A DNA stretch of 64,000 nt from Streptomyces sp. 11x1 (GTDB taxonomy: Bacteria > Actinomycetota > Actinomycetes > Streptomycetales > Streptomycetaceae), in contig NZ_CP122458.1 of assembly GCF_032598905.1 (NCBI RefSeq), positions 6,659,001-6,723,000 on the forward strand, given 5' to 3'. The notes beneath the pieces are model-generated. The model worked only from the letters and a program-made list of their open reading frames with translations, ran no database searches and was not told the origin of the DNA. A program made the position numbers and the translations under genes. How positions within the stretch are numbered: the first letter of the stretch is position 1; each line of letters opens with the position of its first letter. Shown in pieces: positions 1 to 64,000 of the stretch.

Positions 1-1043
1 ACCACCACGTCCGCGACCCCCAGCTCGGCCAGCGCGGAGCGCACGGCGGCCGCCTGGTCACGGTGGGCCGTGCCGACGGCGATCCGGTCGGCGGTCAGCG
101 GCACGGGCTCCTCGGACCGCTCCGAGGTCGCCGCCCCACCCCGGTCGAGGAGCCGCCGTACGACCAGCGCGACGGCCCGTACCACCTCGGGGTCGGTCCG
201 TGGGGTGTGCCGGGCCGGCAGCTCCAGCAGCCCCCACCCCGACTCGGCGGCCTCGTCGATGACCCGGTCCGGGCCGGAGCCGTCCGCCGGCACCGCGAAC
301 CCGAGCCGCCGGTCCCCGTGGTCCGTGCCGCTGCGGAACGGCGTGAAGGGGTAGAACGCGTCGGAGACCAGGGGTGCCGCCGACGCCGGGAGCCGCCAGG
401 ACACCGGCAGCCGGTGCTGCGGCAGGTCGGGGTTGTGGGCCAGCAGCGTCGTCACAGCCGAGGCCGACGGGTCGTACGACAGCCCCGCCCACTGCTCGCT
501 GCCCACGATCGCGAACGGGTCCAACTGCCCCGGGTCGCCCACGAACAGCGCCCGCTCGAAGAGCCCGGCCACCGCCAGCAGCGCGTCCGACCGCATCTGG
601 TACGCCTCGTCGACGATCGCGTGCCGCCAGGGCTCGACGCCCTTGACGTGCGCCCACTTCGCGGCCGTGGAGATCACCACGTCCAGCCCGGCCAGCTCGG
701 CGGCCTTCGTCGACTTCCGTACGTTCGGCAGGGTGTCCAGCGCCTTGTCGTACGGGTCGCTGTCGCTGCTGTGCAGTCGGCCGACCGGGAGTTCCGGGTC
801 CTTCTCGGCGAGCCGGAGCACCAGGTCGTCGACCTGCGCGTTCGTCTGCGCGATGACCATCAGGGGGCGCCCGGCCGCGGCGAGTTCGAGCGCGGCGCGG
901 ACGACGAGCGTCGACTTCCCGGCACCGGGCGGCGAGTCGACGACGACCCCACGCGCGTCGCCGTGCAGCGTGTCGCGCAGGATCGCGTCGGTCGCGCGGC
1001 CGGCCGCCGCCCCGGGATCGAGCACGGCCTCGGTGGGGGTCAC
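1..1043 (-). CDS. SF1-type AAA ATPase/helicase, C-terminus outside the window
   Basis: The visible 347 codons begin with GTG, which overlaps the stop of the preceding gene as GTGA. A P-loop PPGAGKST lies near residue 40 and a Walker B-like segment IVDEAYQM near residue 160. They are followed by GDPGQLDPF and, further on, VSWRLP and GTAHRDQAAAV, the order seen in superfamily 1 helicases of the Upf1/Dna2-like type (AAA_19/AAA_12 folds). It should be an ATP-driven nucleic-acid translocase. It is the last visible member of a tightly overlapped run with a RecB-like nuclease gene and an unknown gene, so the products probably work together on DNA. The 3' end is cut by the window edge. Exact substrate and any defence or repair role are unknown. 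Confidence 0.8.
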   Translation of the reverse strand, partial: MTPTEAVLDPGAAAGRATDAILRDTLHGDARGVVVDSPPGAGKSTLVVRAALELAAAGRPLMVIAQTNAQVDDLVLRLAEKDPELPVGRLHSSDSDPYDKALDTLPNVRKSTKAAELAGLDVVISTAAKWAHVKGVEPWRHAIVDEAYQMRSDALLAVAGLFERALFVGDPGQLDPFAIVGSEQWAGLSYDPSASAVTTLLAHNPDLPQHRLPVSWRLPASAAPLVSDAFYPFTPFRSGTDHGDRRLGFAVPADGSGPDRVIDEAAESGWGLLELPARHTPRTDPEVVRAVALVVRRLLDRGGAATSERSEEPVPLTADRIAVGTAHRDQAAAVRSALAELGVADVV

Positions 1044-2662
1044 AGGATGTCCTCCTCGGTCACCGGGTCCGGCAGCGGTACGGCGTCCGGTTCACCCGGC
1101 GGCCCGCCGTGCGTCCACGGTGTCTCCTCCGGGTCCGGCAGCTTCGCCCCGCCCCGCTGGTCGTGTTCGAAGAGGGTGAAGCAGAGCCGGTCCCCCTTCT
1201 CGGGGACGGACCCCACCTCCGGCTCCTTGCCCCGGCCCATCTTGTCCATGATCCGCAGCACCAGCAGGGTCTCGCCCGCGTCGGCCGCCCCGTCGGGCCC
1301 GCCCGGCTCGTGCCCGACGAACTCCGCCGTCTGTGGCTTCCCGCCCAGCGAGCGGTACACCTTCGCCCGCTCCCCGAGATGCGGCCGGTCGCGTGTCCGT
1401 AGGGTCACCAGCGGCCGCGGGCTCGGGCGCTTGCCCTCGCTGTACGCCATCGCGACGTCCACGACCTCGCCGGCGAACGCCTCCCCGGCCAGCCGTCGCC
1501 CGGCCATCACGAGGGGGTCGTCCAGGGCCTCCTGGGCGTCGAGGCGGGCCTGTTCGCGCTCGCGCGCGGCCAGCTTGTTCGCGGCGGTGACCGCGTCGTC
1601 GACGCGCGGCTGCGGGGGCTCCCCTGCGACGATCCGGTCGCGGTGGCCGGTGAAGGACCAGCGGTCGCGGGTCCACCGGTCGGCCGCGTGGGCGCCCTCC
1701 GGCAGGGCGCGCAGCAGATCCAGGCCGTGCCAGACCGCGTCCCAGGTGGGCCGGGTGCGGCTCTCGACCAGGGCGCGGATCTCCCGCTCGGCGGCGGTCA
1801 GCGCCCCCAGCCGGTCGTCGGCCTCCAGGCCGTCCTCGGCGGCGGCCAGCGCGAGCCGCGCCCGGTCGTACCGCTCGATGGCCGGGGCCAGCAGCTTGTT
1901 GTCGAACGCCGGGTCGGTCGCGGGCCCGGCGGGCGGGCACAGCAACTGGCCCTCGGCGTCCCGCGCCAGCTCGGCCCGCCGCGCCGCAGCCTCGCCCGAC
2001 TCCCCTTCCGGCGGGTCGATCCAGGCGAGCAGCGAGGCCAGGTGCTGGTCCTCCACCCCGGACTGGCCGGTGGCCCAGTGCCGAGACAACAGATCGGTGA
2101 GCGCGAGCAGCAGCGAGGAGCCCGGCACCCGCGCCCGCTCCCCGAAGTGTGTGAGCCATCGCCCGAGCAACGGCACGCGCGGAGGCGCCGGATGGGGTGC
2201 CTCCGGGTCCTGCTCCGCGGTGCGCCTGAACCGCATGGAACGCCCGAGGAGCCGTACGAAGTCGATGCCCGTCCGGCTCGGCAGGATCAACTGCGGGGCG
2301 TCCGCGCACAGTTCGACCTCGACCTTGACGCGTTTGCCGGTCTCCGGGTCGGTCTCGTTGCGCTCGGCGGCCTCCACCGCGTCGGCGTAGCCGTCCACGT
2401 ACGGCAGGACGATGTCCGCCAGTTCGGCGAGGAACGCGAAGCGCAGGTCACGGTCGCGGGGCTGGGGCACCACCAGCAGCCGGGGCGCGTCCCGGTCGGT
2501 GCCGACGAGTGCGCCGAGCGGGGCCCCGGCCTCACCGGCGGTGGTCAGCGGCACGAGGACGAGGGGGCGGGCGGAGAGATGCCGGTGCAGAACGGTGGCG
2601 GCGGGCTGGGCGCGGCCCGAGCTGACGGCTTCGAGACGGGCGAGGGTGGCGATCAGCGACAC
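1040..2662 (-). CDS. conserved protein of unknown function, middle gene of nuclease/helicase set
   Basis: A 540-aa soluble protein with no motif I can assign. The middle (residues about 230-420) is rich in Ala, Arg and Glu and probably helical or coiled-coil. The C-terminal 110 residues look beta-rich, with segments such as AKVYRSLGGK and DRLCFTLFEH, and end in an acidic tail EEDIL. The gene overlaps the upstream nuclease gene by 10 nt and ends in a GTGA overlap with the helicase gene, so the three are almost certainly translated as a unit. By position it could supply an accessory domain that Upf1/Dna2-like helicases normally carry at their own N-terminus; that is inference. I do not recognise the family. 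Confidence 0.75.
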   Translation of the reverse strand: MSLIATLARLEAVSSGRAQPAATVLHRHLSARPLVLVPLTTAGEAGAPLGALVGTDRDAPRLLVVPQPRDRDLRFAFLAELADIVLPYVDGYADAVEAAERNETDPETGKRVKVEVELCADAPQLILPSRTGIDFVRLLGRSMRFRRTAEQDPEAPHPAPPRVPLLGRWLTHFGERARVPGSSLLLALTDLLSRHWATGQSGVEDQHLASLLAWIDPPEGESGEAAARRAELARDAEGQLLCPPAGPATDPAFDNKLLAPAIERYDRARLALAAAEDGLEADDRLGALTAAEREIRALVESRTRPTWDAVWHGLDLLRALPEGAHAADRWTRDRWSFTGHRDRIVAGEPPQPRVDDAVTAANKLAAREREQARLDAQEALDDPLVMAGRRLAGEAFAGEVVDVAMAYSEGKRPSPRPLVTLRTRDRPHLGERAKVYRSLGGKPQTAEFVGHEPGGPDGAADAGETLLVLRIMDKMGRGKEPEVGSVPEKGDRLCFTLFEHDQRGGAKLPDPEETPWTHGGPPGEPDAVPLPDPVTEEDIL

Positions 2663-3888
2663 GGAACCCCCTCGGGCGCCGAGCCGGGCAGCGCGGCGGC
2701 GGACCCGCGCGCGGCCGCGGCCCCCAGCGCCTCCGCCCGCAGCTCCGCCGCTCTGCGCAGCGCGGCCACGGCCGGGTCGTCCGGGTCGCCGGCGAGGCCG
2801 TGGGCCGCCGCCAGGACGTCGTCGACGGTGGTGAGACCGCCCAGCTCCGCGCGCGCGGCCCGGCCCAGGGACGTCACCGCACCCTCGGAACGGGAACGGG
2901 TCCGGCAGTGGAAGGCCAGCTCACAGGCGGCGAGGCACTCGGGCGCGTAGGTCGCGGACAGTGCCTCGACGGCCGTGGTCAGCTGCTCCCGGGGCAGGTC
3001 GGGGGCGAAACAGGTGCCCTCGGGGAGGTCGTCCGCGATCTCCTCGATCCGGGTCAGCCGGGTCAACTGGCGGCGGGTGACCGCGCGTTGCTTGCGGATG
3101 TCCACCGCCGCGGCCGTGGGGAGGTTGGTGAAGTCCTTGGGACAGACCAGCAGGACCCGGTGGCGCACCTCGGGCGCGGGGGCGTCGCCGCGCGCCTCGC
3201 CGCCGAGCCGGGCGGCGACCTCCTCCAGCGCCAGCACGTACACCGCGGACTGACGGGCGGCGGCGCCCACCTTCGCCGGGTCCGCCGAACCGTCCAGCAT
3301 CGGGAAGGACTTGATCTCGACGACCGACCAGGTGCCGTCCGGGTGGACCACCACCGCGTCCGGTTCCAGGAACGCGGGGGAGCCCGCGACGTCGAGCGCG
3401 AGCATGGGGTGGTCCAGCAGCGTCCAGCCGCCGGCGTCCGTGGCGTCGCGCAACGCCAGTGCCGTACGGGCGGCGCGGCCCTCGGGGCCGACGGCGGCGA
3501 GGTCGGGGACCGAGGCCGAGACCGGCGGCTCGGCACCGGGGTCCAGCCTCTCGTGCACCAGCCGCAGCAGTTCGGCGCCGCCGTCGGCCTTGACCCGGGC
3601 CTCGAAGGCGTTGCCCCGCATGAAGGCGAACTGGGACTGGCCGAAGGCGGAGGGCGAGCCGAGCGCGTCCGCCAGCACCGCTTTGTTCACCCCCGCGCCG
3701 TCCAGCAGCGCGCGGCGCTCACAGCCCGGGTTGGCCGCGAGCGCGGCGAGGGCGCGCGCGTCCAGCGACTTCGGGGGGACCTCGGGTCCGCGCAGCTCAG
3801 CGAGCCGCTGCCGGAGCGCCGTCCTCTGTCTGCGAGGGGGCGGCACCCGGCTCGGGGTCGGTGATCCGCTGCCGTGGAATTCGCTCAC
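2653..3888 (-). CDS. RecB-family (PD-(D/E)XK) nuclease-like protein with a cysteine cluster
   Basis: The sequence shows a RecB-like core in order: RGNAFEARV (motif I Glu), LEPDAVVVHPDG (motif II Asp), SVVEIKSFP (the E-x-K) and RQSAVYVLAL (Q-x3-Y). After the core comes PECLAACELAFHC, a C-x3-C-x5-C arrangement; with an upstream Cys (NPGCERR) this resembles the iron-sulfur clasp of AddB/Cas4-type nucleases, although those usually have C-x2-C. The start is uncertain: GTG at 3888 is chosen, while GTG at 3909 or TTG at 3918 would also be in frame and GTG at 3846 is the latest option. None has a clear ribosome site. The N-terminal part lies inside the 3' end of the PAP2 gene in another frame. It is followed by the 540-aa and helicase genes. 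Confidence 0.75.
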   Translation of the reverse strand: MSEFHGSGSPTPSRVPPPRRQRTALRQRLAELRGPEVPPKSLDARALAALAANPGCERRALLDGAGVNKAVLADALGSPSAFGQSQFAFMRGNAFEARVKADGGAELLRLVHERLDPGAEPPVSASVPDLAAVGPEGRAARTALALRDATDAGGWTLLDHPMLALDVAGSPAFLEPDAVVVHPDGTWSVVEIKSFPMLDGSADPAKVGAAARQSAVYVLALEEVAARLGGEARGDAPAPEVRHRVLLVCPKDFTNLPTAAAVDIRKQRAVTRRQLTRLTRIEEIADDLPEGTCFAPDLPREQLTTAVEALSATYAPECLAACELAFHCRTRSRSEGAVTSLGRAARAELGGLTTVDDVLAAAHGLAGDPDDPAVAALRRAAELRAEALGAAAARGSAAALPGSAPEGVPCR

Positions 3889-4828
3889 CCGGGGAAGTCT
3901 GGCACTCACCACTGACAATCGGGGAAACCGAGGCCCGTGAGACGGCGGTGGCCTTAACCGCGGGCTCCGCCACGGGCCGTGGGCCGCCGCCGTCGAACCG
4001 GCTCGCGGCCGCGGCGGAGAGGCCGAGCGAGTCCCGCCACTGGTCCGCGAGCCGAAGCACCAGCGGGGTCACCAGCAGGCCCGCCCCCATCACGGCGGCT
4101 CCCGCCACCGCGTCGAGGAAGTAGTGGTTCGCGGTGCCCATCACGACGATCGTGGTGATCAGCGGATACGCGACAGCCGCGGTCCGCACGAGCCGGGAGT
4201 TTCCCGCGAAGCGCCACAGGATCACCCCGCACCACAGGGCCCAGCCGACGTGCAGGCTCGGCATGGCCGCGTACTGGTTCGTCATACCGCCCAGGCCCCG
4301 GGGCGCGCTGGCCTCGCCGCCCCACCAGCCCCACGAGCTGTAGTACGCCATGGTGTCGACGAAGCCGTGGGCCGGGTTCAGCAGCCGGGGCGGGCAGGTG
4401 GGCAGCAGGGTGAAGCCGATGAGACCGATGAAGGTGGAGGTCAGCAGCCAGGTGCGGGCCGCGCGGTAGCGCACGGCGTGGGACCGGAAGAGCCACACCA
4501 GGAGCGCGGGGGTGACCAGGTAGTGCAGCGAGGCGTACCAGAAGTCGGCGGGTATCCCGATCCAGGGCTCGCGGGTGAACAGCCGGTTCAGCGGATGCTC
4601 GGCGTTGAGCCGGAACGTCTTCTCGATCCGCAGGATCGCCAGACCGTGGTCGACGGCGTGGGAGGTGTCGCCGCGGGCGAGCAGCCGGCCGGCCGAGTAC
4701 GCCCCGTACACCAGCAGGATCAGCGGTAGCTCGGTCCACCAGCGGAGCCGCGTGCCCGGCGTCGCCTCGGTAACCGGTGCACCGGTCCTTCTGGTAACCG
4801 GTGCCTCGGTCGCCTCGGTCTGCGGCAT
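3797..4828 (-). CDS. PAP2-like integral membrane protein (inositol phosphotransferase/phosphatase fold)
   Basis: A 343-aa membrane protein with several hydrophobic spans from residue about 25 to 260. It carries the PAP2 signature pair: [11 protein letters not shown] near residue 190 and [11 protein letters not shown] near residue 235. The family includes membrane phospholipid phosphatases and, in actinobacteria, Aur1/Ipt1-like enzymes that transfer phosphoinositol-type head groups; the substrate cannot be read from sequence. The start ATG has a strong upstream GGGGGAGG. The last 80 residues are a hydrophilic, low-complexity tail whose final codons overlap the nuclease gene. The N-terminus contains a short in-frame duplication around ATEAPVTRR and GAPVTEAT. 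Confidence 0.85.
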
Positions 4829-5024
4829 CCGAACGTCCTCCCCCGTCTGTGCGCGTCGACGCGTCGATGTTCATCTGTGTGTGGTGCTGGTGTGGCCCTT
4901 GAGCAAGACGATGTCCAAGACGCTGGGATCGCCTGTCAGGTTGCCCCACGACAGCGTGAGCGATGATGGAAGCATCCGCCTCCCATTTCTCCCTTCTCGC
5001 AGAAGGTCCCCGGAAAGGTCGCTC

Positions 5025-5621
5025 ATGGCACCGCGCATCCTGCTGGCCCGGCACGGACAGACGGAATGGTCCCTGCTCGGCAAGCACACCGGCAGGACGG
5101 ACATCCCGCTCCTCGAAGAGGGCCGGCGCGGCGCCAAGCTCCTCGGGGAGCGTCTGCACCGAGCGCCCCTGGACGGGTTGCCCGGTGTCGACGTCCGTAC
5201 GAGTCCCCTCTCGCGCGCGCGTGAGACCTGCGAACTGGCCGGCTTCGGCGACCGCGCCGCCGAGTGGGACACGCTCATGGAGGTGGACTACGGGGCGTAC
5301 GAGGGGCTCACCCCCGCCGAGATCCAGGCTTTCCGGCCGGGCTGGCTGATGTGGCGCGACGGCGTCCCCGAGGGGGAGACACTTCGGCAGCTCTCCGCGC
5401 GCGCGGACGAGGTGGTCGCGTGGGCGCGGTCCGCCGAGCGTGACGTGCTCGTCTTCGCCCACGGCCATGTGCTGCGCTCCATAGCCGCCCGCTGGCTGGG
5501 CCTGGACCTCGACTTCGCCGCCCGCGTCCGCCTCAACCCGACATCCCTGTCGGTCCTCGGCTGGGCCTACGGCGACCCCGCGATCGAGTCCTGGAACGAC
5601 ACGGGGCACCTGGCGGGCTGA
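5025..5621 (+). CDS. histidine phosphatase family protein (phosphoglycerate mutase-like)
   Basis: A 198-aa member of branch 1 of the histidine phosphatase superfamily. The phosphohistidine motif LARHGQTEW is at residues 7-15 (His10), SPLSRARET supplies the second Arg, and VFAHGHVLR near residue 148 supplies the second catalytic His. Length fits small broad-specificity phosphatases. ATG at 5025 is preferred over upstream in-frame codons because the match to the family begins there and GGAAAGG lies at a suitable distance. It is divergent from the PAP2 gene and convergent with the next gene, so it is probably monocistronic. The true substrate (sugar phosphate, phosphoglycerate or other) is not determined. 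Confidence 0.9.
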
Positions 5622-5651
5622 TCATCGGTAGCCCTGGGAGTCCTCCCCGCC

Positions 5652-7163
5652 CTAGGCCGTGCGCGCGACCCCCGCGTGGCGTTCCAGGAACGCCGACACC
5701 CCCGATGCCCGCCGGTGCGGCAGCAGCACCCGTGCCGTGCCGGCCAGCATCTGCTGGACGCGGGAGGACTGGACCTCGTCGAGGAGGTCCAGGACCCGCA
5801 TACCGGCGGCCGCGGCCTCGTCGGGACGCCCCCCGCGCGCGAGGTCGTCCGCGAGCTCGGCGGTGTAGAGCGCGATGTTCCGTGTGAAGTGCGGGTTCTG
5901 CAGACCGGCCGCCCGGCGCGCGTGCCGGGCCGCCCGGGGCCAGTCGCCCAGCGTGGACCAGCACTGCGCCTCCAGGCCCTCCAGCTCTGCCTCCCCGTAG
6001 AAGCTCATCCACTCCGGGTCGGCCTCGGCGGTCCCTCGCCCGAACAGGGCGTGCGCCCGGGCCAGCGCCTGCTCGCACCCGGTGCGGTCGGCGAGCCCCG
6101 CCCAGCCGCCCGCCTCCCGCAGCGCCAGCAGGGACATCAGCCGCGGAGACCCCAGCGGCCGGGCCACCCGCTGCGCGGCCTGCGCCGCCCGCACCGCCTC
6201 ACGCGGGCGGCCCGCGTCCCGCGCCAGGAACGCCGTGTTGCAGAACGCGTGCGCCTCGAGACCCGGGTCCCCGGACATCCGGGCCGTGGCGAGTGCCTCC
6301 GCGTAGTGCGAGCGGGCGTCGTCGAACCGCCCCGAGTCATGCGCCAGCCAGCCCACGGAGATGGCGAGTTCGCCCGCCCCCGTGTAGAGCCGGTCGGCGG
6401 TGGTCTGCCGGGTGGTGCCCGCGTCGAGCAGCGCGTACGCGGCCCGCAGCGGCGCCGAGGCCCTGCGGTACAGCCCGTCCGCCCCGTGCCGGTCGTCGAG
6501 CAGCCGGATCTTGCGCACGGCCGCTTCGAGGGCCCCCGCCTCCCCCGTGCCCGCCCGGTGCACGGGCCGGGTCGCGGCCGAGGCCGCGCCGCCGAGGGTG
6601 AAGGGGCCGAAGGAGGCGGCCGCCACCGCGGCGGTACCTCCGGTCATGAACGCGCGACGCTGCACGTCGCTCTCCTCGTCGTTCTGGTACGCCTGCTGCG
6701 TGCCCCGCCGGCCGCGCACGTAGCCCGTGTCGCCCCGCGGGTCCTGCATGTCGTACATCTCTTGCGTGTCATACGGCTCGTACGCACCTTCCGTCTCACC
6801 CCCCGTTCCGTATGAGGAGTGCGAGCGGCTCTTGTTGCGAGGGGAGGGCGCCTCGTCGGTGGGGCGCGCCCCCCGACCGCGTACCTCCGCGCGGGGCGCG
6901 AAACCCAGGTCGGTCAGCGTTCGGCCGGGAAACATATGCAGGAACACCCGTTCGTACGCGTAGTTGGGGCAGCGGATCTCGCCCGCCTCGACCCGTCCGA
7001 CGTACCGAGCGTCACAGCTCACCCGCTCGCCGATCTCACGCGCGGCCCGTCGTACCGCAGCGGCGAACTCGCCCGGCGAACGCTGCCCGCGCAGCTGCCT
7101 GAAGACGAGATTCGGTCGTTGCGGACGGGGGGACTGGGACGAGGTCACCGATGACGACGTCAT
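5652..7163 (-). CDS. large HTH-type regulator with TPR-like C-terminal half
   Basis: A 503-aa protein of a type common in Streptomyces. Residues about 15-75 form an XRE-like DNA-binding region (FRQLRGQRSPGEFAAAVRRAA, then SCDARYVGRVEAGEI). Next is a polar linker rich in Tyr, Asp and Gly, then RRAFMTGGTAAVAAASFGPF, which resembles a twin-arginine or membrane segment. The C-terminal half is an Ala/Arg-rich helical repeat region typical of TPR-like sensor domains. ATG at 7163 is chosen because GAGAGG precedes it and the conserved N-terminus starts there. It is divergent from a small TTA-containing gene. The ligand and targets are unknown. Confidence 0.8.
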   Translation of the reverse strand: MTSSSVTSSQSPRPQRPNLVFRQLRGQRSPGEFAAAVRRAAREIGERVSCDARYVGRVEAGEIRCPNYAYERVFLHMFPGRTLTDLGFAPRAEVRGRGARPTDEAPSPRNKSRSHSSYGTGGETEGAYEPYDTQEMYDMQDPRGDTGYVRGRRGTQQAYQNDEESDVQRRAFMTGGTAAVAAASFGPFTLGGAASAATRPVHRAGTGEAGALEAAVRKIRLLDDRHGADGLYRRASAPLRAAYALLDAGTTRQTTADRLYTGAGELAISVGWLAHDSGRFDDARSHYAEALATARMSGDPGLEAHAFCNTAFLARDAGRPREAVRAAQAAQRVARPLGSPRLMSLLALREAGGWAGLADRTGCEQALARAHALFGRGTAEADPEWMSFYGEAELEGLEAQCWSTLGDWPRAARHARRAAGLQNPHFTRNIALYTAELADDLARGGRPDEAAAAGMRVLDLLDEVQSSRVQQMLAGTARVLLPHRRASGVSAFLERHAGVARTA

Positions 7164-7292
7164 GGCCGGGCCCTCTCTCGCGAACCGTCGAACCGTGCCG
7201 GATTCAGTAGGACTTATGTGCCTGGTGCACGGTTGGTTCCGCTGTGTCCGGCGGGGCAAGAACGTACCCGCCTCATCGGGGCCCCCACGCGA

Positions 7293-7308
7293 GGTTTGGC
7301 TACAAACC
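7293..7308. promoter_or_regulatory. short inverted repeat between divergent genes
   Basis: A perfect 6-bp inverted repeat, GGTTTG-GCTA-CAAACC, lies in the 258-bp space between the large regulator (minus) and the small TTA gene (plus). Its size and location suit an operator for the regulator gene or its neighbour. No binding is known. Confidence 0.3.
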
Positions 7309-7421
7309 GGATATCTCATCCTGGATCTGCCATGAACTGCCATCCTTTGCGGCGCAGTTTCGCCGTAGCCGTTGACAGGGCGGCGCGTTGGGCAGGGCGC
7401 TGGTAGGCGTGGGAGGCCCGG

Positions 7422-7796
7422 ATGAAGAACCTCGAACCTCGTTCCGATTGCGACCTGGTGACCGTGCCCGCGCGGCAGGGACTGGAGGCGGTCGACATCC
7501 TCCGCCGCGGCGCCCTCGACGCGGTGGGGCCTGTCATGACGGTCGGGCCCGTGCTCCACGACGACACGTGCGACACCCTCGGGTTCCTGGTGCCGCCCGG
7601 TACGGCGGACGCGTGGGACGTGCCGGGGAGCACGTGCACGCAGAGCGACGGGCGGGGGGCCGTGCTGGCTCCTCCGGAGGGAGCGGGGTGGTTGTTACCG
7701 CCGGGTGAGGTGGACCTCGCGACGGATCCGGCGGTGCTGCGCGCCGCGCTGGGTGAGGCGGCGCGGTTGATCGAGGCCGCGGACAACCGTCGGTGA
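7422..7796 (+). CDS. small conserved protein with a TTA codon (bldA-dependent)
   Basis: A 124-aa soluble protein that I do not recognise; it looks like a Streptomyces-specific hypothetical. GGGAGG precedes the ATG at a good distance. The sequence contains two Cys residues, a Pro/Gly-rich centre (VPPGTADAWDVPG; APPEGAGWLLPPGEV) and a helical C-terminus (RAALGEAARLIEAADNRR). Codon 92 (7695-7697, in GWLLPP) is TTA. In Streptomyces this rare codon is read only by the bldA tRNA, which tends to confine translation to late growth. It is divergent from the regulator gene, which makes that protein a candidate controller. Confidence 0.75.
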   Translation: MKNLEPRSDCDLVTVPARQGLEAVDILRRGALDAVGPVMTVGPVLHDDTCDTLGFLVPPGTADAWDVPGSTCTQSDGRGAVLAPPEGAGWLLPPGEVDLATDPAVLRAALGEAARLIEAADNRR

Positions 7797-7860
7797 GGTG
7801 GTGCCCGGTCGCCGTAGGGGTTCTGTGCGTCGGCGGCCGCGGGTTCGTCGTGGCTTGTCG

Positions 7861-7879
7861 CGCAGTTCCCCGCGCCCCT
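7861..7879. repeat. dispersed Streptomyces repeat motif, single arm
   Basis: The 19-nt string CGCAGTTCCCCGCGCCCCT sits just after the small TTA gene. The same string and its complement recur at 37.6-37.7 kb and 44.0-44.1 kb as arms of long inverted repeats. Here only one arm is present, followed by a short GC hairpin. Confidence 0.7.
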
Positions 7880-7937
7880 GTCGGGGCGCTCCTGGGGCCC
7901 GGCGCGCACAGGTCCGCCCACGCCCGATAATGGACTG

Positions 7938-8810
7938 GTGGGCAGGTCGAAGAAGGGGCGCGGGCGGCGGGGGCAGGATGCCGACGCCGTGGTCGAGAAG
8001 GTCGACGGGGGGCTCGCCGAGCTGCTTCCCGATCGGGAGCGGGCCCGGGCCTGGACGTTGCTGGTGGACGGGGCGCCGCAGTCGCACGTCGATCTCGACG
8101 ATCCCGCGTATCTGTCCTTCGAGTACCAGCGGCGGCTCGGGCATGTGATCGACCTGATCGCCCCGGCCGGACGGCCTGTGCACGCCGTGCACCTCGGCGG
8201 AGGCGCCTTCACCCTCGCCCGGTACGTCGCCGCCACCCGGCCTCGCTCCACCCAGCAGGTCGTCGAGCGCGACGCGGCTCTCGTCCGACTCGTCCGGCGG
8301 GAGCTGCCGTTGGATCCCAACGCACGGGTCCGGGTGCGGTCGACGGACGCGCGCGAAGGGCTCGCGAAGGTGCCCGACGGGTGGGCGGACCTGGTGATCG
8401 CGGACGTGTTCAGCGCGGCGCGCACCCCGGCGCACCTGACGACGACGGAGTTCCTCACGGACGTACGGCGGGTGGTGAAGCCCGGCGGCTACTACGCGGC
8501 CAACCTCGCCGACGGCCCACCGCTGGCCCATCTGCGTGCGCAGATCGCCACCGCGGCCGTTGTCTTCCCCGAACTGGCGCTGGTCGCCGACCCGACCGTG
8601 CTGCGGGGCAAACGATTCGGCAACGCGGTCCTCGTCGCCTCCGACCAACCGCTCCCGGTCGCCGAACTGACCCGCCGCGCCGCCTCCGACCCGCACCCCG
8701 GCCGCGTCGAACACGGCCGCGCGCTCACCGATTTCACGGGCGGGGCGGTGCCGGTGACGGACGCGGCGGCGACCGCCTCACCGGCGCCGCCGTCGTCGGT
8801 GTTCCGCTGA
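7938..8810 (+). CDS. spermidine synthase-like methyltransferase-fold protein
   Basis: A 290-aa protein with a Rossmann methyltransferase/SpeE-like core. HLGGGAFTLARY near residue 80 is the glycine-rich nucleotide loop, QQVVERDAALV matches the acidic end of strand 2, DLVIADVFSAA matches the DxFx region, and VVKPGGYYAANLAD the next strand. Such spermidine synthase-like proteins are frequent in actinobacteria and many lack demonstrated polyamine aminopropyltransferase activity. The N-terminus is basic and lacks the usual beta domain, so catalytic function is uncertain. GTG at 7938 is the chosen start. It converges on the membrane-anchored protein gene downstream with a 20-nt gap. Confidence 0.85.
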   Translation: MGRSKKGRGRRGQDADAVVEKVDGGLAELLPDRERARAWTLLVDGAPQSHVDLDDPAYLSFEYQRRLGHVIDLIAPAGRPVHAVHLGGGAFTLARYVAATRPRSTQQVVERDAALVRLVRRELPLDPNARVRVRSTDAREGLAKVPDGWADLVIADVFSAARTPAHLTTTEFLTDVRRVVKPGGYYAANLADGPPLAHLRAQIATAAVVFPELALVADPTVLRGKRFGNAVLVASDQPLPVAELTRRAASDPHPGRVEHGRALTDFTGGAVPVTDAAATASPAPPSSVFR

Positions 8811-8830
8811 GCCACCGCCCCGACGGGCTC

Positions 8831-9394
8831 TCAGAAGTTCTGGACGTCCACCCGGGGCGCGCTGTCGTGCCAGGTGCAGAACACCGACACCCGGTCCGCA
8901 CCGGCGGCGAAGTCGACCCGGATCCACGTCTCCGTCTTCCACACCTGCATCGACCAACCCGAGCCGGGCGTCGCCGACACGAGAGTCGCGTACTCCTCGC
9001 CCAGCGAGAACACCACCCGGCCGCCCTCGGTGTCGTAGGACCTGACCTCACCCGGGTCGGCCGGGCTGCCCGACCCGGTCGGGGCTCCGGTGCCCGGACG
9101 GGGGCCGGGCTTCGCGGACTTCGACGGTTCGGACGGGGTCGGGGACGGCTCGTCGCCGTCGTCCTGCCGCTGCTCGCCGGCCTTGCGCGACGGTTCCGGG
9201 AGTGCGGTCGGCGTGATCGACGCGGGCGCGCCCCGGCCCTGGGTGTCGGCGGCCGTGATGGGCAGGGCGCGGGGCGGGTCGTAGGCGGTGCCGGTCATCA
9301 CCGTGTGGACAGCCCACCACGTCAGCGTGACCGCCGCGCCCGTGGCGAGCAGCCAGGCCAGTACGTGTAGGAGTCCGCTGCGCATCGCGGCCAT
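8831..9394 (-). CDS. membrane-anchored or secreted protein of unknown function
   Basis: A 187-aa protein with one N-terminal hydrophobic segment (residues about 5-30, LLHVLAWLLATGAAVTLTWW), then a Pro/Ser/Thr-rich linker (DEPSPTPSEPSKSAKPGPRP) and a compact C-terminal domain of about 60 residues. That domain contains GGRVVFSLGEEYATL and a Trp-rich stretch and ends RVDVQNF. The layout is that of a single-pass protein with its domain outside the membrane. The start may be ATG at 9394 or 9385. It is divergent from the two-component genes, 100 nt away, so it could be one of their targets. I do not recognise the domain. Confidence 0.75.
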   Translation of the reverse strand: MAAMRSGLLHVLAWLLATGAAVTLTWWAVHTVMTGTAYDPPRALPITAADTQGRGAPASITPTALPEPSRKAGEQRQDDGDEPSPTPSEPSKSAKPGPRPGTGAPTGSGSPADPGEVRSYDTEGGRVVFSLGEEYATLVSATPGSGWSMQVWKTETWIRVDFAAGADRVSVFCTWHDSAPRVDVQNF

Positions 9395-9494
9395 ACTGCC
9401 CCACCAGCCCCGGTGGTGTCGTGGCCGAGCCGGGGTCGCGTGAGTTGTCCACAGGCCCCGACCGGCCCGGCCCGTTTGGCGTACGGTGCGGCGC

Positions 9495-10193
9495 ATGGCA
9501 AGTGTGCTCGTGGTCGAGGACGACCAGTTCGTACGCTCGGCGCTGATCAGGCATCTGACGGACGCCGCCCACACCGTGCGCAGCGTCGGTACGGCACTGG
9601 AGGCGCTGCGCGAGGTCGCGCACGTCCGCTTCGACGTGGTCATCCTCGACCTCGGGCTGCCCGACCTCGACGGCTCGGAGGCACTGAAGATGCTGCGCGG
9701 CATCACGGACGTCCCCGTGATCATCGCGACCGCGCGGGACGACGAGTCGGAGATCGTCCGCCTGCTGAACGCGGGCGCGGACGACTACGTGACCAAGCCG
9801 TTCTCGGTCGAGCACCTGTCGGCCCGGATGGCGGCCGTGCTGCGCCGCTCCCGGGCCCTGGCCGGCGAGGTGCCGCCGTCCACGGTGATCCGGGTCGGCG
9901 GCCTCGCGATCGATCCGCTGCGCCGCCAGGCCGAGTTGGACGGCGTACGGCTCGACCTCACCCGGCGCGAGTTCGACCTGCTCGCGTTCCTCGCCGGCCG
10001 CCCCGGTGTCGTCGTCGCGCGCAAGGAACTGCTCGCGGAGGTGTGGCAGCAGTCCTACGGCGACGACCAGACCATCGACGTGCATCTGTCCTGGCTGCGC
10101 CGGAAGTTGGGGGAGACGGCGGCGCGGCCCCGCTATCTGCACACGTTGCGGGGCGTCGGCGTGAAGCTGGAGCCGCCGGGGGCGCGGTCATGA
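9495..10193 (+). CDS. OmpR-family response regulator
   Basis: A 232-aa two-component regulator. The receiver domain (residues 1-115) has the acidic pocket VVEDD, phospho-acceptor Asp52 in VVILDLGLPD, the conserved Thr/Ala region IIATARDD and Lys101 in VTKPFS. The C-terminal winged helix (about 135-228) carries LTRREFDLLAFLA and TIDVHLSWLRRKLGE. It should bind direct-repeat DNA when phosphorylated by the kinase encoded next. ATG at 9495 is used; an upstream in-frame ATG adds only three residues. The kinase gene begins 37 nt after the stop. Confidence 0.95.
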   Translation: MASVLVVEDDQFVRSALIRHLTDAAHTVRSVGTALEALREVAHVRFDVVILDLGLPDLDGSEALKMLRGITDVPVIIATARDDESEIVRLLNAGADDYVTKPFSVEHLSARMAAVLRRSRALAGEVPPSTVIRVGGLAIDPLRRQAELDGVRLDLTRREFDLLAFLAGRPGVVVARKELLAEVWQQSYGDDQTIDVHLSWLRRKLGETAARPRYLHTLRGVGVKLEPPGARS

Positions 10194-10230
10194 GGCGGGC
10201 GCCCGTCGGGACGTGCGGGGCGGTGCGGCC

Positions 10231-11658
10231 ATGAGGTGGGCGCTGGTCAAGGTGTGCCTGGCGGTGACGGCGATGGTCGTGGTGGCCTTCGCGGTGCCGC
10301 TGGGGCTGGTCGTCAAGGAGATGGCGCGGGACCGGGCCTTCTCGGGCGCCGAGCGGGAGGCCGCCGCGATCGCCCCGGCGCTCTCCATCACCACCGACCG
10401 CGAGCAGTTGGAGCGGGTCGTCGCCTCGGCCGGGGCGGACGACGGGATGGCAGTGCACCTACCGGCGGACGGCGCGGGGGCCGCCGCGCTCGACCTGGGC
10501 CGGCAGCGGGCCTCCGACGAGGACATCGCGACCGTGCGGAAGCTGGGCCGTGCCTCCACCACCGAGGTGCGGGGCGGGTCCACGCTGCTGCAGCCCACCG
10601 CGCTCAGCTCCGGCGAGATAGCGGTCGTCGAGGTGTATGTGTCCGAGTCGGAGGTGAGCAACGGGGTCGCCACGGCGTGGGCGGTGCTCGCCGGGGTGGG
10701 CGTGCTGCTGATCGTCGGTTCGGTCGCGGTGGCCGACCGGCTCGGGGTACGGATGGTCCGGCCCGCGCGGCGGCTGGTCGAGAGCGCGCACGAGCTGGGG
10801 GAGGGGCAGCTGGGGGCGCGGGTGCCGGAGACGGGGCCGAAGGAGCTGCGGCTGGCGGCGGTGGCGTTCAACGCGATGGCGGACCAGGTGGTCCAGCTGC
10901 TGGCGAACGAGCGGGAGCTGGCGGCGGACCTGTCGCACCGGCTGCGCACCCCGCTGACGGTGCTCCGGCTCAACGCGGCCTCCCTCGGCGACGGGCCGGC
11001 CGCCGAGCAGACCCGGGCGGCGGTCGAGCAGTTGGAGCGTGAGGTCGACACGATCATCCGCACGGCACGGGAGGCCAAGCCGCAGACGGCCGCGGCGGGG
11101 CCGGGCGCCGGGTGCGACGCGGCCGAGGTGGTCCGGGAGCGGATGGCGTTCTGGTCGGCGCTCGCCGAGGACGAGGGCCGCAAGTGGCGGGTGGCCGGGG
11201 TCGAGCGCCCGGTGCGCATACCCGTGGCCCGGGCGGACCTGGCCGCCGCCCTGGACGCCCTGCTCGGCAATGTCTTCCGGCACACGGGGGAAGGCACGGC
11301 GTTCGCGGTCGACGTTCACAACGGCGAGGATGCGGTGATCGTTCTGGTCTCCGACGCCGGTCCGGGGATCGCTGATCCGGAGGCCGCGATGGCCCGGGGA
11401 AGGGGCTCCGGCAGCGCCGGCTCGACCGGTCTGGGCCTCGACATCGTGCGCCGCCTCGCCGAGTCGACCGGCGGCGATGTACGGATCGGGTCGTCGGTGC
11501 TGGGCGGGACCGAGGTGCGGATCTGGATCCAGCTGAACGGGGGCGCGGGCCGGGACGGCGGGCCGTCGGCTCGCCGGGGACACCGGGGCGCGTCCATACG
11601 CCGGCGCAAACACACCAGGGCCCTGTTCGCCCCCGGGCAGTCGCGCGTCTCGTCGTGA
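10231..11658 (+). CDS. sensor histidine kinase, partner of the preceding regulator
   Basis: A 475-aa kinase with transmembrane segments at residues about 5-28 and 145-170 that flank an extracytoplasmic sensor region. A HAMP domain follows (RPARRLVESAHELGEGQLGARV), then the H-box ADLSHRLRTPL with His236, and a HATPase domain with GNVFRHTGEG, VSDAGPGI and GSTGLGLDIVRRLAE. The C-terminal 40 residues are Arg-rich and poorly conserved. ATG at 10231 is used, with GTG at 10213 as an alternative. Cotranscription with the response regulator is likely. The extracytoplasmic domain of about 115 residues has no recognisable ligand-binding motif. Confidence 0.92.
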   Translation: MRWALVKVCLAVTAMVVVAFAVPLGLVVKEMARDRAFSGAEREAAAIAPALSITTDREQLERVVASAGADDGMAVHLPADGAGAAALDLGRQRASDEDIATVRKLGRASTTEVRGGSTLLQPTALSSGEIAVVEVYVSESEVSNGVATAWAVLAGVGVLLIVGSVAVADRLGVRMVRPARRLVESAHELGEGQLGARVPETGPKELRLAAVAFNAMADQVVQLLANERELAADLSHRLRTPLTVLRLNAASLGDGPAAEQTRAAVEQLEREVDTIIRTAREAKPQTAAAGPGAGCDAAEVVRERMAFWSALAEDEGRKWRVAGVERPVRIPVARADLAAALDALLGNVFRHTGEGTAFAVDVHNGEDAVIVLVSDAGPGIADPEAAMARGRGSGSAGSTGLGLDIVRRLAESTGGDVRIGSSVLGGTEVRIWIQLNGGAGRDGGPSARRGHRGASIRRRKHTRALFAPGQSRVSS

Positions 11659-11737
11659 TCGGGCCTGTGCGATCGCCTGTTCGGGCGCTGTGTCCCGTAT
11701 GTGGATGCATGTCCGTGGGTGATGTGGCTCACGTGTG

Positions 11738-11880
11738 TGACGGTCACGTTTCGACAACCAGGGATTACGTTTCAACAAAGGGGGACAAGAGGTCTTGACG
11801 CATGACATGACATAGAGCTGTTATGGCGGCCACCGTGTTCGGTCGAGTTGGTTTCTGATTGTTTTCGATCAGTAGCCGGC
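11738..11880 (+). promoter_or_regulatory. putative control region of the galactoside operon
   Basis: The space upstream of the solute-binding protein holds a direct repeat, ACGTTTCGACAA and ACGTTTCAACAA, spaced 21 bp apart (two helix turns). It is followed by TTGACG at about 11795, a candidate -35, with TGTTAT about 18 nt later. Further down, TTTCTGATTG and TTTTCGATCA form another near-repeat at a 10-bp step. Phased TTTC elements of this kind are typical of DeoR-type operators, but the cognate regulator is not in this window. Confidence 0.4.
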
Positions 11881-11923
11881 GAGGGCCATTGAGACCGAAC
11901 CACCTGTCCCCAGGGAGCCGTAC

Positions 11924-13231
11924 ATGCATCTCACACCTTCCGGTCTCTCCGTCCCCGGCACGAGCCGCCGCACCCTGCTGCGCGGCATAGGCGGGGCCGC
12001 GGTACTCGGCGCTGGAGTCCCCCTGCTCAGCGCCTGTGGCGGCAGCGGTACGGCTGCCGACCCGAAGACCGTCACCGTCGGCTCCAACGCGTCGGACGCG
12101 GTGCCGAAGAAGGCGTTCGCCGAGATCTACGCGGCCTTCAAGAAGCAGTCCGGGATCGCGGTCGACGTGAACACCAAGGACCACAACACGTTCCAGGAGC
12201 AGATCAACTCCTACCTCCAGGGCACCCCGGACGACGTGTTCCACTGGTTCGCCGGCTACCGCATGCAGTTCTTCGCGGCCAAGGGTCTCGCCACCTCGAT
12301 CGACGACGTGTGGGACAAGATCGGGGGCAACTTCCCCGAGGCGATGAAGAAGCTCAGCCAGGGCGAGGACGGCAAGTCCTACTTCGTGCCGCTGTACACC
12401 TACCCCTGGGCGCTCTTCTACCGCAAGAGCGTCTTCCAGGAGAAGGGCTACGAGGTTCCCACCACGTGGGACCAGCTGATCGCCCTGTGCAAGCAGATGC
12501 AGAAGGACAAGCTCGTCCCGATCGCCTTCGGCGACAAGGACGCCTGGCCGGCGATGGGCACCTTCGACCAGCTCAACTTCCGTACCAACGGCTACGACTT
12601 CCACGTCGAGCTGATGGCGGGCAAGGTCGCCTGGACGGACGCCAAGGTCCGCAAGACGTTCGACCTGTGGACCGAGCTGCTGCCGTACCACCAGGAGGGC
12701 GCGGTCGGCCGCACCTGGCAGGACGCGGCGCAGACGCTGGTGTCGAAGAAGGCGGGCATGTACCTGCTGGGCTCGTTCGTGGGCCAGCAGTTCTCCAACA
12801 AGGCGGACCTGGACGACCTCGACTTCTTCGCCTTCCCGGAGATCGACCCGGCGTACGGCCAGGACACCGTCGAGGCCCCCACCGACGGCTTCATGATGAG
12901 CAAGGCCCCGAAGAACAAGTCCGGCGCGGTCAAGCTCATGGAGTTCCTCGGCACCCCCGAGGCGGAGCAGATCTACCTCAAGGCCGACCCGAACGTGGTG
13001 GCCGCCTCCACCAAGGCCGACACCTCCTCGTACACGCCGCTGCAGAAGAAGGCGTACGAGATGATCTCGGGCGCCAAGAGCCTCACCCAGTTCATGGACC
13101 GCGACAGCCGCCCGGACTTCACCTCCACGGTGATGCAGCCGGCGCTGCAGAAGTTCATCCGCGACCCCAAGGGCGTCGACAGCCTGCTCTCGTCCATCGA
13201 GCGGCAGAAGAAGACGATCTTCGCGTCCTGA
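11924..13231 (+). CDS. sugar ABC transporter substrate-binding lipoprotein
   Basis: A 435-aa family-1 extracellular solute-binding protein. The N-terminus has a twin-arginine-like SRRTLLRG and a lipobox LLSAC (Cys about residue 38), so it is exported and lipid-anchored. Body segments such as YLQGTPDDVFHWFAGYRM, YTYPWALFYRKSVF and APTDGFMMSKAPKNK are typical of oligosaccharide binders. It heads an operon with two permeases, an alpha-galactosidase and a GH42 beta-galactosidase, so galactose-containing oligosaccharides are the inferred ligand. No ATPase gene is present; in Streptomyces such systems usually share the MsiK ATPase. Confidence 0.93.
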   Translation: MHLTPSGLSVPGTSRRTLLRGIGGAAVLGAGVPLLSACGGSGTAADPKTVTVGSNASDAVPKKAFAEIYAAFKKQSGIAVDVNTKDHNTFQEQINSYLQGTPDDVFHWFAGYRMQFFAAKGLATSIDDVWDKIGGNFPEAMKKLSQGEDGKSYFVPLYTYPWALFYRKSVFQEKGYEVPTTWDQLIALCKQMQKDKLVPIAFGDKDAWPAMGTFDQLNFRTNGYDFHVELMAGKVAWTDAKVRKTFDLWTELLPYHQEGAVGRTWQDAAQTLVSKKAGMYLLGSFVGQQFSNKADLDDLDFFAFPEIDPAYGQDTVEAPTDGFMMSKAPKNKSGAVKLMEFLGTPEAEQIYLKADPNVVAASTKADTSSYTPLQKKAYEMISGAKSLTQFMDRDSRPDFTSTVMQPALQKFIRDPKGVDSLLSSIERQKKTIFAS

Positions 13232-13262
13232 CGACCGACCGTCCTCACGACCGACCGTCCTC
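13231..13262 (+). repeat. perfect 16-bp tandem duplication
   Basis: The unit ACGACCGACCGTCCTC occurs twice in direct succession, with a third partial copy (ACGAC), starting at the last base of the binding-protein stop codon. It fills most of the short spacer before the first permease gene. Confidence 0.9.
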
Positions 13263-13283
13263 ACGACTGGATGACCTCCTGAC

Positions 13284-14276
13284 ATGACGACCACCCCCAC
13301 CGAGAGCCCGGAGGCGGCCACGCCGCCTCCGGGCTCCGGCCCTGCCGCAAAGACCGCCACGACCGCCACGAAGGTGCCCCAGGGCCACCGGCGGCTCCTG
13401 ACCCGCCATGACCGGCTCACGCTGGGGTTGATGGCGGGTCTTCCGACCTTCCTGCATGTCGCCCTGGTGTGGGTGACGGCGCTGGCCTCGATCGCGCTGG
13501 CCTTCACCACCTGGGACGGCATCGGCTTCGACTCCATCAAGTGGGTCGGGCTGCACAACTTCGAGGAACTGTTCAGCAACAACCCGCAGTTCTGGCCCGC
13601 CGTCGAGCACAACATCGTCTGGTTCGTGGCGCTGATCCTGATCCCCACACCGCTGGGCCTGTTCCTGGCCGTGCAGCTGGACAAGCAGATCCGCTTCAGC
13701 CGCGTCTACCAGACCGCGTTCTTCCTGCCGGTGGTGATGTCGCTGGCGGTCATCGGCTTCGTCTGGCAGCTGATCTACAACCCCGACACCGGCCTGATCA
13801 ACAGCCTCATCGGCGCCAACGAGCCCGGCCACTACATCGACTGGATCGGCGACCCGGACCTGAACCTGTGGGCCATCCTCGTCGCCGCGTCCTGGCGCCA
13901 CACCGGCTACATGATGATCCTCTACCTGGCCGGCCTCAAGGGCGTCGACCCCTCGCTGCGCGAGGCCTCCGCCCTGGACGGCGCGAACGAGTGGCAGACG
14001 TTCAAGAACGTCATCTTCCCCACCCTGCGCCCCACCAACACCGTCGTCCTGGTCGTCACCATCATCGAGGCCCTGCGCGCCTTCGACCTCGTCTTCGTCT
14101 TCAACAAGGGCGCCGAAGGCACCGAGCTGCTGTCGATCCTGGTCACCAACAACATCATCGGAGAGTCCAGCCGCATCGGCTACGGCTCGGCCATCGCCGT
14201 CGTCCTGCTGGTCATCTCCCTCGCCGTGATCATCCCGTACCTGATCGCGACCTTCCGCAAGGAGCGGCGCGCATGA
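13284..14276 (+). CDS. sugar ABC transporter permease (MalF-like)
   Basis: A 330-aa inner-membrane permease with about six transmembrane segments after a hydrophilic N-terminal tail of about 45 residues. The EAA-type loop contacting the ATPase is EASALDGANEWQTFKNVIFPTL near residue 230. It forms the first half of the membrane channel for the galactoside transporter. ATG at 13284 is used. The stop overlaps the start of the second permease (ATGA), indicating translational coupling. Confidence 0.93.
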   Translation: MTTTPTESPEAATPPPGSGPAAKTATTATKVPQGHRRLLTRHDRLTLGLMAGLPTFLHVALVWVTALASIALAFTTWDGIGFDSIKWVGLHNFEELFSNNPQFWPAVEHNIVWFVALILIPTPLGLFLAVQLDKQIRFSRVYQTAFFLPVVMSLAVIGFVWQLIYNPDTGLINSLIGANEPGHYIDWIGDPDLNLWAILVAASWRHTGYMMILYLAGLKGVDPSLREASALDGANEWQTFKNVIFPTLRPTNTVVLVVTIIEALRAFDLVFVFNKGAEGTELLSILVTNNIIGESSRIGYGSAIAVVLLVISLAVIIPYLIATFRKERRA

Positions 14277-15184
14277 GCACCACCGTCGAGACCACCACCG
14301 CGCCCGCCGCCGGGGCCCGCAAGGAGCGCACGCCCGTCCGCCCCGCCCGGATCCTGCTGCACCTGTTCCTGGCCGGTATGGCCCTGGCCTGGCTCGCGCC
14401 GCTGCTGTGGGCGCTGTACGCGGCCATGCGCCCCTACGGGGAGACATCCGAGAAGGGCTACGTCTCCTGGCCCGACACCCTCGGCTTCGACAATTTCACG
14501 AACGCGTTCACCCAGTCGGACATGACGCACTACTTCGTGAACACCCTGATCATCGCCGTCCCCGCGGTGCTGCTCACCCTGTTCCTGTCGTCGATGGTGG
14601 CCTTCTACGTCAGCCGCTTCGACTTCCGCGTCAACCTCTTCCTGCTCCTGGTCTTCACCGCCGGCAACCTCCTGCCGCAGCAGGTCATCATCACCCCGCT
14701 GTACCGGATGTACCTGCTCATCGACCTGCCCGGCATCACCATGAGCGGCAAACTGTACGACTCCGCCCTCGGACTCGTCCTCATCCACGTGGCCTTCCAG
14801 TCCGGGTTCTGCGCCTTCGTGCTGAGCAACTACATGCGCTCCCTGCCGCACGAACTGACCGAGGCCGCGCTGGTCGACGGGGCGTCGGTGTGGCGGCTGT
14901 ACTGGCAGATCGTGCTCCCGCTGTGCAAGCCCGCGATGGCCGCCCTGGCGACCCTGCTGTCCATCTGGATCTACAACGACTTCTTCTGGGCCCTGGTCCT
15001 GATCTCCACCGGCGAGAACATGCCGATCACCTCGGCCCTGAACAACCTCTCCGGGCAGTACTTCACCGACCCCAACCTCGTCGCCGCCGGCGCCCTGCTC
15101 ACCGCCATCCCCACGCTGATCGTGTACTTCGCACTCCAGCGCCAGTTCGTCAGCGGCCTCACCCTCGGCGCCAACAAGGGCTGA
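14273..15184 (+). CDS. sugar ABC transporter permease (MalG-like)
   Basis: A 303-aa permease, partner of the preceding one, with six predicted membrane spans. The EAA loop is EAALVDGASVWRLYWQIVLPL near residue 200. The N-terminus is a short Thr/Ala-rich cytoplasmic tail. It starts within the stop of the upstream permease and is followed 27 nt later by the alpha-galactosidase. Together the two permeases should carry an oligosaccharide of plant-wall or storage origin into the cell for the two intracellular glycosidases. Confidence 0.93.
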   Translation: MSTTVETTTAPAAGARKERTPVRPARILLHLFLAGMALAWLAPLLWALYAAMRPYGETSEKGYVSWPDTLGFDNFTNAFTQSDMTHYFVNTLIIAVPAVLLTLFLSSMVAFYVSRFDFRVNLFLLLVFTAGNLLPQQVIITPLYRMYLLIDLPGITMSGKLYDSALGLVLIHVAFQSGFCAFVLSNYMRSLPHELTEAALVDGASVWRLYWQIVLPLCKPAMAALATLLSIWIYNDFFWALVLISTGENMPITSALNNLSGQYFTDPNLVAAGALLTAIPTLIVYFALQRQFVSGLTLGANKG

Positions 15185-15211
15185 CCGGCCACTTCTGAGA
15201 GAGATCCTTTC

Positions 15212-16534
15212 GTGCACCACCCCTTCACCCCCGTGGTCTCCGTGCCCGTGGACACCAGTACGGCACGGGTCCACGAGGAGGGCTGGCAGTCCTGGAGCCC
15301 CAGCGGCTCCTACGCCCTCGACGCGACCCCGTACCGTCCGACCAACGACAACTGGGCGACCGTCTGCTACCGCCCCGGGGTCACCGCCCCAGCCGGCACC
15401 TTCCAGGGCGAGGGCCTGCTGGCCCTCGACCCGGGCGACGGCTCACCGGTCCGCCTGTGGGCCGCCCCCGACCCCGTGCGCGAGGTCCCGTCCGTCCGCC
15501 TGGTGGTCCGGGACGGGATCGCCGAGGTCAGCGCCGACGGCCCGGTGAAGGAGTGGACCGGCACGGACATCCAGGCGGTGCTGGGCGAGTGGGCGGCGGG
15601 CCTCGGCCTCGCGGCCCCCCGCCCGGCCCCCACCGTCTGGTGCTCCTGGTACGAGTACTTCACCTCCGTCACCGAGGACGACATCCACGAGAACCTCCGT
15701 GCGATGGACACCCTCGACCTGCCCATCGACGTCGTCCAGATCGACGACGGCTACCAGAACGCCCTGGGCGACTGGCTCAGCCTCTCCGGCCGCTTCCGCT
15801 CCCGCGCGGGCATCGCGGAGGTCATCCGGGCGAGGGGCCGCCGCGCGGGCATCTGGACGGCCCCCTTCCTCGTCGACCCGGCGAGCACCCTGGCCGCCGA
15901 GCACCCCGAGTGGCTGGTGCGCGACGACAACGGCGGCTTCACCCACGCCGGCCGCAACTGGGGCCACGACCTGTACGTCCTCGACACCACCCACCCCGAG
16001 GCGGCGGCCTACCTCACCGAGGTCTTCACCACCCTGCGCGCCGAGGGCTACGACTACTTCAAGGTCGACTTCCTGTACGCGGGCGCGCTGGACGGCGTAC
16101 GCCACGCCGACGTGGACGCGCTCACCGCGTACCGCTCCGGGATCGAACTGATCCGCTCCGCCATCGGCCCCGACGCCTACCTCCTGGGCTGCGGCGCACC
16201 GATCCTCCCCTCCATCGGCCTGTTCGACGCGATGCGGGTCAGCCCCGACACGGCCCCGCATCGCCGCTCGGAGGCCGACGACCACAGCCAGCCCGGCCAG
16301 GACGCCGCCGAGTTCACGGGCGCGGGCCGCCAGTGGCAGCATGGCCGCCTCTGGGTGAACGACCCCGACTGCCTGATGGCCCGCCCCGCCGTGGAGACCC
16401 GTGAGCGCTGGGCGGCCCATGTCGAGGCGACGGGCGGCCTGATGGGGTCCAGCGACCGACTGCTGTCGCTCGACACCTGGGGCGTGGAGACGACCCGCCG
16501 ACTGCTGACCAAGGGCCTGGAGGCCGCCGAATGA
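15212..16534 (+). CDS. alpha-galactosidase (GH36/melibiase-like)
   Basis: A 440-aa clan GH-D hydrolase. Recognisable parts are WCSWYEYFTSVTEDDI at the start of the TIM barrel, VVQIDDGYQ, GIWTAPFLVDPASTLAAEHPEW, the nucleophile segment YFKVDFLYAGAL (Asp about residue 287), the conserved GCGAPILPSIGLFDAMRVSPDTAPH with the acid/base Asp, and a C-terminal WVNDPDCLM. It is short for GH36 because the N-terminal beta-sandwich is reduced. No signal peptide, so it acts on imported alpha-galactosides. Start GTG at 15212 with GAGAGAGA upstream. Its stop overlaps the beta-galactosidase start as ATGA. Confidence 0.92.
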   Translation: MHHPFTPVVSVPVDTSTARVHEEGWQSWSPSGSYALDATPYRPTNDNWATVCYRPGVTAPAGTFQGEGLLALDPGDGSPVRLWAAPDPVREVPSVRLVVRDGIAEVSADGPVKEWTGTDIQAVLGEWAAGLGLAAPRPAPTVWCSWYEYFTSVTEDDIHENLRAMDTLDLPIDVVQIDDGYQNALGDWLSLSGRFRSRAGIAEVIRARGRRAGIWTAPFLVDPASTLAAEHPEWLVRDDNGGFTHAGRNWGHDLYVLDTTHPEAAAYLTEVFTTLRAEGYDYFKVDFLYAGALDGVRHADVDALTAYRSGIELIRSAIGPDAYLLGCGAPILPSIGLFDAMRVSPDTAPHRRSEADDHSQPGQDAAEFTGAGRQWQHGRLWVNDPDCLMARPAVETRERWAAHVEATGGLMGSSDRLLSLDTWGVETTRRLLTKGLEAAE

Positions 16535-18549
16535 AGCGCGAACTGAAGGTCCCCGGCATCGCCTACGGCGGTGACTACAACCCCGAGCAGTGGCCCGAGG
16601 AGGTCTGGGCCGAGGACGTACGCCTCATGCGTGAGGCGGGCGTGAACATGGTGAGCGTCAACATCTTCGCGTGGGCGCTCCTGGAGCCCCGTGAGGGCGA
16701 GTACGACTTCACCCGCCTCGACAAGATCCTCGCCCTGCTCCACGAGAACGGCATCGCCGCCGACCTGGCGACCCCGACGGCCGCCCCGCCGGCCTGGTTC
16801 TTCGTCAAGCACCCGGAGGCGCTGCCCGTCGACCGGGACGGCCGCACCCTCTCGTACGGCAGCCGGCAGACCTTCTGCCCGTCGAGCCCCGCCTACCGGG
16901 AGGCCGCGCTGCGGATCGCCCGCGCCCTGGGCGAGCGGTACGCCGACCACCCGGCCGTCGTCATGTGGCACGTCCACAACGAGTACGGCTGCCACAACGG
17001 CGAGTGCCACTGCGACACGAGCGCGGCGGCGTTCCGGGTCTGGCTGCGGGAGAAGTACGGCGACGACCTGGCGGCGCTCAACCACGCCTGGGGCACGACG
17101 TTCTGGAGCCAGTGGTACTACGACTGGGACGAGATCATCCCGCCCCGTGCGACGGGCGCGGTCCCGAACCCGACCCACCAGCTGGACTGGCGCCGCTTCT
17201 GCAGCGACGCGCTGCTGTCGCTGTGCAAGGCGGAGCGTGAGGTGCTGCTGGAGGCGGCCCCGGCCACCCCCGCCACCACCAACTTCATGGTGATGTTCAA
17301 CTTCGACAAGCTCGACTACTGGCGCTGGGCGCCGGAGTTGGACATCGTCTCCAACGACCACTACCTCCAGTCGACGGACCCCGAGTCGCAGATCGACATC
17401 GCGCTCAGCGGCGACCTGGTGCGCTCCCTGGCGGGCGGCAGCCCGTGGCTGCTGATGGAACACTCCACCGGCGCGGTCAACTGGCAGCCGGTCAACCGGG
17501 CCAAGACGGCGGGGGAGCTGCGCCGCAACGCGCTCTCCCATGTGGCCCGGGGCGCCGACGGCATCGCGTACTTCCAGTGGCGGGCCGCCAAGGCCGGTGC
17601 CGAGCAGTGGCACTCGGCGATGCTGCCGCACGCGGGCACGGACAGCCAGATCTGGCGGGACGTCGTCCGACTGGGCGCGGATCTGCGGTCGTTGGCGGAG
17701 GTGCGGGGCAGCACGGGCGTCGCCGAGGTGGCGATCGCGTGGGACTGGAACGCGTGGTGGGCGGTGGAGCTGCCGTCCCAGCCGAGCGGTGAACTCCGCT
17801 TCCAGGAACTGATCCGCGCCTGGTACGAGCCGTTGTGGCGCTCGGGCGTGGCGGTGGACTTCGTCCGTCCCGACGCGGACCTCACCTCGTACAAGCTGGT
17901 GCTGGCGCCGAGCCTGTACCTGGTGGACGACGCGGGCGCCGCCAACCTGACCGGCTTCGCGGAGGCCGGCGGCACGCTGGCCGTCGGCTTCCACAGCGGC
18001 GCGGTGGACGAGAACTGCCATGTCCGGCTGGGCGGTTACCCGGGCGCGTTCCGCGAAGCCCTGGGCGTCCGCACGGACGAACTCTTCCCGCTGCTGCCGG
18101 GGGAGTCGGTGGACCTGAGCGACGGCGGTACGGCTTCCCTCTGGTCGGAACGGGTCGCCCTGGCAGGCGCCGAGCCGATCACGACGTACACCTCTGGGCC
18201 CCTGACGGGCGTACCGGCGGTCACCCGCCACACCCACGGCTCGGGCACGACCTGGTACCTGGCCACCCGCCCGGACCCGACGACCCTGACGTCCCTGCTC
18301 GACCGGATCCGCGCCGAGGCGGGCGTGGAGCCGGTCCGGACGACCCCGGAAGGTGTGGAGGCGGCGGTGCGCCGGGGCCCCGACGCGGACTACCTCTTCC
18401 TGATCAACCACGGTGGGACGGCGGCCGAGGTCGCGATCTCCACGGACGCGTCCGAACTGCTGACGGGCAAGGGCATCACCACGAACGCCGACTCGACAAC
18501 GGTACGGGTGGAGCCCGGGGACGTGGCGGTCGTCCGCGAACCACGCTGA
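16531..18549 (+). CDS. beta-galactosidase, GH42
   Basis: A 672-aa intracellular GH42 enzyme. The N-terminal GGDYNPEQWPEEVW is a family hallmark. The acid/base Glu is in WHVHNEYGCHNGECHCD (about residue 150), where the Cys residues probably bind zinc as in other GH42 enzymes, and the nucleophile Glu is in WLLMEHSTGAVNW (about 309). The C-terminal trimerisation and beta domains follow in full, so the gene is complete. It is the last gene of the operon and ends before a strong hairpin. Pairing with an alpha-galactosidase suggests breakdown of mixed alpha/beta galactosides. Confidence 0.94.
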   Translation: MKRELKVPGIAYGGDYNPEQWPEEVWAEDVRLMREAGVNMVSVNIFAWALLEPREGEYDFTRLDKILALLHENGIAADLATPTAAPPAWFFVKHPEALPVDRDGRTLSYGSRQTFCPSSPAYREAALRIARALGERYADHPAVVMWHVHNEYGCHNGECHCDTSAAAFRVWLREKYGDDLAALNHAWGTTFWSQWYYDWDEIIPPRATGAVPNPTHQLDWRRFCSDALLSLCKAEREVLLEAAPATPATTNFMVMFNFDKLDYWRWAPELDIVSNDHYLQSTDPESQIDIALSGDLVRSLAGGSPWLLMEHSTGAVNWQPVNRAKTAGELRRNALSHVARGADGIAYFQWRAAKAGAEQWHSAMLPHAGTDSQIWRDVVRLGADLRSLAEVRGSTGVAEVAIAWDWNAWWAVELPSQPSGELRFQELIRAWYEPLWRSGVAVDFVRPDADLTSYKLVLAPSLYLVDDAGAANLTGFAEAGGTLAVGFHSGAVDENCHVRLGGYPGAFREALGVRTDELFPLLPGESVDLSDGGTASLWSERVALAGAEPITTYTSGPLTGVPAVTRHTHGSGTTWYLATRPDPTTLTSLLDRIRAEAGVEPVRTTPEGVEAAVRRGPDADYLFLINHGGTAAEVAISTDASELLTGKGITTNADSTTVRVEPGDVAVVREPR

Positions 18550-18600
18550 CGCCGGGCCGACCCGTGACGCCCGACCCCTCGCAACCGGGCATGCACAGAG

Positions 18601-18643
18601 GCGCAGGGCCGTGGCCCCTTCCGGGGGGGCCACGGCCCTGCGC
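18601..18643. terminator. bidirectional terminator between galactoside operon and Nudix gene
   Basis: A perfect 18-bp stem with a 7-nt loop; arms at 18601-18618 and 18626-18643. It lies between two convergent genes and has no obvious T-tract, as is common in Streptomyces. Confidence 0.85.
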
Positions 18644-18648
18644 GTGCC

Positions 18649-19092
18649 TTACTCCCAGTCGTGCAGGGACAGCCGTGGTCCGCCGTCGAGATAGCCGTGC
18701 AGTGCGGCCGCGTCGCCCTCCACGAAGTCATCGGGGAGCGCGCCGGTGTCGGTCCAGCGGACCTGGGCGTGTTTGTGGGGTTCCCGGTTCTCCAGCTCTC
18801 CGCTCCACTCGCGGGTGGCGAAGACGACGGTGAGGAAGCCGTCGGGTGCGTCGACGCCCCGGGCCGCGTGGACGAGGTGCACGACCTCCAGCGCCTCGGG
18901 TGTCACGGTCAGCCCGGTCTCCTCGTACAGCTCGCGCACGGCGGTCCGGGTGATCGGCTCCCCGGGCTCGCTCTTGCCGACCGGCAGATGCCATCTCCCC
19001 CGCGCGAACCTGGCGTTCTCGCCCCGCTGGAGGAGCGCGACCCGCCCCGCGTCCCGGTCGTGGACGATGACGGCGGCGACCAGCAAAGTCAT
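18649..19092 (-). CDS. Nudix hydrolase
   Basis: A 147-aa Nudix protein with a canonical box from GKSEPGE to RELYEETGL (G-x5-E-x7-REL-x-EE-x-GL), which binds the divalent metals for cleavage of nucleoside diphosphate-X substrates. Upstream, ARGRWHLPVG forms the preceding strand. The end, RLSLHDWE, is the natural C-terminus. ATG at 19092 is preferred because GAGAGGAC lies just upstream. Specific substrate unknown. It is probably a single-gene unit. Confidence 0.9.
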   Translation of the reverse strand: MTLLVAAVIVHDRDAGRVALLQRGENARFARGRWHLPVGKSEPGEPITRTAVRELYEETGLTVTPEALEVVHLVHAARGVDAPDGFLTVVFATREWSGELENREPHKHAQVRWTDTGALPDDFVEGDAAALHGYLDGGPRLSLHDWE

Positions 19093-19170
19093 ATGACCTG
19101 TCCTCTCGTAGGCCGCTAGCATGCCGTGCATGGAGTGCTTCGCTTCCTGGCGTACCCGCCACTGAGGGTC

Positions 19171-19204
19171 GGCCCGCCGGCGCGTCATGGACGACCGGCG
19201 GGCC
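19171..19204. terminator. orphan hairpin upstream of the dead GNAT gene
   Basis: A perfect 10-bp stem (GGCCCGCCGG at 19171-19180, complement at 19195-19204) with a 14-nt loop. No intact gene ends here on either strand, so it may be the terminator of a lost gene. Confidence 0.5.
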
Positions 19205-19230
19205 AGAGGTGTCCTTTCCCCCTCGTCTCC

Positions 19231-19593
19231 CTCAGGTTCCGAGAGGTTCACTCCATCGACACGTTCCGGTAGTTCTTCGAGGACTCCGTCGGACCCGTGC
19301 TCGACAGGCTCGTCCTCGGCACGCTGCACGCCGACCGGCGTGGCGACTACCGCGCGCTCGTCCCCACCCTGCACGACCCCGACCGGCACAAGTACGTCGC
19401 GGTCGCCGAGACCGACGGCCTGATCGCCGGCCACGTCGCCTGGCAGGCCGACCCCGCCCGCCACCACGGCGAGATCACCCTGCTCGCCGCGGACGAACGC
19501 CACCGCGGCGACGGCACCGGCACCGCCCTGTGCGAGCACGCCTTCGCCGACCTGTGCGCCCGGGGCACGGAACGCGCGGTAGGTGAGCGGTGA
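19231..19593 (+). pseudogene. GNAT acetyltransferase remnant with in-frame TAG
   Basis: Reading in one frame gives FREVHSIDTFR, then TAG at 19270-19272, then FFEDSVGPVLDRLVLGTLHADRRGDY, and on through the acetyl-CoA-binding region HGEITLLAADERHRGDGTGTALCEHA. That last stretch is the GNAT motif A (a variant of R-x2-G-x-G/A). The frame closes soon after CARGTERAVGER, where a normal GNAT would continue for another 40 or more residues. An ORF beginning at GTG 19297 gives 98 aa but lacks the N-terminal strands. The nonsense codon plus the missing C-terminus indicate a decayed gene. Confidence 0.65.
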
Positions 19594-19783
19594 GCCGCTG
19601 GTGAGGACGCGCTGCCGCCCCGTGTCCCGCCCTTCATGTCCCCCGGGGGCGCCACCATCACCCCGAACTCCCGCAAGGCAGAAGATAATTGGGGGTTCTC
19701 TCCCCATGCCCTGTCACCACCCAGGCCCCAGGGTGGATCACGGCAAGACCAGCCAGTGTCCATCAGGGAGAAGAGGAGGAGCA

Positions 19784-20407
19784 TTGAAGACGTCCATGCG
19801 CAGAGCGGTACAAGCCGGCGTGACGACCATGGTGCTGGGCGCGGCGACGGTGCTGTCGGCCGGACAGGCGCACGCGGCGACCGGCGTGAGGTTGGACACG
19901 GTTCGCATCTACGTCAACGCCGTAGCGGGGAAGGCGAACACTCTTTCCATCACCCGGTCCAACAACTCCGTCTTCATCAGCGACGACGGCGACACCGTCA
20001 CCGCGGGATCCGGCTGCACCCAGGTCGATGTCGACACGGTCCGGTGCCCGTTCGACGGTCGCACCCTGACCCTCGACTCGGGGGACCGCGCTGACATAGT
20101 CACCATCACGGGCAGCGTGCCCGCCAACATCACCGCCGGCGCGGGCGACGACGTCATCACGCTCGACCCCGCCGCCACCGCGGGGACCACCGTGGACGGT
20201 CAGGGCGGGCACGACACCATCTTCGGCGGTGGCGGGGCAGACCGAATCACCGGTGGCTTCGGAGACGACGTCATGTTCGGCAGGAACGGCAACGACCGCC
20301 TGGACGCCCTCGACTCCTCACAGGGCAACGACCGCTCCTTCGGGGACTCCGGCAACGACACCTGCATCGGGGACATCAACGACCGCGAGGACAGCTGCGA
20401 GAGCTGA
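19784..20407 (+). CDS. secreted RTX-like calcium-binding repeat protein
   Basis: A 207-aa exported protein. A signal peptide runs to about AQAHAAT (cleavage after AHA near residue 32). The mature part starts with a beta-rich domain and ends in nonapeptide-like repeats: GGHDTIFGGGGADRITGGFGDDVMFGRNGNDRLDA, then FGDSGNDTCIGD, which fit the RTX/hemolysin calcium-binding consensus GGxGxDxLx in degenerate form. Two Cys near the end may pair. The TTG at 19784 is favoured because AAGAGGAGGAG sits 5-10 nt upstream; ATG at 19796 is too far from it. Function beyond extracellular calcium binding is unknown. Confidence 0.82.
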   Translation: MKTSMRRAVQAGVTTMVLGAATVLSAGQAHAATGVRLDTVRIYVNAVAGKANTLSITRSNNSVFISDDGDTVTAGSGCTQVDVDTVRCPFDGRTLTLDSGDRADIVTITGSVPANITAGAGDDVITLDPAATAGTTVDGQGGHDTIFGGGGADRITGGFGDDVMFGRNGNDRLDALDSSQGNDRSFGDSGNDTCIGDINDREDSCES

Positions 20408-20430
20408 GCGCTTCGCTCCCTCGGCCATGA

Positions 20431-20466
20431 ACGCGGCGGGCACCCCGTGGAGGGTTCCCGCCGCGT
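20431..20466. terminator. bidirectional terminator between RTX-like gene and bglC
   Basis: A perfect 10-bp stem, ACGCGGCGGG and its complement CCCGCCGCGT, with a 16-nt loop, between two convergent genes. Confidence 0.8.
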
Positions 20467-20484
20467 CACCACCCCTGTGGCCCG

Positions 20485-21927
20485 TTACGCCGAGGTCGGC
20501 ACCAGCGGCGGCAGGGCGCCCGTCTTCGCCGCCTGGGCGTACCAGTAGGCGCTCGACTTCGGCGTACGGGTGAGGGTCGCGTAGTCGACGTACACGGCAC
20601 CGAACCGCTTCCCGTACCCGTACGCCCACTCGAAGTTGTCCATGAGGGACCAGAGGTAGTAGCCGCGGACGTCCGCCCCCTCGGCGATCGCGCGGCGGAC
20701 CGCGCGCAGGTGGCCGTGGAGGTAGGCGATGCGCTCGGGGTCGTGGACGCGGCCGTCGGAGTCCATCTTGTCGTCGTACGCGGCCCCGTTCTCCGTCACG
20801 TACATCGGCAGCCCCGGAGCCTCCCGCGCGTACCGCATGATCAGCTCGTGCAGGCCCGTCGGGTCGATGGTCCAGCCCATCTCCGTGCGCTCGCCCGGGG
20901 TCTGGTGGAACAGGACGTCGTCCGCGCCCGGCCACGGCGAGTGCGCGCTCGCCCCGTGACCGTCCGCACGCGGGCCCTTCAGGTCCGCGTCCGCCGCGCC
21001 CACCAGCGTGGGCGTGTAGTAGTTCAACCCCAGCGCGTCCAACGGCTGGTTGGCCGTCGCCACGTCACCGTCCTGCACGAACGACCAGTCCGTCAGCGAC
21101 GAGGTCGCGGCGAACAGGGTCTCGGGGTACGCGCCGTGCAGCATCGGACCGTGGAAGACACCGTTGGCCAGGTCGTCGATCTTCCGCGCCGCCGCCACGT
21201 CCTCGGGGGAGTTCGTGATCGGCCGTACCACCGACGAGTTCAGGCTCACCGCGATCGCGTTGCGGGACGGCATCACCGAGCGGAGGGCCGCGACACCCAG
21301 CCCGTGCGCCACGTTCAGGTGGTGGGCCGCGCGCAGCGACGCCACCGGATCCGTACGGCCCGGCGCGTGCACCCCGGAGCCGTAGCCCAGGAACGCGGTG
21401 CACCACGGCTCGTTGAGCGTGATCCACTGCTCGACGCGGTCGCCCAGCGCCGCGCCCACGATCCGCGCGTACTCGGCGAACCGGTGCACGACGTCCCGCT
21501 CGGGCCAGCCGCCCGCGTCCTCCAACTCCTGGGGCAGGTCCCAGTGGTAGAGGGTCACGGCCGGCTTGATGCCCTTCTCCAGCAGCTCGTCGACCAGCCG
21601 CCGGTAGAAGTCCAGGCCGCGCTGGATCGCGGGGCCACGGCCCGTCGGCTGCACCCGCGACCAGGAGATGGAGAAGCGGTACGAGTTGAGGCCCAGGTCG
21701 GCCATCATCGCCACGTCGTCGCGGTAGCGGTGGTAGTGGTCGACAGCGATGTCACCGGTCTCGCCACCGGCGGTCTTGCCCGGGGTGTGGCTGAAGGTGT
21801 CCCAGATGGAGGGCGTACGGCCGTCCTCCCGCACCGCTCCCTCGATCTGGTAGGCGGAGGTGGCCGCGCCCCAGAGGAAGGCGGGAGGAAAGGTCACCGG
21901 GGTGGCCGGGTTCACGGGTTCAGGCAT
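20485..21927 (-). CDS. bglC: beta-glucosidase BglC, GH1
   Basis: A 480-aa intracellular GH1 enzyme. The family opening [20 protein letters not shown] is at residues about 18-37, the acid/base Glu is in WITLNEPWC (about 171), the nucleophile Glu is in [12 protein letters not shown] (about 379), and the glycone-binding Trp and Glu are in [13 protein letters not shown]. In the Streptomyces ceb cluster this enzyme cleaves imported cellobiose and cello-oligosaccharides to glucose. It lies downstream of cebG with a 128-bp gap and has its own near-perfect CebR box overlapping the ATG. No signal peptide. Confidence 0.95.
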
Positions 21928-21940
21928 GGAAGCGCTCCCA
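21927..21940. promoter_or_regulatory. CebR operator at the bglC start
   Basis: TGGAAGCGCTCCCA differs at one base from TGGGAGCGCTCCCA, the perfect palindrome found upstream of cebE. It overlaps the first base of the bglC ATG, so a bound repressor would block either initiation or elongation from an upstream cebEFG transcript. Confidence 0.8.
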
Positions 21941-22055
21941 TAGTGGTCGTGGAGACCGACAGTGGCGGGTGGGGGGAGGAGAGAACGGGGGCCGGGACGG
22001 CGGTGGCCCAGCCCCCGAGGGGGTTCATGTGGTGGGGCGGTCGGCGCGAGCCGGG

Positions 22056-22961
22056 TCACCCCTTGATCGCGCCCTGCATGATGCCGCCCACGATCTGCTT
22101 GCCGAACAGGAGGAAGGCGATCAGCAGCGGCAGCGTGCCGAGCAGCGCACCCGCCATGATCACCGACTGGTCGGGGATGTAGCCGGTGCCGAGGGCGTTG
22201 AGGGCCACCTGGACCGTGGGGTTCTGCTGGTTCAGCGCGAGGATCGGCCACAGGAAGTCGTTCCAGGCCATCACGAACGTCAGCAGTCCGAGCACCGCCA
22301 TCGCCGGCCGCGCTGCCGGGAACACGACGTGCCACACGATCCGCACACTGCTCGCGCCGTCGACCCGTGCCGCCTCGATCAGTTCGGAGGGCAGCGCCTG
22401 GACCAGGTACTGCCGCATGAAGAACGTACCGAAGGCGCTGACCAGCGTGGGCAGGATGACCGTCTGCAGCTGGTTGGACCAGTTCAGGTCGCTCATCCAC
22501 AGGTACAGGGGGACCACCGCCAGCTGCGGCGGGATCATCATCGTGCCGATGGTCAGCAGCAGCAGGACGCTGGAGAACCGGAACCGCAGCTTGGCGAAGG
22601 CGAACCCGGCGAGCGTGGAGAACAGCACCGTACCGACCGTGATCGTGCCGGCCACGAGCGTGGTGTTGAGCATCGCCGTGCCGAGCCCGGCCTGCTCCCA
22701 GGCGGTCTCCAGGTTCTTGAACAGGTTCCCGCCGAACCACAGGGGCGGCGGGGCCTCGGCGAGCCGCTGGTTGGTGCGCGAGGCCGCGATCGCCGTCCAC
22801 ACCAGCGGTGCGAGCGAGCCCACGGCGAAGACGGTCAGGACGACGTAGGTGAGCGGCCCCGCGTGCATCTGCCTGCCAGCGCCCATCACCCGGCGGCGCG
22901 TGGCCTTCGTCTCCGGGGCCCGCTTCGTCGCCCCGGGGCGGGTCAGTTCGCTCGTGGTCAT
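22056..22961 (-). CDS. cebG: cellobiose/cello-oligosaccharide ABC permease CebG
   Basis: A 301-aa MalG-type permease with about six membrane spans after a basic N-terminal tail. The EAA loop is [20 protein letters not shown] near residue 195. It pairs with CebF to form the channel for cello-oligosaccharides; ATP hydrolysis would come from the general ATPase MsiK, encoded elsewhere. Its start overlaps the cebF stop (ATGA). Identification rests on gene order cebR-cebE-cebF-cebG-bglC and the CebR boxes. Confidence 0.93.
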
Positions 22962-23986
22962 GGGGACTTCCTCAGCCGTCGGGTGATCAGCAGGTTGATC
23001 GCGGCCACGATCAGCAGGATCAGGAACATCGACCAGGCGATGGCGGACGCCTTGCCGAGGTTTCCGATCATGAATCCCTGGTCGTACATGTACAGGCCGA
23101 GCGTCTGGTACTGGTGCTCGGATCCGCCCTTGGAGCCGTCGGCCCCGCCGAACAGCAGGGGCTCACCGAAGAGCTGGGTCGCGCCGATCGTGGAGACGAC
23201 CGCCGTGAACAGGATCGTCGGCCGCAGCTGCGGGATCGTCACATGGATGAACTGCTGCCAGCGGTTCGCCCCGTCGATGGAGGCCGACTCGTACAGGTCG
23301 GAGGGGATCGCCTGCATCGCCGCGAGGTAGATCAGCGCGTTGTAGCCGGTCCACCGCCAGATCACGATCGTGGAGACCGCGAACTTCGCACCCCAGTCGG
23401 ATTCACGCCAGTTGACGGGGTCGATCCCGATGAAGTCGAGCAGCCAGTTGACCATGCCGCCGTCCCACGAGAACAGCAGCACGAACACGAGCGTGGCCGC
23501 CGCCACCGACGTGGCGTACGGGGTCAGCATGATGACCCGCCACACGGTCGAGCCGCGCAGCCGGTAGTTGAGCAGGTGCGCGATACCGATCGCCACCATC
23601 AGCTGGGGCACGGTCGCGATCACGCCGATGGTGAAGGTGACCCACAGGGAGTTCCAGAAGAAGTCCGAGGACAGCAGGTTCTGGTAGTTGTCCAGGCCCA
23701 CCCAGGTCTGGTTGTCCAGGTCGGCCAGCTGCACGCTGTGCAGCGAGTACCAGCCGGTGTAGAGCAGCGGGACGAGCGAGAACGCCCCGAAGATCAGGAA
23801 GAAGGGGGAGATGAAGACGTACGGGGATGCCTTCATGTCCCAGCGGTACAGCCGGCTGCGCCATGAGTCGGTGCCGGTCGGCGGCGTACCGCGCCCCTGA
23901 GCGCCCCGGACCGCGCCCGGCTCATCGCCGGGCGCGGTCTCGGCGCTCGCCGCGGAATGCGCGAGTGCCTCTTTGGAGCTGGTCAC
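22958..23986 (-). CDS. cebF: cellobiose/cello-oligosaccharide ABC permease CebF
   Basis: A 342-aa MalF-type permease with a 60-residue hydrophilic N-terminus, then about six membrane spans beginning with [20 protein letters not shown]. The EAA loop is [22 protein letters not shown] near residue 240. It overlaps both neighbours by 4 nt (ATGA), so cebE, cebF and cebG are translationally coupled. Confidence 0.93.
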
Positions 23987-25305
23987 TGGCCGAGCACGTC
24001 CTTGATCTCCTTGCTGGCGGCCTCCCAGCCCTCCTCAGGGCTCTTGCCCTTCTGCTCGACCTGCACGATGCCGATGTCGGCGATCGCGGTGCCGATCGGC
24101 TGGTCCTTGATGCCGAACTGCTGCACCGGGATCGTCTTCGCCGAGTCGGAGAAGATCTGCGTCAGCGGCGCGTCGGAGAAGTACGAGGTGGTGTCGGGGC
24201 TCGGCTTGAGGGTCGGGTACGCCGACGGGGTCGACGGGAAGCTGGCCTGCTTGGCGAAGACCTTGGCCTGCTGCTCGGGAGCGGTCAGCCACTTCGCCAG
24301 TGCGATGGCCTCCTTCTGGTGCTTGCTCGCCGTCGGCACACCGATGAACGCGCCGCCCCAGTTGGCCGCGGTCGGCGCCGCCGCCACGTCCCACTTGCCC
24401 TTGCCGGCGTCACCGGACTTCTCCTGGATGTAGCCGATCATCCATGCCGGGCAGGCCACCGTGGCGAAGGAGCCCTTGGCGTATCCCTGGTCCCAGGGCG
24501 CCTCGAACTGCTTCAGCTTCGCCGACATGTCGCTGGTCGCCACGGACATGGCCGCGTCCCAGGCGTCCTTCACACCCGTGGACTTGTCCCAGATGGCGTT
24601 GCCGTCCTTGTCGTAGTAGCGCTCGGTCGCGCCACCGAGGGCCGCGTTGTAGACCGAGGAGGCCGAGTCCACGTACTTGGTGCCCGAGGGCGCCTTCTTC
24701 ATGTACTCCTTGCCGAGGTCGACGTACTTGCTCCAGTCGCCCTTCCACTGCTCGGCGAGCTTGGTGCGGTCCGTCTCCAGGCCGGCCTTCTCGAACAGGT
24801 CCTTGCGGTAGCAGATCGCCATCGGACCGATGTCGGTGCCGAGCCCGATGAGCTTGCCGTCCTTGGTCGTGGCCTGCTGGTTCTTCCAGTCCAGCCACTG
24901 CGACTTGTCGACCTCCTTGCCGAGGTCGACGAACTTGTCGCCCTGCGTCTGCACGGCCTCGGTGACGTTGCCGATCTCGATCGCCTGGATGTCGTCGGTG
25001 CCGGAGCCGGCCTGCAGCCGGGTGAGCGTCTTGGGCCAGTACACCGACGTCTTGGTGGTGACGTTCTCCTTGATGACGATGTCCGGGTTCTGCTTCATGT
25101 ACTCGTCGTACAGGCCGGCCTGCTTGTAGCCGAAGACACCGAAGGTGCCGACCGTCAGCGTGGTCTTGCCCCCGCTGCTGCCGCCGCCCTCGTTCGACGT
25201 GCCGTCGTCCGGGTCCTCGGAACAGCCGGCCAGTAGCCCGGCGCCCAGGGCGGCGACGGCTGCCAGGACCACCGTGTTGCGGGCGGTTCGGGTACGTGCT
25301 CGCAT
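23983..25305 (-). CDS. cebE: cellobiose/cellotriose-binding lipoprotein CebE
   Basis: A 440-aa solute-binding lipoprotein. The signal peptide ends in the lipobox GLLAGC (Cys about residue 28), followed by an acidic/Gly-rich linker. It is the receptor for cellobiose and cellotriose in this transporter family, which in some Streptomyces also senses cellulose-derived elicitors. AGGAGG lies ideally upstream of the ATG. The perfect CebR operator lies about 115-130 bp upstream. Confidence 0.94.
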   Translation of the reverse strand: MRARTRTARNTVVLAAVAALGAGLLAGCSEDPDDGTSNEGGGSSGGKTTLTVGTFGVFGYKQAGLYDEYMKQNPDIVIKENVTTKTSVYWPKTLTRLQAGSGTDDIQAIEIGNVTEAVQTQGDKFVDLGKEVDKSQWLDWKNQQATTKDGKLIGLGTDIGPMAICYRKDLFEKAGLETDRTKLAEQWKGDWSKYVDLGKEYMKKAPSGTKYVDSASSVYNAALGGATERYYDKDGNAIWDKSTGVKDAWDAAMSVATSDMSAKLKQFEAPWDQGYAKGSFATVACPAWMIGYIQEKSGDAGKGKWDVAAAPTAANWGGAFIGVPTASKHQKEAIALAKWLTAPEQQAKVFAKQASFPSTPSAYPTLKPSPDTTSYFSDAPLTQIFSDSAKTIPVQQFGIKDQPIGTAIADIGIVQVEQKGKSPEEGWEAASKEIKDVLGQ

Positions 25306-25420
25306 TGCGTCCTCCTGATGCCCTGACGTGCCGACCCCCCGGCCAACGGCGTTGTTGGGCCCGTTATCTCATACTGCGGCTCGGGCGGGGAACGTGCGGG
25401 TTGTGTAAGTGCCAGGTACC

Positions 25421-25436
25421 GTGGGAGCGCTCCCAC
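25421..25436. promoter_or_regulatory. CebR operator upstream of cebE
   Basis: GTGGGAGCGCTCCCAC is a perfect 16-bp palindrome containing the 14-bp CebR consensus TGGGAGCGCTCCCA. It lies in the cebE-cebR divergent space, closer to cebE. CebR leaves this site when cellobiose binds it. Confidence 0.93.
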
Positions 25437-25725
25437 AAGTGATGTGTTGAAGAGTCGTCGGTTCCTGCGGGGGTGTCAAGGGAGCGAGCGCGGAGACTTG
25501 TCTTCGGTTATCGGGCTGTTAACTAACCCGAGGGCCGATGGGAGTGGGGGCGGGGGCCGACGAGAGCGGGGGCGGGGTTGGCGTGAAGGACCTGTGGGAC
25601 CGTTGGACTCGTGTAACCAGTCGTCTCGCCGGTCGCGCCGAAAGCCGAAGGCTCGCCTTCCGGACGTCGTACGAGGATCAGGACTGTTAGATTCCACGCC
25701 AGCGCGGTGTGAACGGGAGGCGACC
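25437..25725. other. cebE-cebR intergenic remainder
   Basis: About 290 bp without a credible gene. It contains two imperfect copies of a G-rich stretch around GGGGGCGGGG at 25535-25580. A TTAGAT/TAGATT hexamer at about 25686 could be the -10 of cebR. No second CebR box is visible near the cebR start. Confidence 0.5.
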
Positions 25726-26784
25726 ATGGTGGCAGGCCACGGAGCACGGGGCCGGAGCGGTGGGCGGCCGACGTTGGAAGAGGTCGCCGCACGGGCCGGT
25801 GTGGGCCGGGGGACGGTGTCCCGGGTGATCAACGGCTCGCCCCGGGTCAGTGACGCGACCCGCGCGGCGGTCGAGGCGGCCGTCGCGGAGCTCGGCTACG
25901 TCCCCAACACGGCGGCCCGCGCGCTCGCGGCGAACCGTACGGACGCGATCGCGATGGTCGTGCCCGAGCCGGAGACCCGCTTCTTCGCGGAACCGTACTT
26001 CTCCGACATCCTCAAGGGCGTCGGCGCCCAGCTCTCCGACACGGAGATGCAGCTTCTGCTGATCTTCGCTGGCAGCGACCGGGAGCGCCGCCGGCTGGCC
26101 CAGTACCTGGCCGCGCACCGCGTCGACGGGGTCCTCCTGGTCTCCGTGCACGCGGACGACCCGCTCCCCGACCTGCTGTCGCAACTGGAGATCCCGGCGG
26201 TGATCAGCGGCCCCCGCTCGGAGCACGAGACGCTCCCGTCCGTCGACTCCGACAACTACGGCGGCGGCCGCTCGGCGGTGGAGCACCTGATCGCTCGTGG
26301 CCGCACCCGGATCGCCACGATCACCGGGCGCCTCGACGTCTACGGTGCCCAGCGCCGCGTCGTCGGCTACCGCGAGGCCCTCGTCGACGCCGGGCGCGAG
26401 GTCGACGAGCGGCTGATCGTCCCCGGTGACTTCACGGAGGAGGGCGGCCGCAGGGCGATGAAGGAACTGCTGGCCCGCCGCCCCGACCTCGACGCGGTCT
26501 TCGTCGAGTCGGACGTGATGGCGTCGGGCGCCCGCCAGGTGCTGCGCGAGGCGGGCCGCCGCATACCGGACGACGTCGCCCTCGTCGGCTACGACGACTC
26601 GGCGATCGCCCGCCACATGGATCCCCCGCTGACGAGTGTCCGCCAGCCCATCGAGGAGATGGGCCGCGCCATGATCGACCTCCTCCTCGACGAGATCGCG
26701 GACCGCCGCCCGGCGGTGTCGCGGGGGTTGGAACGGCGGCAGGTGGTGCTGCCCACGGAACTGGTGGCGCGGGCTTCTTCCTGA
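25726..26784 (+). CDS. cebR: LacI-family repressor CebR
   Basis: A 352-aa LacI/GalR repressor. The N-terminal HTH and hinge read RPTLEEVAARAGVGRGTVSR then VINGSPRVSDATRAAV and LGYVPNTAARALA, followed by a periplasmic-binding-protein-type effector domain ending with DDSAIARHMDPPLTSVRQP. It is expected to bind the TGGGAGCGCTCCCA boxes and release them on binding cellobiose. ATG at 25726 has GGGAGG upstream. It is transcribed away from cebE, with a kinase-like gene starting 12 nt downstream. Confidence 0.94.
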   Translation: MVAGHGARGRSGGRPTLEEVAARAGVGRGTVSRVINGSPRVSDATRAAVEAAVAELGYVPNTAARALAANRTDAIAMVVPEPETRFFAEPYFSDILKGVGAQLSDTEMQLLLIFAGSDRERRRLAQYLAAHRVDGVLLVSVHADDPLPDLLSQLEIPAVISGPRSEHETLPSVDSDNYGGGRSAVEHLIARGRTRIATITGRLDVYGAQRRVVGYREALVDAGREVDERLIVPGDFTEEGGRRAMKELLARRPDLDAVFVESDVMASGARQVLREAGRRIPDDVALVGYDDSAIARHMDPPLTSVRQPIEEMGRAMIDLLLDEIADRRPAVSRGLERRQVVLPTELVARASS

Positions 26785-26796
26785 CGGGAGGTCACC

Positions 26797-27735
26797 GTGG
26801 ACGCGGGCCTGTGCGACTGCGTGGGCTCGTGCCCGTCGGCCCACGAGGCGGCGGCGAAGCCGACCCGTGCTGCTGGCAGCCTGGCTCTCATGGAGAAGCT
26901 TGGCGGCGACGGGGAAAGCACGGGACATCACCCGCTGTTGGACGTCGACCGGGTCGAGGGCCCCCTCGGGGCCTACCTGTCCCGGGTCGGCGACGTCTTC
27001 CGGGTGTTCGGGAAACAGGACTCGGGGTGCATGGCCTACGGCGTTCGGCTGCGGGACCGCGATGAGCGGTGGTTCGTGAAGACGGCGGTCACTGCCGTGG
27101 GTCGGCGGTCGCTGGAGCGGGCGTGGGGTTTCCACCAGGCCGTACGGCACCCGGTGATCGTTCCGCAGGTGCACCGGATCGCGTTGCGGGACGGGTCGGC
27201 CGTGGCCATGCCTTGGCGGGACGGCGAGGTGCTGTACGACCCCGCCGAGCGCGGCAGAGGAGACCGCACGAACCCAGACAGTCCGATGGCGCGCTTCCGC
27301 TCCCTGTCCGTCGACCGGATCGAGGCGGCCTTCGCCCGCGTCCTCGACGCCCACCTCGCAGTCGAGGCCGCCGGGTACGGCGCCGTGGATCTTTACGACG
27401 GGGCCCTGCTGTACGACTTCGCGGCGGGAGAGATGAGTCTGGTCGACCTCGACGAGTACCGGCCGGGGCCCTTCGTACTGGATGCCGAGAGGCTGCCGGG
27501 GTCGACTCGTTTCATGGCGCCGGAGGAGTACGAGCGCGGCGCGACGATCGACATCCGTACCACGGTCCACGCGCTCGGCCGCACCGCACGCCTGCTGCTC
27601 GACGCAGGCGACGAGGAGCGCGCCTGGCGGGGCACGGTGGCTCAACTGCGCGTCCTGGAGCGGGCCACGCACCCCGACCCCGGTGAACGCTTCGCGGGCG
27701 TGAAGGAGTTCAGGGAAGCCTGGCTGCGTAGCTGA
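26797..27735 (+). CDS. divergent protein kinase-like protein downstream of cebR
   Basis: A 312-aa protein with degenerate Ser/Thr-kinase features: a possible ATP lysine in RWFVKTAV, a helix with Glu in RRSLERAWGF, a catalytic-loop-like GAVDLYDGALLYDF, a metal-binding-loop-like SLVDLDEYRPG in place of DFG, and an APE-type RFMAPEEYERGATID. The usual HRD and DFG sequences are altered, so activity is uncertain. The start is GTG at 26797, because GGGAGG is ideally spaced; this adds a Cys-rich N-terminus (CDCVGSC) that may bind metal. A later ATG at 26890 lacks a ribosome site. The 12-nt gap suggests cotranscription with cebR. Confidence 0.75.
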   Translation: MDAGLCDCVGSCPSAHEAAAKPTRAAGSLALMEKLGGDGESTGHHPLLDVDRVEGPLGAYLSRVGDVFRVFGKQDSGCMAYGVRLRDRDERWFVKTAVTAVGRRSLERAWGFHQAVRHPVIVPQVHRIALRDGSAVAMPWRDGEVLYDPAERGRGDRTNPDSPMARFRSLSVDRIEAAFARVLDAHLAVEAAGYGAVDLYDGALLYDFAAGEMSLVDLDEYRPGPFVLDAERLPGSTRFMAPEEYERGATIDIRTTVHALGRTARLLLDAGDEERAWRGTVAQLRVLERATHPDPGERFAGVKEFREAWLRS

Positions 27736-27845
27736 GGTCCTTCCGTCAACTTGCCTCGACCCGCCACAAGATCAATGGTCAGAGTACTCGCGGTCCAACA
27801 CGCGCGGGGTCCGCCACGAACCGGTTCAGCCGATAGGCGGTTTCG

Positions 27846-27986
27846 TGGCAGTACTTTCCCAAGGGCGCCGACCTCGCGGTCCACAGCCACGAACACCTGG
27901 CCGCAGTCGCCTCCGAACTCAACGGCCGCCCACGCGAAACGCTCGGCTGGGAAACCCCGGCCGAGCGTCTGCGTCAACTCCTCTGA
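27846..27986 (+). pseudogene. IS30-family transposase C-terminal remnant
   Basis: A 46-codon frame ending in TGA reads WQYFPKGADLAVHSHEHLAA then SELNGRPRETLGWETPAERL, the distinctive C-terminal end of IS30-type DDE transposases (catalytic Glu region and TLGW-x-TP). No upstream part of the transposase is present and no terminal inverted repeats are visible. This is the scar of an old insertion. The rest of the 27736-28045 gap holds nothing else recognisable. Confidence 0.8.
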
Positions 27987-28045
27987 ACGTCCGGCGGAGC
28001 GGTAGATCAGGCACCTGCCGCGCATGCCGGACCTAAGCTGATGGC

Positions 28046-28324
28046 ATGGCAGCGTCAGAATGGGAACGACTCACCCGCGCCCGCGGAACCCGGCGCCTGA
28101 AGATCATCGTGCGACACATCATCCGACGTCCCGTGCTGATCACCGGCCTCGCCGGCCTGCTCATTCTGTTCAACCTGGTGAAAGACAGCTTCCCCCTGGC
28201 CTACGGCCTCGCGGCCCCGGCCGGAGCCGTTCTGATCATGGCGAGCATGGGCCGCTTTCGCACCTCCACCGAAGACCCGACACACGAAGGCGCTTCACTT
28301 CCCACCGACACCGACGGGAAGTGA
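28046..28324 (+). CDS. small two-span membrane protein
   Basis: A 92-aa protein with a basic N-terminus (RLTRARGTRRLKIIVRHIIRR), two hydrophobic segments (PVLITGLAGLLILFNLV and FPLAYGLAAPAGAVLIMA) and a polar C-terminal tail. No family is recognised. It lies between the IS30 scar and the tRNA-His terminator and faces no partner gene. Codon use is like that of its neighbours. Confidence 0.5.
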   Translation: MAASEWERLTRARGTRRLKIIVRHIIRRPVLITGLAGLLILFNLVKDSFPLAYGLAAPAGAVLIMASMGRFRTSTEDPTHEGASLPTDTDGK

Positions 28325-28423
28325 AGCAAGAACTCCGCAGCCGGCGCCACACCACTACCAGCGTGCTGCAACGACCGCTGGAAACCGCCGGCTCTGCTCA
28401 TCGATGGTGGTGCAGCGCACACG

Positions 28424-28463
28424 AACGAGCCCTCCGACCTGTTCCCAGGTCGGAGGGCTCGTT
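28424..28463. terminator. terminator of tRNA-His
   Basis: A perfect 18-bp stem with a 4-nt TTCC loop; arms at 28424-28441 and 28446-28463. It starts 6 nt beyond the mature 3' end of the tRNA on the minus strand. Confidence 0.88.
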
Positions 28464-28469
28464 GTTCAG

Positions 28470-28543
28470 GGTGAGTGACGGGACTCGAACCCGCGGCATC
28501 CTGGACCACAACCAGGTGCTCTACCAGCTGAGCTACACCCACC
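28470..28543 (-). tRNA. tRNA-His (GTG anticodon)
   Basis: The reverse complement folds as a tRNA of 74 nt including the extra 5' G (G-1) typical of tRNA-His. The acceptor stem pairs GTGGGTG with CACTCAC (one G-T wobble), D-arm is GCTCAGCTGGTAGAGC, anticodon loop TTGTGGT gives GTG, and the T-arm is CGGGTTCGAGTCCCG. The discriminator is C73 and CCA is not encoded. Confidence 0.97.
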
Positions 28544-28670
28544 ATGACCGGCGGTTCGTCCGAAGGTTTCACCGACCGGCCGAGAAAAAGTGTACAGGGT
28601 CCGAAGGGGTGCCCGCGCACGCGTTTCGGTGGGGGCGGTTCCGGGGCCGCCCGGGCCCCGGGAGGCGGGG

Positions 28671-29273
28671 CTACCGACCGGGCAGGACGTGCTTCGCGGC
28701 GATCGTGCGGGCCGTGTCCGAGTCGGGGCCGGGCTGCGGGACGAAGATCGCCTCGCGGTAGTAGCGGAGCTCGGCGATGGATTCACGGATGTCGGCGAGG
28801 GCCCGGTGGTTGCCGTTCTTCTCCGGGCTGTTGAAGTACGCCCTCGGGTACCAGCGTCGGGCCAGCTCCTTGATCGAGGAGACGTCCACGATGCGGTAGT
28901 GCAGGTACTCCTCCAGCGTCGGCATGTCCCGCAGGAGGAAGCCCCGGTCCGTGCCCACCGAGTTGCCGCACAGCGGTGCCTTGCGCGGTTCCTTCACGTG
29001 CTCCCGTACATACGCCAGGACCTGCTCCTCGGCGTCGGCGAGCGTCGTGCCGCCGGCCAGGACGTCCAGCAGGCCGGATGCGGTATGCATCTCGCGCACC
29101 ACCTGCGGCATCGTCTCCAGCGCCGAGTCCGGCGGGCGGACGACGATGTCGACTCCTTCGCCGAGCACGTTCAGCTCGGAGTCGGTGACGAGGGCGGCCA
29201 CCTCGATGAGCGCGTCGTCCGACAGCGAGAGGCCGGTCATCTCGCAGTCGATCCACACCATGCGATCGTTCAT
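28671..29273 (-). CDS. orn: oligoribonuclease
   Basis: A 200-aa DEDDh exoribonuclease. Motifs: [13 protein letters not shown] (DE), [17 protein letters not shown] (D region), and the terminal [17 protein letters not shown] with His and Asp. It degrades 2-5-nt RNA fragments, including pGpG from cyclic-di-GMP turnover. ATG at 29273 begins the conserved MNDRMVWID; a GTG nine bases earlier is possible. AAGGTGAG precedes it. It follows adpA in the same direction, separated by a very long hairpin. In other Streptomyces (ornA) loss impairs growth and development. Confidence 0.95.
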
Positions 29274-29298
29274 GTGTCTCACCTTACGGCCCGTGACA

Positions 29299-29365
29299 GC
29301 CGTACGGCCCGGTCCTGCACCAGGGTGATCACGGCGTGATCAGGTGCGGGACCGGGCCGTACGGC
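29299..29365. terminator. very long inverted repeat between adpA and orn
   Basis: Two 23-nt arms (29299-29321 and 29343-29365) pair with a single mismatch. The region between them holds a second perfect inverted repeat, TGATCACG-G-CGTGATCA. The whole is a stem of over 30 bp with one bulge. It starts 43 nt past the adpA stop and should terminate or process the adpA transcript. Confidence 0.85.
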
Positions 29366-29407
29366 CGGTACGTGAACTACACCACTACGCGGCACACGGC
29401 TGCCTCG

Positions 29408-30634
29408 CTACGGCGCGCTGCGCTGGCCCGGCAGGCGGCTCGTCGCGTACAGCTCCGGCTTGGCGCCCTCCGTGGACATGGACGCCGACGGCGCCAGGGC
29501 GCTCGCCGCGGCCGTGCGCCGCGCCTGCAGCGGCACCGGCGCGTGCTCCGGCGCCATCGAGGACGCCCCCGGGAGGCCGTGCGGTCCGTCGTGGTGGTCG
29601 CCGGGCTTGTCGTTCTGCGGCCGCCGGGCCCGGTACGCCGCCCGGTACGCCGCCGGGGACGAACCCAGCTGCCGCCGGAAGTGCCCGCGCAGCGCCACCG
29701 GCGAACGGAAGCCGCAGCGGCCCGCGACCTCGTCCACCGAGTAGTCCGACGTCTCCAGCAGACGCTGCGCCTGCAGCACGCGCTGAGTGATCAGCCACTG
29801 CAGGGGAGCGCTCCCGGTGAGCGAGCGGAACCGGCGGTCGAACGTACGACGGCTCATGTACGCCCGTGCCGCGAGCGTCTCCACGTCGAACTGCTCGTGG
29901 AGGTGCTCCAGCGCCCAGGCGACGACCTCGGCGAGCGGGTCGGCGCCGATCTCCTCGGGTAAAGATCGATCGAGGTAGCGCTCCTGGCCGCCCGATCGAC
30001 GGGGTGGCACGACGAGACGCCGGGCCAGGGCCCCTGCCGCCTCGTTGCCGTGATCTGTCCGCACGATGTGCAGACAGAGATCGATTCCGGCCGCGGTACC
30101 GGCCGAGGTGAGTACGTCCCCGTCGTCCACGAAGAGCTCTCGTGGGTCGACGTGGACGGACGGATAGCGCTTGGCCAGCGTCGGCGCGTACATCCAGTGC
30201 GTCGTCGCGGGCCTGCCGTCCAGCAGGCCGGCGGCGGCCAGCACGAATGCGCCGGTACACAGGCCGACGATGCGGGCACCCTCTTCGTGCGCTCGGCGCA
30301 GTGCGTCGAGCGCCTCCTCCGGCGGCGGTGAGGTGATCGAACGCCATGCGGGCACGACCACCGTGCCCGCCCGCGAGATCGCCTCCAGGCCGTTCGGTGC
30401 GGTGAGTTCCAGGCCCCCTGTGGTCCGCAGCGGGCCTTCCTCGCCCGCGCACACCAGCAGGCGGTAGCGCGGTACGCCGGCGTCCTGGCGGTCGATCCCG
30501 AACACCGACAGTGGTATGGAACTCTCGAAGATGGGACCGCCGCTGAACAGCAGCACCGCGACGATCTCCTTGCGGCGTCGCCCGGACAGTTTCCGGGCCG
30601 CGGCTTCCGGCGCGGCGGTGGAGTCGTGGCTCAT
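29408..30634 (-). CDS. adpA: AdpA, central developmental regulator (AraC/XylS with DJ-1-like domain)
   Basis: A 408-aa protein. Residues about 25-195 form the DJ-1/PfpI-like dimerisation domain (FSGGPIFESSIPLSVFGIDR; VGLCTGAFVLAAAGLLDG). Residues about 225-325 form the AraC DNA-binding domain with two HTH units (LAARAYMSRRTFDRRFRSLT; VDEVAGRCGFRSPVALRGHF). The C-terminal tail is low complexity. Codon TTA occurs at 29963-29961 (in DRSLPEE), in the linker between domains, making translation depend on the bldA tRNA as known for adpA. ATG at 30634 fits the known length. Its neighbour orn matches the conserved adpA-orn order. Confidence 0.97.
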   Translation of the reverse strand: MSHDSTAAPEAAARKLSGRRRKEIVAVLLFSGGPIFESSIPLSVFGIDRQDAGVPRYRLLVCAGEEGPLRTTGGLELTAPNGLEAISRAGTVVVPAWRSITSPPPEEALDALRRAHEEGARIVGLCTGAFVLAAAGLLDGRPATTHWMYAPTLAKRYPSVHVDPRELFVDDGDVLTSAGTAAGIDLCLHIVRTDHGNEAAGALARRLVVPPRRSGGQERYLDRSLPEEIGADPLAEVVAWALEHLHEQFDVETLAARAYMSRRTFDRRFRSLTGSAPLQWLITQRVLQAQRLLETSDYSVDEVAGRCGFRSPVALRGHFRRQLGSSPAAYRAAYRARRPQNDKPGDHHDGPHGLPGASSMAPEHAPVPLQARRTAAASALAPSASMSTEGAKPELYATSRLPGQRSAP

Positions 30635-31012
30635 ACTGCTAAGCCCCCCTCGGTGGTCGCGGCTCCTCGGTTGTGTCGCTCCTGCACGTTTCCCCTTGGT
30701 CCTGCACGAGTCCCCCGCCGTAAGACAGTCATGATCGAATCTACTGTGTCCCGTGGTGCCGGCGTGACCAGATCGCCAACCGGCACATTGTCGACATGGC
30801 AACTTGGCGTAAAGCATTCGATCACGAAGCGTTGCACTCGTGGGCCGCGCAGGGAAGTGCGCCTTGTCCCAGTGGCCGGTCCACGTAGGGTGCGCGAGGC
30901 CCCAGGACCCCTTTCAGTGCAGGTCGAACGGGGGGTGGAGGGGTGTTCGACCAAGGAACGCGCAGGTGGCCGAAGTTGGCTGAAAAGATACGGGGGTGTG
31001 CGCGGAAACCGG
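30635..31012. promoter_or_regulatory. adpA: adpA upstream region
   Basis: 378 bp with no convincing gene, as is usual upstream of adpA. On the minus strand a TAGATT hexamer at 30743-30738, about 100 nt before the ATG, is the best -10 candidate. Several GC-rich dyads occur. I could not confirm individual AdpA or BldD boxes by eye. Confidence 0.4.
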
Positions 31013-31474
31013 TCAGTCGACCGGCGTACTCGTGCCGGAGTTGCGTCCGCCCCCGTGCGCCCCTGAGGTCGAGTGTCCGCGTAGGCCGCGTGCGGGGGTG
31101 CGATCTTCGGCCATCGAACGGGCGGCGGTGGTGCGGGACGTGAGGGCCGCTCCGCGCTCGGACTGGCGGAGCAGGACGCGGCAGACGCCGGTGACCGCGG
31201 CGAGGCCGAGGGCCGCGCCCGTCGCGCCGGCGAGCGAGGTGCCGTACCAGACGAGGACGACCGGGACGAGGACGCAGCTGAACGCCGCCCAGCGGACCAC
31301 GTCCGTGGCGGTGTCGGCGGGGACGGGCGCGGGAGGCGGGGGCGGCGCCGGGATCGAGCCCCGGGCGGTGCCGTCGGGTCCGGCTTCGGCCTCGGGGGCG
31401 GGGGCAGGGGGGCGGACGGACTGAGGTGCGGGGGTGCGGGGTGCGGTCCGGTGTGCTGTGCGGTGGGCGGGCAC
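31013..31474 (-). CDS. proline-rich membrane protein upstream of adpA
   Basis: A 153-aa protein: a Pro/Ala-rich N-terminal half (PPAPAPEAEAG; IPAPPPPPAPVPA), a hydrophobic hairpin of about 40 residues (residues 60-100, containing CVLVPVVLVWYGTSLAGATG), and a basic, Gly/Ser-rich tail. AGGAGGGAG precedes the GTG start. No family is recognised. It is read in the same direction as adpA and ends about 380 bp before it. Confidence 0.6.
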   Translation of the reverse strand: MPAHRTAHRTAPRTPAPQSVRPPAPAPEAEAGPDGTARGSIPAPPPPPAPVPADTATDVVRWAAFSCVLVPVVLVWYGTSLAGATGAALGLAAVTGVCRVLLRQSERGAALTSRTTAARSMAEDRTPARGLRGHSTSGAHGGGRNSGTSTPVD

Positions 31475-31548
31475 TGCGGGCTCCCTCCTGGCTCCCTCGG
31501 GGTCGGCTTACGGGGGTTCAACGCGTGTTCGACCCGTCGGTCACTGGT

Positions 31549-31622
31549 GCTGCCTGATCGGGTTGTCGTCGATGCTGCCTGATCGGATTGCCGTCGGCGC
31601 TGCCTCATCGGGCCCCGTCGGT
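31549..31622 (+). repeat. three tandem 25-bp repeats
   Basis: Units start at 31549, 31574 and 31599 and share the core GCTGCCT(G/C)ATCGG. The first two are 25 bp and the third 24 bp. They sit between two divergent genes, about 250 bp before the stress-protein start. Confidence 0.85.
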
Positions 31623-31874
31623 GCCGCCCGCGCCCGGCAGCCGCCTTCCTGTCCAAACCGGCTGTACGTGGCAGCAACCATTGCGTTACGGGGCGGTGCT
31701 CGTGCATGCTCCCTGGAACCCCGCGCAGCCGGTGCGGGGTCTGGGCGGAGGAGGCGTGCGGTCGTACCCTTGAGGGTATGGGGTTGGGAAGATGTTTCCC
31801 GGACACGGCTCCGCCGCGCACCGACGTCCCATCCACGTCGTCCCATCCACGAGGATCCGAACGCCGAGACACCC

Positions 31875-32405
31875 ATGGCCGGTCACGAATTCTTCGACTC
31901 CGCGGACCGCAAGCGGCGGCCCGTCGCCGATCCCACGGCGGCAGAGCCCCTTGCGGCGGAAGAGGCGCGTCCTTCCTGCGACCCCGCCTTCAAGCACGGC
32001 GTCGTCGTCGGCTTCGACGGTTCGACGTCCAGTGAGCGTGCCCTCGCGTACGCCGTCGGCATGGCCCGCCGCTCCGGTTCGGGCCTGATCATCGTGCACG
32101 TCGCCAACCGGCTGCCCACGACCGTGTGGGCCGGCTGCGAGCCGCCCGTCTTCGTCGACGTACCCGATCACCGGACCGAGGTCCTGGGGCTGGAGCTCGC
32201 CTGCGCCGACTACCTCGTCGAAGTGCCCTGGATCCTCGTCGAGCGCGGTGGCGACATCTGCCACGAACTCGAAGAGGTGGGGCGGGAGTACGAGGCCGAC
32301 GCGATCGTCGTCGGGTCGACGCACGGGATCGTCGGGCGGATCTTCGGGTCCGTCGCCGGGCGGCTCGCCAAGCGGGCGCAGCGGCCGGTCATCGTCATTC
32401 CCTGA
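31875..32405 (+). CDS. universal stress protein family (UspA)
   Basis: A 176-aa single-domain Usp. VVVGFDGSTSSERAL (residues about 42-56) is the first strand and ATP-contact Asp, and IVVGSTHGIVGRIFGSVAGRL then AQRPVIVIP form the G-x2-G-x9-G(S/T) ATP-binding loop and last strand. The N-terminal 38 residues are polar and not part of the fold. ATG at 31875 is used; upstream in-frame codons would add only low-complexity sequence. Monocistronic; converges on glmS. Confidence 0.88.
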   Translation: MAGHEFFDSADRKRRPVADPTAAEPLAAEEARPSCDPAFKHGVVVGFDGSTSSERALAYAVGMARRSGSGLIIVHVANRLPTTVWAGCEPPVFVDVPDHRTEVLGLELACADYLVEVPWILVERGGDICHELEEVGREYEADAIVVGSTHGIVGRIFGSVAGRLAKRAQRPVIVIP

Positions 32406-32559
32406 CCAGTTCGAGTTCGAGAACGCGCAAGTCTACTGGCGCGTAGGGGTGTTTGTGGCCTTGTGAAGGGCATAACCCGCGTGATGCCGCACGGAGTGGT
32501 GTGACGGCCACGGTAGTTGGCAGCGGCGCCGGGATGTTGGGCGACCCCGGCGTCATGGA

Positions 32560-32600
32560 ACGGACCCCCTTGTGAGCGGTGGCATCACGTGGGGGTCCGT
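32560..32600. terminator. terminator between Usp gene and glmS
   Basis: A perfect 10-bp stem, ACGGACCCCC and GGGGGTCCGT, with a 21-nt loop, between convergent genes. A second weaker GC dyad lies at about 32525-32553. Confidence 0.75.
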
Positions 32601-32618
32601 CTTCGTCGTACGGCCTCT

Positions 32619-34436
32619 TTACTCGACGGTGACCGACTTGGCGAGGTTGCGCGGCTTGTCGATGTCGCGGCCCAGGGCCAACGCCGTGTGGTAGGCGAGG
32701 AGTTGGAGGGGGATGCCCATCAGGATCGGGTCGAGCTCGTCCTCGTTCTTGGGGACGACGATCGTCTGGTCGGCCTTCTCCTGCTCCTGGTGGGCGACGG
32801 CGAGGATCTGGCCGCTGCGGGCCTTGATCTCCTCCAGGGCGGCGCGGTTCTTCTCCAGCAGATCGTCGTCGGGGACGATGGCGACCGTCGGGAGGGCGGG
32901 CTCGATGAGCGCCAGCGGGCCGTGCTTGAGCTCGGAGGCGGGGTAGGCCTCCGCGTGGATGTAGGAGACCTCCTTGAGCTTCAGCGAGGCCTCACGGGCG
33001 ACGGGGTAGCCCCGGACGCGGCCGATGAAGAGCATCGAGCGGGCCTCGGCGTACTGCTCGGCCAGCTTCTTGATCTCCTCCTCCTGCTCCAGCATCTCGG
33101 AGATCTGGGCGGGGAGCTTGCGCAGGCCCTCGATGATCCGCTTGCCGTCGCGGACGGAGAGGTCGCGGGTGCGGCCCAGGTGCAGCGCCAACAGGGCGAA
33201 GGCGACCGTGGTGTTGGTGAAGCACTTGGTGGAGACGACGCAGACCTCGGGGCCCGCGTGGACGTAGATGCCGCCGTCCGCCTCACGGGCGATCGCCGAA
33301 CCGACGACGTTCACCACACCCAGCACCCGCGCGCCCTTGCGCTTCAGCTCCTGGACGGCCGCCAGCACGTCGTAGGTCTCGCCGGACTGGGAGACGGCGA
33401 TGTAGAGGGTGTCGGGGTCGACGACCGCGTTGCGGTAGCGGAACTCGGAGGCCGGCTCGGCGTCCGCGGGGATCCGGGCCAGCTCCTCGATCATCTGGGC
33501 GCCGATCATGCCCGCGTGGTACGAGGTGCCGCAGCCGAGGATCTTGACGCGGCGGATCTGGCGCGCCTCACGGGCGTCCAGGTTGAGGCCGCCGAGGTGC
33601 ACGGTGGAGAAGCGGTCGTCGATCCGGCCGCGCAGCACGCGGTCCACGGCGTCGGCCTGCTCGTGGATCTCCTTGTGCATGTAGGTGTCGTGGCCGCCCA
33701 TGTCGTACGAGGCGGCCTCCCACTCCACGGTGGTGGGCTCGGCCGTGGTGCGGGTGCCCTCCGTGGTGTAGGTGCGGAAGTCGTCGGCCTTGAGGGTGGC
33801 CATCTCGCCGTCGTCGAGGGTGACGATCTGGCGGGTGTGGGCGACCAGAGCGGCTATGTCCGAGGCGACGAACATCTCCTTCTCGCCGATGCCGAGCACG
33901 ACGGGGGAGCCGTTGCGGGCGACGACGATGCGGTCGTTGAAGTCGGCGTGCATGACGGCGATGCCGTAGGTGCCCTCGACGATGCGCACCGCCTGGCGGA
34001 CCTTCTCCTCCAGGGTGGTGGCCTGGGAGCGGGCGATGAGGTGGGTGAGGACCTCGGTGTCGGTCTCGGAGAGGAACTCGACGCCGTCCGCTTCGAGCTT
34101 CTTCCGCAGCTCGGAGGCGTTGTCGATGATGCCGTTGTGGACGACGGCGACCTTGTTGTCGGCCGACATGTGCGGGTGGGCGTTCACGTCGGACGGGGCG
34201 CCGTGGGTGGCCCAGCGGGTGTGGGCGATGCCGGTGGTGCCCTTGAAGCGCGCGGGGACCTTGGCCTCCAGGTCACGGACCCGGCCCTTGGCCTTGACCA
34301 TCTTCAGGCCGGCCGTCTTGGGCGAGGTGACGACTATGCCCGCGGAGTCGTAGCCCCGGTACTCCAGGCGCTGCAGGCCCTCCAGGAGCAGCGGCGCGAC
34401 GTCGCGCTTGCCGATGTAACCGACAATCCCGCACAT
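32619..34436 (-). CDS. glmS: glutamine-fructose-6-phosphate aminotransferase GlmS
   Basis: A 605-aa enzyme, normal length. Cys2 in MCGIVGYIG is the glutaminase nucleophile. The N-terminal Ntn domain (1-240) has TRWATHG and NAHPH. Two SIS isomerase domains follow, with CGTSYHAGMIG, SQSGETYDVLAA and the C-terminal LAKSVTVE. It makes glucosamine-6-phosphate for cell-wall precursors. It lies 27 nt behind a small gene in the same direction and close to a chitobiose-processing hexosaminidase gene, which fits amino-sugar metabolism. No glmS ribozyme is seen. Confidence 0.97.
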   Translation of the reverse strand: MCGIVGYIGKRDVAPLLLEGLQRLEYRGYDSAGIVVTSPKTAGLKMVKAKGRVRDLEAKVPARFKGTTGIAHTRWATHGAPSDVNAHPHMSADNKVAVVHNGIIDNASELRKKLEADGVEFLSETDTEVLTHLIARSQATTLEEKVRQAVRIVEGTYGIAVMHADFNDRIVVARNGSPVVLGIGEKEMFVASDIAALVAHTRQIVTLDDGEMATLKADDFRTYTTEGTRTTAEPTTVEWEAASYDMGGHDTYMHKEIHEQADAVDRVLRGRIDDRFSTVHLGGLNLDAREARQIRRVKILGCGTSYHAGMIGAQMIEELARIPADAEPASEFRYRNAVVDPDTLYIAVSQSGETYDVLAAVQELKRKGARVLGVVNVVGSAIAREADGGIYVHAGPEVCVVSTKCFTNTTVAFALLALHLGRTRDLSVRDGKRIIEGLRKLPAQISEMLEQEEEIKKLAEQYAEARSMLFIGRVRGYPVAREASLKLKEVSYIHAEAYPASELKHGPLALIEPALPTVAIVPDDDLLEKNRAALEEIKARSGQILAVAHQEQEKADQTIVVPKNEDELDPILMGIPLQLLAYHTALALGRDIDKPRNLAKSVTVE

Positions 34437-34463
34437 ATATACGTATCCCCTAGCTGTGGATGT

Positions 34464-34721
34464 TCAGCCGTAGACGATGCGGCGCAGTTGCCTGAGCGTG
34501 AGCTCCGGTGGTGCGACCGCCCGGTATTTCAGGTCCGCCTCGATCTGTTCGAAGATCGTCGCGTTGACCAGGCCCTGGGCTTGGAGCTCGCGGTGGCGGC
34601 GACGGACGTACTCCTCGGTCGTCTCGTCGAAGTAGGCGAGCACGTCCTGGATCACACGCAGCGCCTCGCCCCGGCTGAGGGGCGAGGATCGCGTCAGGTG
34701 ATCAACGAGTTCGTCGTGCAC
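34464..34721 (-). CDS. small conserved protein upstream of glmS
   Basis: An 85-aa (up to 97-aa) soluble, mostly helical protein: ELVDHLTRSSPLSRGEALRV, then FDETTEEYVRRRHRELQ and ending LTLRQLRRIVYG. The family is not identified. GTG at 34721 with CCAGGA upstream is favoured; a TTG at 34757 would add 12 residues. The charged helices and the palindrome just upstream would suit a small DNA- or protein-binding factor. The 27-nt gap to glmS suggests cotranscription. Confidence 0.7.
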   Translation of the reverse strand: MHDELVDHLTRSSPLSRGEALRVIQDVLAYFDETTEEYVRRRHRELQAQGLVNATIFEQIEADLKYRAVAPPELTLRQLRRIVYG

Positions 34722-34761
34722 TCGGTAGATCCTGGGGTACCGGAGGGCGTTTCGCAAGAAT

Positions 34762-34781
34762 CCTGCCCGATATCGGGCAGG
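34762..34781. promoter_or_regulatory. perfect 20-bp palindrome upstream of the glmS partner gene
   Basis: CCTGCCCGATATCGGGCAGG reads identically on both strands with no spacer. It lies 5-60 bp upstream of the possible starts of the small gene. Such length without a loop suits a dimeric repressor site better than a hairpin. It does not match the DasR, CebR or iron-box consensus. Confidence 0.7.
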
Positions 34782-34969
34782 GTGCTGTTACCGACCCCTG
34801 AGGGAACGCTGATCGTGTTATGAGGGGCTGTTCGCGTGCCGCCCCCCGGGGTCCCGCAGCCCGTCGCCCGAGGCGACGACTTTTGGACACCATGGACATT
34901 CCTCGCACCCCGGCGGCGGCATGCCGCGCCAGGTGACCCCGGTGACCGGGCGGGCGGTCCTCGCGCACG

Positions 34970-35839
34970 TCAGAGGCGCTTGAGGACCGCCTGCTTGGCC
35001 AGGGTGAACTCCTCGTCCGTGAGTACTCCGGACCGGTGGAGGTCGCCCAGCTCGCGCAGGCGGCGCAGCAGGGCGTCGTGGTCCTCCTCGGGGGCGGGCC
35101 GGTCCGCGGCCGGCGCGGGCAGCTGTTTCGGCGCCGCAGCCGCCGGGTGCGGGAGCCGCGCCTGCACGGCCGCCGCGACGAGGGCCATCAGCGGGTCCTT
35201 CTTGAATCCCCACAGCTCCACGGAGTTGGGGTCGTACTTGGGCGGGGCCTTGGTCGGCGCGTTCCGCACGGTGAAGCGGAGGTAGCCGTTCTCCAGGCCG
35301 ACCGAGGGGTGCCACTCGACGCCCGCTATGTCCGCCAGGGAGAGCGTGCGTGCCCCGGCGGCGGCCTTCGCGTCCTCCGTCTTCCAGTTCCACTCCAGCC
35401 GTACGTGGTCGCCGTCGAAGCTCGCGGTGCCGTCCCCGGCGGAGACGGAGAGCGGGACGGCCGGGCCGGCGAGGAGGTAGGAGTCGACCGCGTCGGTCGG
35501 GACCTCGTCCAGGAGCAGCGCGCTCCGGATCTCGTCCACGAAGTACTCGGCGACGCCGTACCGGTCGGCGTCGACGCTCAGCTGGTACGGGTCGTTGGTG
35601 TCGGTGAGCCGGCCGCCGGTCGCCTGGAGGAGCGGGTCGGAGCCGTCGCGCAGTCGGAGCCGCAGCCGCCCCGACCTCCTGCCCTGCTCGAAGGAGATGC
35701 CCGCCAACGCGCCCAGCGGGACGGCCAGTTCACCCAGGGTCTTGCGGAGCAGGCTCACGCTCTTGTCGCGGCCGGGGGTCAGCCGCAGTGTGTCGCCGTC
35801 GAAGGTCCACGTGCCGTCCCGCTGGAGGATTTCCGCCAT
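34970..35839 (-). CDS. DUF4429 protein with C-terminal SHOCT domain
   Basis: A 289-aa protein with two successive DUF4429-type beta domains (residues about 1-105, TWTFDGDTLRLTPG; about 120-215, GTASFDGDHVRLEWNWK), an Ala/Pro linker, and a SHOCT helical pair at the end (LRRLRELGDLHRSGVLTDEEF then KQAVLKRL). The family is frequent in actinobacteria, with unknown, possibly nucleic-acid- or membrane-related roles. The 212-bp gap beyond its stop contains no gene I can support. Confidence 0.88.
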   Translation of the reverse strand: MAEILQRDGTWTFDGDTLRLTPGRDKSVSLLRKTLGELAVPLGALAGISFEQGRRSGRLRLRLRDGSDPLLQATGGRLTDTNDPYQLSVDADRYGVAEYFVDEIRSALLLDEVPTDAVDSYLLAGPAVPLSVSAGDGTASFDGDHVRLEWNWKTEDAKAAAGARTLSLADIAGVEWHPSVGLENGYLRFTVRNAPTKAPPKYDPNSVELWGFKKDPLMALVAAAVQARLPHPAAAAPKQLPAPAADRPAPEEDHDALLRRLRELGDLHRSGVLTDEEFTLAKQAVLKRL

Positions 35840-35869
35840 GCGGGGATTCTTTCACCGGCCACGGGGAGA

Positions 35870-35885
35870 GGTGGTCTAGACCTGG
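35870..35885. promoter_or_regulatory. DasR (dre) operator upstream of the GH20 gene
   Basis: GGTGGTCTAGACCTGG centres on the TCTAGA core and matches the DasR consensus ACTGGTCTAGACCA(C/G)T at most positions. It lies about 60-75 bp before the hexosaminidase start, where DasR typically represses chitin-related genes until glucosamine-6-phosphate accumulates. Confidence 0.8.
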
Positions 35886-35943
35886 AGGGGGCGGAGGGGC
35901 GATGGTGGGGAGCGCATCGTTCGATACGTGGAGGGAGCTCGTC

Positions 35944-37551
35944 GTGAGATCGCACCACAGATCGACCCGCCTTCTCGGCTCGCTGCTGCTGGTGGCGGCC
36001 GGGATCTTCGCCGTGGGAGCCGCACCCGTGTCCGAGAACGCCCCTGCCGACGCCGCCCCGGTTCCGCTCGGGCAGGTGATCCCGGCTCCCGCCTCGGTCC
36101 GGGCCGACGGATCGCCGTACCGGCTGACGAGCGGTACGCGCATCGTCGTGGACGGCGGGCCCGAGGCCCGTCGGGTGGGGGAGTACCTCGCCGGGATCCT
36201 GCGGCCCTCGACGGGGTACCGGCTGCCGGTCACCGAACGTCAGGAGGCCGGAATCCGCCTCCGGTTGGCCGCGGGGGAGACGGGTCTCGGCCAGGAGGGC
36301 TACCGGCTGCGGAGCGGGAGGTCCGGCGTCACCCTCACCGCCCGCGCGCCCGCCGGGCTCTTCCACGCCGTCCAGACCCTGCGCCAACTGCTGCCCGCCG
36401 CCGTCGAGGAGGACTCCGTGCGGCCGGGCCCCTGGCTGATCGCGGGCGGCACGATCGAGGACACTCCGCGCTACGGCTGGCGCGGCGCGATGCTGGACGT
36501 CTCCCGCCACTTCTTCACCGTGAACCAGGTCAAGCGCTACATCGACCAGTTGGCGCTCTACAAGTTCAACAAGCTGCATCTGCACCTCTCCGACGACCAG
36601 GGCTGGCGCATCGCGATCGACTCCTGGCCGCGTCTCGCCTCGTACGGCGGCTCCACCCAGGTCGGCGGCGGCCCCGGCGGCCACTACAGCAAGGCCGACT
36701 ACCGCGAGATCGTCCGCTACGCGGCCTCGCGCCACCTCGAAGTCGTCCCCGAGATCGACATGCCGGGCCACACCAACGCGGCGCTCGCCTCCTACGCCGA
36801 GCTGAACTGCGACGGCGTCGCGCCCCCGCTCTACACCGGCACCGAGGTCGGCTTCAGCTCGCTGTGCGTCGGCAAGGACGTGACGTACGACTTCGTCGAC
36901 GACGTCGTACGGGAACTGGCCGCGCTGACACCGGGCCGGTATCTGCACATCGGCGGCGACGAGGCGCACTCCACCAGCCACGAGGACTATGTGAAGTTCA
37001 TGGACCGCGTGCAGCCGGTCGTCGAGCGGTACGGGAAGACCGTGGTCGGCTGGCACCAGTTGACCGGGGCGACGCCGACGCGGGGCGCTCTCGCGCAGTA
37101 CTGGGGACTCGACAGCACGGGCGCGGAGGAGAAGGAGCGGGTGGCTGCGGCCGCGCGCAACGGGACGGGGGTCGTGCTGTCGCCCGCGGACCGGATCTAC
37201 CTCGACATGAAGTACGACAAGGACACGCCGCTCGGGCTCGACTGGGCCGGGTATGTGGATGTGCGGCGGGCGTACGACTGGGATCCGGGGACGTATCTGG
37301 CGGGGGTGCCTGCGGCGGCTGTGCGGGGGGTCGAGGCGCCGTTGTGGACGGAGACGATCACCTCCTCTGCGGATGTTGAGTACATGGTGTTTCCGCGGTT
37401 GCCGGGGGTTGCCGAGTTGGGGTGGTCGCCGGTGTCCACGCACGGGTGGGACGGGTATCGGGGGAGGCTTGCTGCGCAGGGGCCGCGGTGGGAGGCGCTG
37501 GGGGTGGGGTACTTCCGGGCGCCCGGGGTGCCGTGGCCTGCGGCGCGGTAG
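35944..37551 (+). CDS. secreted beta-N-acetylhexosaminidase, GH20
   Basis: A 535-aa exported GH20 enzyme. The signal peptide is LLGSLLLVAAGIFAVGAAPV. An N-terminal GH20b domain is followed by the barrel: GWRGAMLDVSRHFF, LHLHLSDDQGWRI, VVPEIDMPGHTNAAL, and the catalytic pair in HIGGDEAHST (Asp-Glu about residue 340). It releases GlcNAc from chitobiose and similar compounds. GTG at 35944 is chosen for the ideally placed GGAGGGAG. A dre box upstream predicts DasR control. It is complete at the C-terminus. Confidence 0.94.
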   Translation: MRSHHRSTRLLGSLLLVAAGIFAVGAAPVSENAPADAAPVPLGQVIPAPASVRADGSPYRLTSGTRIVVDGGPEARRVGEYLAGILRPSTGYRLPVTERQEAGIRLRLAAGETGLGQEGYRLRSGRSGVTLTARAPAGLFHAVQTLRQLLPAAVEEDSVRPGPWLIAGGTIEDTPRYGWRGAMLDVSRHFFTVNQVKRYIDQLALYKFNKLHLHLSDDQGWRIAIDSWPRLASYGGSTQVGGGPGGHYSKADYREIVRYAASRHLEVVPEIDMPGHTNAALASYAELNCDGVAPPLYTGTEVGFSSLCVGKDVTYDFVDDVVRELAALTPGRYLHIGGDEAHSTSHEDYVKFMDRVQPVVERYGKTVVGWHQLTGATPTRGALAQYWGLDSTGAEEKERVAAAARNGTGVVLSPADRIYLDMKYDKDTPLGLDWAGYVDVRRAYDWDPGTYLAGVPAAAVRGVEAPLWTETITSSADVEYMVFPRLPGVAELGWSPVSTHGWDGYRGRLAAQGPRWEALGVGYFRAPGVPWPAAR

Positions 37552-37601
37552 GGGGTGGGGGTGCCTGTGTGTCGGCGGGTGCGGGTGCGTGGGGCTTCTC
37601 C

Positions 37602-37685
37602 CGCAGTTCCCAGAAAAGCCGGGCTGCGCCCCGTGCTTTTCGGCCCGCAGGGGCCGTTGCTTTCAGGGGCGCGGGGAACTGCGCG
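37602..37685. repeat. dispersed inverted-repeat element, copy 2
   Basis: Left arm begins CGCAGTTCC (truncated) at 37602; right arm AGGGGCGCGGGGAACTGCGCG is at 37665-37685. Between them lies GGGCTGCGCCCCGTGCTTTT and CGGCCCGCAGGGGCCGTTGC, almost identical to the copy at 44 kb. The flanking GGTGCGGGTGCGTGGGG also recurs. Confidence 0.85.
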
Positions 37686-37728
37686 ACCAGCCCCCACCGG
37701 GCCGCAGCTGAGCGATCGGCGGGACAGC

Positions 37729-37767
37729 GACGGGCACCTCGGAGGACCGTACTCCGAGGTGCCCGTC
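37729..37767. terminator. terminator of the des operon and GH20 gene
   Basis: A perfect 16-bp stem (GACGGGCACCTCGGAG and complement) with a 7-nt loop; pairing continues beyond a mismatch on both sides. It lies 25 bp beyond the desD stop, between convergent genes. Confidence 0.88.
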
Positions 37768-37792
37768 TGTCCGGGTGGGGCCGTGCCGGGGG

Positions 37793-39565
37793 CTACAGGC
37801 CCGCGATGGGGTTCCGCAGGGTGCCGATGAGCTGCAGCGCGCCCGCCGGGTCCGCGAGGTCGACCATCTGCTTGTTGTTGCGGAGCTGCAGGCGGTTGAG
37901 ACAGGACAGCGCGAACTCCGGGGCGAACAGGTCGTACTGGGCGAACTTGTCGGCGAGTTCGGGCATCGCGTCCTGGTAGTCGCGGACGGTCTCCGCGACC
38001 GTGCGCCAGAACTCCTCCTCGTCCAGGACACCCTCCTCGGCGAGGTTCGCGGCCAGGAAGCGGAAGAAGCAGTCGAAGACGTCCGTGAAGACCGAGAGGA
38101 GCTTCTTGTCCTCGGGGACGTCCACGCGGAGGCGCTCGACCGTCGGCGGGAGGACCGCGTCCGGGTCCATGACCGCGATCTCCTCGGCGATGTCCTTGTA
38201 GATCGCCCGTTCGACGACACCGTCCTTCAGGACGAGGATGACGTTCTCGCCGTGCGGCATGAAGACGAGGTCGTAGGCGTAGAAGCTGTGGAGGAGGGGG
38301 GTGAAGTAGGCCCGAAGGTAGCGGCGGAGCCATTCCGTGGGGGTCAGGCCCGAGCGGGCGATCAGTGCCGCCGCGAAACTCCTGCCCTCGTGGTCGACGT
38401 GGACCAGGGAGGCCATCGTCGCCAGGGACTCGCCCTCCTGGAGGGACGGCACCGGGCTCTCGCGCCACAGCGCGGCCAGCATCTTGCGGTACGGGGAGAA
38501 CTTGTCGGTGGCGGCCTCGTACTCCAGGTGCCGGTAGCCGACGGCCGCCCGCTCGCGGATGATCGACAGGCCGGTGGACTTCAGGACCGGGTCGTTGTCG
38601 ATGAGACCGGCCAGCCAGTCGTTGATCGCCGGAGTGGCCTCCATGTACGCCGCCGACAGGCCGCGCATGAAGCCCATGTTGAGGACGGAGAGCGCCGTCT
38701 TGACGTAGTGCTTCTCGGGGGCCGAGCTGTTGAAGAAGGTGCGGATCGACTGCTGGGCCACGTACTCGTCGTCGCCCTCACCGAGGCACACCAGGTTCTG
38801 CTGGGCGACCTCGGCGGCGAAGGTGACGCTGAGCTTGTTCCACCACTGCCAGGGGTGGACGGGGATGAAGAGGTAGTCGGCGGGGTCCAGTTCCAGGTCG
38901 GTGAGGACGCAGTGGAAGCGGTCGACCGTCTCCTTGCCCAGCTCGTCCCGCAAGAAGGTCTCGTAATCGATGCCGACGCCCGCCGTGAACGCCGCCCGTG
39001 AGCGGTGCGCGGCCAGCCAGACCAGGCGGACGGGGCTCGCCGTCTCGGGGGCGTACGCCAGGTACTCGTGGACGCCGAAGCCGAGGCGGCCGTTGTTGGC
39101 GACGAAGCAGGGGTGGCCCTCGGTCATCCCGGTCTCGATGGCCTGGAACCCGGCGTCCACCAGCTCGGCGACCGGCGTCTGCGGCTTGGTGAGCTTGTAG
39201 CAGGTGCCGGCCAGGGTGGAGGAGATCTCCTCCAGGTAGACCGGGAGGATCTCGTCGCTCAGGCCGAGGGACCGCTTCAGCTCGATGAAGAAGTCCAGGG
39301 CGGCCAGAGGGAGGTCGACGCCGTCCCGTCGACGGGTGATCGAGTCGGCGTCGACCTGCCAGTGGTCGAGGGCGCGCCGGACGGCGGTGAACCCGTAGCG
39401 GGTCGCACCGTCGTCGCTGCGGACCTCGAAGCGGCCGTCGGCGGTGGCCTCAGGCGTGATGAGCCGCTCGTGGGCGAACTCGGCGAGGGCCTTGCGGACG
39501 AGCAGGCGGTTGGCCCGTGCCCAGCGGTGGGGGGACAGATGCGCTACGGCGTCGGACAGGGTCAT
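37793..39565 (-). CDS. desD: desferrioxamine synthetase DesD (NIS synthetase)
   Basis: A 590-aa IucA/IucC-type NRPS-independent siderophore synthetase. Family signatures include GHPCFVANNGRLGFG, a substrate/ATP region, and VHPWQWWNK; the C-terminal FhuF-like part holds FMPHGENVILVLKDGVVERAIYKD with HGEN. It adenylates the succinyl group of N-hydroxy-N-succinylcadaverine and joins three units to form desferrioxamine, including the macrocyclic form E. Its start overlaps the desC stop (ATGA). It is the last gene of the operon. Confidence 0.97.
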   Translation of the reverse strand: MTLSDAVAHLSPHRWARANRLLVRKALAEFAHERLITPEATADGRFEVRSDDGATRYGFTAVRRALDHWQVDADSITRRRDGVDLPLAALDFFIELKRSLGLSDEILPVYLEEISSTLAGTCYKLTKPQTPVAELVDAGFQAIETGMTEGHPCFVANNGRLGFGVHEYLAYAPETASPVRLVWLAAHRSRAAFTAGVGIDYETFLRDELGKETVDRFHCVLTDLELDPADYLFIPVHPWQWWNKLSVTFAAEVAQQNLVCLGEGDDEYVAQQSIRTFFNSSAPEKHYVKTALSVLNMGFMRGLSAAYMEATPAINDWLAGLIDNDPVLKSTGLSIIRERAAVGYRHLEYEAATDKFSPYRKMLAALWRESPVPSLQEGESLATMASLVHVDHEGRSFAAALIARSGLTPTEWLRRYLRAYFTPLLHSFYAYDLVFMPHGENVILVLKDGVVERAIYKDIAEEIAVMDPDAVLPPTVERLRVDVPEDKKLLSVFTDVFDCFFRFLAANLAEEGVLDEEEFWRTVAETVRDYQDAMPELADKFAQYDLFAPEFALSCLNRLQLRNNKQMVDLADPAGALQLIGTLRNPIAGL

Positions 39566-40134
39566 ACGGCTACTCCTCGGGCAGCCAGGCTCTGGCTGCG
39601 AAAGAACTGCTCTCGCGTGCAGAAGCTCAGCAGTGCGCGCTTCTCCGGCTTGTCGATCTCGCGGTCGGGGACGAAACCGACGACTTCGTTGAGGGCGTGG
39701 ACCGCCTTGTTGGACACGTCCGGCTCGACGACGACCCGGTGGGTGGCCGGGTCCTCGAAGAGGTGCGCCATCACGGCGGTGATGACGGACCGGGTGAAGC
39801 CGTGCACCGGGGTGTCCGTCGGCGGCACCAGGAAGTGCATGCCGACGTCGCCCGGCTCGGGCTCGTACAGGCCGACGAGTTCACGGTGGGCGGGGTCGTA
39901 CTGCTCCATGAGGAACGCGGGTTCGCCGTCCAGCAGCCCCAGCAGGGCGTGGTGGTACGGGTCGGCCGCGATCTCCATGTACGCCCGCTCGACCTCCTCC
40001 AGCCGGGCGTCCTGCATCATCCAGTACGCCGCCTTGGGGTGCGTGACCCAGCGGTGCAGCAGCTCGGCGTCGCTCAGCGGGTCCAGGGGGCGGAAGGTGA
40101 AGTGCCCACCGCCGATGGCGCTGACGGGGCTCAT
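39562..40134 (-). CDS. desC: N-hydroxycadaverine acyltransferase DesC
   Basis: A 190-aa GNAT-fold acyltransferase of the siderophore type (RimJ/IucB-like). [20 protein letters not shown] at the start and [20 protein letters not shown] near the end carry the acyl-CoA loop. It transfers succinyl or acetyl groups from CoA to N-hydroxycadaverine. It starts in an ATGA overlap with desB and ends in one with desD. Confidence 0.96.
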
Positions 40135-41432
40135 ACGGCGAACTCCTGGAAGGCGATGGTCTTCTCGACCGGGTAGTACTCGGTGCCGAGCAGCTCGCGG
40201 ATGATGGACGCGTTGCGGTACGCGCCCATGCCCAGGTCGGGCGAGGTGATGCTGTGGGTGTGGACGCCCGCGTTCTGCAGGAAGACCCCGCGGCCGGTGG
40301 TGTCGATCGCGTAGTTGCGGGCCACGTCGAAGCGGCCGTGGCCGTCGAAGACGAGCCGGTCGTTGATCGAGGAGAGGAAGGCCGGCGGCCGGTAGTGGTA
40401 GCCGGTGGCCAGGACCAGGCCCTCGGTCTCGATCTCGAAGTCCTTGCCCTGCTCGTCCTGGCGCAGACCGAGGGTGTACCGGCCGTCCTCGTAGGTGGCG
40501 CTGTTGAGGGACGAGTTGGTGAGCAGCCGGGTCGGGACCGGACGGCCGCCGGCGGTGACGTTCTTCTGGTAGAGCAGGTCGAAGATCGAGTCGATCAGAT
40601 CCCCGTTGATGCCCTTGAACAGGCCCTTCTGCTGCTTCTCCAGCCGGTAGCGGGTCTCCTCGGGCAGCGCGCGGAAGTAGTCGATGTAGTCCGGGGACGT
40701 CATCTCCAGCGTCAGCTTGGTGTATTCGAGGGGGAAGAACCGCGGGGATCGGGTGACCCAGTTGAGCTGGTAGCCGTGGGCGTCGATCTCGGAGAGGAGT
40801 TCGTGGTAGATCTCTGCGGCGCTCTGGCCGCTGCCGACGATCGTGATCGACTTCTTCGACCGCAGCTCCGCCTTGCGGTGCATGTACTGCGCGTTGTGGA
40901 AGAAGTCGCCGCCCAGGTCCTGGCAGGCCTCCGGGATGTACGGGACGGTACCGGTGCCGAGGACCAGCCGGCGGGCGCGCAGGACGTCCCCGTCGGCCGT
41001 GCGCACGGCGTACACGTCGTTCTTGTACGTCACCTCGGTCACCGTGGTGCTGAAGCGGACGTTGCTCAGCCGGCCGGCGGCCCAGCGGCAGTAGTCGTCG
41101 TACTCGACCCGCAGGGGGTAGAAGTTCTCGCGGATGTAGAACGAGTACAGACGGCCCGAGTCCTTCAGGTAGTTCAGGAAGGAGTACGGGGACGTCGGGT
41201 CGGCGAGGGTGACCAGGTCCGACATGAACGGGGTCTGGAGGTGGGCACCGTCGAGGAACATCCCCGAGTGCCACTCGAAGTTCGGCTTCGAGTCCAGGAA
41301 GAGTCCGTCGAGTTCGGCGATGGGCTCGGTGAGGCAGGCGAGGCCGAGGTTGAAGGGTCCCAGTCCGATGCCGATGAAGTCGTAGGTTTTCACAGCTGTT
41401 TTCACGGCGGGTTCAGGAAGCGACGCGGTCAA
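40131..41432 (-). CDS. desB: cadaverine N-monooxygenase DesB
   Basis: A flavin-dependent N-hydroxylating monooxygenase of the lysine/ornithine oxygenase class. The FAD site is [14 protein letters not shown], the NADPH site [16 protein letters not shown], and the terminal ATGYHYRPP is the family L-ATGY motif. It hydroxylates one amine of cadaverine. The start is uncertain: TTG at 41432 (433 aa) is favoured because GGGAG is well placed, though it overlaps the desA 3' end by 20 nt; ATG at 41459 or GTGs near 41405 are alternatives. Confidence 0.95.
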
Positions 41433-42858
41433 GGGATTCTCCCAGGTACTGCTCGGCATGGCCGGCGATCAGATCGAGCACGGTGGCGATGTCCTCGGCC
41501 GTGGTCTCGGGGTTGAGCAGGGTGAACTTCAGGTAGTGGCGACCGCCGACCTTGGTGCCCGCGACCACGGCGTCGCCGGAGGCGAACAGGGCCTTGCGGG
41601 CGTACAGGTTGGCGCGGTCGATCTCCGCCGGGTCGGTGACGGCCTCGGGGATGTAGCGGTAGACCAGCGTGGAGAGCCGGGGCTCGACGACGACGTCGTA
41701 GCGCGGGTCGGCGGCGAGCAGCTTCCAGCCCTCCTCCGCCAGGTCGCAGACCTCGTCGAAGAGCTGGCCGATGCCGTCGGCGCCCATGGTGCGCAGCGTC
41801 ATCCACAGTTTGAGCGCGTCGAAGCGGCGGGTGGTCTGCAGGGACTTGTCGACCTGGTTGGGGATGCGCTCGGTGACCGCGCGGCGCGGGTTGAGGTACT
41901 CCGCGTGGTAGGTGGCGTGGCGCAGGGTGCTCCCGTCACGGACCAGGACGGCGGACGAACTCACCGGCTGGAAGAAGGACTTGTGGTAGTCCACGGTGAC
42001 GGAGTCGGCGCGCTCGATGCCGTTCAGCAGGTCCCGGCGCTTGCGTGAGACGAGGAGGCCGCAGCCGTAGGCCGCGTCGACGTGCATCCAGGTGTCGTAC
42101 TGGGCGCACAGCTCGGCTATCTCGGGCAGCGGGTCTATGGAGCCGAAGTCGGTGGTGCCGGAGGTGGCCACGACGGCCATGGGGACGAGGCCGTCGTTCC
42201 TGCAGCGCTCCAGCTCCCGGGCGAGTGCCAGGGTCTGCATGCGCTTGTCGCCGTCGACCGGGATGGAGACGACCGCGTCCTGGTCCAGGCCCAGCAGTTT
42301 CGCGGACTTCTTCACGCTGAAGTGGCTGACCTCGGAGGCGAAGATCCGCAGTGTGGCGGTGCTGTCGGTCTTGGCCTCCTCCCGGGCGAGGAGCAGGGCC
42401 TGGAGGTTGGACTGCGAGCCGCCGGAGGTGAAGACGCCGTCGGCGGCCGGACCGAAGCCGATGCGCTCGCCTGTCCAGTCGATCAGTTTGCGCTCGATCA
42501 GGGTGCCGCCGGCCGACTGGTCCCAGGTGTCCAGGGAGGAGTTGACGGCGGAGAGGACCGCCTCGCCGAGCACGGCCGGGATGACGACCGGGCAGTTGAG
42601 GTGGGCGAGGTAGCGCGGGTGGTGGAAGTAGACCGCGTCGCGCAGGTACACGTCCTCCAGCTCGTCGAGGACGGCGGCCGTGTCGTGCAGCGGCTTGTCG
42701 AGGTCGATCTTCTCGATGAGGGGAGAGAGGGCATCGACGGTGACACCGGTGAACGGTCGGTCGGTGGTGGCGAGTTTGGCCGCCACCCGCTCCACGCCTT
42801 CGGTCACGGTGCGGCGGTACCGCTCCGCGGTCGTGTCATTGAGCAGGTGCGAGCGCAT
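41413..42858 (-). CDS. desA: lysine decarboxylase DesA
   Basis: A 481-aa group II PLP-dependent decarboxylase. The PLP Lys is K293 in [10 protein letters not shown], with HVDAAYGCG supplying the ring-stacking Asp and [13 protein letters not shown] the phosphate loop. It converts lysine to cadaverine, the first step of desferrioxamine synthesis. An iron box lies about 75-95 bp upstream, so desABCD should be repressed by DmdR-type regulators when iron is plentiful. Confidence 0.97.
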
Positions 42859-42933
42859 GGGGAGGTCCTCCGAGCGGGGCGGTCCGGGTGGGACGGAGAG
42901 GTGAGTGGGGGGGGTGACATCACATCGTCCAAC

Positions 42934-42952
42934 TTAGGTAAGCCTAACCTAA
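42934..42952. promoter_or_regulatory. iron box upstream of desA
   Basis: TTAGGTAAGCCTAACCTAA is a 19-bp interrupted palindrome matching the DtxR/IdeR/DmdR1 consensus TTAGGTTAGGCTCACCTAA at most positions. It is the expected operator for desABCD. Confidence 0.95.
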
Positions 42953-43058
42953 TTAATTTGAGGGGGCTCCGGGCTCGTCCGTGACCGTGGTCACTTCACT
43001 GACTCTGGGCACGCCAGTGGGGCCGGCTCCGGCGCTCCGGCGTCTCCGCTGCCGCGAA

Positions 43059-43916
43059 CTACTCGCCCCGCTCCCGCAACTGCTCCTCCGTCAGACCCTC
43101 GCGCCAGTACCCGACGAACGTGACGCGCCGCTTGTCGATCCCGCGCTCCCGCACGAGATGGCGGCGCAGCTCCTTCACCCGGCCGGACTCGCCGGCGATC
43201 CAGGCGTACGGCACCTCGCTGGAGGGCAGTCGGGCGGCGCGGATGGCGTCGAGGGCGGTGGGCGCGCCCTCGCTCCGCACGAGCCAGGTGATCTCGGCAT
43301 CGGCCGCGGTGGTCAGGTCCTGGATGTCCCCCGCGTGGTGGACCTCCAGCCAGACCCGGGCCCGTGTGCCGGCCGGCAGCGACTCCAGGATCGCCGAGGC
43401 GGCGGGCAGCGCCGTGTCGTCACCCCAGATCAGCACCGCGTCGGCGTCCGCCGGCGGCCGGAAGCGGATCGCGCGGTTGTCGGCGATCGCGGGCCCGAGC
43501 AGCACGACCCGGTGGCCGGGGGCGGCTTGGGCGGCCCACCGGGAGGCCGGTCCGGCGGGCACGGCGGCACCCGGCTCGACCCCGTGCAGCACGAAGTCGA
43601 TGTCGATCTCGACGGTGTCCCCGTGGACGTCCGAGCGCAGCCCCCGCAGGGTGTACGAGCGCATCACCGCCCGTACGTCGTCCGGTAGTTCCCGCCACGC
43701 CTGCCACCAGCCGTCGCCCAACTCGTAGGGGACGGCCGGGACTTCCTGCCCCGGATGCGGCAGGAACAACGACAGCGACTGGTCCCTGCCGTCGGAGTGG
43801 AAGAACCGCAGATCGTCCCCCGCGAACGAGACGCGCACGAGAGACGGCCCCAGCCGCTCCGTCCGCACGACCTGAAGAGAGAAGAAACGGAAGGGGGCGG
43901 CTACGGCCGTCGTCAT
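43059..43916 (-). CDS. desF: siderophore-interacting (ferric reductase) protein DesF
   Basis: A 285-aa FAD-binding SIP/ViuB family protein. MRSYTLRGLR is the flavin R-x-Y-(T/S) motif; WGDDTALPAASAIL is the SIP nucleotide-pocket motif; C-terminal YAWIAGESGRVKELRRHL and RRVTFVGYWREG are typical. It probably reduces the ferric desferrioxamine complex to release iron. It lies between desE and desA in the same direction, so iron control through the desE iron box is likely. Confidence 0.93.
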   Translation of the reverse strand: MTTAVAAPFRFFSLQVVRTERLGPSLVRVSFAGDDLRFFHSDGRDQSLSLFLPHPGQEVPAVPYELGDGWWQAWRELPDDVRAVMRSYTLRGLRSDVHGDTVEIDIDFVLHGVEPGAAVPAGPASRWAAQAAPGHRVVLLGPAIADNRAIRFRPPADADAVLIWGDDTALPAASAILESLPAGTRARVWLEVHHAGDIQDLTTAADAEITWLVRSEGAPTALDAIRAARLPSSEVPYAWIAGESGRVKELRRHLVRERGIDKRRVTFVGYWREGLTEEQLRERGE

Positions 43917-43989
43917 GGGGGCTCCTGGGTAGGGGGGCGGGAGCGTGTGGGGGTTCGTGGGCGGGTGCGGGTCTGGTGGGGGCTGGTCA

Positions 43990-44085
43990 CGCAGTTCCCC
44001 GCGCCCCTGAAAAGCAGGGGCTGCGCCCCGTGCTTTCTTCAACGGCCCGCAGGGGCCGTTGCCTTCAGGGGCGCGGGGAACTGCG
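43990..44085. repeat. dispersed inverted-repeat element, copy 3 (intact)
   Basis: Two 22-bp perfect arms, from 43990 to 44011 and from 44064 to 44085 (motif CGCAGTTCCCCGCGCCCCT plus GAA), enclose 52 nt that contain an inner GC dyad. The element lies within the desE-desF spacer. Copies at 7.9, 37.6 and 58.1 kb share the arm or flanks. No coding capacity. Confidence 0.9.
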
Positions 44086-44131
44086 CGAGAAGCCCCACCG
44101 GAGCCGCACCCGCCCCCCCCGGGCCTTCGCC

Positions 44132-45181
44132 CTAGCTGACCTTCTTCGCCTTCTCGATCGCCTCGGCCAGCTCCTCCAGGAGCGGCGCGCACTTGTCGTA
44201 GGACAGGATCGGCTCGGGGTTACGCCCGATGACCTGGCCGGCCTTCACCGCGGGAAGCTTCTTCCATGTCGCCTCCTCGATCGCGTCCGGCTGGATCGCC
44301 GACGTGCGGTTGTCCATGATGATGACGTCCGCGTCGTACTTGTCGACGTTCTCCCAGCTGAGGTTCTCGAACCAGCCCCCGCTGGCCTTCAGCGCGGCGG
44401 CGCTCGGCTCGACGAAGTTCACGCCGAGGGCCTTGAAGTACTCCAGGTCGATGGAGAGGTTCGAACCGGAGACGTAGAAGATGTCCTGGCTGGCGGAGCC
44501 GGCGAGCACCTTGATGTCGGGCTTGGCCTTGGTGGCCGCGCGCAGCCGGGCGGCCGCGTCCTCGAACCGCTTCTTCGCGGCGGTGATCTTCTCGGACTCC
44601 GTGTCCGCGCCGAGCGACTTGGCCAGCTCCAGCATGCGCTGCAGCGGCTCGGTCAGCTGACGGTCGTACACGGAGATGCCGACGCTCGGCGCGAGCTTGG
44701 CGATCTTGTCCTTGGATGCCTCGGGCACGTACCAGAGGGTGCCGGCGTCGTCGAACAGCGTCGTGATGAGGACGTCGGGGGCGAGGGCGGCGTACTTCTC
44801 GACGTTGAACTCGTCCCAGACGTTGCCGAGGATCTCCACCTTGCTGATGTCGAGGTCGCCGGCCTGGACGTCGGCCTTGCCGTCCGTCGTCTTCGTCGGG
44901 CCGAAGACGCCCTTGACGCCGATGCCGTAGTCGTGGAGTGCGGCGGCGACACCCACGAACGCGACGATGTTCGACGGCACCTTGTCGGTCTTGACGGTCT
45001 CGCCGCGGTCGTCCTTGAACGACCAGGGGCCCTTCGCGGCGGCCGTCTCCTTGTCGGAGCCAGTGCCGCTGCTCGTCGAGCTCTCGTCCCCGCAGGCGGC
45101 GAGCACGGCACCGAGACCGAGTGCGCCACCGGCGGCGAGGATGCCACGGCGGGTGAGGTGAGCGGCTCTGGCGTTGGACAT
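44132..45181 (-). CDS. desE: ferrioxamine-binding lipoprotein DesE
   Basis: A 349-aa iron-siderophore ABC-transporter binding protein. N-terminus: twin-arginine-like TRRGIL, then lipobox VLAAC (Cys about residue 30). The FepB/TroA-like body includes PSNIVAFVGVAAAL, APDVLITTLFDDAG and YDADVIIMDNRTSA. It captures ferrioxamines at the cell surface. An iron box lies about 55-72 bp upstream. The permease and ATPase genes are not adjacent. It heads the desEFABCD order. Confidence 0.95.
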   Translation of the reverse strand: MSNARAAHLTRRGILAAGGALGLGAVLAACGDESSTSSGTGSDKETAAAKGPWSFKDDRGETVKTDKVPSNIVAFVGVAAALHDYGIGVKGVFGPTKTTDGKADVQAGDLDISKVEILGNVWDEFNVEKYAALAPDVLITTLFDDAGTLWYVPEASKDKIAKLAPSVGISVYDRQLTEPLQRMLELAKSLGADTESEKITAAKKRFEDAAARLRAATKAKPDIKVLAGSASQDIFYVSGSNLSIDLEYFKALGVNFVEPSAAALKASGGWFENLSWENVDKYDADVIIMDNRTSAIQPDAIEEATWKKLPAVKAGQVIGRNPEPILSYDKCAPLLEELAEAIEKAKKVS

Positions 45182-45234
45182 GTGTATGGCTACTTTCGAA
45201 CGGGGCGGAGTGCCGCCCGAGGGCGAGTTCGAAG

Positions 45235-45253
45235 GTAGGTTAGCCTAACCTCA
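45235..45253. promoter_or_regulatory. iron box upstream of desE
   Basis: GTAGGTTAGCCTAACCTCA, a 19-bp palindrome with core AGGTTAGCCTAACCT, matches the DmdR/IdeR operator. It should give iron-dependent repression of desE and probably desF. Confidence 0.95.
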
Positions 45254-45677
45254 CTGGTTGTCCAGGGGGGTGTTCCGGGTAGCGGAATGCCTGGAGCCAC
45301 TGCCGCTGCGACCTTTGAGTTTCCTGTGAATCGAAGGTTGGGTGGGTGCGCGGGAGGGTGAGGGCCCCTGAATCGGTCATTCGCCTCGCGAAAGGGAAGG
45401 TCTGCCCCGAACGGCCCCAAGACCGGTGGCAGCCCCAACTACCCGCAGCCGATGCCCCTTTGGGGCCCCTCGGGTGTTCGGACAATCGAACGGCCCCGTC
45501 CGTCGGTGGCCGAAAGCAACTCATCTTGCGCGCATGCTCCGCCCGGCGGTTCGGCCGAACGCCAAGTGGGAGTCACCCACCTGGCGTCGGCTCAAACGTT
45601 GTGTATGTCACCGGCGTCCGTGGGCCGGAGCCGCAGGAGGAACCGACCCCGGAACCCGGCCGCTCGGCGCCGGTGGT
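45254..45677. other. intergenic stretch without recognisable genes
   Basis: About 420 bp upstream of desE. Frames open here are long only because of high G+C and show no coding-like codon bias or motif. Small dyads occur (TTCCG-GGTAG-CGGAA near 45271; TTCGGCCGAA near 45550). It may carry the outer part of the desE promoter. Confidence 0.5.
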
Positions 45678-46115
45678 TCAGCTGAGGGCTTGGTAGCCGC
45701 TCCAACCGGCACCCAGATCCCTGAGGGGCAGGTCGCCCTTGGAGATCCGGGGTACGAACCACAGGTGGCCCGTCTCAAGGACGGTCCACAGGTCTGGGAC
45801 TCCGTCGTGGTCGGCGTCCCCGGGAGAGGTCACCAGTGGGGCCCTCCCAGCGGTGAACCCGTATCCGGTCTTGATCTTGGTCGACTGGTCCGCGAGGCCG
45901 TCACCGTTGTCGCCGGTGCCGGTGTGGATGTAGAGGTCGCCGGTCTCGGTGTTGCGGGAGATCAGGTCGACCCGCTCGTCCCCCCGCACGTTGCCGGGGG
46001 CGATGAGCGTGGACTTCGCCCAGCCCTCGGTGCCGATCAGCAGGGGTTCCCGGTCGCTGTCGAGTCGGTTGTCGGGCGCTCCGAAGTAGAGCCACAGCAG
46101 GTCACCATTGCGAAC
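45678..46115 (-). pseudogene. FG-GAP/VCBS repeat protein fragment
   Basis: The minus strand reads, in one frame, NGDLLWLYFGAPDNRLDSDR then VRGDERVDLISRNTETGDLY and GYGFTAGRAPLVTSPGDADHDGVPDLWTVLETGHLWF, ending ...SGYQALS. These are FG-GAP/VCBS beta-propeller repeats, as found in secreted Streptomyces proteins. The frame has no proper start or signal peptide; its 5' side runs into an unrelated plus-strand fragment at about 46115. It is a severed C-terminal part. Confidence 0.75.
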
Positions 46116-46117
46116 CA

Positions 46118-46321
46118 GTTGCCGACAGCATCCCCGCCATCAGGGCCACCCTCCCCGCAGAGCGCCGAGAGGCGTTCGACCACGCCATCAACGAGGCCGG
46201 TGTGCAGGAGATCAGCGCCTTCATGCGGCACTGGATGCTGGAGGCCGTGCCCGACCCGGAGGTCGAAGCGCTGCTGGAGAGGCTCGTCACGGACAAGGTC
46301 GAGAGGCGGGGCGTCGCGTGA
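46118..46321 (+). pseudogene. antitoxin-like protein fragment
   Basis: A 67-codon frame with no start reads VADSIPAIRATLPAERREAF then DHAINEAGVQEISAFMRHWM and ends in a Glu/Arg-rich helix. It resembles the small acidic helical proteins that precede RelE-like toxins in actinobacteria, but this assignment is tentative. It begins exactly where the minus-strand VCBS fragment ends, so the 5' part was lost in the same rearrangement. Its stop overlaps the next frame (GTGA). Confidence 0.5.
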
Positions 46322-46479
46322 GCTTCCACATGAGCTGCGCCCCGCCGGTGGACGACCCCCTGGCCCGCTCGCGTACTCGGATCCGTACCGACCTTAACCG
46401 TCATCAGGCTCACCCCCGGGCTCTGCCCGGCGAACGGGCGAGGGGCGCGTCCGTTCCGCACGTGGACGTGAAGGTGTGA
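46318..46479 (+). pseudogene. possible toxin-gene stub
   Basis: A 53-codon frame starting GTG in a GTGA overlap with the preceding fragment: VSFHMSCAPPVDDPLARSRT and on, with no fold recognisable. The overlap is typical of the second gene of a two-gene module, but only the first few codons look genuine. Weakly supported. Confidence 0.3.
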
Positions 46480-46541
46480 CGGGAGTGGCGCTAGCGTGGG
46501 CATGTGCCGGTGGGGCGCTGGATCAATGGAAGGGATGGCCG

Positions 46542-46884
46542 ATGACCATGCCGTATGCGGATGGGGACGGTCCGCTCATTCCTTGACCCGAGCTCGCTCT
46601 GCCGAACCTGCGACAGGCCGTCGCCACGGTTGTCCCCTCCCGGCTTCCCGAGTTCTTCGAGGACCTTCAGAAGGCCTTCGTCAGAGCCGGGGACGAGGAC
46701 GGCGTCGTACCGATCCGGATGTTCTACCGGCACTGGGCCGTCGTCGTCGAGATCGAGCGGCACCCCGGGACTGCCCGCCGCCGAACAGGCCATCAGCAGT
46801 CCGGATCCCGTCGTGCGGGAGCGCGCGATCCGTGAAGCCGGTGACATCGTGCGCGCCGCGCATCGTGACGTTGCCGGTGGCTGA
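46542..46884 (+). pseudogene. antitoxin-like gene with nonsense and frameshift mutations
   Basis: From ATG 46542 (GGAAGGG upstream) the frame reads MTMPYADGDGPLIP, then TGA at 46584-46586, then PELALPNLRQAVATVVPSRL and FVRAGDEDGVVPIRMFYRHW. Near 46765-46775 the coding signal jumps frame to GLPAAEQAISSPDPVVRERA and ends DVAGG. Two separate lesions thus break one gene. It overlaps the next gene by 20 nt. Confidence 0.65.
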
Positions 46885-47128
46885 CTGGCACTGGGAGCTG
46901 TTCTGCGACGATCTGCTGGACGGTCTTCCCGAAGCCGCCCGTGCCGAGACCGAGCGGCTGGCCAACGAAATCGCCGTACGCGAATCCATGGTCTTTCTGG
47001 AAGGGGCCGCCTACACCGGACCGGGGCCTGGCGTGCGGACCGAGAGCCGAGGTCTGCTCATGCTCACCTGTCTGACGGACGTGCGGGGCTAGCGGATCGT
47101 GCTGGTACAGGTGAGCTGGTTCGGCTGA
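46865..47128 (+). pseudogene. RelE-like toxin gene ended early by TAG
   Basis: GTG at 46865 opens VADWHWELFCDDLLDGLPEA ... AVRESMVFLEGAAYTGPGPG, VRTESRGLLMLTCLTDVRG, then TAG at 47090-47092. Reading on in frame gives RIVLVQVSWFG and TGA at 47126-47128, which looks like the natural final beta-strand of this toxin-like family. A truncated 75-aa product is possible. The preceding antitoxin-like gene is also broken, so the pair is most likely dead. Confidence 0.65.
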
Positions 47129-47154
47129 CCCCGCGCGGGCGAACGCGGAAGATA

Positions 47155-48315
47155 TCACCCTGTCAACCCCAACTCCCGTGCGATCAGCATCCGTTGCACC
47201 TCGCTCGTGCCCTCGCCGATCTCCAGGATCTTGGAGTCGCGCCACATACGGGCGACGGGGTACTCGTTCATGAAGCCGTAGCCGCCGTGGATCTGCGTGG
47301 CGTCGCGGGCGTTGTCGACGGCCACGGTGGACGAGTACAGCTTCGCCAGGGCCGCCTCCTTCTTGAAGGGTTCACCGGCGACGAGGCGGTAGGCGGCGTC
47401 ACGCCAGGAGAGGCGGGCCGTGTGGGCCTTCATCTCCATGTCGGCGATCTTGAACTGGATCGCCTGGTTGGCGCCGATCGGCCGGCCGAAGGCGTGCCGC
47501 TCCTTCGCGTACTTGACCGACTCGTCCACACAGCCCTGCGCGAGGCCGGTGGCGAGCGCGGAGATGGCGATCCGGCCCTCGTCGAGGATGCGCAGGAACT
47601 GGGCGTAGCCGCGGCCCTGTTCGCCGAGGAGGTTCTCCGCCGGGACCCGGACCTCGGAGAAGGACAGTTCACGTGTGTCCGAGGCGTTCCAGCCCACCTT
47701 GGAGTAGGGGGCGGCCACCGTGAAGCCCGGGGTGCCGGACGGGACGATGATCGAGGAGATCAGCGGCTTGCCGTCCGGGGTGCGGCCGGTGACCGCCGTG
47801 ACCGTGACCAGCCCCGTGATGTCCGTGCCCGAGTTGGTGATGAAGCACTTGCTGCCGTTGATGACCCATTCGTTCGTCGACTCGTCCAGGCGGGCCGTCG
47901 TCCGGGTCGCCCCCGCGTCCGAGCCGCCGTCGGGCTCGGTGAGGCCGAACGCGCCGAGCATCTCGCCGGAGCAGAGCCGCGGCAGCCACTCCTCCTTCTG
48001 CGCCGGTGTGCCGAAGAGGTGGATCGGCATCGCGCCCAGGGACACCCCCGCTTCGAGGGTGATCGCCACGGACGAGTCCACCCGGGCCAGCTCCTCCAGC
48101 GCGATACCGAGCGCAAGGTAGTCGCCGCCCATGCCGCCGTACTCCTCGGGGAACGGCAGTCCGAACAGCCCCATGCGGCCCATCTCGCGCACGATCTCGT
48201 ACGGGAACTCGTGCCGCTCGTAGAAGTCGCCGATCTTGGGCGCGACGACCTCGTGCGCGAACTCCTCGACCGTGCGGCGGAGTTCTTCCAGCTCGGGGGA
48301 GAGGCGGTGGTTCAT
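47155..48315 (-). CDS. acdH: acyl-CoA dehydrogenase (isovaleryl/branched-chain type)
   Basis: A 386-aa flavin acyl-CoA dehydrogenase. LGAFGLTEPDGGSDAGATRTTA is the FAD/substrate signature, QIHGGYGFMNEYPVARMWRD the C-terminal signature, and GEGTSEVQRMLIARELG the FAD-contact end. The genes upstream (HMG-CoA lyase and a biotin-dependent carboxylase) are leucine-degradation enzymes, so the likely substrate is isovaleryl-CoA, possibly also other branched acyl-CoAs. The start overlaps the lyase stop (ATGA). The symbol follows my recollection of the S. coelicolor orthologue. Confidence 0.92.
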   Translation of the reverse strand: MNHRLSPELEELRRTVEEFAHEVVAPKIGDFYERHEFPYEIVREMGRMGLFGLPFPEEYGGMGGDYLALGIALEELARVDSSVAITLEAGVSLGAMPIHLFGTPAQKEEWLPRLCSGEMLGAFGLTEPDGGSDAGATRTTARLDESTNEWVINGSKCFITNSGTDITGLVTVTAVTGRTPDGKPLISSIIVPSGTPGFTVAAPYSKVGWNASDTRELSFSEVRVPAENLLGEQGRGYAQFLRILDEGRIAISALATGLAQGCVDESVKYAKERHAFGRPIGANQAIQFKIADMEMKAHTARLSWRDAAYRLVAGEPFKKEAALAKLYSSTVAVDNARDATQIHGGYGFMNEYPVARMWRDSKILEIGEGTSEVQRMLIARELGLTG

Positions 48316-49277
48316 GAGACGTCAGTGCTCCTTGGGTCCTCGTGGCCCTTGTCGTCCTCGTGGGACAGGGCGCGTACGGTGCGGGACGGGCTGGGTCGGC
48401 CCAGGTGTTCGGCCATCCACGCGCTGGTGGCGACTAGACGGCCGAGGTCGACGCCGGTGTCGATGCCGAGTCCGCGCAGCATCCACACGAGGTCTTCGGT
48501 GGCGAGATTTCCGGTGGCGGACTTCGCGTACGGGCAGCCGCCGAGGCCGCCCGCGGAGGCGTCCACGGTGGTGACGCCGTGCTGGAGCGCCGCGTAGGTG
48601 TTGGCGAGGGCCTGGCCGTACGTGTCGTGGAAGTGCACGCCGAGCTTCTCGACGGGGACGTCCGCGGTGAGTGCGGTCAGCAGTGCCCGGACATGGCCCG
48701 GGGTCGCCACGCCGATCGTGTCGCCGAGACTGAGCTCGTCGCAGCCCAGGTCGAGCAGGGCGCGGCAGACCCGGGTGACCTGGGGGACCGGGACCGCGCC
48801 CTCCCAGGGGTCGCCGAAGCACATGGAGAGGTAGCCGCGGACGTGGACGCCCTCGGCCTTCGCCCGTGCCACCACCGGTGCGAACATCGCCAGCGCCTCG
48901 TCGACCGTGCGGTTGAGGTTGGCCTTGGCGAAGGACTCGGTGGCGCTCGCGAAGACGGCGACGCGGCGGGCGCCGAGCGCGAGGGCGCGGTCGAGGCCGC
49001 GCTCGTTGGGGACGAGGACGGGCAGGGCCACCGGCAGGTCGCTCACGAGCGGGAACAGGGCCTCCGCGTCCGCCAGTTGGGGAACCCACTTGGGGTGGAC
49101 GAAGCTGGTGGCCTCGATCGTGGTGAGTCCCGCGTCGGCCAGGCGGCGGACGAACTCCGCCTTGACCTCGGTGGGCACGGTCGACTTCTCGTTCTGCAGG
49201 CCGTCCCGGGCGCCGACCTCGTGGATGCGGACGCGGGCCGGCAGGCCGGCCTCGGGGACCGTCATGGGCAGGGTCAC
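48312..49277 (-). CDS. hydroxymethylglutaryl-CoA lyase
   Basis: A 321-aa TIM-barrel DRE-type lyase. [15 protein letters not shown] holds the catalytic Arg-Asp, [14 protein letters not shown] the metal-binding His residues, and [20 protein letters not shown] the reactive Cys loop and metal contact. It splits HMG-CoA to acetyl-CoA and acetoacetate, the last step of leucine degradation. The start GTG overlaps the carboxylase alpha stop. The C-terminal tail after residue 300 is charged. Confidence 0.95.
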
Positions 49278-51229
49278 CGCGCCCCCTCCTCGTGCTCCTC
49301 GTGCTCCGCGTGGGGTACGACGACGGCCAGCACCTGGTCCATGGCGACGGTCGTGCCCGGGGTGACGTCCAGTTCGGCGACCGTCCCGGCGTGTGGTGCG
49401 GAGACGACGTGCTCCATCTTCATCGCCTCCACCACCAGCAGGCTCTGACCGGCGGTCACCTCGTCCCCGACGGCCACCTTCACCACGGTGACGGTGCCGG
49501 GCATGGGAGCGGTGAGCGAGTCGGCGCCCGCGTGCGCGGACCGGCTCAGGGACGCCGCCAGGGGGTCGTGGTCGCGCACGTGCCAGGCGTCGCCGTCGCG
49601 GCCGATCCAGTCGGCGGCGCGGTGGAAGGTGTGGCGGACACCGTCCAGCGTCACGGCGACCCGGTCGTCGGTGACGGTGTGGGTGCCGCGCGGGCGGTGG
49701 GTGACGGGTTCGAGTCCCGTCACGCGCAGGTCGAAGGCCGGCGACAGGGGTTCACCGCCGAGACGCCACCCGCTCGGGACGGAGAAGGGGTCGGTCCAGC
49801 CGCTCGCGCGAGGCCGCAGCTCGTCGAGCCGTACGGCCGCCGCCGCCTCGTACACCGCCTCCGGGACCTCCGTGGAGACCAGCCCCGCCACCTCCCGCTC
49901 CACCAGCCCCGTGTCCAACTCGCCCGCCACCACCGCCGGGTGGGCCAGCAGCCGCCGCAGGAACCCCGCGTTCGTCTGGACGCCGAGGGTGACTGTCTCC
50001 GCGAGGGCCGCCCGGAGCCGGCGCAGGGCGGTGGGGCGGTCGGGGCCGTACGCGATGACCTTGGAGAGCATCGGGTCGTACAGCGAGCCGACCTCCGTGC
50101 CCTCGCTGAGGCCGGAGTCCGTGCGGACGCCGTCGCCCTGGGGCTCGCGCAGGCGCAGGATCGTGCCGCCGGAGGGGAGGAAGCCGCGCGCGGGGTCCTC
50201 GGCGCAGAGGCGGGCCTCGACCGCGTGCCCCGTCAGCGTCACGTCCTCCTGCGCGAAGGCGAGCCGCTCGCCCGCCGCGACCCGCAGCTGCCACTCCACC
50301 AGGTCGACACCGGTGATCAGCTCGGTCACCGGGTGCTCGACCTGGAGACGGGTGTTCATCTCCATGAAGTAGTACGAGGACGGGTCGCCGCCGGGGACGA
50401 TGAACTCGACCGTGCCCGCGCCCAAGTAGCCGCAGGAGCGGGCCGCCTGGACGGCCGCCTCGCCCATCGCCGCACGGGTCGCCTCGTCGAGCAGGACGCT
50501 GGGCGCCTCCTCGATGATCTTCTGGTGGCGGCGTTGGAGGGAGCACTCGCGCTCGCCGAGGTGGACCACGCCCCCGTGGCCGTCGGCGAGGACCTGGATC
50601 TCGATGTGCCGGGGGCGGTCGATCCACCGCTCCACGAGCAGGGTGTCGTCGCCGAAGGAGGCGCGTGCCTCGCGCCGGGCGGCGGCGATCTCGTCGGTCA
50701 GCACGGCCGTGTCCCGGACCAGCCGCATGCCCTTGCCGCCGCCGCCCGCGCTGGGCTTCAGCAGCACCGGCATGCCGATCTCCCGTGCGGCGTCGGCGAG
50801 TTGCCCGTCGGTCAGGCCGCTGCCGCTGGAGCCCGGCACCACCGGCACGCCGGCCGCCCGGACCGTCTCCTTGGCGCGGATCTTGTCGCCCATGAGGGAG
50901 ATGGCGTCGGCGGGCGGACCGATGAAGACCAGGCCGGCGTCGGCGCACGCCCGCGCGAAGGCAGCGTTCTCGGCGAGGAAGCCGTACCCGGGGTGGACGG
51001 CCTGCGCGCCGGTGCGGGCGGCGGCCTCCAGCAGCCGCTCCGCCGACAGGTAGCTCTCGGCGGCCGGCGGCGGGCCGATCCGTACCGCCGTGTCGGCCTC
51101 GCGGACGTGCCGGGCGTCGGCGTCCGCGTCGGAGTACACGGCGACGGAACGGACGCCGAGCGCGCGGAGGGTGCGGATGACGCGGACGGCGATCTCGCCG
51201 CGGTTCGCCACCAGTACTGTCTCGAACAT
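49274..51229 (-). CDS. biotin-dependent acyl-CoA carboxylase alpha subunit (biotin carboxylase-BCCP)
   Basis: A 651-aa subunit. Biotin carboxylase domain 1-450 ([23 protein letters not shown]-grasp loop [27 protein letters not shown]), a middle BT-like linker, and a biotinyl domain at the end with EAMKMEHV (biotin-Lys about residue 603). With the adjacent beta subunit and HMG-CoA lyase it is most likely methylcrotonyl-CoA carboxylase. ATG at 51229 is chosen with GAGGGGA upstream. Confidence 0.95.
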
Positions 51230-51243
51230 CTTCGTCCGTCCCC

Positions 51244-52860
51244 TCACATCCGGAAGACGCCGAACTGGGGGTCACCCAGGGGCGCGTTGGCACAGGCGGT
51301 CAGGGCGAGGCCCAGGACCTGGCGGGTGTCGAGGGGGTCGATGACCCCGTCGTCCCAGAGCCGGGCGGTGGCGTAGTAGGCGTTGCCCTGGCGCTCGTAC
51401 TGGGCGCGGATCGGGTCCTTGAAGGACTCCTCGTCCTCGGCCGTCCACTCCTCGCCGCGTGCCTCCAGCTGGTCCCGCTTCACGGTCGCGAGGACGGACG
51501 CGGCCTGCTCGCCGCCCATCACGGAGATCTTGGCGTTCGGCCACATCCACAGGAAGCGCGGCGAATAGGCCCGGCCGCACATCGAGTAGTTGCCCGCGCC
51601 GTACGAGCCGCCGACCACGACCGTCAGCTTGGGGACGCGGGTGCAGGCCACCGCCGTCACCATCTTGGCGCCGTGCTTGGCGATGCCCCCGGCCTCGTAG
51701 TCCCGGCCGACCATGAAGCCGGAGATGTTCTGCAGGAAGACCAGCGGGATGCCGCGCTGGTCGCACAGCTCGATGAAGTGGGCGCCCTTCTGGGCGGACT
51801 CGGAGAAGAGGATGCCGTTGTTGGCGACGATCCCGACCGGGTGCCCGTGGATCCGGGCGAAACCGGTGACCAGGGTCTGCCCGAACTCCGCCTTGAACTC
51901 CGCGAACCGCGAGCCGTCGACCACGCGCGCGATGACCTCGCGGACGTCGTACGGGGTGCGGGAGTCGACCGGCACCGCGCCGTACAGCGTGTACGGGTCG
52001 ACCTTGGGCTCGACGGCCGGCTCGACCGACCAGGGCAGCGGGCCCCGGGCGGGCAGGGTGGAGACGATGGTCCGCACGATGCGCAGGGCGTGGGCGTCGC
52101 TCTCCGCGAGGTGGTCGGTGACTCCGGAGACCCGGGAGTGCACCTCGCCGCCGCCCAGTTCCTCGGCGGTGACGACCTCGCCGGTGGCGGCCTTCACCAG
52201 CGGCGGACCGCCCAGGAAGATCGTGCCCTGCCCCCGGACGATCACGGCCTCGTCGCTCATGGCGGGGACGTACGCGCCGCCCGCCGTGCACGACCCCAGC
52301 ACGGCGGCGATCTGCGGGATGCCCGCGCCCGACATCCGGGCCTGGTTGTAGAAGATCCGGCCGAAGTGCTCCCGGTCGGGGAAGACCTCGTCCTGCATGG
52401 GCAGGAAGGCGCCGCCGGAGTCGACGAGGTAGAGGCAGGGCAGCCGGTTCTCCAGGGCCACCTCCTGCGCGCGCAGGTGCTTCTTCACCGTCATCGGGTA
52501 GTAGGTGCCGCCCTTGACGGTGGCGTCGTTGGCGACGACCACGCACTCGCGGCCGGCGACCCGCCCGATCCCGGCGATCACCCCCGCCGCCGGTGCCTGC
52601 CCCTCGTACATCCCGTCGGCGGCCAGGGGCGCCAGCTCCAGGAACGGGGAGCCGGGGTCGAGGAGGGTGTCGACCCGGTCGCGCGGCAGCAGCTTGCCGC
52701 GTGCGGTGTGCCGGGCGCGCGCCTTCTCGCCGCCGCCGAGCCGGGCGGCGGCGAGCTTGCCGCGCAGCTCGTCCACCAGCGCGCGGTGGGCCTCCTCGTT
52801 GGCCCGCCAGGCTTCCGACGCGGGATCGTCCGCGCTGTGAAGCTCCGGTGCCTCGTGCAT
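51244..52860 (-). CDS. accD1: acyl-CoA carboxylase beta subunit (methylcrotonyl-CoA type)
   Basis: A 538-aa carboxyltransferase with both crotonase-like halves. Acyl-CoA side: [20 protein letters not shown]; biotin side: [20 protein letters not shown] and [20 protein letters not shown]. These match MCC beta more closely than propionyl-CoA carboxylase. It is first in the minus-strand operon and lies behind twin operators of the divergent TetR regulator. The symbol follows recollected S. coelicolor usage. Confidence 0.94.
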
Positions 52861-52879
52861 CCTGCGAACCCCTCACCTT

Positions 52880-52895
52880 GTTAATGAGCGTTAAC
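52880..52895. promoter_or_regulatory. TetR-type operator 1
   Basis: GTTAATGAGCGTTAAC, a near-palindrome of form GTTAA-Y-G-NN-CGTTAAC. It lies 20 bp upstream of the carboxylase beta start, where a bound repressor would block that promoter. Confidence 0.75.
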
Positions 52896-52908
52896 GCATT
52901 TCCTTCAG

Positions 52909-52924
52909 GTTAACGACCGCTAAC
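52909..52924. promoter_or_regulatory. TetR-type operator 2
   Basis: GTTAACGACCGCTAAC, a second copy of the same dyad 29 bp from the first. It overlaps the candidate -35 of the TetR gene, implying autoregulation. Confidence 0.75.
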
Positions 52925-52947
52925 CTCCCTGTCTAGAATTGCTCCCA
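52910..52947 (+). promoter_or_regulatory. promoter of the TetR gene, probably leaderless
   Basis: TTAACG (52910-52915) and TAGAAT (52934-52939) are 18 bp apart. The -10 ends only 7 nt before the ATG, so transcription should begin at or next to the start codon. No ribosome site is present between them. Confidence 0.6.
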
Positions 52948-53546
52948 TGACCACCAGAACCGACGCCCCCACCCGTCGCGAGCAGATCCTCAAGGAGGCC
53001 GCGCGGCTCTTCGCCGAGCGCGGCTTCCACGGTGTCGGCGTCGACGAGATAGGCGCCGCCGTGGGGATCAGCGGTCCCGGTCTCTACCGGCACTTCGCCG
53101 GCAAGGACGCGATGCTCGCCGAGCTGCTGGTCGGCATCAGTGGGCAGCTCCTGACGGGTGCGAAGCGGCGGCTGGCGGAGGCCGACGGGGGGCCGCCCGA
53201 GGCGGTCCTCGATTCGCTCATCGAGGGGCACATCGACTTCGCCCTGGACGACCGCCCCCTGATCACCCTGCACGACCGTGAGCTGGACCGCCTGCGCGAC
53301 AGCGACCGCAAGCTGGTCCGCCAGCTCCAGCGCCAGTACGTCGAGCTGTGGGTGCAGGTGGTGCGCGAAGTCCACCCGGGCCTCACGGAGCCGGCCGCCC
53401 GCTCGGCCGTGCACTCGGTCTTCGGCCTGCTGAACTCCACGCCGCACCTTGGCCGCCCCGGCTCCCTCCCGGGTCGGACGGCCATGGCGGAGCTGCTGCA
53501 CCGGATGGCGAGGGGGGCCTTCGGGGCCGCTGCTGCGCAGGAGTGA
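52947..53546 (+). CDS. TetR-family regulator of the leucine/acyl-CoA operon
   Basis: A 199-aa TetR protein. HTH at residues about 12-58 (REQILKEAARLFAERGFHGV; AAVGISGPGLYRHFAGKDAM). The C-terminal ligand domain has the all-helical character of the family, with VRQLQRQYVELWVQVVREVH. It is divergent from the carboxylase-lyase-dehydrogenase operon and sits beside two matching dyads, so it should repress both. An acyl-CoA of the pathway is the likely inducer (inference). Confidence 0.92.
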   Translation: MTTRTDAPTRREQILKEAARLFAERGFHGVGVDEIGAAVGISGPGLYRHFAGKDAMLAELLVGISGQLLTGAKRRLAEADGGPPEAVLDSLIEGHIDFALDDRPLITLHDRELDRLRDSDRKLVRQLQRQYVELWVQVVREVHPGLTEPAARSAVHSVFGLLNSTPHLGRPGSLPGRTAMAELLHRMARGAFGAAAAQE

Positions 53547-53603
53547 CGAGCGTTACGGGGGGAGGGGTCTGGACGGGCTTCCCTACCCGCCGGTACGGTT
53601 GCC

Positions 53604-53619
53604 TGAGCAAGCGCTTAGC
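53604..53619. promoter_or_regulatory. candidate operator upstream of the second acyl-CoA dehydrogenase
   Basis: TGAGCAAGCGCTTAGC contains the perfect 8-bp dyad AAGCGCTT and near-symmetric flanks. It resembles the AGCAAG-NN-CTTGCTT sites of KstR2-like TetR regulators of acyl-CoA catabolism. It lies 65-80 bp before the gene. Confidence 0.5.
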
Positions 53620-53682
53620 CGACTCGGATGCGTCCGGTGGGGCGCTGGGCACATCCGAAAGCACTCAGGTGGAGGTGACGGC

Positions 53683-54840
53683 GTGCGCCGTACGGTGTTC
53701 AACGAGGATCACGAGGCGTTCCGGGAGACCCTCCGTGCCTTCATCGAGGCCGAGGTCGTGCCCGTCTACGACGAGTGGCTCGCCGCGGGCCAGGCGCCGC
53801 GCGAGTTCTACTACAAGCTCGCCGAGCTCGGCGTCTTCGGCATCCGCGTCGACGAGGAGTACGGCGGCGCCGGCATCGACTCCTACAAGTTCGAGGCCGT
53901 CCTGTACGAGGAGACCGCCCGCGCGGGCATCACCTTCGGCGGCTCCGGCGTGCACGTGCTGCTCGGCCTGCCCTACATCAAGCTGCTCGCCACCGACGAG
54001 CAGAAGAAGCGCTACCTGCCGAAGTTCTGCTCCGGCGAGGAGATGTGGGCCATCGCGATGACCGAGCCGGGCACCGGCTCCGACCTCGCGGGCATGCGCA
54101 CCACCGCCAAGCTCTCCGAGGACGGCACGCACTACGTCCTCAACGGCGCCAAGACCTTCATCACCGGCGGCGTCCACGCCGACCGCATGATCGTGTGCGC
54201 CCGTACGTCCTCCCCGACCAAGGAGGACCGCCGCCACGGCATCTCCCTCTTCGTCGTGGACACCAAGGCCGAGGGCTACTCGGTCGGCCGCAAGCTCGAC
54301 AAGCTCGGCCTGAAGACCTCCGACACCGCCGAGCTGGCGTTCGTCGACGTCAAGGTGCCCGTCGAGGACCTCCTCGGCGAGGAGAACAAGGGCTTCTACT
54401 ACCTCGGCCACAACCTCGCCTCCGAGCGCTGGGGCATCGCCTACGGCGCCTACGCGCAGGCCAAGGCGGCCATACGGTTCGCCAAGCAGTACGTGCAGGA
54501 GCGCGTCGTCTTCGGCCAGCCCGTCGCCGCCTTCCAGAACACCAAGTTCGAGCTGGCCGCCTGCCAGGCCGAGGTCGACGCGGCCGAGGCCGTCGCCGAC
54601 CGCGCCACGGAGGCCCTCGACGCCGGTGAGCTGACACCCGCCGAGGCCGCCAGCGCCAAGCTGTTCTGCACCGAGGTCGCCCACCGCGTCATCGACCGCT
54701 GCCTCCAGCTGCACGGCGGCTACGGCTTCATGAACGAGTACCCGATCGCCCGCCTGTACGCGGACAACCGCGTCAACCGCATCTACGGCGGCACCAGCGA
54801 GATCATGAAGACGATCATCGCCAAGGACATGGGTCTGTAG
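53683..54840 (+). CDS. acyl-CoA dehydrogenase
   Basis: A 385-aa flavin dehydrogenase. AIAMTEPGTGSDLAGMRTTA is the FAD loop and LQLHGGYGFMNEYPIARLYA with IYGGTSEIMKTIIAKDMGL the C-terminal signatures. Catalytic base probably the Glu of GGTSE. The sequence is closer to FadE/butyryl-CoA-type enzymes than to the isovaleryl gene at 47 kb. GTG at 53683 is chosen for GGAGGTGA just upstream. The adjacent downstream thioesterase gene suggests fatty-acyl-CoA handling. Confidence 0.92.
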   Translation: MRRTVFNEDHEAFRETLRAFIEAEVVPVYDEWLAAGQAPREFYYKLAELGVFGIRVDEEYGGAGIDSYKFEAVLYEETARAGITFGGSGVHVLLGLPYIKLLATDEQKKRYLPKFCSGEEMWAIAMTEPGTGSDLAGMRTTAKLSEDGTHYVLNGAKTFITGGVHADRMIVCARTSSPTKEDRRHGISLFVVDTKAEGYSVGRKLDKLGLKTSDTAELAFVDVKVPVEDLLGEENKGFYYLGHNLASERWGIAYGAYAQAKAAIRFAKQYVQERVVFGQPVAAFQNTKFELAACQAEVDAAEAVADRATEALDAGELTPAEAASAKLFCTEVAHRVIDRCLQLHGGYGFMNEYPIARLYADNRVNRIYGGTSEIMKTIIAKDMGL

Positions 54841-54890
54841 GGACCGGGTCTGTAAAGCACCGGAAACCGCTGCACAGTACAACTGACCCC

Positions 54891-55826
54891 ATGAGTCAGC
54901 CAGCACTTCAGTCTCTCCTCGATCTGCTCGACCTGGAGCAGATCGAGGAGAACATCTTCCGCGGCCAGTCCCGGCCCGCCATCGTCCCCCGGGTCTTCGG
55001 CGGGCAGGTCGCCGCCCAGGCGCTCGTCGCCGCCGGCCGGACGGTCTCCGCCGACCGACTGCCGCACTCCCTCCACGCGTACTTCCTGCGCATCGGCGAC
55101 GCCGGCGCGCCCATCGTCTACACCGTGGAGCGGATGAACGACGGCCGCTCCTTCACCGCGCGCCGCGTCGTCGCCGTCCAGCACGGCCAGCCGATCTTCG
55201 CCCTCTCCGCGTCCTTCCAGCGGTACGAGGACGGCCTCGACCACCAGGCCCCGATGCCCGCCGCGCCCGACCCGGAGACCCTGCCGACCGCCGAGGAACG
55301 CCTCCCGGCGTACGGCCTCGACCCGGCCGTGGTGGAGAAGATGCTGGAGGCCCGCGCCGCCGTCGACCTGCGTCACGTGGAGGACCCGCCCTACGGCCGC
55401 TACGGCGAGCCCCGCGAACCCCACTCCCAGGTCTGGTTCCGCGCCAACGGCAAGCTCGACGGTGTTGTTGACGAACCCCTGCTGCACGTCGTGCTCGCCA
55501 CCTACGTCTCCGACATGACGCTGCTCGACTCGATCCTGCTCGCGCACGGACGCGGCGGCTGGGCCGTCGGGGACGTCGTCGGCGCCTCGCTCGACCACGC
55601 CATGTGGTTCCACCGGCCCTTCCGCGCCGACGAATGGCTCCTGTACGACCAGGAGTCACCGTCGGCGGCGGCCGGCCGGGGCCTCGGCCAGGGCCGGATC
55701 TACACCCAGGACGGCCGACTCGCGATCTCCGTGATCCAGGAGGGTGTCGTCCGCGTCCCGAGAGGGCGGCCGAAAGAGCCGGCGGAGCCGAGGGAGCCGG
55801 GGGAGCCCGGGGCTACTCCCCGCTGA
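54891..55826 (+). CDS. tesB: acyl-CoA thioesterase II
   Basis: A 311-aa double-hotdog TesB-type thioesterase. First half: IFRGQSRPAIVPRVFGGQVA and HSLHAYFLRIGD; second half: ATYVSDMTLLDSILLAHG and SLDHAMWFHRPFRADEWLLY, with the catalytic Asp, Ser/Thr and Gln/Glu positions conserved. It hydrolyses medium and long acyl-CoA. It follows the dehydrogenase by 50 nt. The C-terminus is a Pro/Glu/Arg-rich tail that overlaps the convergent gene by 14 nt. Confidence 0.92.
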   Translation: MSQPALQSLLDLLDLEQIEENIFRGQSRPAIVPRVFGGQVAAQALVAAGRTVSADRLPHSLHAYFLRIGDAGAPIVYTVERMNDGRSFTARRVVAVQHGQPIFALSASFQRYEDGLDHQAPMPAAPDPETLPTAEERLPAYGLDPAVVEKMLEARAAVDLRHVEDPPYGRYGEPREPHSQVWFRANGKLDGVVDEPLLHVVLATYVSDMTLLDSILLAHGRGGWAVGDVVGASLDHAMWFHRPFRADEWLLYDQESPSAAAGRGLGQGRIYTQDGRLAISVIQEGVVRVPRGRPKEPAEPREPGEPGATPR

Positions 55827-56607
55827 GCCCCGCCTGCTCCAGCAGGTACGCCGACATCGGGTCGTAGTGGCGCGGGCTGACCACGTGGTCGTCCAGGGGC
55901 ACCACGACCTGGAGGGTGCCCTCGGACTCGCCGAGGAAGAGGGCCGGGTCGTTGGAGTCCGCGTACCCGACGGAATCGATGCCGAGCTGGCCGGCGCAGC
56001 CTGCCCACCCGTGGTCGGCGACGACCAGGTCGGGCAGCGGGTGCCCGGCGCCCTCCAGGCCCCGCAGGATGGCGCGCATCGGCTCGGGGGAGTGGGTGTG
56101 CCACAGGGTGGCGCCGTGTTCGAGGACGGCCACGTCCGCGAACTGCATGACGTACCCCTCCTCCGTCTGCAGGCCGTCCGGGATGACGACGATCTCGCAG
56201 CCGGCCGCGCGCAGTGCCCGCGCGGTCTCGCTGTGCACCTGCAGCAGGCCGCCGGGGTGTCCGGTGGCCAGCAGCACGCGCTGCCCGCCCTCCGCCGCCT
56301 TGCGCAGCCGCGCCGCCATGCGCTCCAGCGCGTCGACCGTCAGATCCGGGTCGATGGTGTCCTGGCCGTAGCGGTGCCCCGGGTCGTCGTTCACACCGAC
56401 GCGCTCCGCCATCACGGCCAGCACGTCCTGCTCATCGGTCCAGCGGTCCCCGAGCTCCAGGCCGAGCCAGTAGTGGCGGTTGCCGTTGGCCAGTTCGCGG
56501 TAGTGGGAGAGGTTGTTCTCGCGCGGCGTGGCGACGTCGCCCGCGATACGCGTCCGTACGAGGTGCTCGACGAGCTCGGCGCGGCTGGGGGTCCCGGATA
56601 TCGGCAT
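55813..56607 (-). CDS. phosphatase-like conserved protein
   Basis: A 264-aa soluble actinobacterial protein. It shows HYWLGLELGDRW, then LLATGHPGGLLQVHSETARA (a Gly/His-rich strand-loop), VLEHGATLWHTHSPEPM, and VVADHGWAGCAGQLGIDSVG. Streptomyces homologues are often annotated phosphatase, but I cannot see a standard catalytic motif; the several HG/HT/DHGW motifs suggest a metal-binding site. ATG at 56607 chosen. It converges on tesB and is separated by about 60 bp from the next gene on the same strand. Confidence 0.75.
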   Translation of the reverse strand: MPISGTPSRAELVEHLVRTRIAGDVATPRENNLSHYRELANGNRHYWLGLELGDRWTDEQDVLAVMAERVGVNDDPGHRYGQDTIDPDLTVDALERMAARLRKAAEGGQRVLLATGHPGGLLQVHSETARALRAAGCEIVVIPDGLQTEEGYVMQFADVAVLEHGATLWHTHSPEPMRAILRGLEGAGHPLPDLVVADHGWAGCAGQLGIDSVGYADSNDPALFLGESEGTLQVVVPLDDHVVSPRHYDPMSAYLLEQAGLSGE

Positions 56608-56668
56608 GCGTCCATTGTGAGGCAGACGACAGCGGGAGTCGCGGGCGTCCCGCCCGCTGCGACCCGCG

Positions 56669-57217
56669 TCACTCCGCACGGCGTTCGGGGAGCACCGCCT
56701 CGACCGTGGCGATCCGTCGGGCGAGGTCACCGGCGGGAACGTCGACCAGCTCGTGGCCGAAGGCGCGGTAGGTGTCCTCGTGGATCCGCTCGAACTCCAA
56801 CGACTGCCGGAAACTGATGCGGCGTGCGGCGGTGGGTTCGCAGAACCCCAGGTTGCGGACGAAGAACACCTGCCGTTCGTAAACACCCTGGGTGGTGACC
56901 CGTTCGACCTCTGCGGTCAGCGCCGAGGACGGCACCCGGCCCTGGTAGGTGGCGAGCGCGAGCGTGCACAGCGGCGAACGGTCGTACAGCTGCACGGCGT
57001 CGGCCGTCGGGGCCGTCAACTGCCGCCGCTTCTGCAGCGCGACGATCTCGTCGACGAACGACTCCCGGGTCCACGGCTCGTCCTCGCCGCGCGCCTGCGC
57101 CCACGCGATGACATCGGTGGCGGCCTCCTCGACGACCGTGTGACCGCATGCGGCCAGGCCCCGCAGGAGGGTCGTCTTGCCCGCGCCGGGAGTGCCGGTG
57201 AGTACGTATCTGCGCAT
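56669..57217 (-). CDS. AAA-type ATP-binding protein (nucleotide kinase-like)
   Basis: A 182-aa P-loop protein: TGTPGAGKTTLLRGLAACGH (residues 8-27) with VVEEAATDVIAW, the pattern of the AAA_28/NadR-like ATPases. DRSPLCTLALATYQGR is the lid-side DR motif and ENFERIHEDTYR-type residues (LEFERIHEDTYRAFGHELVD) lie near the end. It may phosphorylate a small molecule or nucleotide; the substrate is not known. Start ATG at 57217. Confidence 0.85.
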   Translation of the reverse strand: MRRYVLTGTPGAGKTTLLRGLAACGHTVVEEAATDVIAWAQARGEDEPWTRESFVDEIVALQKRRQLTAPTADAVQLYDRSPLCTLALATYQGRVPSSALTAEVERVTTQGVYERQVFFVRNLGFCEPTAARRISFRQSLEFERIHEDTYRAFGHELVDVPAGDLARRIATVEAVLPERRAE

Positions 57218-57273
57218 GCCGCCCAGGCTAGGTTCCCCTCGGCCGCGGCTGCTCGCCGCACGCGGCTCTCGTC

Positions 57274-58890
57274 TCACCCGTCGCGCAGCGCGAACCACAA
57301 CTCCATGCGGACGTCCGGGTCGTCGAGGTCCGCCGCCAGCAACGTGGCGCAGCGGGCGATGCGTTGGCGGACCGTGTTGCGGTGGACGGACAGGGCGACG
57401 GCCGTGCGGTCCCAACTGCCGTGCAGGGACAGCCAGGTGCGCAGGGTCTCGGTGAGCGCGGCGGCGCCCGGGGCGGCGGTGACCGGGGCCAGCAGGGCCT
57501 CGGCGTGGGCGGTCGCCTCGTCCGGCGGCACGAGTCGGGCCAGCGTCGTCGGGAGGCCGTGCCGGACCAGCGCCGTCCGGGTGGCCCTGGCGCGGGCCAG
57601 CGCGCGGGCCGCCTGCACGTCGGCGGTCGGCCACGCGTGCGGCTCGGCGGGGGCGCTGACGCCGCAGATCCAGCCCGGCTGCTCGGCGATCTCGCGGTCG
57701 GCGGGGACGAGGACGCGTACGACGTCGCCGTGGGCGTCGACCAGGGGCGAGCCGAGAGCGGCTCCGAGCGAGGCCGCGGCGAGGGCCTCCGGCCGGGGGG
57801 TGCCGTCGGTGAGGCGGGCGTGGACGACGTGCCAGTGGGTGCCTGGGCCCAGGAGGGGCGCGGCCTCCTGCGGTTCGGCGCCGAGCAGGAGTCGGACCAG
57901 GGCCGAGGTGCGGGCCGCGCCGGTGCCGATCTGGCGTTCGCCGGTGAGGAGGGAGAGGAGCACGGCGGCGACCGAGGCGATGGTGTGGTCGCCGGGGGCC
58001 CGGTGCGCGGTGGCCACGCCGAGGGTGAAGCCGTTGCCTCCGGTGGTGAGGGTGTAGGCGGCGAGGTGGGTGCCGTTGACCGTGTCGGTCGCGGAGGTGG
58101 GGGGTGGCGTGCGCGGGGAGGGGGAGGGGGAGAGGGGCTGGGGTGCGTTGGCGGGTGCGGGTGCGTGGGGGCTGGTCGCGCCCACGCGGCGGAGCCGCAT
58201 ATGACGCGGCCCCGCGCCCCTGGGTGGGCCGGGGCGGACCACGGTTGCCAGGGCTGCCAGGCCTTGGTGGACGGGTTCGCCGTACTCCCGCCCTGCCGCT
58301 GCCAGTTCCGTGCCCTCCGGGCCGTACAGGACCGCTCGGCCCGAGACGCGCCGGGCCAGTTGGCGCAGGACCGCGTGGACCGGGTCGGGGCGGGACGCGG
58401 CTGCCGCCAGGGCCTGCTGGGCCTCTGTCACGCGGCGGAGCTCGGCGTGGCGGGCGAGGGCCATCAGCTGCCAGACCGCGCGGGCCACGCCCGAGAAGGT
58501 CGTCCGCGGCGGGACCTCGATCAGGGGCAGGCCGTAGGAGTCGCAGGACGCGACCAGGGCTCTGGGGACGCTGTCGTGGACCGGGGCGACGCCGAAGCCG
58601 AGGGCCGCGCCGCCCGCCGCGACGATGCGTGAGACGTAGTCGTCGAAGTAGGTGCCCGACCCGGCCGCCTCCGGGATGTGGACGCCGGCTGTGAGCAGCA
58701 GCTCGCCGCCGAGCAGATACGGATACGGGTCCGACATCTCCGAGGTGTGCGCCCAGTGGACCGCCGCGCCCGCGTCCACCGGCCCGGCGATCTGCCGCAG
58801 GCCCAGGTCGTCGCGGGCCAGCAGCGCGGAGAGGAGGACGGGCGGGGTGGGCGGGACCGACGGGGCCGGTGGGGCGGACGGGTCCGGCAT
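57274..58890 (-). CDS. PucR-family transcriptional regulator
   Basis: A 538-aa regulator. The N-terminal PucR domain (residues about 20-150) has LLARDDLGLRQIAG and ELLLTAGVHI; a GGDEF-like middle region follows; the C-terminal HTH_30 is LHGSWDRTAVALSVHRNTVR (about 490-510). Residues about 218-260 are an unusual Pro/Arg/Ser-rich insert encoded by a dispersed DNA repeat. ATG at 58890 is chosen for GGAAGGAA upstream. It is divergent from a symporter-agmatinase operon, its most likely target. PucR proteins often sense purine or other nitrogen catabolites. Confidence 0.9.
   Translation of the reverse strand: MPDPSAPPAPSVPPTPPVLLSALLARDDLGLRQIAGPVDAGAAVHWAHTSEMSDPYPYLLGGELLLTAGVHIPEAAGSGTYFDDYVSRIVAAGGAALGFGVAPVHDSVPRALVASCDSYGLPLIEVPPRTTFSGVARAVWQLMALARHAELRRVTEAQQALAAAASRPDPVHAVLRQLARRVSGRAVLYGPEGTELAAAGREYGEPVHQGLAALATVVRPGPPRGAGPRHMRLRRVGATSPHAPAPANAPQPLSPSPSPRTPPPTSATDTVNGTHLAAYTLTTGGNGFTLGVATAHRAPGDHTIASVAAVLLSLLTGERQIGTGAARTSALVRLLLGAEPQEAAPLLGPGTHWHVVHARLTDGTPRPEALAAASLGAALGSPLVDAHGDVVRVLVPADREIAEQPGWICGVSAPAEPHAWPTADVQAARALARARATRTALVRHGLPTTLARLVPPDEATAHAEALLAPVTAAPGAAALTETLRTWLSLHGSWDRTAVALSVHRNTVRQRIARCATLLAADLDDPDVRMELWFALRDG
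58143..58225. repeat. dispersed repeat, copy 4, inserted in frame in the PucR gene
   Basis: GGCGGGTGCGGGTGCGTGGG, then GGCTGGTCGCGC and a variant centre CCACGCGGCGGAGCCGCATA, then CCCCGCGCCCCTGGG. The flank and right end are shared with the copies at 7.9, 37.6 and 44 kb. It falls within coding sequence and keeps the frame open. Confidence 0.75.
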
Positions 58891-59016
58891 GGTGTGCGTT
58901 CCTTCCATCCGGCACGGCTCCAATGGATGAAACGTACACTTCGCAGTCGCTTTCCGGCCACCTAGTGTCAGTGCCCATCACCCGCCACCGAGCGTGCGCG
59001 AAGGAGGCCTCTCACC

Positions 59017-60471
59017 ATGGCCGTCGACTACACCGTGATCGTCCTCTATCTGGCCGGAATGCTGGCCATGGGCTGGTGGGGCATGCGCCGCGCCAGGTCG
59101 AAGAGCGAGTTCCTGGTCGCCGGGCGCCGGCTCGGCCCCACGATGTACTCCGGCACCATGGCGGCCATCGTCCTCGGCGGCGCCTCCACCATCGGCGGGG
59201 TCGGGCTGGGCTACCGGTACGGGCTGTCCGGCGCGTGGATGGTGTTCACCATCGGGCTGGGGCTGCTCGCCCTCTCCGTCTTCTTCTCGGCCCGGATCGC
59301 CCGGCTGAAGGTCTACACGGTCTCCGAGATGCTCGACCTGCGCTACGGCGGCCGGGCGGGCGTGATCTCCGGGCTCGTCATGTGGGCGTACACCCTCATG
59401 CTGGCCGTCACCTCCACCATCGCCTACGCCACGATCTTCGACGTCCTGTTCGACATGAACCGCACGCTCGCGATCGTCCTCGGCGGCTCGATCGTCGTCG
59501 CCTACTCGACGCTGGGCGGCATGTGGTCGATCACGCTGACGGACATGGTCCAGTTCGTGGTGAAGACGGTCGGTGTGCTGCTGCTCCTGCTCCCCATCGC
59601 GGTCGTCAAGGCCGGTGGGTTCGGTGAGATGCGGGACGCGCTCCCCACCTCGTACTTCGACCCGCTGGGCATCGGCGGCGAGACGATCTTCACCTACGTC
59701 CTGATCTACACGTTCGGCATGCTCATCGGACAGGACATCTGGCAGCGCGTGTTCACCGCCCGCAGCGACCGGACCGCCAAGTGGGGCGGCACGGTCGCGG
59801 GCACCTACTGCCTGGCGTACGCCCTCGCCGGCGCCGTCATCGGCACGGCGGCCAAGGTGCTGTTCCCCGACCTGGCCAACGCCGACGACGCCTTCGCGAC
59901 CGTCGTGAAGGAGGAACTCCCGCTCGGCGTACGGGGGCTGGTGCTCGCCGCCGCCCTGGCCGCCGTGATGTCGACCTCCTCCGGCGCCCTCATCGCCTGC
60001 GCCACCGTCGCCAACAACGACATCTGGTCGCGGCTGCGGGGGCGGACCGCCGACGGCGACCACGACGAGGTACGGGGCAACCGCGCCTTCATCCTCGTCA
60101 TGGGGCTCGCCGTCATCGCCACGGCGATCGCCCTCAACAACGTCGTCGAGGCGCTGACGGTGGCGTACAACCTCCTCGTCGGCGGACTCCTCGTGCCGAT
60201 CCTCGGCGGGCTGCTGTGGCGGCGCGGCACCGCTCAGGGCGCCCTCGCCTCGGTGGTCGTCGGCGGCCTCGCGGTCATCGGCCTGATGGCGTCCTACGGC
60301 ATCCTCGCCAACGAGCCCGTCTACTACGGCCTGCTCTCCTCCCTGGCCGCGTACGTCGCCGTCTCCCTGGCGACCCCGGCGACCGACGCCGCCGTGCTCG
60401 ACGCCTGGCGCGAGCGTCTGGCCGGGCGGACCCCCGAACTTGTGACCGAACCCGTACCGACTCACCAGTAG
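59017..60471 (+). CDS. sodium:solute symporter family protein
   Basis: A 484-aa SSS-family permease with about 13 membrane segments. It begins VDYTVIVLYLAGMLAMGWWG, and GAIVLGGASTIGGVGLGYRYG-like and RLKVYTVSEMLDLRYGGRAG segments match the sodium-site region of TM1 and TM8 partners. GAAGGAGG precedes the ATG. It is 55 nt before the agmatinase family gene, so it may import the guanidino compound or amine that the enzyme processes (inference). Expression is probably controlled by the divergent PucR. Confidence 0.9.
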   Translation: MAVDYTVIVLYLAGMLAMGWWGMRRARSKSEFLVAGRRLGPTMYSGTMAAIVLGGASTIGGVGLGYRYGLSGAWMVFTIGLGLLALSVFFSARIARLKVYTVSEMLDLRYGGRAGVISGLVMWAYTLMLAVTSTIAYATIFDVLFDMNRTLAIVLGGSIVVAYSTLGGMWSITLTDMVQFVVKTVGVLLLLLPIAVVKAGGFGEMRDALPTSYFDPLGIGGETIFTYVLIYTFGMLIGQDIWQRVFTARSDRTAKWGGTVAGTYCLAYALAGAVIGTAAKVLFPDLANADDAFATVVKEELPLGVRGLVLAAALAAVMSTSSGALIACATVANNDIWSRLRGRTADGDHDEVRGNRAFILVMGLAVIATAIALNNVVEALTVAYNLLVGGLLVPILGGLLWRRGTAQGALASVVVGGLAVIGLMASYGILANEPVYYGLLSSLAAYVAVSLATPATDAAVLDAWRERLAGRTPELVTEPVPTHQ

Positions 60472-60526
60472 AGTCGTCAGCAAGCACCACATACGCGACG
60501 AAGCGTAGGAAAGAAGGCTTCACCCC

Positions 60527-61507
60527 ATGAGCAGTGCCCAGACGCCCCGCGGCCCCGTCGACTCCTCCCGTGTCCCCCGGTACGCCGGGCCCGCGACCTA
60601 CGCCCGGCTGCCGCGCCTGGACGAGGTGGGCCGGGCCGACGTCGCGGTCGTGGGCGTGCCCTTCGACTCGGGTGTCTCCTACCGGCCGGGCGCCCGCTTC
60701 GGTGGCAACGCGATCCGTGAGGCGTCCCGGCTGCTGCGCCCCTACAACCCGGCCCAGGACGCCTCCCCCTTCGCCCTCGCCCAGGTCGCGGACGCCGGTG
60801 ACATCGCCGCCAACCCGTTCAACATCAACGAGGCGGTGGAGACGGTCGAGGCGGCCGCGGACGAGCTGCTCGGGACCGGGGCCCGGCTGATGACCCTCGG
60901 CGGCGACCACACCATCGCCCTGCCGCTGCTGCGGTCGGTCGCCAAGAAGCACGGCCCCGTGGCGCTGCTCCACTTCGACGCGCACCTCGACACCTGGGAC
61001 ACGTACTTCGGCGCCGAGTACACGCACGGCACCCCGTTCCGGCGGGCGGTCGAGGAGGGGATCCTGGACACGTCCGCCCTCTCCCACGTGGGCACGCGCG
61101 GGCCGCTGTACGGCAAGCAGGACCTCACCGACGACGAGAAGATGGGCTTCGGCATCGTCACGTCGGCGGACGTGATGCGGCGCGGGGTGGACGAGATCGC
61201 CGACCAGCTGCGGCAGCGGATCGGGGACCGCCCCCTCTACATCTCCATCGACATCGACTGCCTCGACCCGGCCCACGCGCCGGGCACGGGGACCCCGGAG
61301 GCGGGCGGCATGACCTCCCGCGAACTCCTTGAGATCCTGCGGGGCCTCGCCTCCTGCCACCTGGTCTCCGCCGACGTGGTCGAGGTGGCGCCCGCGTACG
61401 ATCACGCCGAGATCACCGCGGTGGCCGCCTCGCACACGGCGTACGAACTCACCACCATCATGTCCCGCCAGATCGCCGCGGCCCGTACGGAGAACGCGGG
61501 CCAGTGA
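60527..61507 (+). CDS. speB: agmatinase/ureohydrolase family protein
   Basis: A 326-aa manganese ureohydrolase. Metal ligands: GGDHTIALP (His), [10 protein letters not shown] (Asp-His-Asp), and [19 protein letters not shown] (Asp-Asp). Other family marks are [15 protein letters not shown] and HGTPFRRA. It cleaves agmatine to putrescine and urea, or a related guanidino compound such as guanidinobutyrate. Specificity is not certain from sequence. It follows the symporter and precedes a ThDP enzyme. Confidence 0.9.
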
Positions 61508-61541
61508 TCCGCGACAAGGAGAAGAAGGAGAAGGCAGCGCA

Positions 61542-63236
61542 GTGACCCACGACCACGACCTGGTACTCCGCCCGTCGGCCGCCCAGACGGAGGCCGCGCT
61601 GAACCCTCCCCCCGGCCGCAACGGCGGGGACCTGGTCGTGGAGACGCTGGCCGGGCTCGGCGCGACGACGGTCTTCGGGCTGCCCGGCCAGCACGCGCTG
61701 CCGCTGTTCGACGCGCTGCGCCGCTCCGACCTGCGCTACCTCGGGCTCCGCGTGGAGAACAACGCCGGGTTCGCGGCGGACGCGTACGGCCGAATCACCG
61801 GCGAGGCGGCCCCGCTGCTGCTGTCGACCGGGCCGGGCGCGCTGACGTCACTGGCCGCGCTCCAGGAGGCGGCGGCGGCCTCGGCGCCGGTGCTGGCGAT
61901 CAGCAGCCAGGTTCCGACCGCCGGCCTGGGCGGGGGCCGCCGCGGCTACCTACACGAACTCACCGACCAGGCCGCCTCGTTCAGGGGCGTGGTGAAGTCC
62001 GTCCACACGGTCCGTACGCAGTCGCAGATCCCGTCCGCGATCGAGGCGGCCTGGAAGTCGGCGCTGTCGGCCCCGCACGGCCCGGTGTGGGTGGAGATCC
62101 CGCAGGACGTGCTGACGGCCGAGACCCTGATCCCGGTGGTGACGGGCGGCGACGCCTTCCCTGAGGAGCTGCCCCCGCGCCCCGAACTGACCGCGCTGGC
62201 CGCCCACCTGCTGTCCACCGCCGCCCGCCCGGCGATCATCGCGGGCGGCGGGGTCGTCCGGGCCGACGCCTCGGGCAAGCTGCGGCAGCTCGCGGAGCGG
62301 CTGTCGGCGCCGGTCGTGACGACGTACGGGGGGAAGGGCGCGTTCCCGTGGACGCACCCCCTGTCCCTCCAGTCCTGGATCGAGGACCGCCACACCACCG
62401 ACTTCCTGGAGGACGCGGACGTCCTGCTGGTGGTCGGCTCGGGGCTGGGTGAACTGTCCTCGAACTACCACACGTTCGCGCCGCGCGGCCGGGTGATCCA
62501 GATCGAGGCGGACCTCGGGAAGCTGGAGTCCAACCACCCGGCGCTCGGCATCCACGCGGACGCGCGCCTGGCGCTGACGGCGCTGCTGGAGACGATCGAG
62601 GAGCCGCGGGAGGACGCGTCGGCGCCGGAGCGGGTACGGGAAGTGCTCGGGAAGGTCCGTGAGCGCATCGACGCGCAGCAACTCACCCTGGAACAGGACC
62701 TGCTGGCGTCCGTCCGCCGAGCCCTGCCGCCCCGCGCGCCCTCCTTCTGGGACATGACGATCCTGTCCTACTGGGCCTGGGCCGCGTTCGACCCCGAGGG
62801 CCCCAACACCATGCACTCCGCCCAGGGTTCGGGCGGCCTCGGCTACGCCTTTCCGGCCGCCCTCGGCGCGGCGGCGGCCGACCCCACCCACCCGGTGCTG
62901 GCCGTCTCCGGCGACGGCGGCGCGCTCTACTCGATCGCCGAGCTGGCCACCGCCCGGCAGTACGGCCTGAACGTCACCTGGCTGATCGTCGACGACGGCG
63001 GCTACGGCATCCTGCGCGAGTACATGACCGACGCGTACGGCGAGGCGACCGGCACGGAGCTGTCCCGCCCCGACTACGTGGCCCTGGCGGAGTCGTTCGG
63101 GGTGCCGGGCGTACGGACGACCCCGGAGACCCTGGAAACGGACCTGGCGAAGGCCCTGACCTCCCCGGGCCCGTCGGTGCTGGTCCTGCCGGCGGTGCTG
63201 CGGATGTTCGCGCCGACTCACCTGGGCTCGGGCTGA
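61542..63236 (+). CDS. thiamine-diphosphate-dependent enzyme (acetolactate synthase-like)
   Basis: A 564-aa ThDP enzyme with the three-domain layout. N-terminal Pyr domain: VFGLPGQHALPLFDAL and RVENNAGFAADAYGRITGEA, with the activating Glu in the VENN segment; central domain PAIIAGGGVVRAD; C-terminal PP domain AVSGDGGALYSIAEL to WLIVDDGGYGILREY (GDG-x26-DD variant). It is not a standard IlvB because it lacks the leader and has a divergent C-terminus. Role unknown: it may decarboxylate a 2-oxo acid derived from the agmatinase pathway. GTG start at 61542 (AAGGAGAAGG upstream) is 34 nt after speB. Confidence 0.87.
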   Translation: MTHDHDLVLRPSAAQTEAALNPPPGRNGGDLVVETLAGLGATTVFGLPGQHALPLFDALRRSDLRYLGLRVENNAGFAADAYGRITGEAAPLLLSTGPGALTSLAALQEAAAASAPVLAISSQVPTAGLGGGRRGYLHELTDQAASFRGVVKSVHTVRTQSQIPSAIEAAWKSALSAPHGPVWVEIPQDVLTAETLIPVVTGGDAFPEELPPRPELTALAAHLLSTAARPAIIAGGGVVRADASGKLRQLAERLSAPVVTTYGGKGAFPWTHPLSLQSWIEDRHTTDFLEDADVLLVVGSGLGELSSNYHTFAPRGRVIQIEADLGKLESNHPALGIHADARLALTALLETIEEPREDASAPERVREVLGKVRERIDAQQLTLEQDLLASVRRALPPRAPSFWDMTILSYWAWAAFDPEGPNTMHSAQGSGGLGYAFPAALGAAAADPTHPVLAVSGDGGALYSIAELATARQYGLNVTWLIVDDGGYGILREYMTDAYGEATGTELSRPDYVALAESFGVPGVRTTPETLETDLAKALTSPGPSVLVLPAVLRMFAPTHLGSG

Positions 63237-63257
63237 TCACCCGATCGGCTGTTCGCG

Positions 63258-63290
63258 GTGACCTGCACGGGATATGTTCCGTGCGGTCAC
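63258..63290. terminator. terminator after the ThDP enzyme gene
   Basis: GTGACC-T-GCACGG pairs with CCGTGC-GGTCAC across an 8-nt loop; 12 bp with one bulged base. It starts 21 nt after the stop. Confidence 0.7.
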
Positions 63291-63353
63291 AGGCGTTCCG
63301 GTCGGGCCGATGTCAGAAGCGGCCACTACTCTGAGCCCGGAGAGGAGGACAGC

Positions 63354-64000
63354 GTGCTGCTGAGGTTCCGCGTCGCGAACGTACGGTCCCTGCGAGACGA
63401 GCAGGAGCTGTCCTTCGTCGCGCCGGGCGACGAGCAGGGTGGATCGGCGAACCCGGTGGATCTCGCGGGTGGCGGATCCGTCTCCGTACTCCCCCTGATC
63501 GGCATTTTCGGGGCCAACGCCTCAGGTAAGTCGAACGTGCTGACCGCGATGACCGACATGCGCAACGCGGTCCTCAACTCCTATGCGCGCTGGGCCTCTT
63601 ACGACGGCATCCCGCGCCAGGTCTTCGCCCTGGACCCCAAGAGCGAGAGCGAACCCGCCTTCTTCGAGGTCGACGTCGTCATCGACTCGGTCCGCTGGAC
63701 GTACGGCTTTGAGCTCAGTGCCACCCGCGTCGAGTCCGAATGGCTGCACAGCTACCCGCTCGGCCGCCGCCAGGAATGGCTCGACCGCGACGCCTCCCGG
63801 TCGGATGTCTTCAGGTGGCCCGGCGGACGGGTCAGGGACCGAGCCCAGCTCGTACGGCGTACGCGGCCGAACGCACTGCTGCTCTCCACGGCCGGCACGG
63901 ACAACCACCCCAGCTCTCCCCGCTCTTCCACTGGTTCCGCCGCAACTTCTGGATGATCAACCCGGAGGCCGAGCGGGACGAGCGCGCGCGGTACACCACG
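63354..64000 (+). CDS. AAA-family ATPase (AAA_15/AAA_21, OLD/RecF-like), frameshifted and cut by the window edge
   Basis: GTG at 63354 is preceded by GGAGAGGAGGAC. The N-terminus LRFRVANVRSLRDEQELSFV and P-loop GIFGANASGKSNVLTAM (residues about 52-68) identify the RecF/OLD-like ATPases of AAA_15/AAA_21 type. The frame reads LLLSTAGTDNHP and then switches to SSPRSSTGSAATSG and a stop at 63956. One base to the side, the sequence continues QLSPLFHWFRRNFWMINPEA then RDERARYT, clearly the real protein. A single C missing from the C4 run at 63908-63911 explains the shift. Similar ATPases occur in anti-phage and abortive-infection systems, but no partner is visible here. Confidence 0.75.

Follow-up and report, generated by a model that had tools for sequence, protein, structure and literature searches.

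A three-gene module of Streptomyces with a Dna2-like order of nuclease, middle protein and helicase, probably a split helicase-nuclease

Three tightly packed genes on the minus strand, here called B, C and D, lie at the left edge of the window, the whole stretch of 64,000 nucleotides of the Streptomyces sp. 11x1 chromosome that was analyzed (Table 1). An ORF check found high GC at the third codon position in all three. The 10-nt overlap of B with C and the GTGA overlap of C with D, both proposed in the original prediction, are present. The nuclease gene proposed there is a real ORF, but its end was placed at 3888, whereas the longest ORF, with a TTG start, reaches 3918; two further Streptomyces rows, L108 and L114, have a recognisable counterpart of the N-terminus encoded by this frame (2653-3918). 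Gene D runs out of the window, and its complete ORF of 447 aa is located at L009:8700-10043. In most Streptomyces core loci D is followed downstream by a gene encoding 120 aa (P0004; L009:8155-8517, left of the window), for which no Pfam family was found, and further beyond it a GGDEF/EAL-type protein, named by eye, is often present.

Table 1. Genes and features of the B-C-D locus (positions in the window).
Feature	Position	Strand	Remarks
Gene B, PD-(D/E)XK (RecB/Cas4-like) nuclease	2653..3918	-	421 aa; predicted four-cysteine Fe-S site
B catalytic stretch E185-P-D187, E201-I-K203, Q223, Y227	3238..3366	-	
B C66 codon, first predicted Fe-S cysteine	3721..3723	-	kept in 111/111
B C-x3-C-x5-C (C328, C332, C338)	2905..2937	-	kept in 111/111
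B stop / C start overlap	2653..2662	-	10 nt
Gene C, middle protein	1040..2662	-	540-aa ORF; model pLDDT 89.4, pTM 0.87
C residues 31-345, in the model like the 3'-5' exonuclease domain of family B DNA polymerases (RNase H fold)	1628..2572	-	probably inactive
C residues 357-499, in the model a long helix (possible stalk) and a beta-barrel like domain 1B of Upf1-like helicases	1166..1594	-	
C stop / D start overlap	1040..1043	-	GTGA
Gene D, SF1B helicase core	1..1043	-	347 of 447 aa inside the window; 300 nt beyond the left edge
D motif I (Walker A, DSPPGAGKST)	909..938	-	K43 kept in 115/115
D motif II (VDEAYQM region)	597..617	-	D145, E146 kept in 115/115

The model of B, folded from 45 of the 74 B rows after thinning of near-identical ones, shows the predicted fold of the Cas4/EXO5/AddB/AdnA/Dna2 nuclease class. 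The earlier claim of a RecB-like nuclease with a C-x3-C-x5-C cluster was borne out: the cluster spans residues 328-338 and is accompanied by C66, the fourth cysteine that never varies. All four predicted Fe-S cysteines are present in every B protein counted (n=111, one 942-aa B from L159 having been dropped beforehand), with the spacing C-x2-C-x5-C in three of them; rows were omitted where B matched less than 75% of the query (60% in one set). Positions 187, 201, 203 and 223 are all intact in 103/111 proteins, and the absence of active-site residues from orthologues, named in advance as an outcome that would speak against the set, was not borne out in what was tested. Residues 1-28, inspected in view of an OB domain, have no predicted structure and are followed by helices. 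Searches of Pfam, NCBIfam and PADLOC gave nothing at E<=1 for B of the window, and sequence searches of B and C against the PDB gave no convincing match; hits to designed repeat proteins at E 4e-7 were discarded, since a single helix pair had been matched weakly many times over and the scores added up.

The middle protein had been described as belonging to no recognised family, and for C of the window (540 aa) the same three libraries, Pfam, NCBIfam and PADLOC, indeed gave none at E<=1. A total of 3566 database relatives of C were found at E<=0.001, and the named close relatives are nearly all from Streptomyces. Its model, folded from 44 of 80 C rows and 14 of 120 listed P proteins after near-identical rows were thinned, consists of a domain like a 3'-5' exonuclease, followed by a long helix and by a barrel like domain 1B of Sen1/SETX, all as moderate matches; in a fold search with the model, Sen1 and SETX were the structures closest to the barrel, again at moderate level. 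As modelled, the barrel looks like the domain 1B that helicase D is without, and C is probably more than the adaptor it had been taken for. When viral relatives were sought by a fold search of C against BFVD, nothing matched at E<=0.001. A role of C in the membrane or in cytochrome assembly was also considered and rejected, the Pfam matches being weak and due to chance (Caa3_CtaG in 23/59 members, best E 0.005). Homologues of C were seen in metagenome-assembled genomes labelled Candidatus Thiodiazotropha and Rhodobacteraceae (P0155, L122), where spread outside Actinomycetota or misbinning is possible.

Protein D was predicted as an SF1 Upf1/Dna2-like ATPase, and this assignment agrees with its matches to AAA_11 in Pfam (1e-11) and to the solved structures of SMUBP-2 (3e-8) and DNA2 (2e-6). 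Eleven positions in helicase motifs are invariant in 115/115 D proteins, and S44 is either S or T. Since only about 35 residues precede motif I, where Dna2 has its stalk and barrel, D looks like a helicase without a barrel. The D proteins measure 425-471 aa in 79 named loci, drawn from the best 80 of at least 534, so that D is not fused to another protein there. Scanning of viral_contigs with D of the window revealed no viral relative.

Presence of C was recorded in 10/246 genomes sampled across the phylum, in 70/394 across the class and in 115/121 Streptomyces genomes. Profile searches with B, and with D at E<=1e-60, hit the same 70/394 genomes as C, the lists having been matched by eye, handle by handle, and the association of the trio is therefore not due to chance. 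The co-occurrence check proposed at the outset thus found the genes co-conserved, the contrary outcome having been named as one that would refute the set. Five Streptomyces genomes (G182, G348, G424, G468, G573) carry two copies of each gene. Seven Streptomyces genomes without C were met in the class and genus surveys, and D was searched for in five of them: there was no match in G654 and G724, weak matches of 8e-6 and 1e-4 in G459 and G731, and, in the fragmented draft G714, a piece of a helicase gene where a contig ends.

The named loci, a selection of the 80 best among at least 534 and no census, span Streptomyces, Streptosporangiaceae, Micromonosporaceae, Nocardia, Frankiaceae and others. 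B is present, whole or in part, in 79 of these 80 and D in 79, always in the order B-C-D and on one strand; L166 is without a nearby D and L190 is cut before B. The gap between C and D widens to 1-2.5 kb in four named loci (L124, L126, L149, L153). Natural fusions of B and C were found in metagenome data, namely P0172 with 719 aa and P0173 with 715 aa, which match the B profile over about the first 260 residues (E 6e-44 and 6e-45) and then the C profile (2e-114 and 5e-115); no shuffled control reached an E below 0.5. The ExK pair is degenerate in both fusions, as judged by eye. Regulation by the SOS response was rejected, as sites with at most two mismatches occurred in 23/112 upstream regions and in 173/590 random slices.

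Comparison with Dna2, which the original prediction had included, proved to be the right one. The nuclease of Dna2 is separated by a stalk and beta-barrel from the helicase, which takes up about 450 residues (PMC4716839). The trio follows the same order, with the PD-(D/E)XK nuclease and predicted four-cysteine Fe-S staple in B, a long helix and 1B-like barrel in the model of C (a moderate match) that may correspond to the stalk and barrel, and the SF1B Upf1-like lobes in D. It differs from Dna2 in being divided over three ORFs instead of forming a single polypeptide, in the extra exonuclease-like domain of C, and in that no OB domain was seen. The closest description in the literature covered is that of Bad (PMC7430649), a DNA2-like enzyme of Geobacillus with an Fe-S RecB-type nuclease, a conserved unassigned central domain and an SF1B 5'-3' helicase; Bad is a single chain, and its likeness to the trio is one of description. 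The same source notes an Fe-S site in AddB and mentions that Mycobacteria and Rhodococcus have DNA2-like proteins of another, second class.

AddAB and AdnAB have their nuclease fold in common with B. There, as in RecBCD, the nuclease is fused C-terminally to an SF1A motor chain. In the trio, by contrast, B is free-standing, D matches SF1B proteins and the modelled barrel is separate, and an AddAB/RecBCD-like enzyme was dismissed because both helicase class and layout are wrong. Known defence systems were likewise set aside: the components matched no system model of PADLOC-DB (2023), B and C of the window having no family at E<=1 and A (a gene described below), B and C of L011 none at E<=0.01, with weak helicase-core matches only for D in both cases. 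Identity of the trio with a described repair or defence system, raised earlier as a possible objection, was not found as a whole-trio match in the libraries searched. The titles and abstract beginnings of open-licence PMC articles, and the portions of PMC10482375 and PMC12839542 covered, contain no description of the trio, subscription journals and preprints lying outside this scope.

A further protein family, TM0106 (TIGR03491), resembles the trio in carrying a nuclease region and an SF1B helicase in the same order; between them TM0106 has an RNase_H_2 domain, where the model of C shows an exonuclease-like fold. Its member L202, a single chain of 1128 aa, matches TIGR03491 and RNase_H_2 (2.9e-16), followed by AAA_11/AAA_12. 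It is unlike the trio in being one gene instead of three, and C has no detectable sequence similarity to it and is probably inactive. D aligned with the TM0106 helicase in hhalign at a probability of 99.5 (E 3.7e-22), B gave a weak local match around the cysteines only (P 0.043), and C gave no alignment; RNase_H_2 is also absent from the Pfam matches of 59 C members. The TIGR03491 cut-off is not reached by B, C or the part of D in the window, and the window's genome has no TIGR03491 match (0/1). TM0106 exceeds the cut-off in 134/394 genomes, namely 3/70 with the trio (G050, G474, G533) versus 131/324 others (Fisher p 1.7e-10, uncorrected for phylogeny), and four further trio genomes have matches below the cut-off. 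In family f77 no genus belongs to both groups: B-C-D occurs in g209, g239, g255, g262, g269, g272, g281 and g296, and TM0106 in g198, g230, g235, g247, g252, g259, g267 and g282. We would guess that TM0106 proteins are the Mycobacteria/Rhodococcus DNA2-like class and that Bad shares its middle domain with TM0106 or with C. A second TM0106-like protein in the g4 genome G235 (L204:60-3512) has nuclease, RNase H and Walker B motifs that all look degraded by eye; it is perhaps an inactive paralogue.

Second Streptomyces copies were fetched in 14 cases, leaving out the other G666 copy and G628, which has a single copy, broken in two. Upstream of B in all 14, as in some other B-C-D copies, lies an additional gene A of 249-291 aa. 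It occurs once each in G348, G182, G291 and G466, and searches found none in the window's genome or in G023, G328, G421 and G580. Among the best 80 of at least 534 loci, A is whole in 18, none of them from Streptomyces, and in pieces in L149. The family comprises A of L010, L011, L012, L082-L096, L100-L104, L106, L111, L112 and the 18 named loci; A upstream of B was also noted in many loci of Streptosporangiaceae, Micromonosporaceae and Nocardia. No convincing Pfam family and no PADLOC family were found for A, and our impression from its sequence is of a putative winged helix.

SbcD adjoins 10/14 second Streptomyces copies (L082, L085-L089, L092-L095), with SbcC matched in nine; in L095 SbcD is partial and no SbcC match lies in the stretch fetched. 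Two plasmid-borne A-B-C-D copies of Streptomyces (L011, L012) likewise have SbcCD beside them, as do copies in four genomes of other genera: Frankia L104, G474 (L103), Streptacidiphilus L183 and Kibdelosporangium L162, where SbcCD lies downstream on the same strand. At L012:2-2185 SbcC and SbcD match in fragments only, while A-B-C-D and the Wadjet genes there match over nearly their whole length. The trait of an SbcD neighbour changes four times on the tree, built by a quick method and with some long branches, and at least three changes are forced by well-supported branches. Wadjet I genes were found downstream in L011, L012, L086 and L093, and Wadjet III genes near L183. Of four SbcCD-type copies on single-contig chromosomes, those of G573, G706 and G666 are no more than 25 kb from an end, unlike that of G721. 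Wadjet is enriched at the ends of Streptomyces chromosomes in any case (PMC10482375), which weakens the Wadjet link, and direct adjacency of SbcCD is the stronger one. The core copies form one Streptomyces clade, and the core loci examined have no SbcCD or Wadjet query match in the fetched flanks. The lack of an SbcCD match sets these core loci apart from resection by Mre11-Rad50 and Dna2; the accessory copies, by analogy, may resemble that pairing in joining SbcCD with a split Dna2-like module.

The other 4/14 second copies (L083, L084, L090, L091) adjoin pPIWI-RE-type genes. The neighbours of this lineage are PprPDDEXK and PprDinG genes; PprPIWI was confirmed at 3/4 loci, with no PprPIWI gene within the stretch fetched for L090. 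The identification of PprDinG rests on scans at L083, L090 and L091, and that of PprPDDEXK on scans at L083 and L090; both genes of L084 and the PDDEXK gene of L091 were assigned from ORFs of the same length and start. B of this lineage carries E201L and K203R in 4/4, with the cysteines and the helicase motifs of D kept, and the lineage has thus lost its nuclease site and probably acts as a helicase only. The pPIWI-RE genes are divergent from A-B-C-D in these four loci (with L239-L241), and variable defence genes lie beyond: HmaA in L083, a BPTD_3080 endonuclease in L084, and an SNF2-like protein with a type III methyltransferase in L091.

Taken together, the computed co-occurrence, gene order, motifs, single-chain models, fusions and neighbours lead us to regard B, C and D as likely to be three subunits of one Dna2-like helicase-nuclease, in which the domains of Dna2 are split in the same order. 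The shared DNA-processing role suggested earlier is well supported by the strict co-occurrence, the B-C fusions, the conserved motifs and the recurrent linkage of accessory copies to SbcCD. Alternatively, the trio might be primarily an anti-plasmid or anti-phage restriction machine with a domesticated core copy, whose accessory copies degrade foreign DNA linearised by Wadjet or unwound for pPIWI-RE. This agrees with the Wadjet I, Wadjet III and pPIWI-RE neighbours, with the positions on plasmids and near chromosome ends, and with the type III-like methyltransferase gene neighbouring Geobacillus Bad (PMC7430649). We hold it to be rather doubtful, as core gene C occurs in nearly all Streptomyces genomes sampled, the Streptomyces core loci examined have no SbcCD or Wadjet query match in the fetched flanks (pPIWI-RE was not among the queries), the core copies form a single clade unlike typical mobile defence genes, and the nearness of Wadjet may be coincidence given its enrichment at chromosome ends.

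Action on RNA or RNA-DNA hybrids such as R-loops, by a Upf1/Senataxin-like helicase with a degenerate RNase H-fold domain, is a less probable reading still. Sen1 and SETX come nearest to the barrel modelled in C, and the one lineage with a dead nuclease neighbours pPIWI-RE with DinG helicase, a system proposed to act on R-loops (PMC3702460); however, B has the predicted fold of a DNA nuclease class with the four active-site positions mostly intact, and the SbcCD linkage points to DNA ends. That B, C and D are separate co-transcribed enzymes of one pathway is most improbable, for although an intact D lies 36-49 kb from B-C in two family f6 genomes, so that adjacency is not essential, B-C fusion proteins exist, the three genes have identical presence across 394 genomes, and D is without the stalk and barrel of Dna2 and Ighmbp2 (PMC4716839).

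For the preferred split Dna2-like enzyme, we infer a complex in which B would supply the Fe-S nuclease, C the exonuclease-like domain, stalk and 1B barrel, and D lobes 1A-2A, so that C would both complete the helicase and carry B. Once assembled, the enzyme would engage a free single-stranded 5' end and, driven by ATP, travel along it in the 5' to 3' direction while threading the strand through the Fe-S-stapled nuclease, and DNA ends and flaps would thereby be trimmed or resected. In most actinomycetes with the trio it may be a housekeeping enzyme that processes DNA ends and takes the place of TM0106. Accessory copies carry gene A in addition and pair with SbcCD, which may open blocked ends from which B-C-D resects, and extra copies would have been recruited into defence neighbourhoods. 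A bolder version, which we put forward only tentatively, is that of a trisected Dna2 in Actinobacteria, the helicase being split over two subunits and C representing domain 1B with a decayed exonuclease. With A and SbcCD this could be a bacterial counterpart of Mre11-Rad50/Dna2 on plasmids and near linear chromosome ends that destroys linear DNA made by Wadjet, and the nuclease-dead version could be a helicase partner of pPIWI-RE.

AdnAB is present in Streptomyces. If the preferred reading is true, the trio would be a second, nearly universal and so far unnamed helicase-nuclease beside it, and a split form of Dna2 in bacteria. A testable function would be offered for thousands of hypothetical proteins, and an exonuclease-like reading is suggested for the unassigned central domain of Bad. 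The neighbourhoods suggest repeated use of a single DNA-processing core next to SbcCD, Wadjet and pPIWI-RE.
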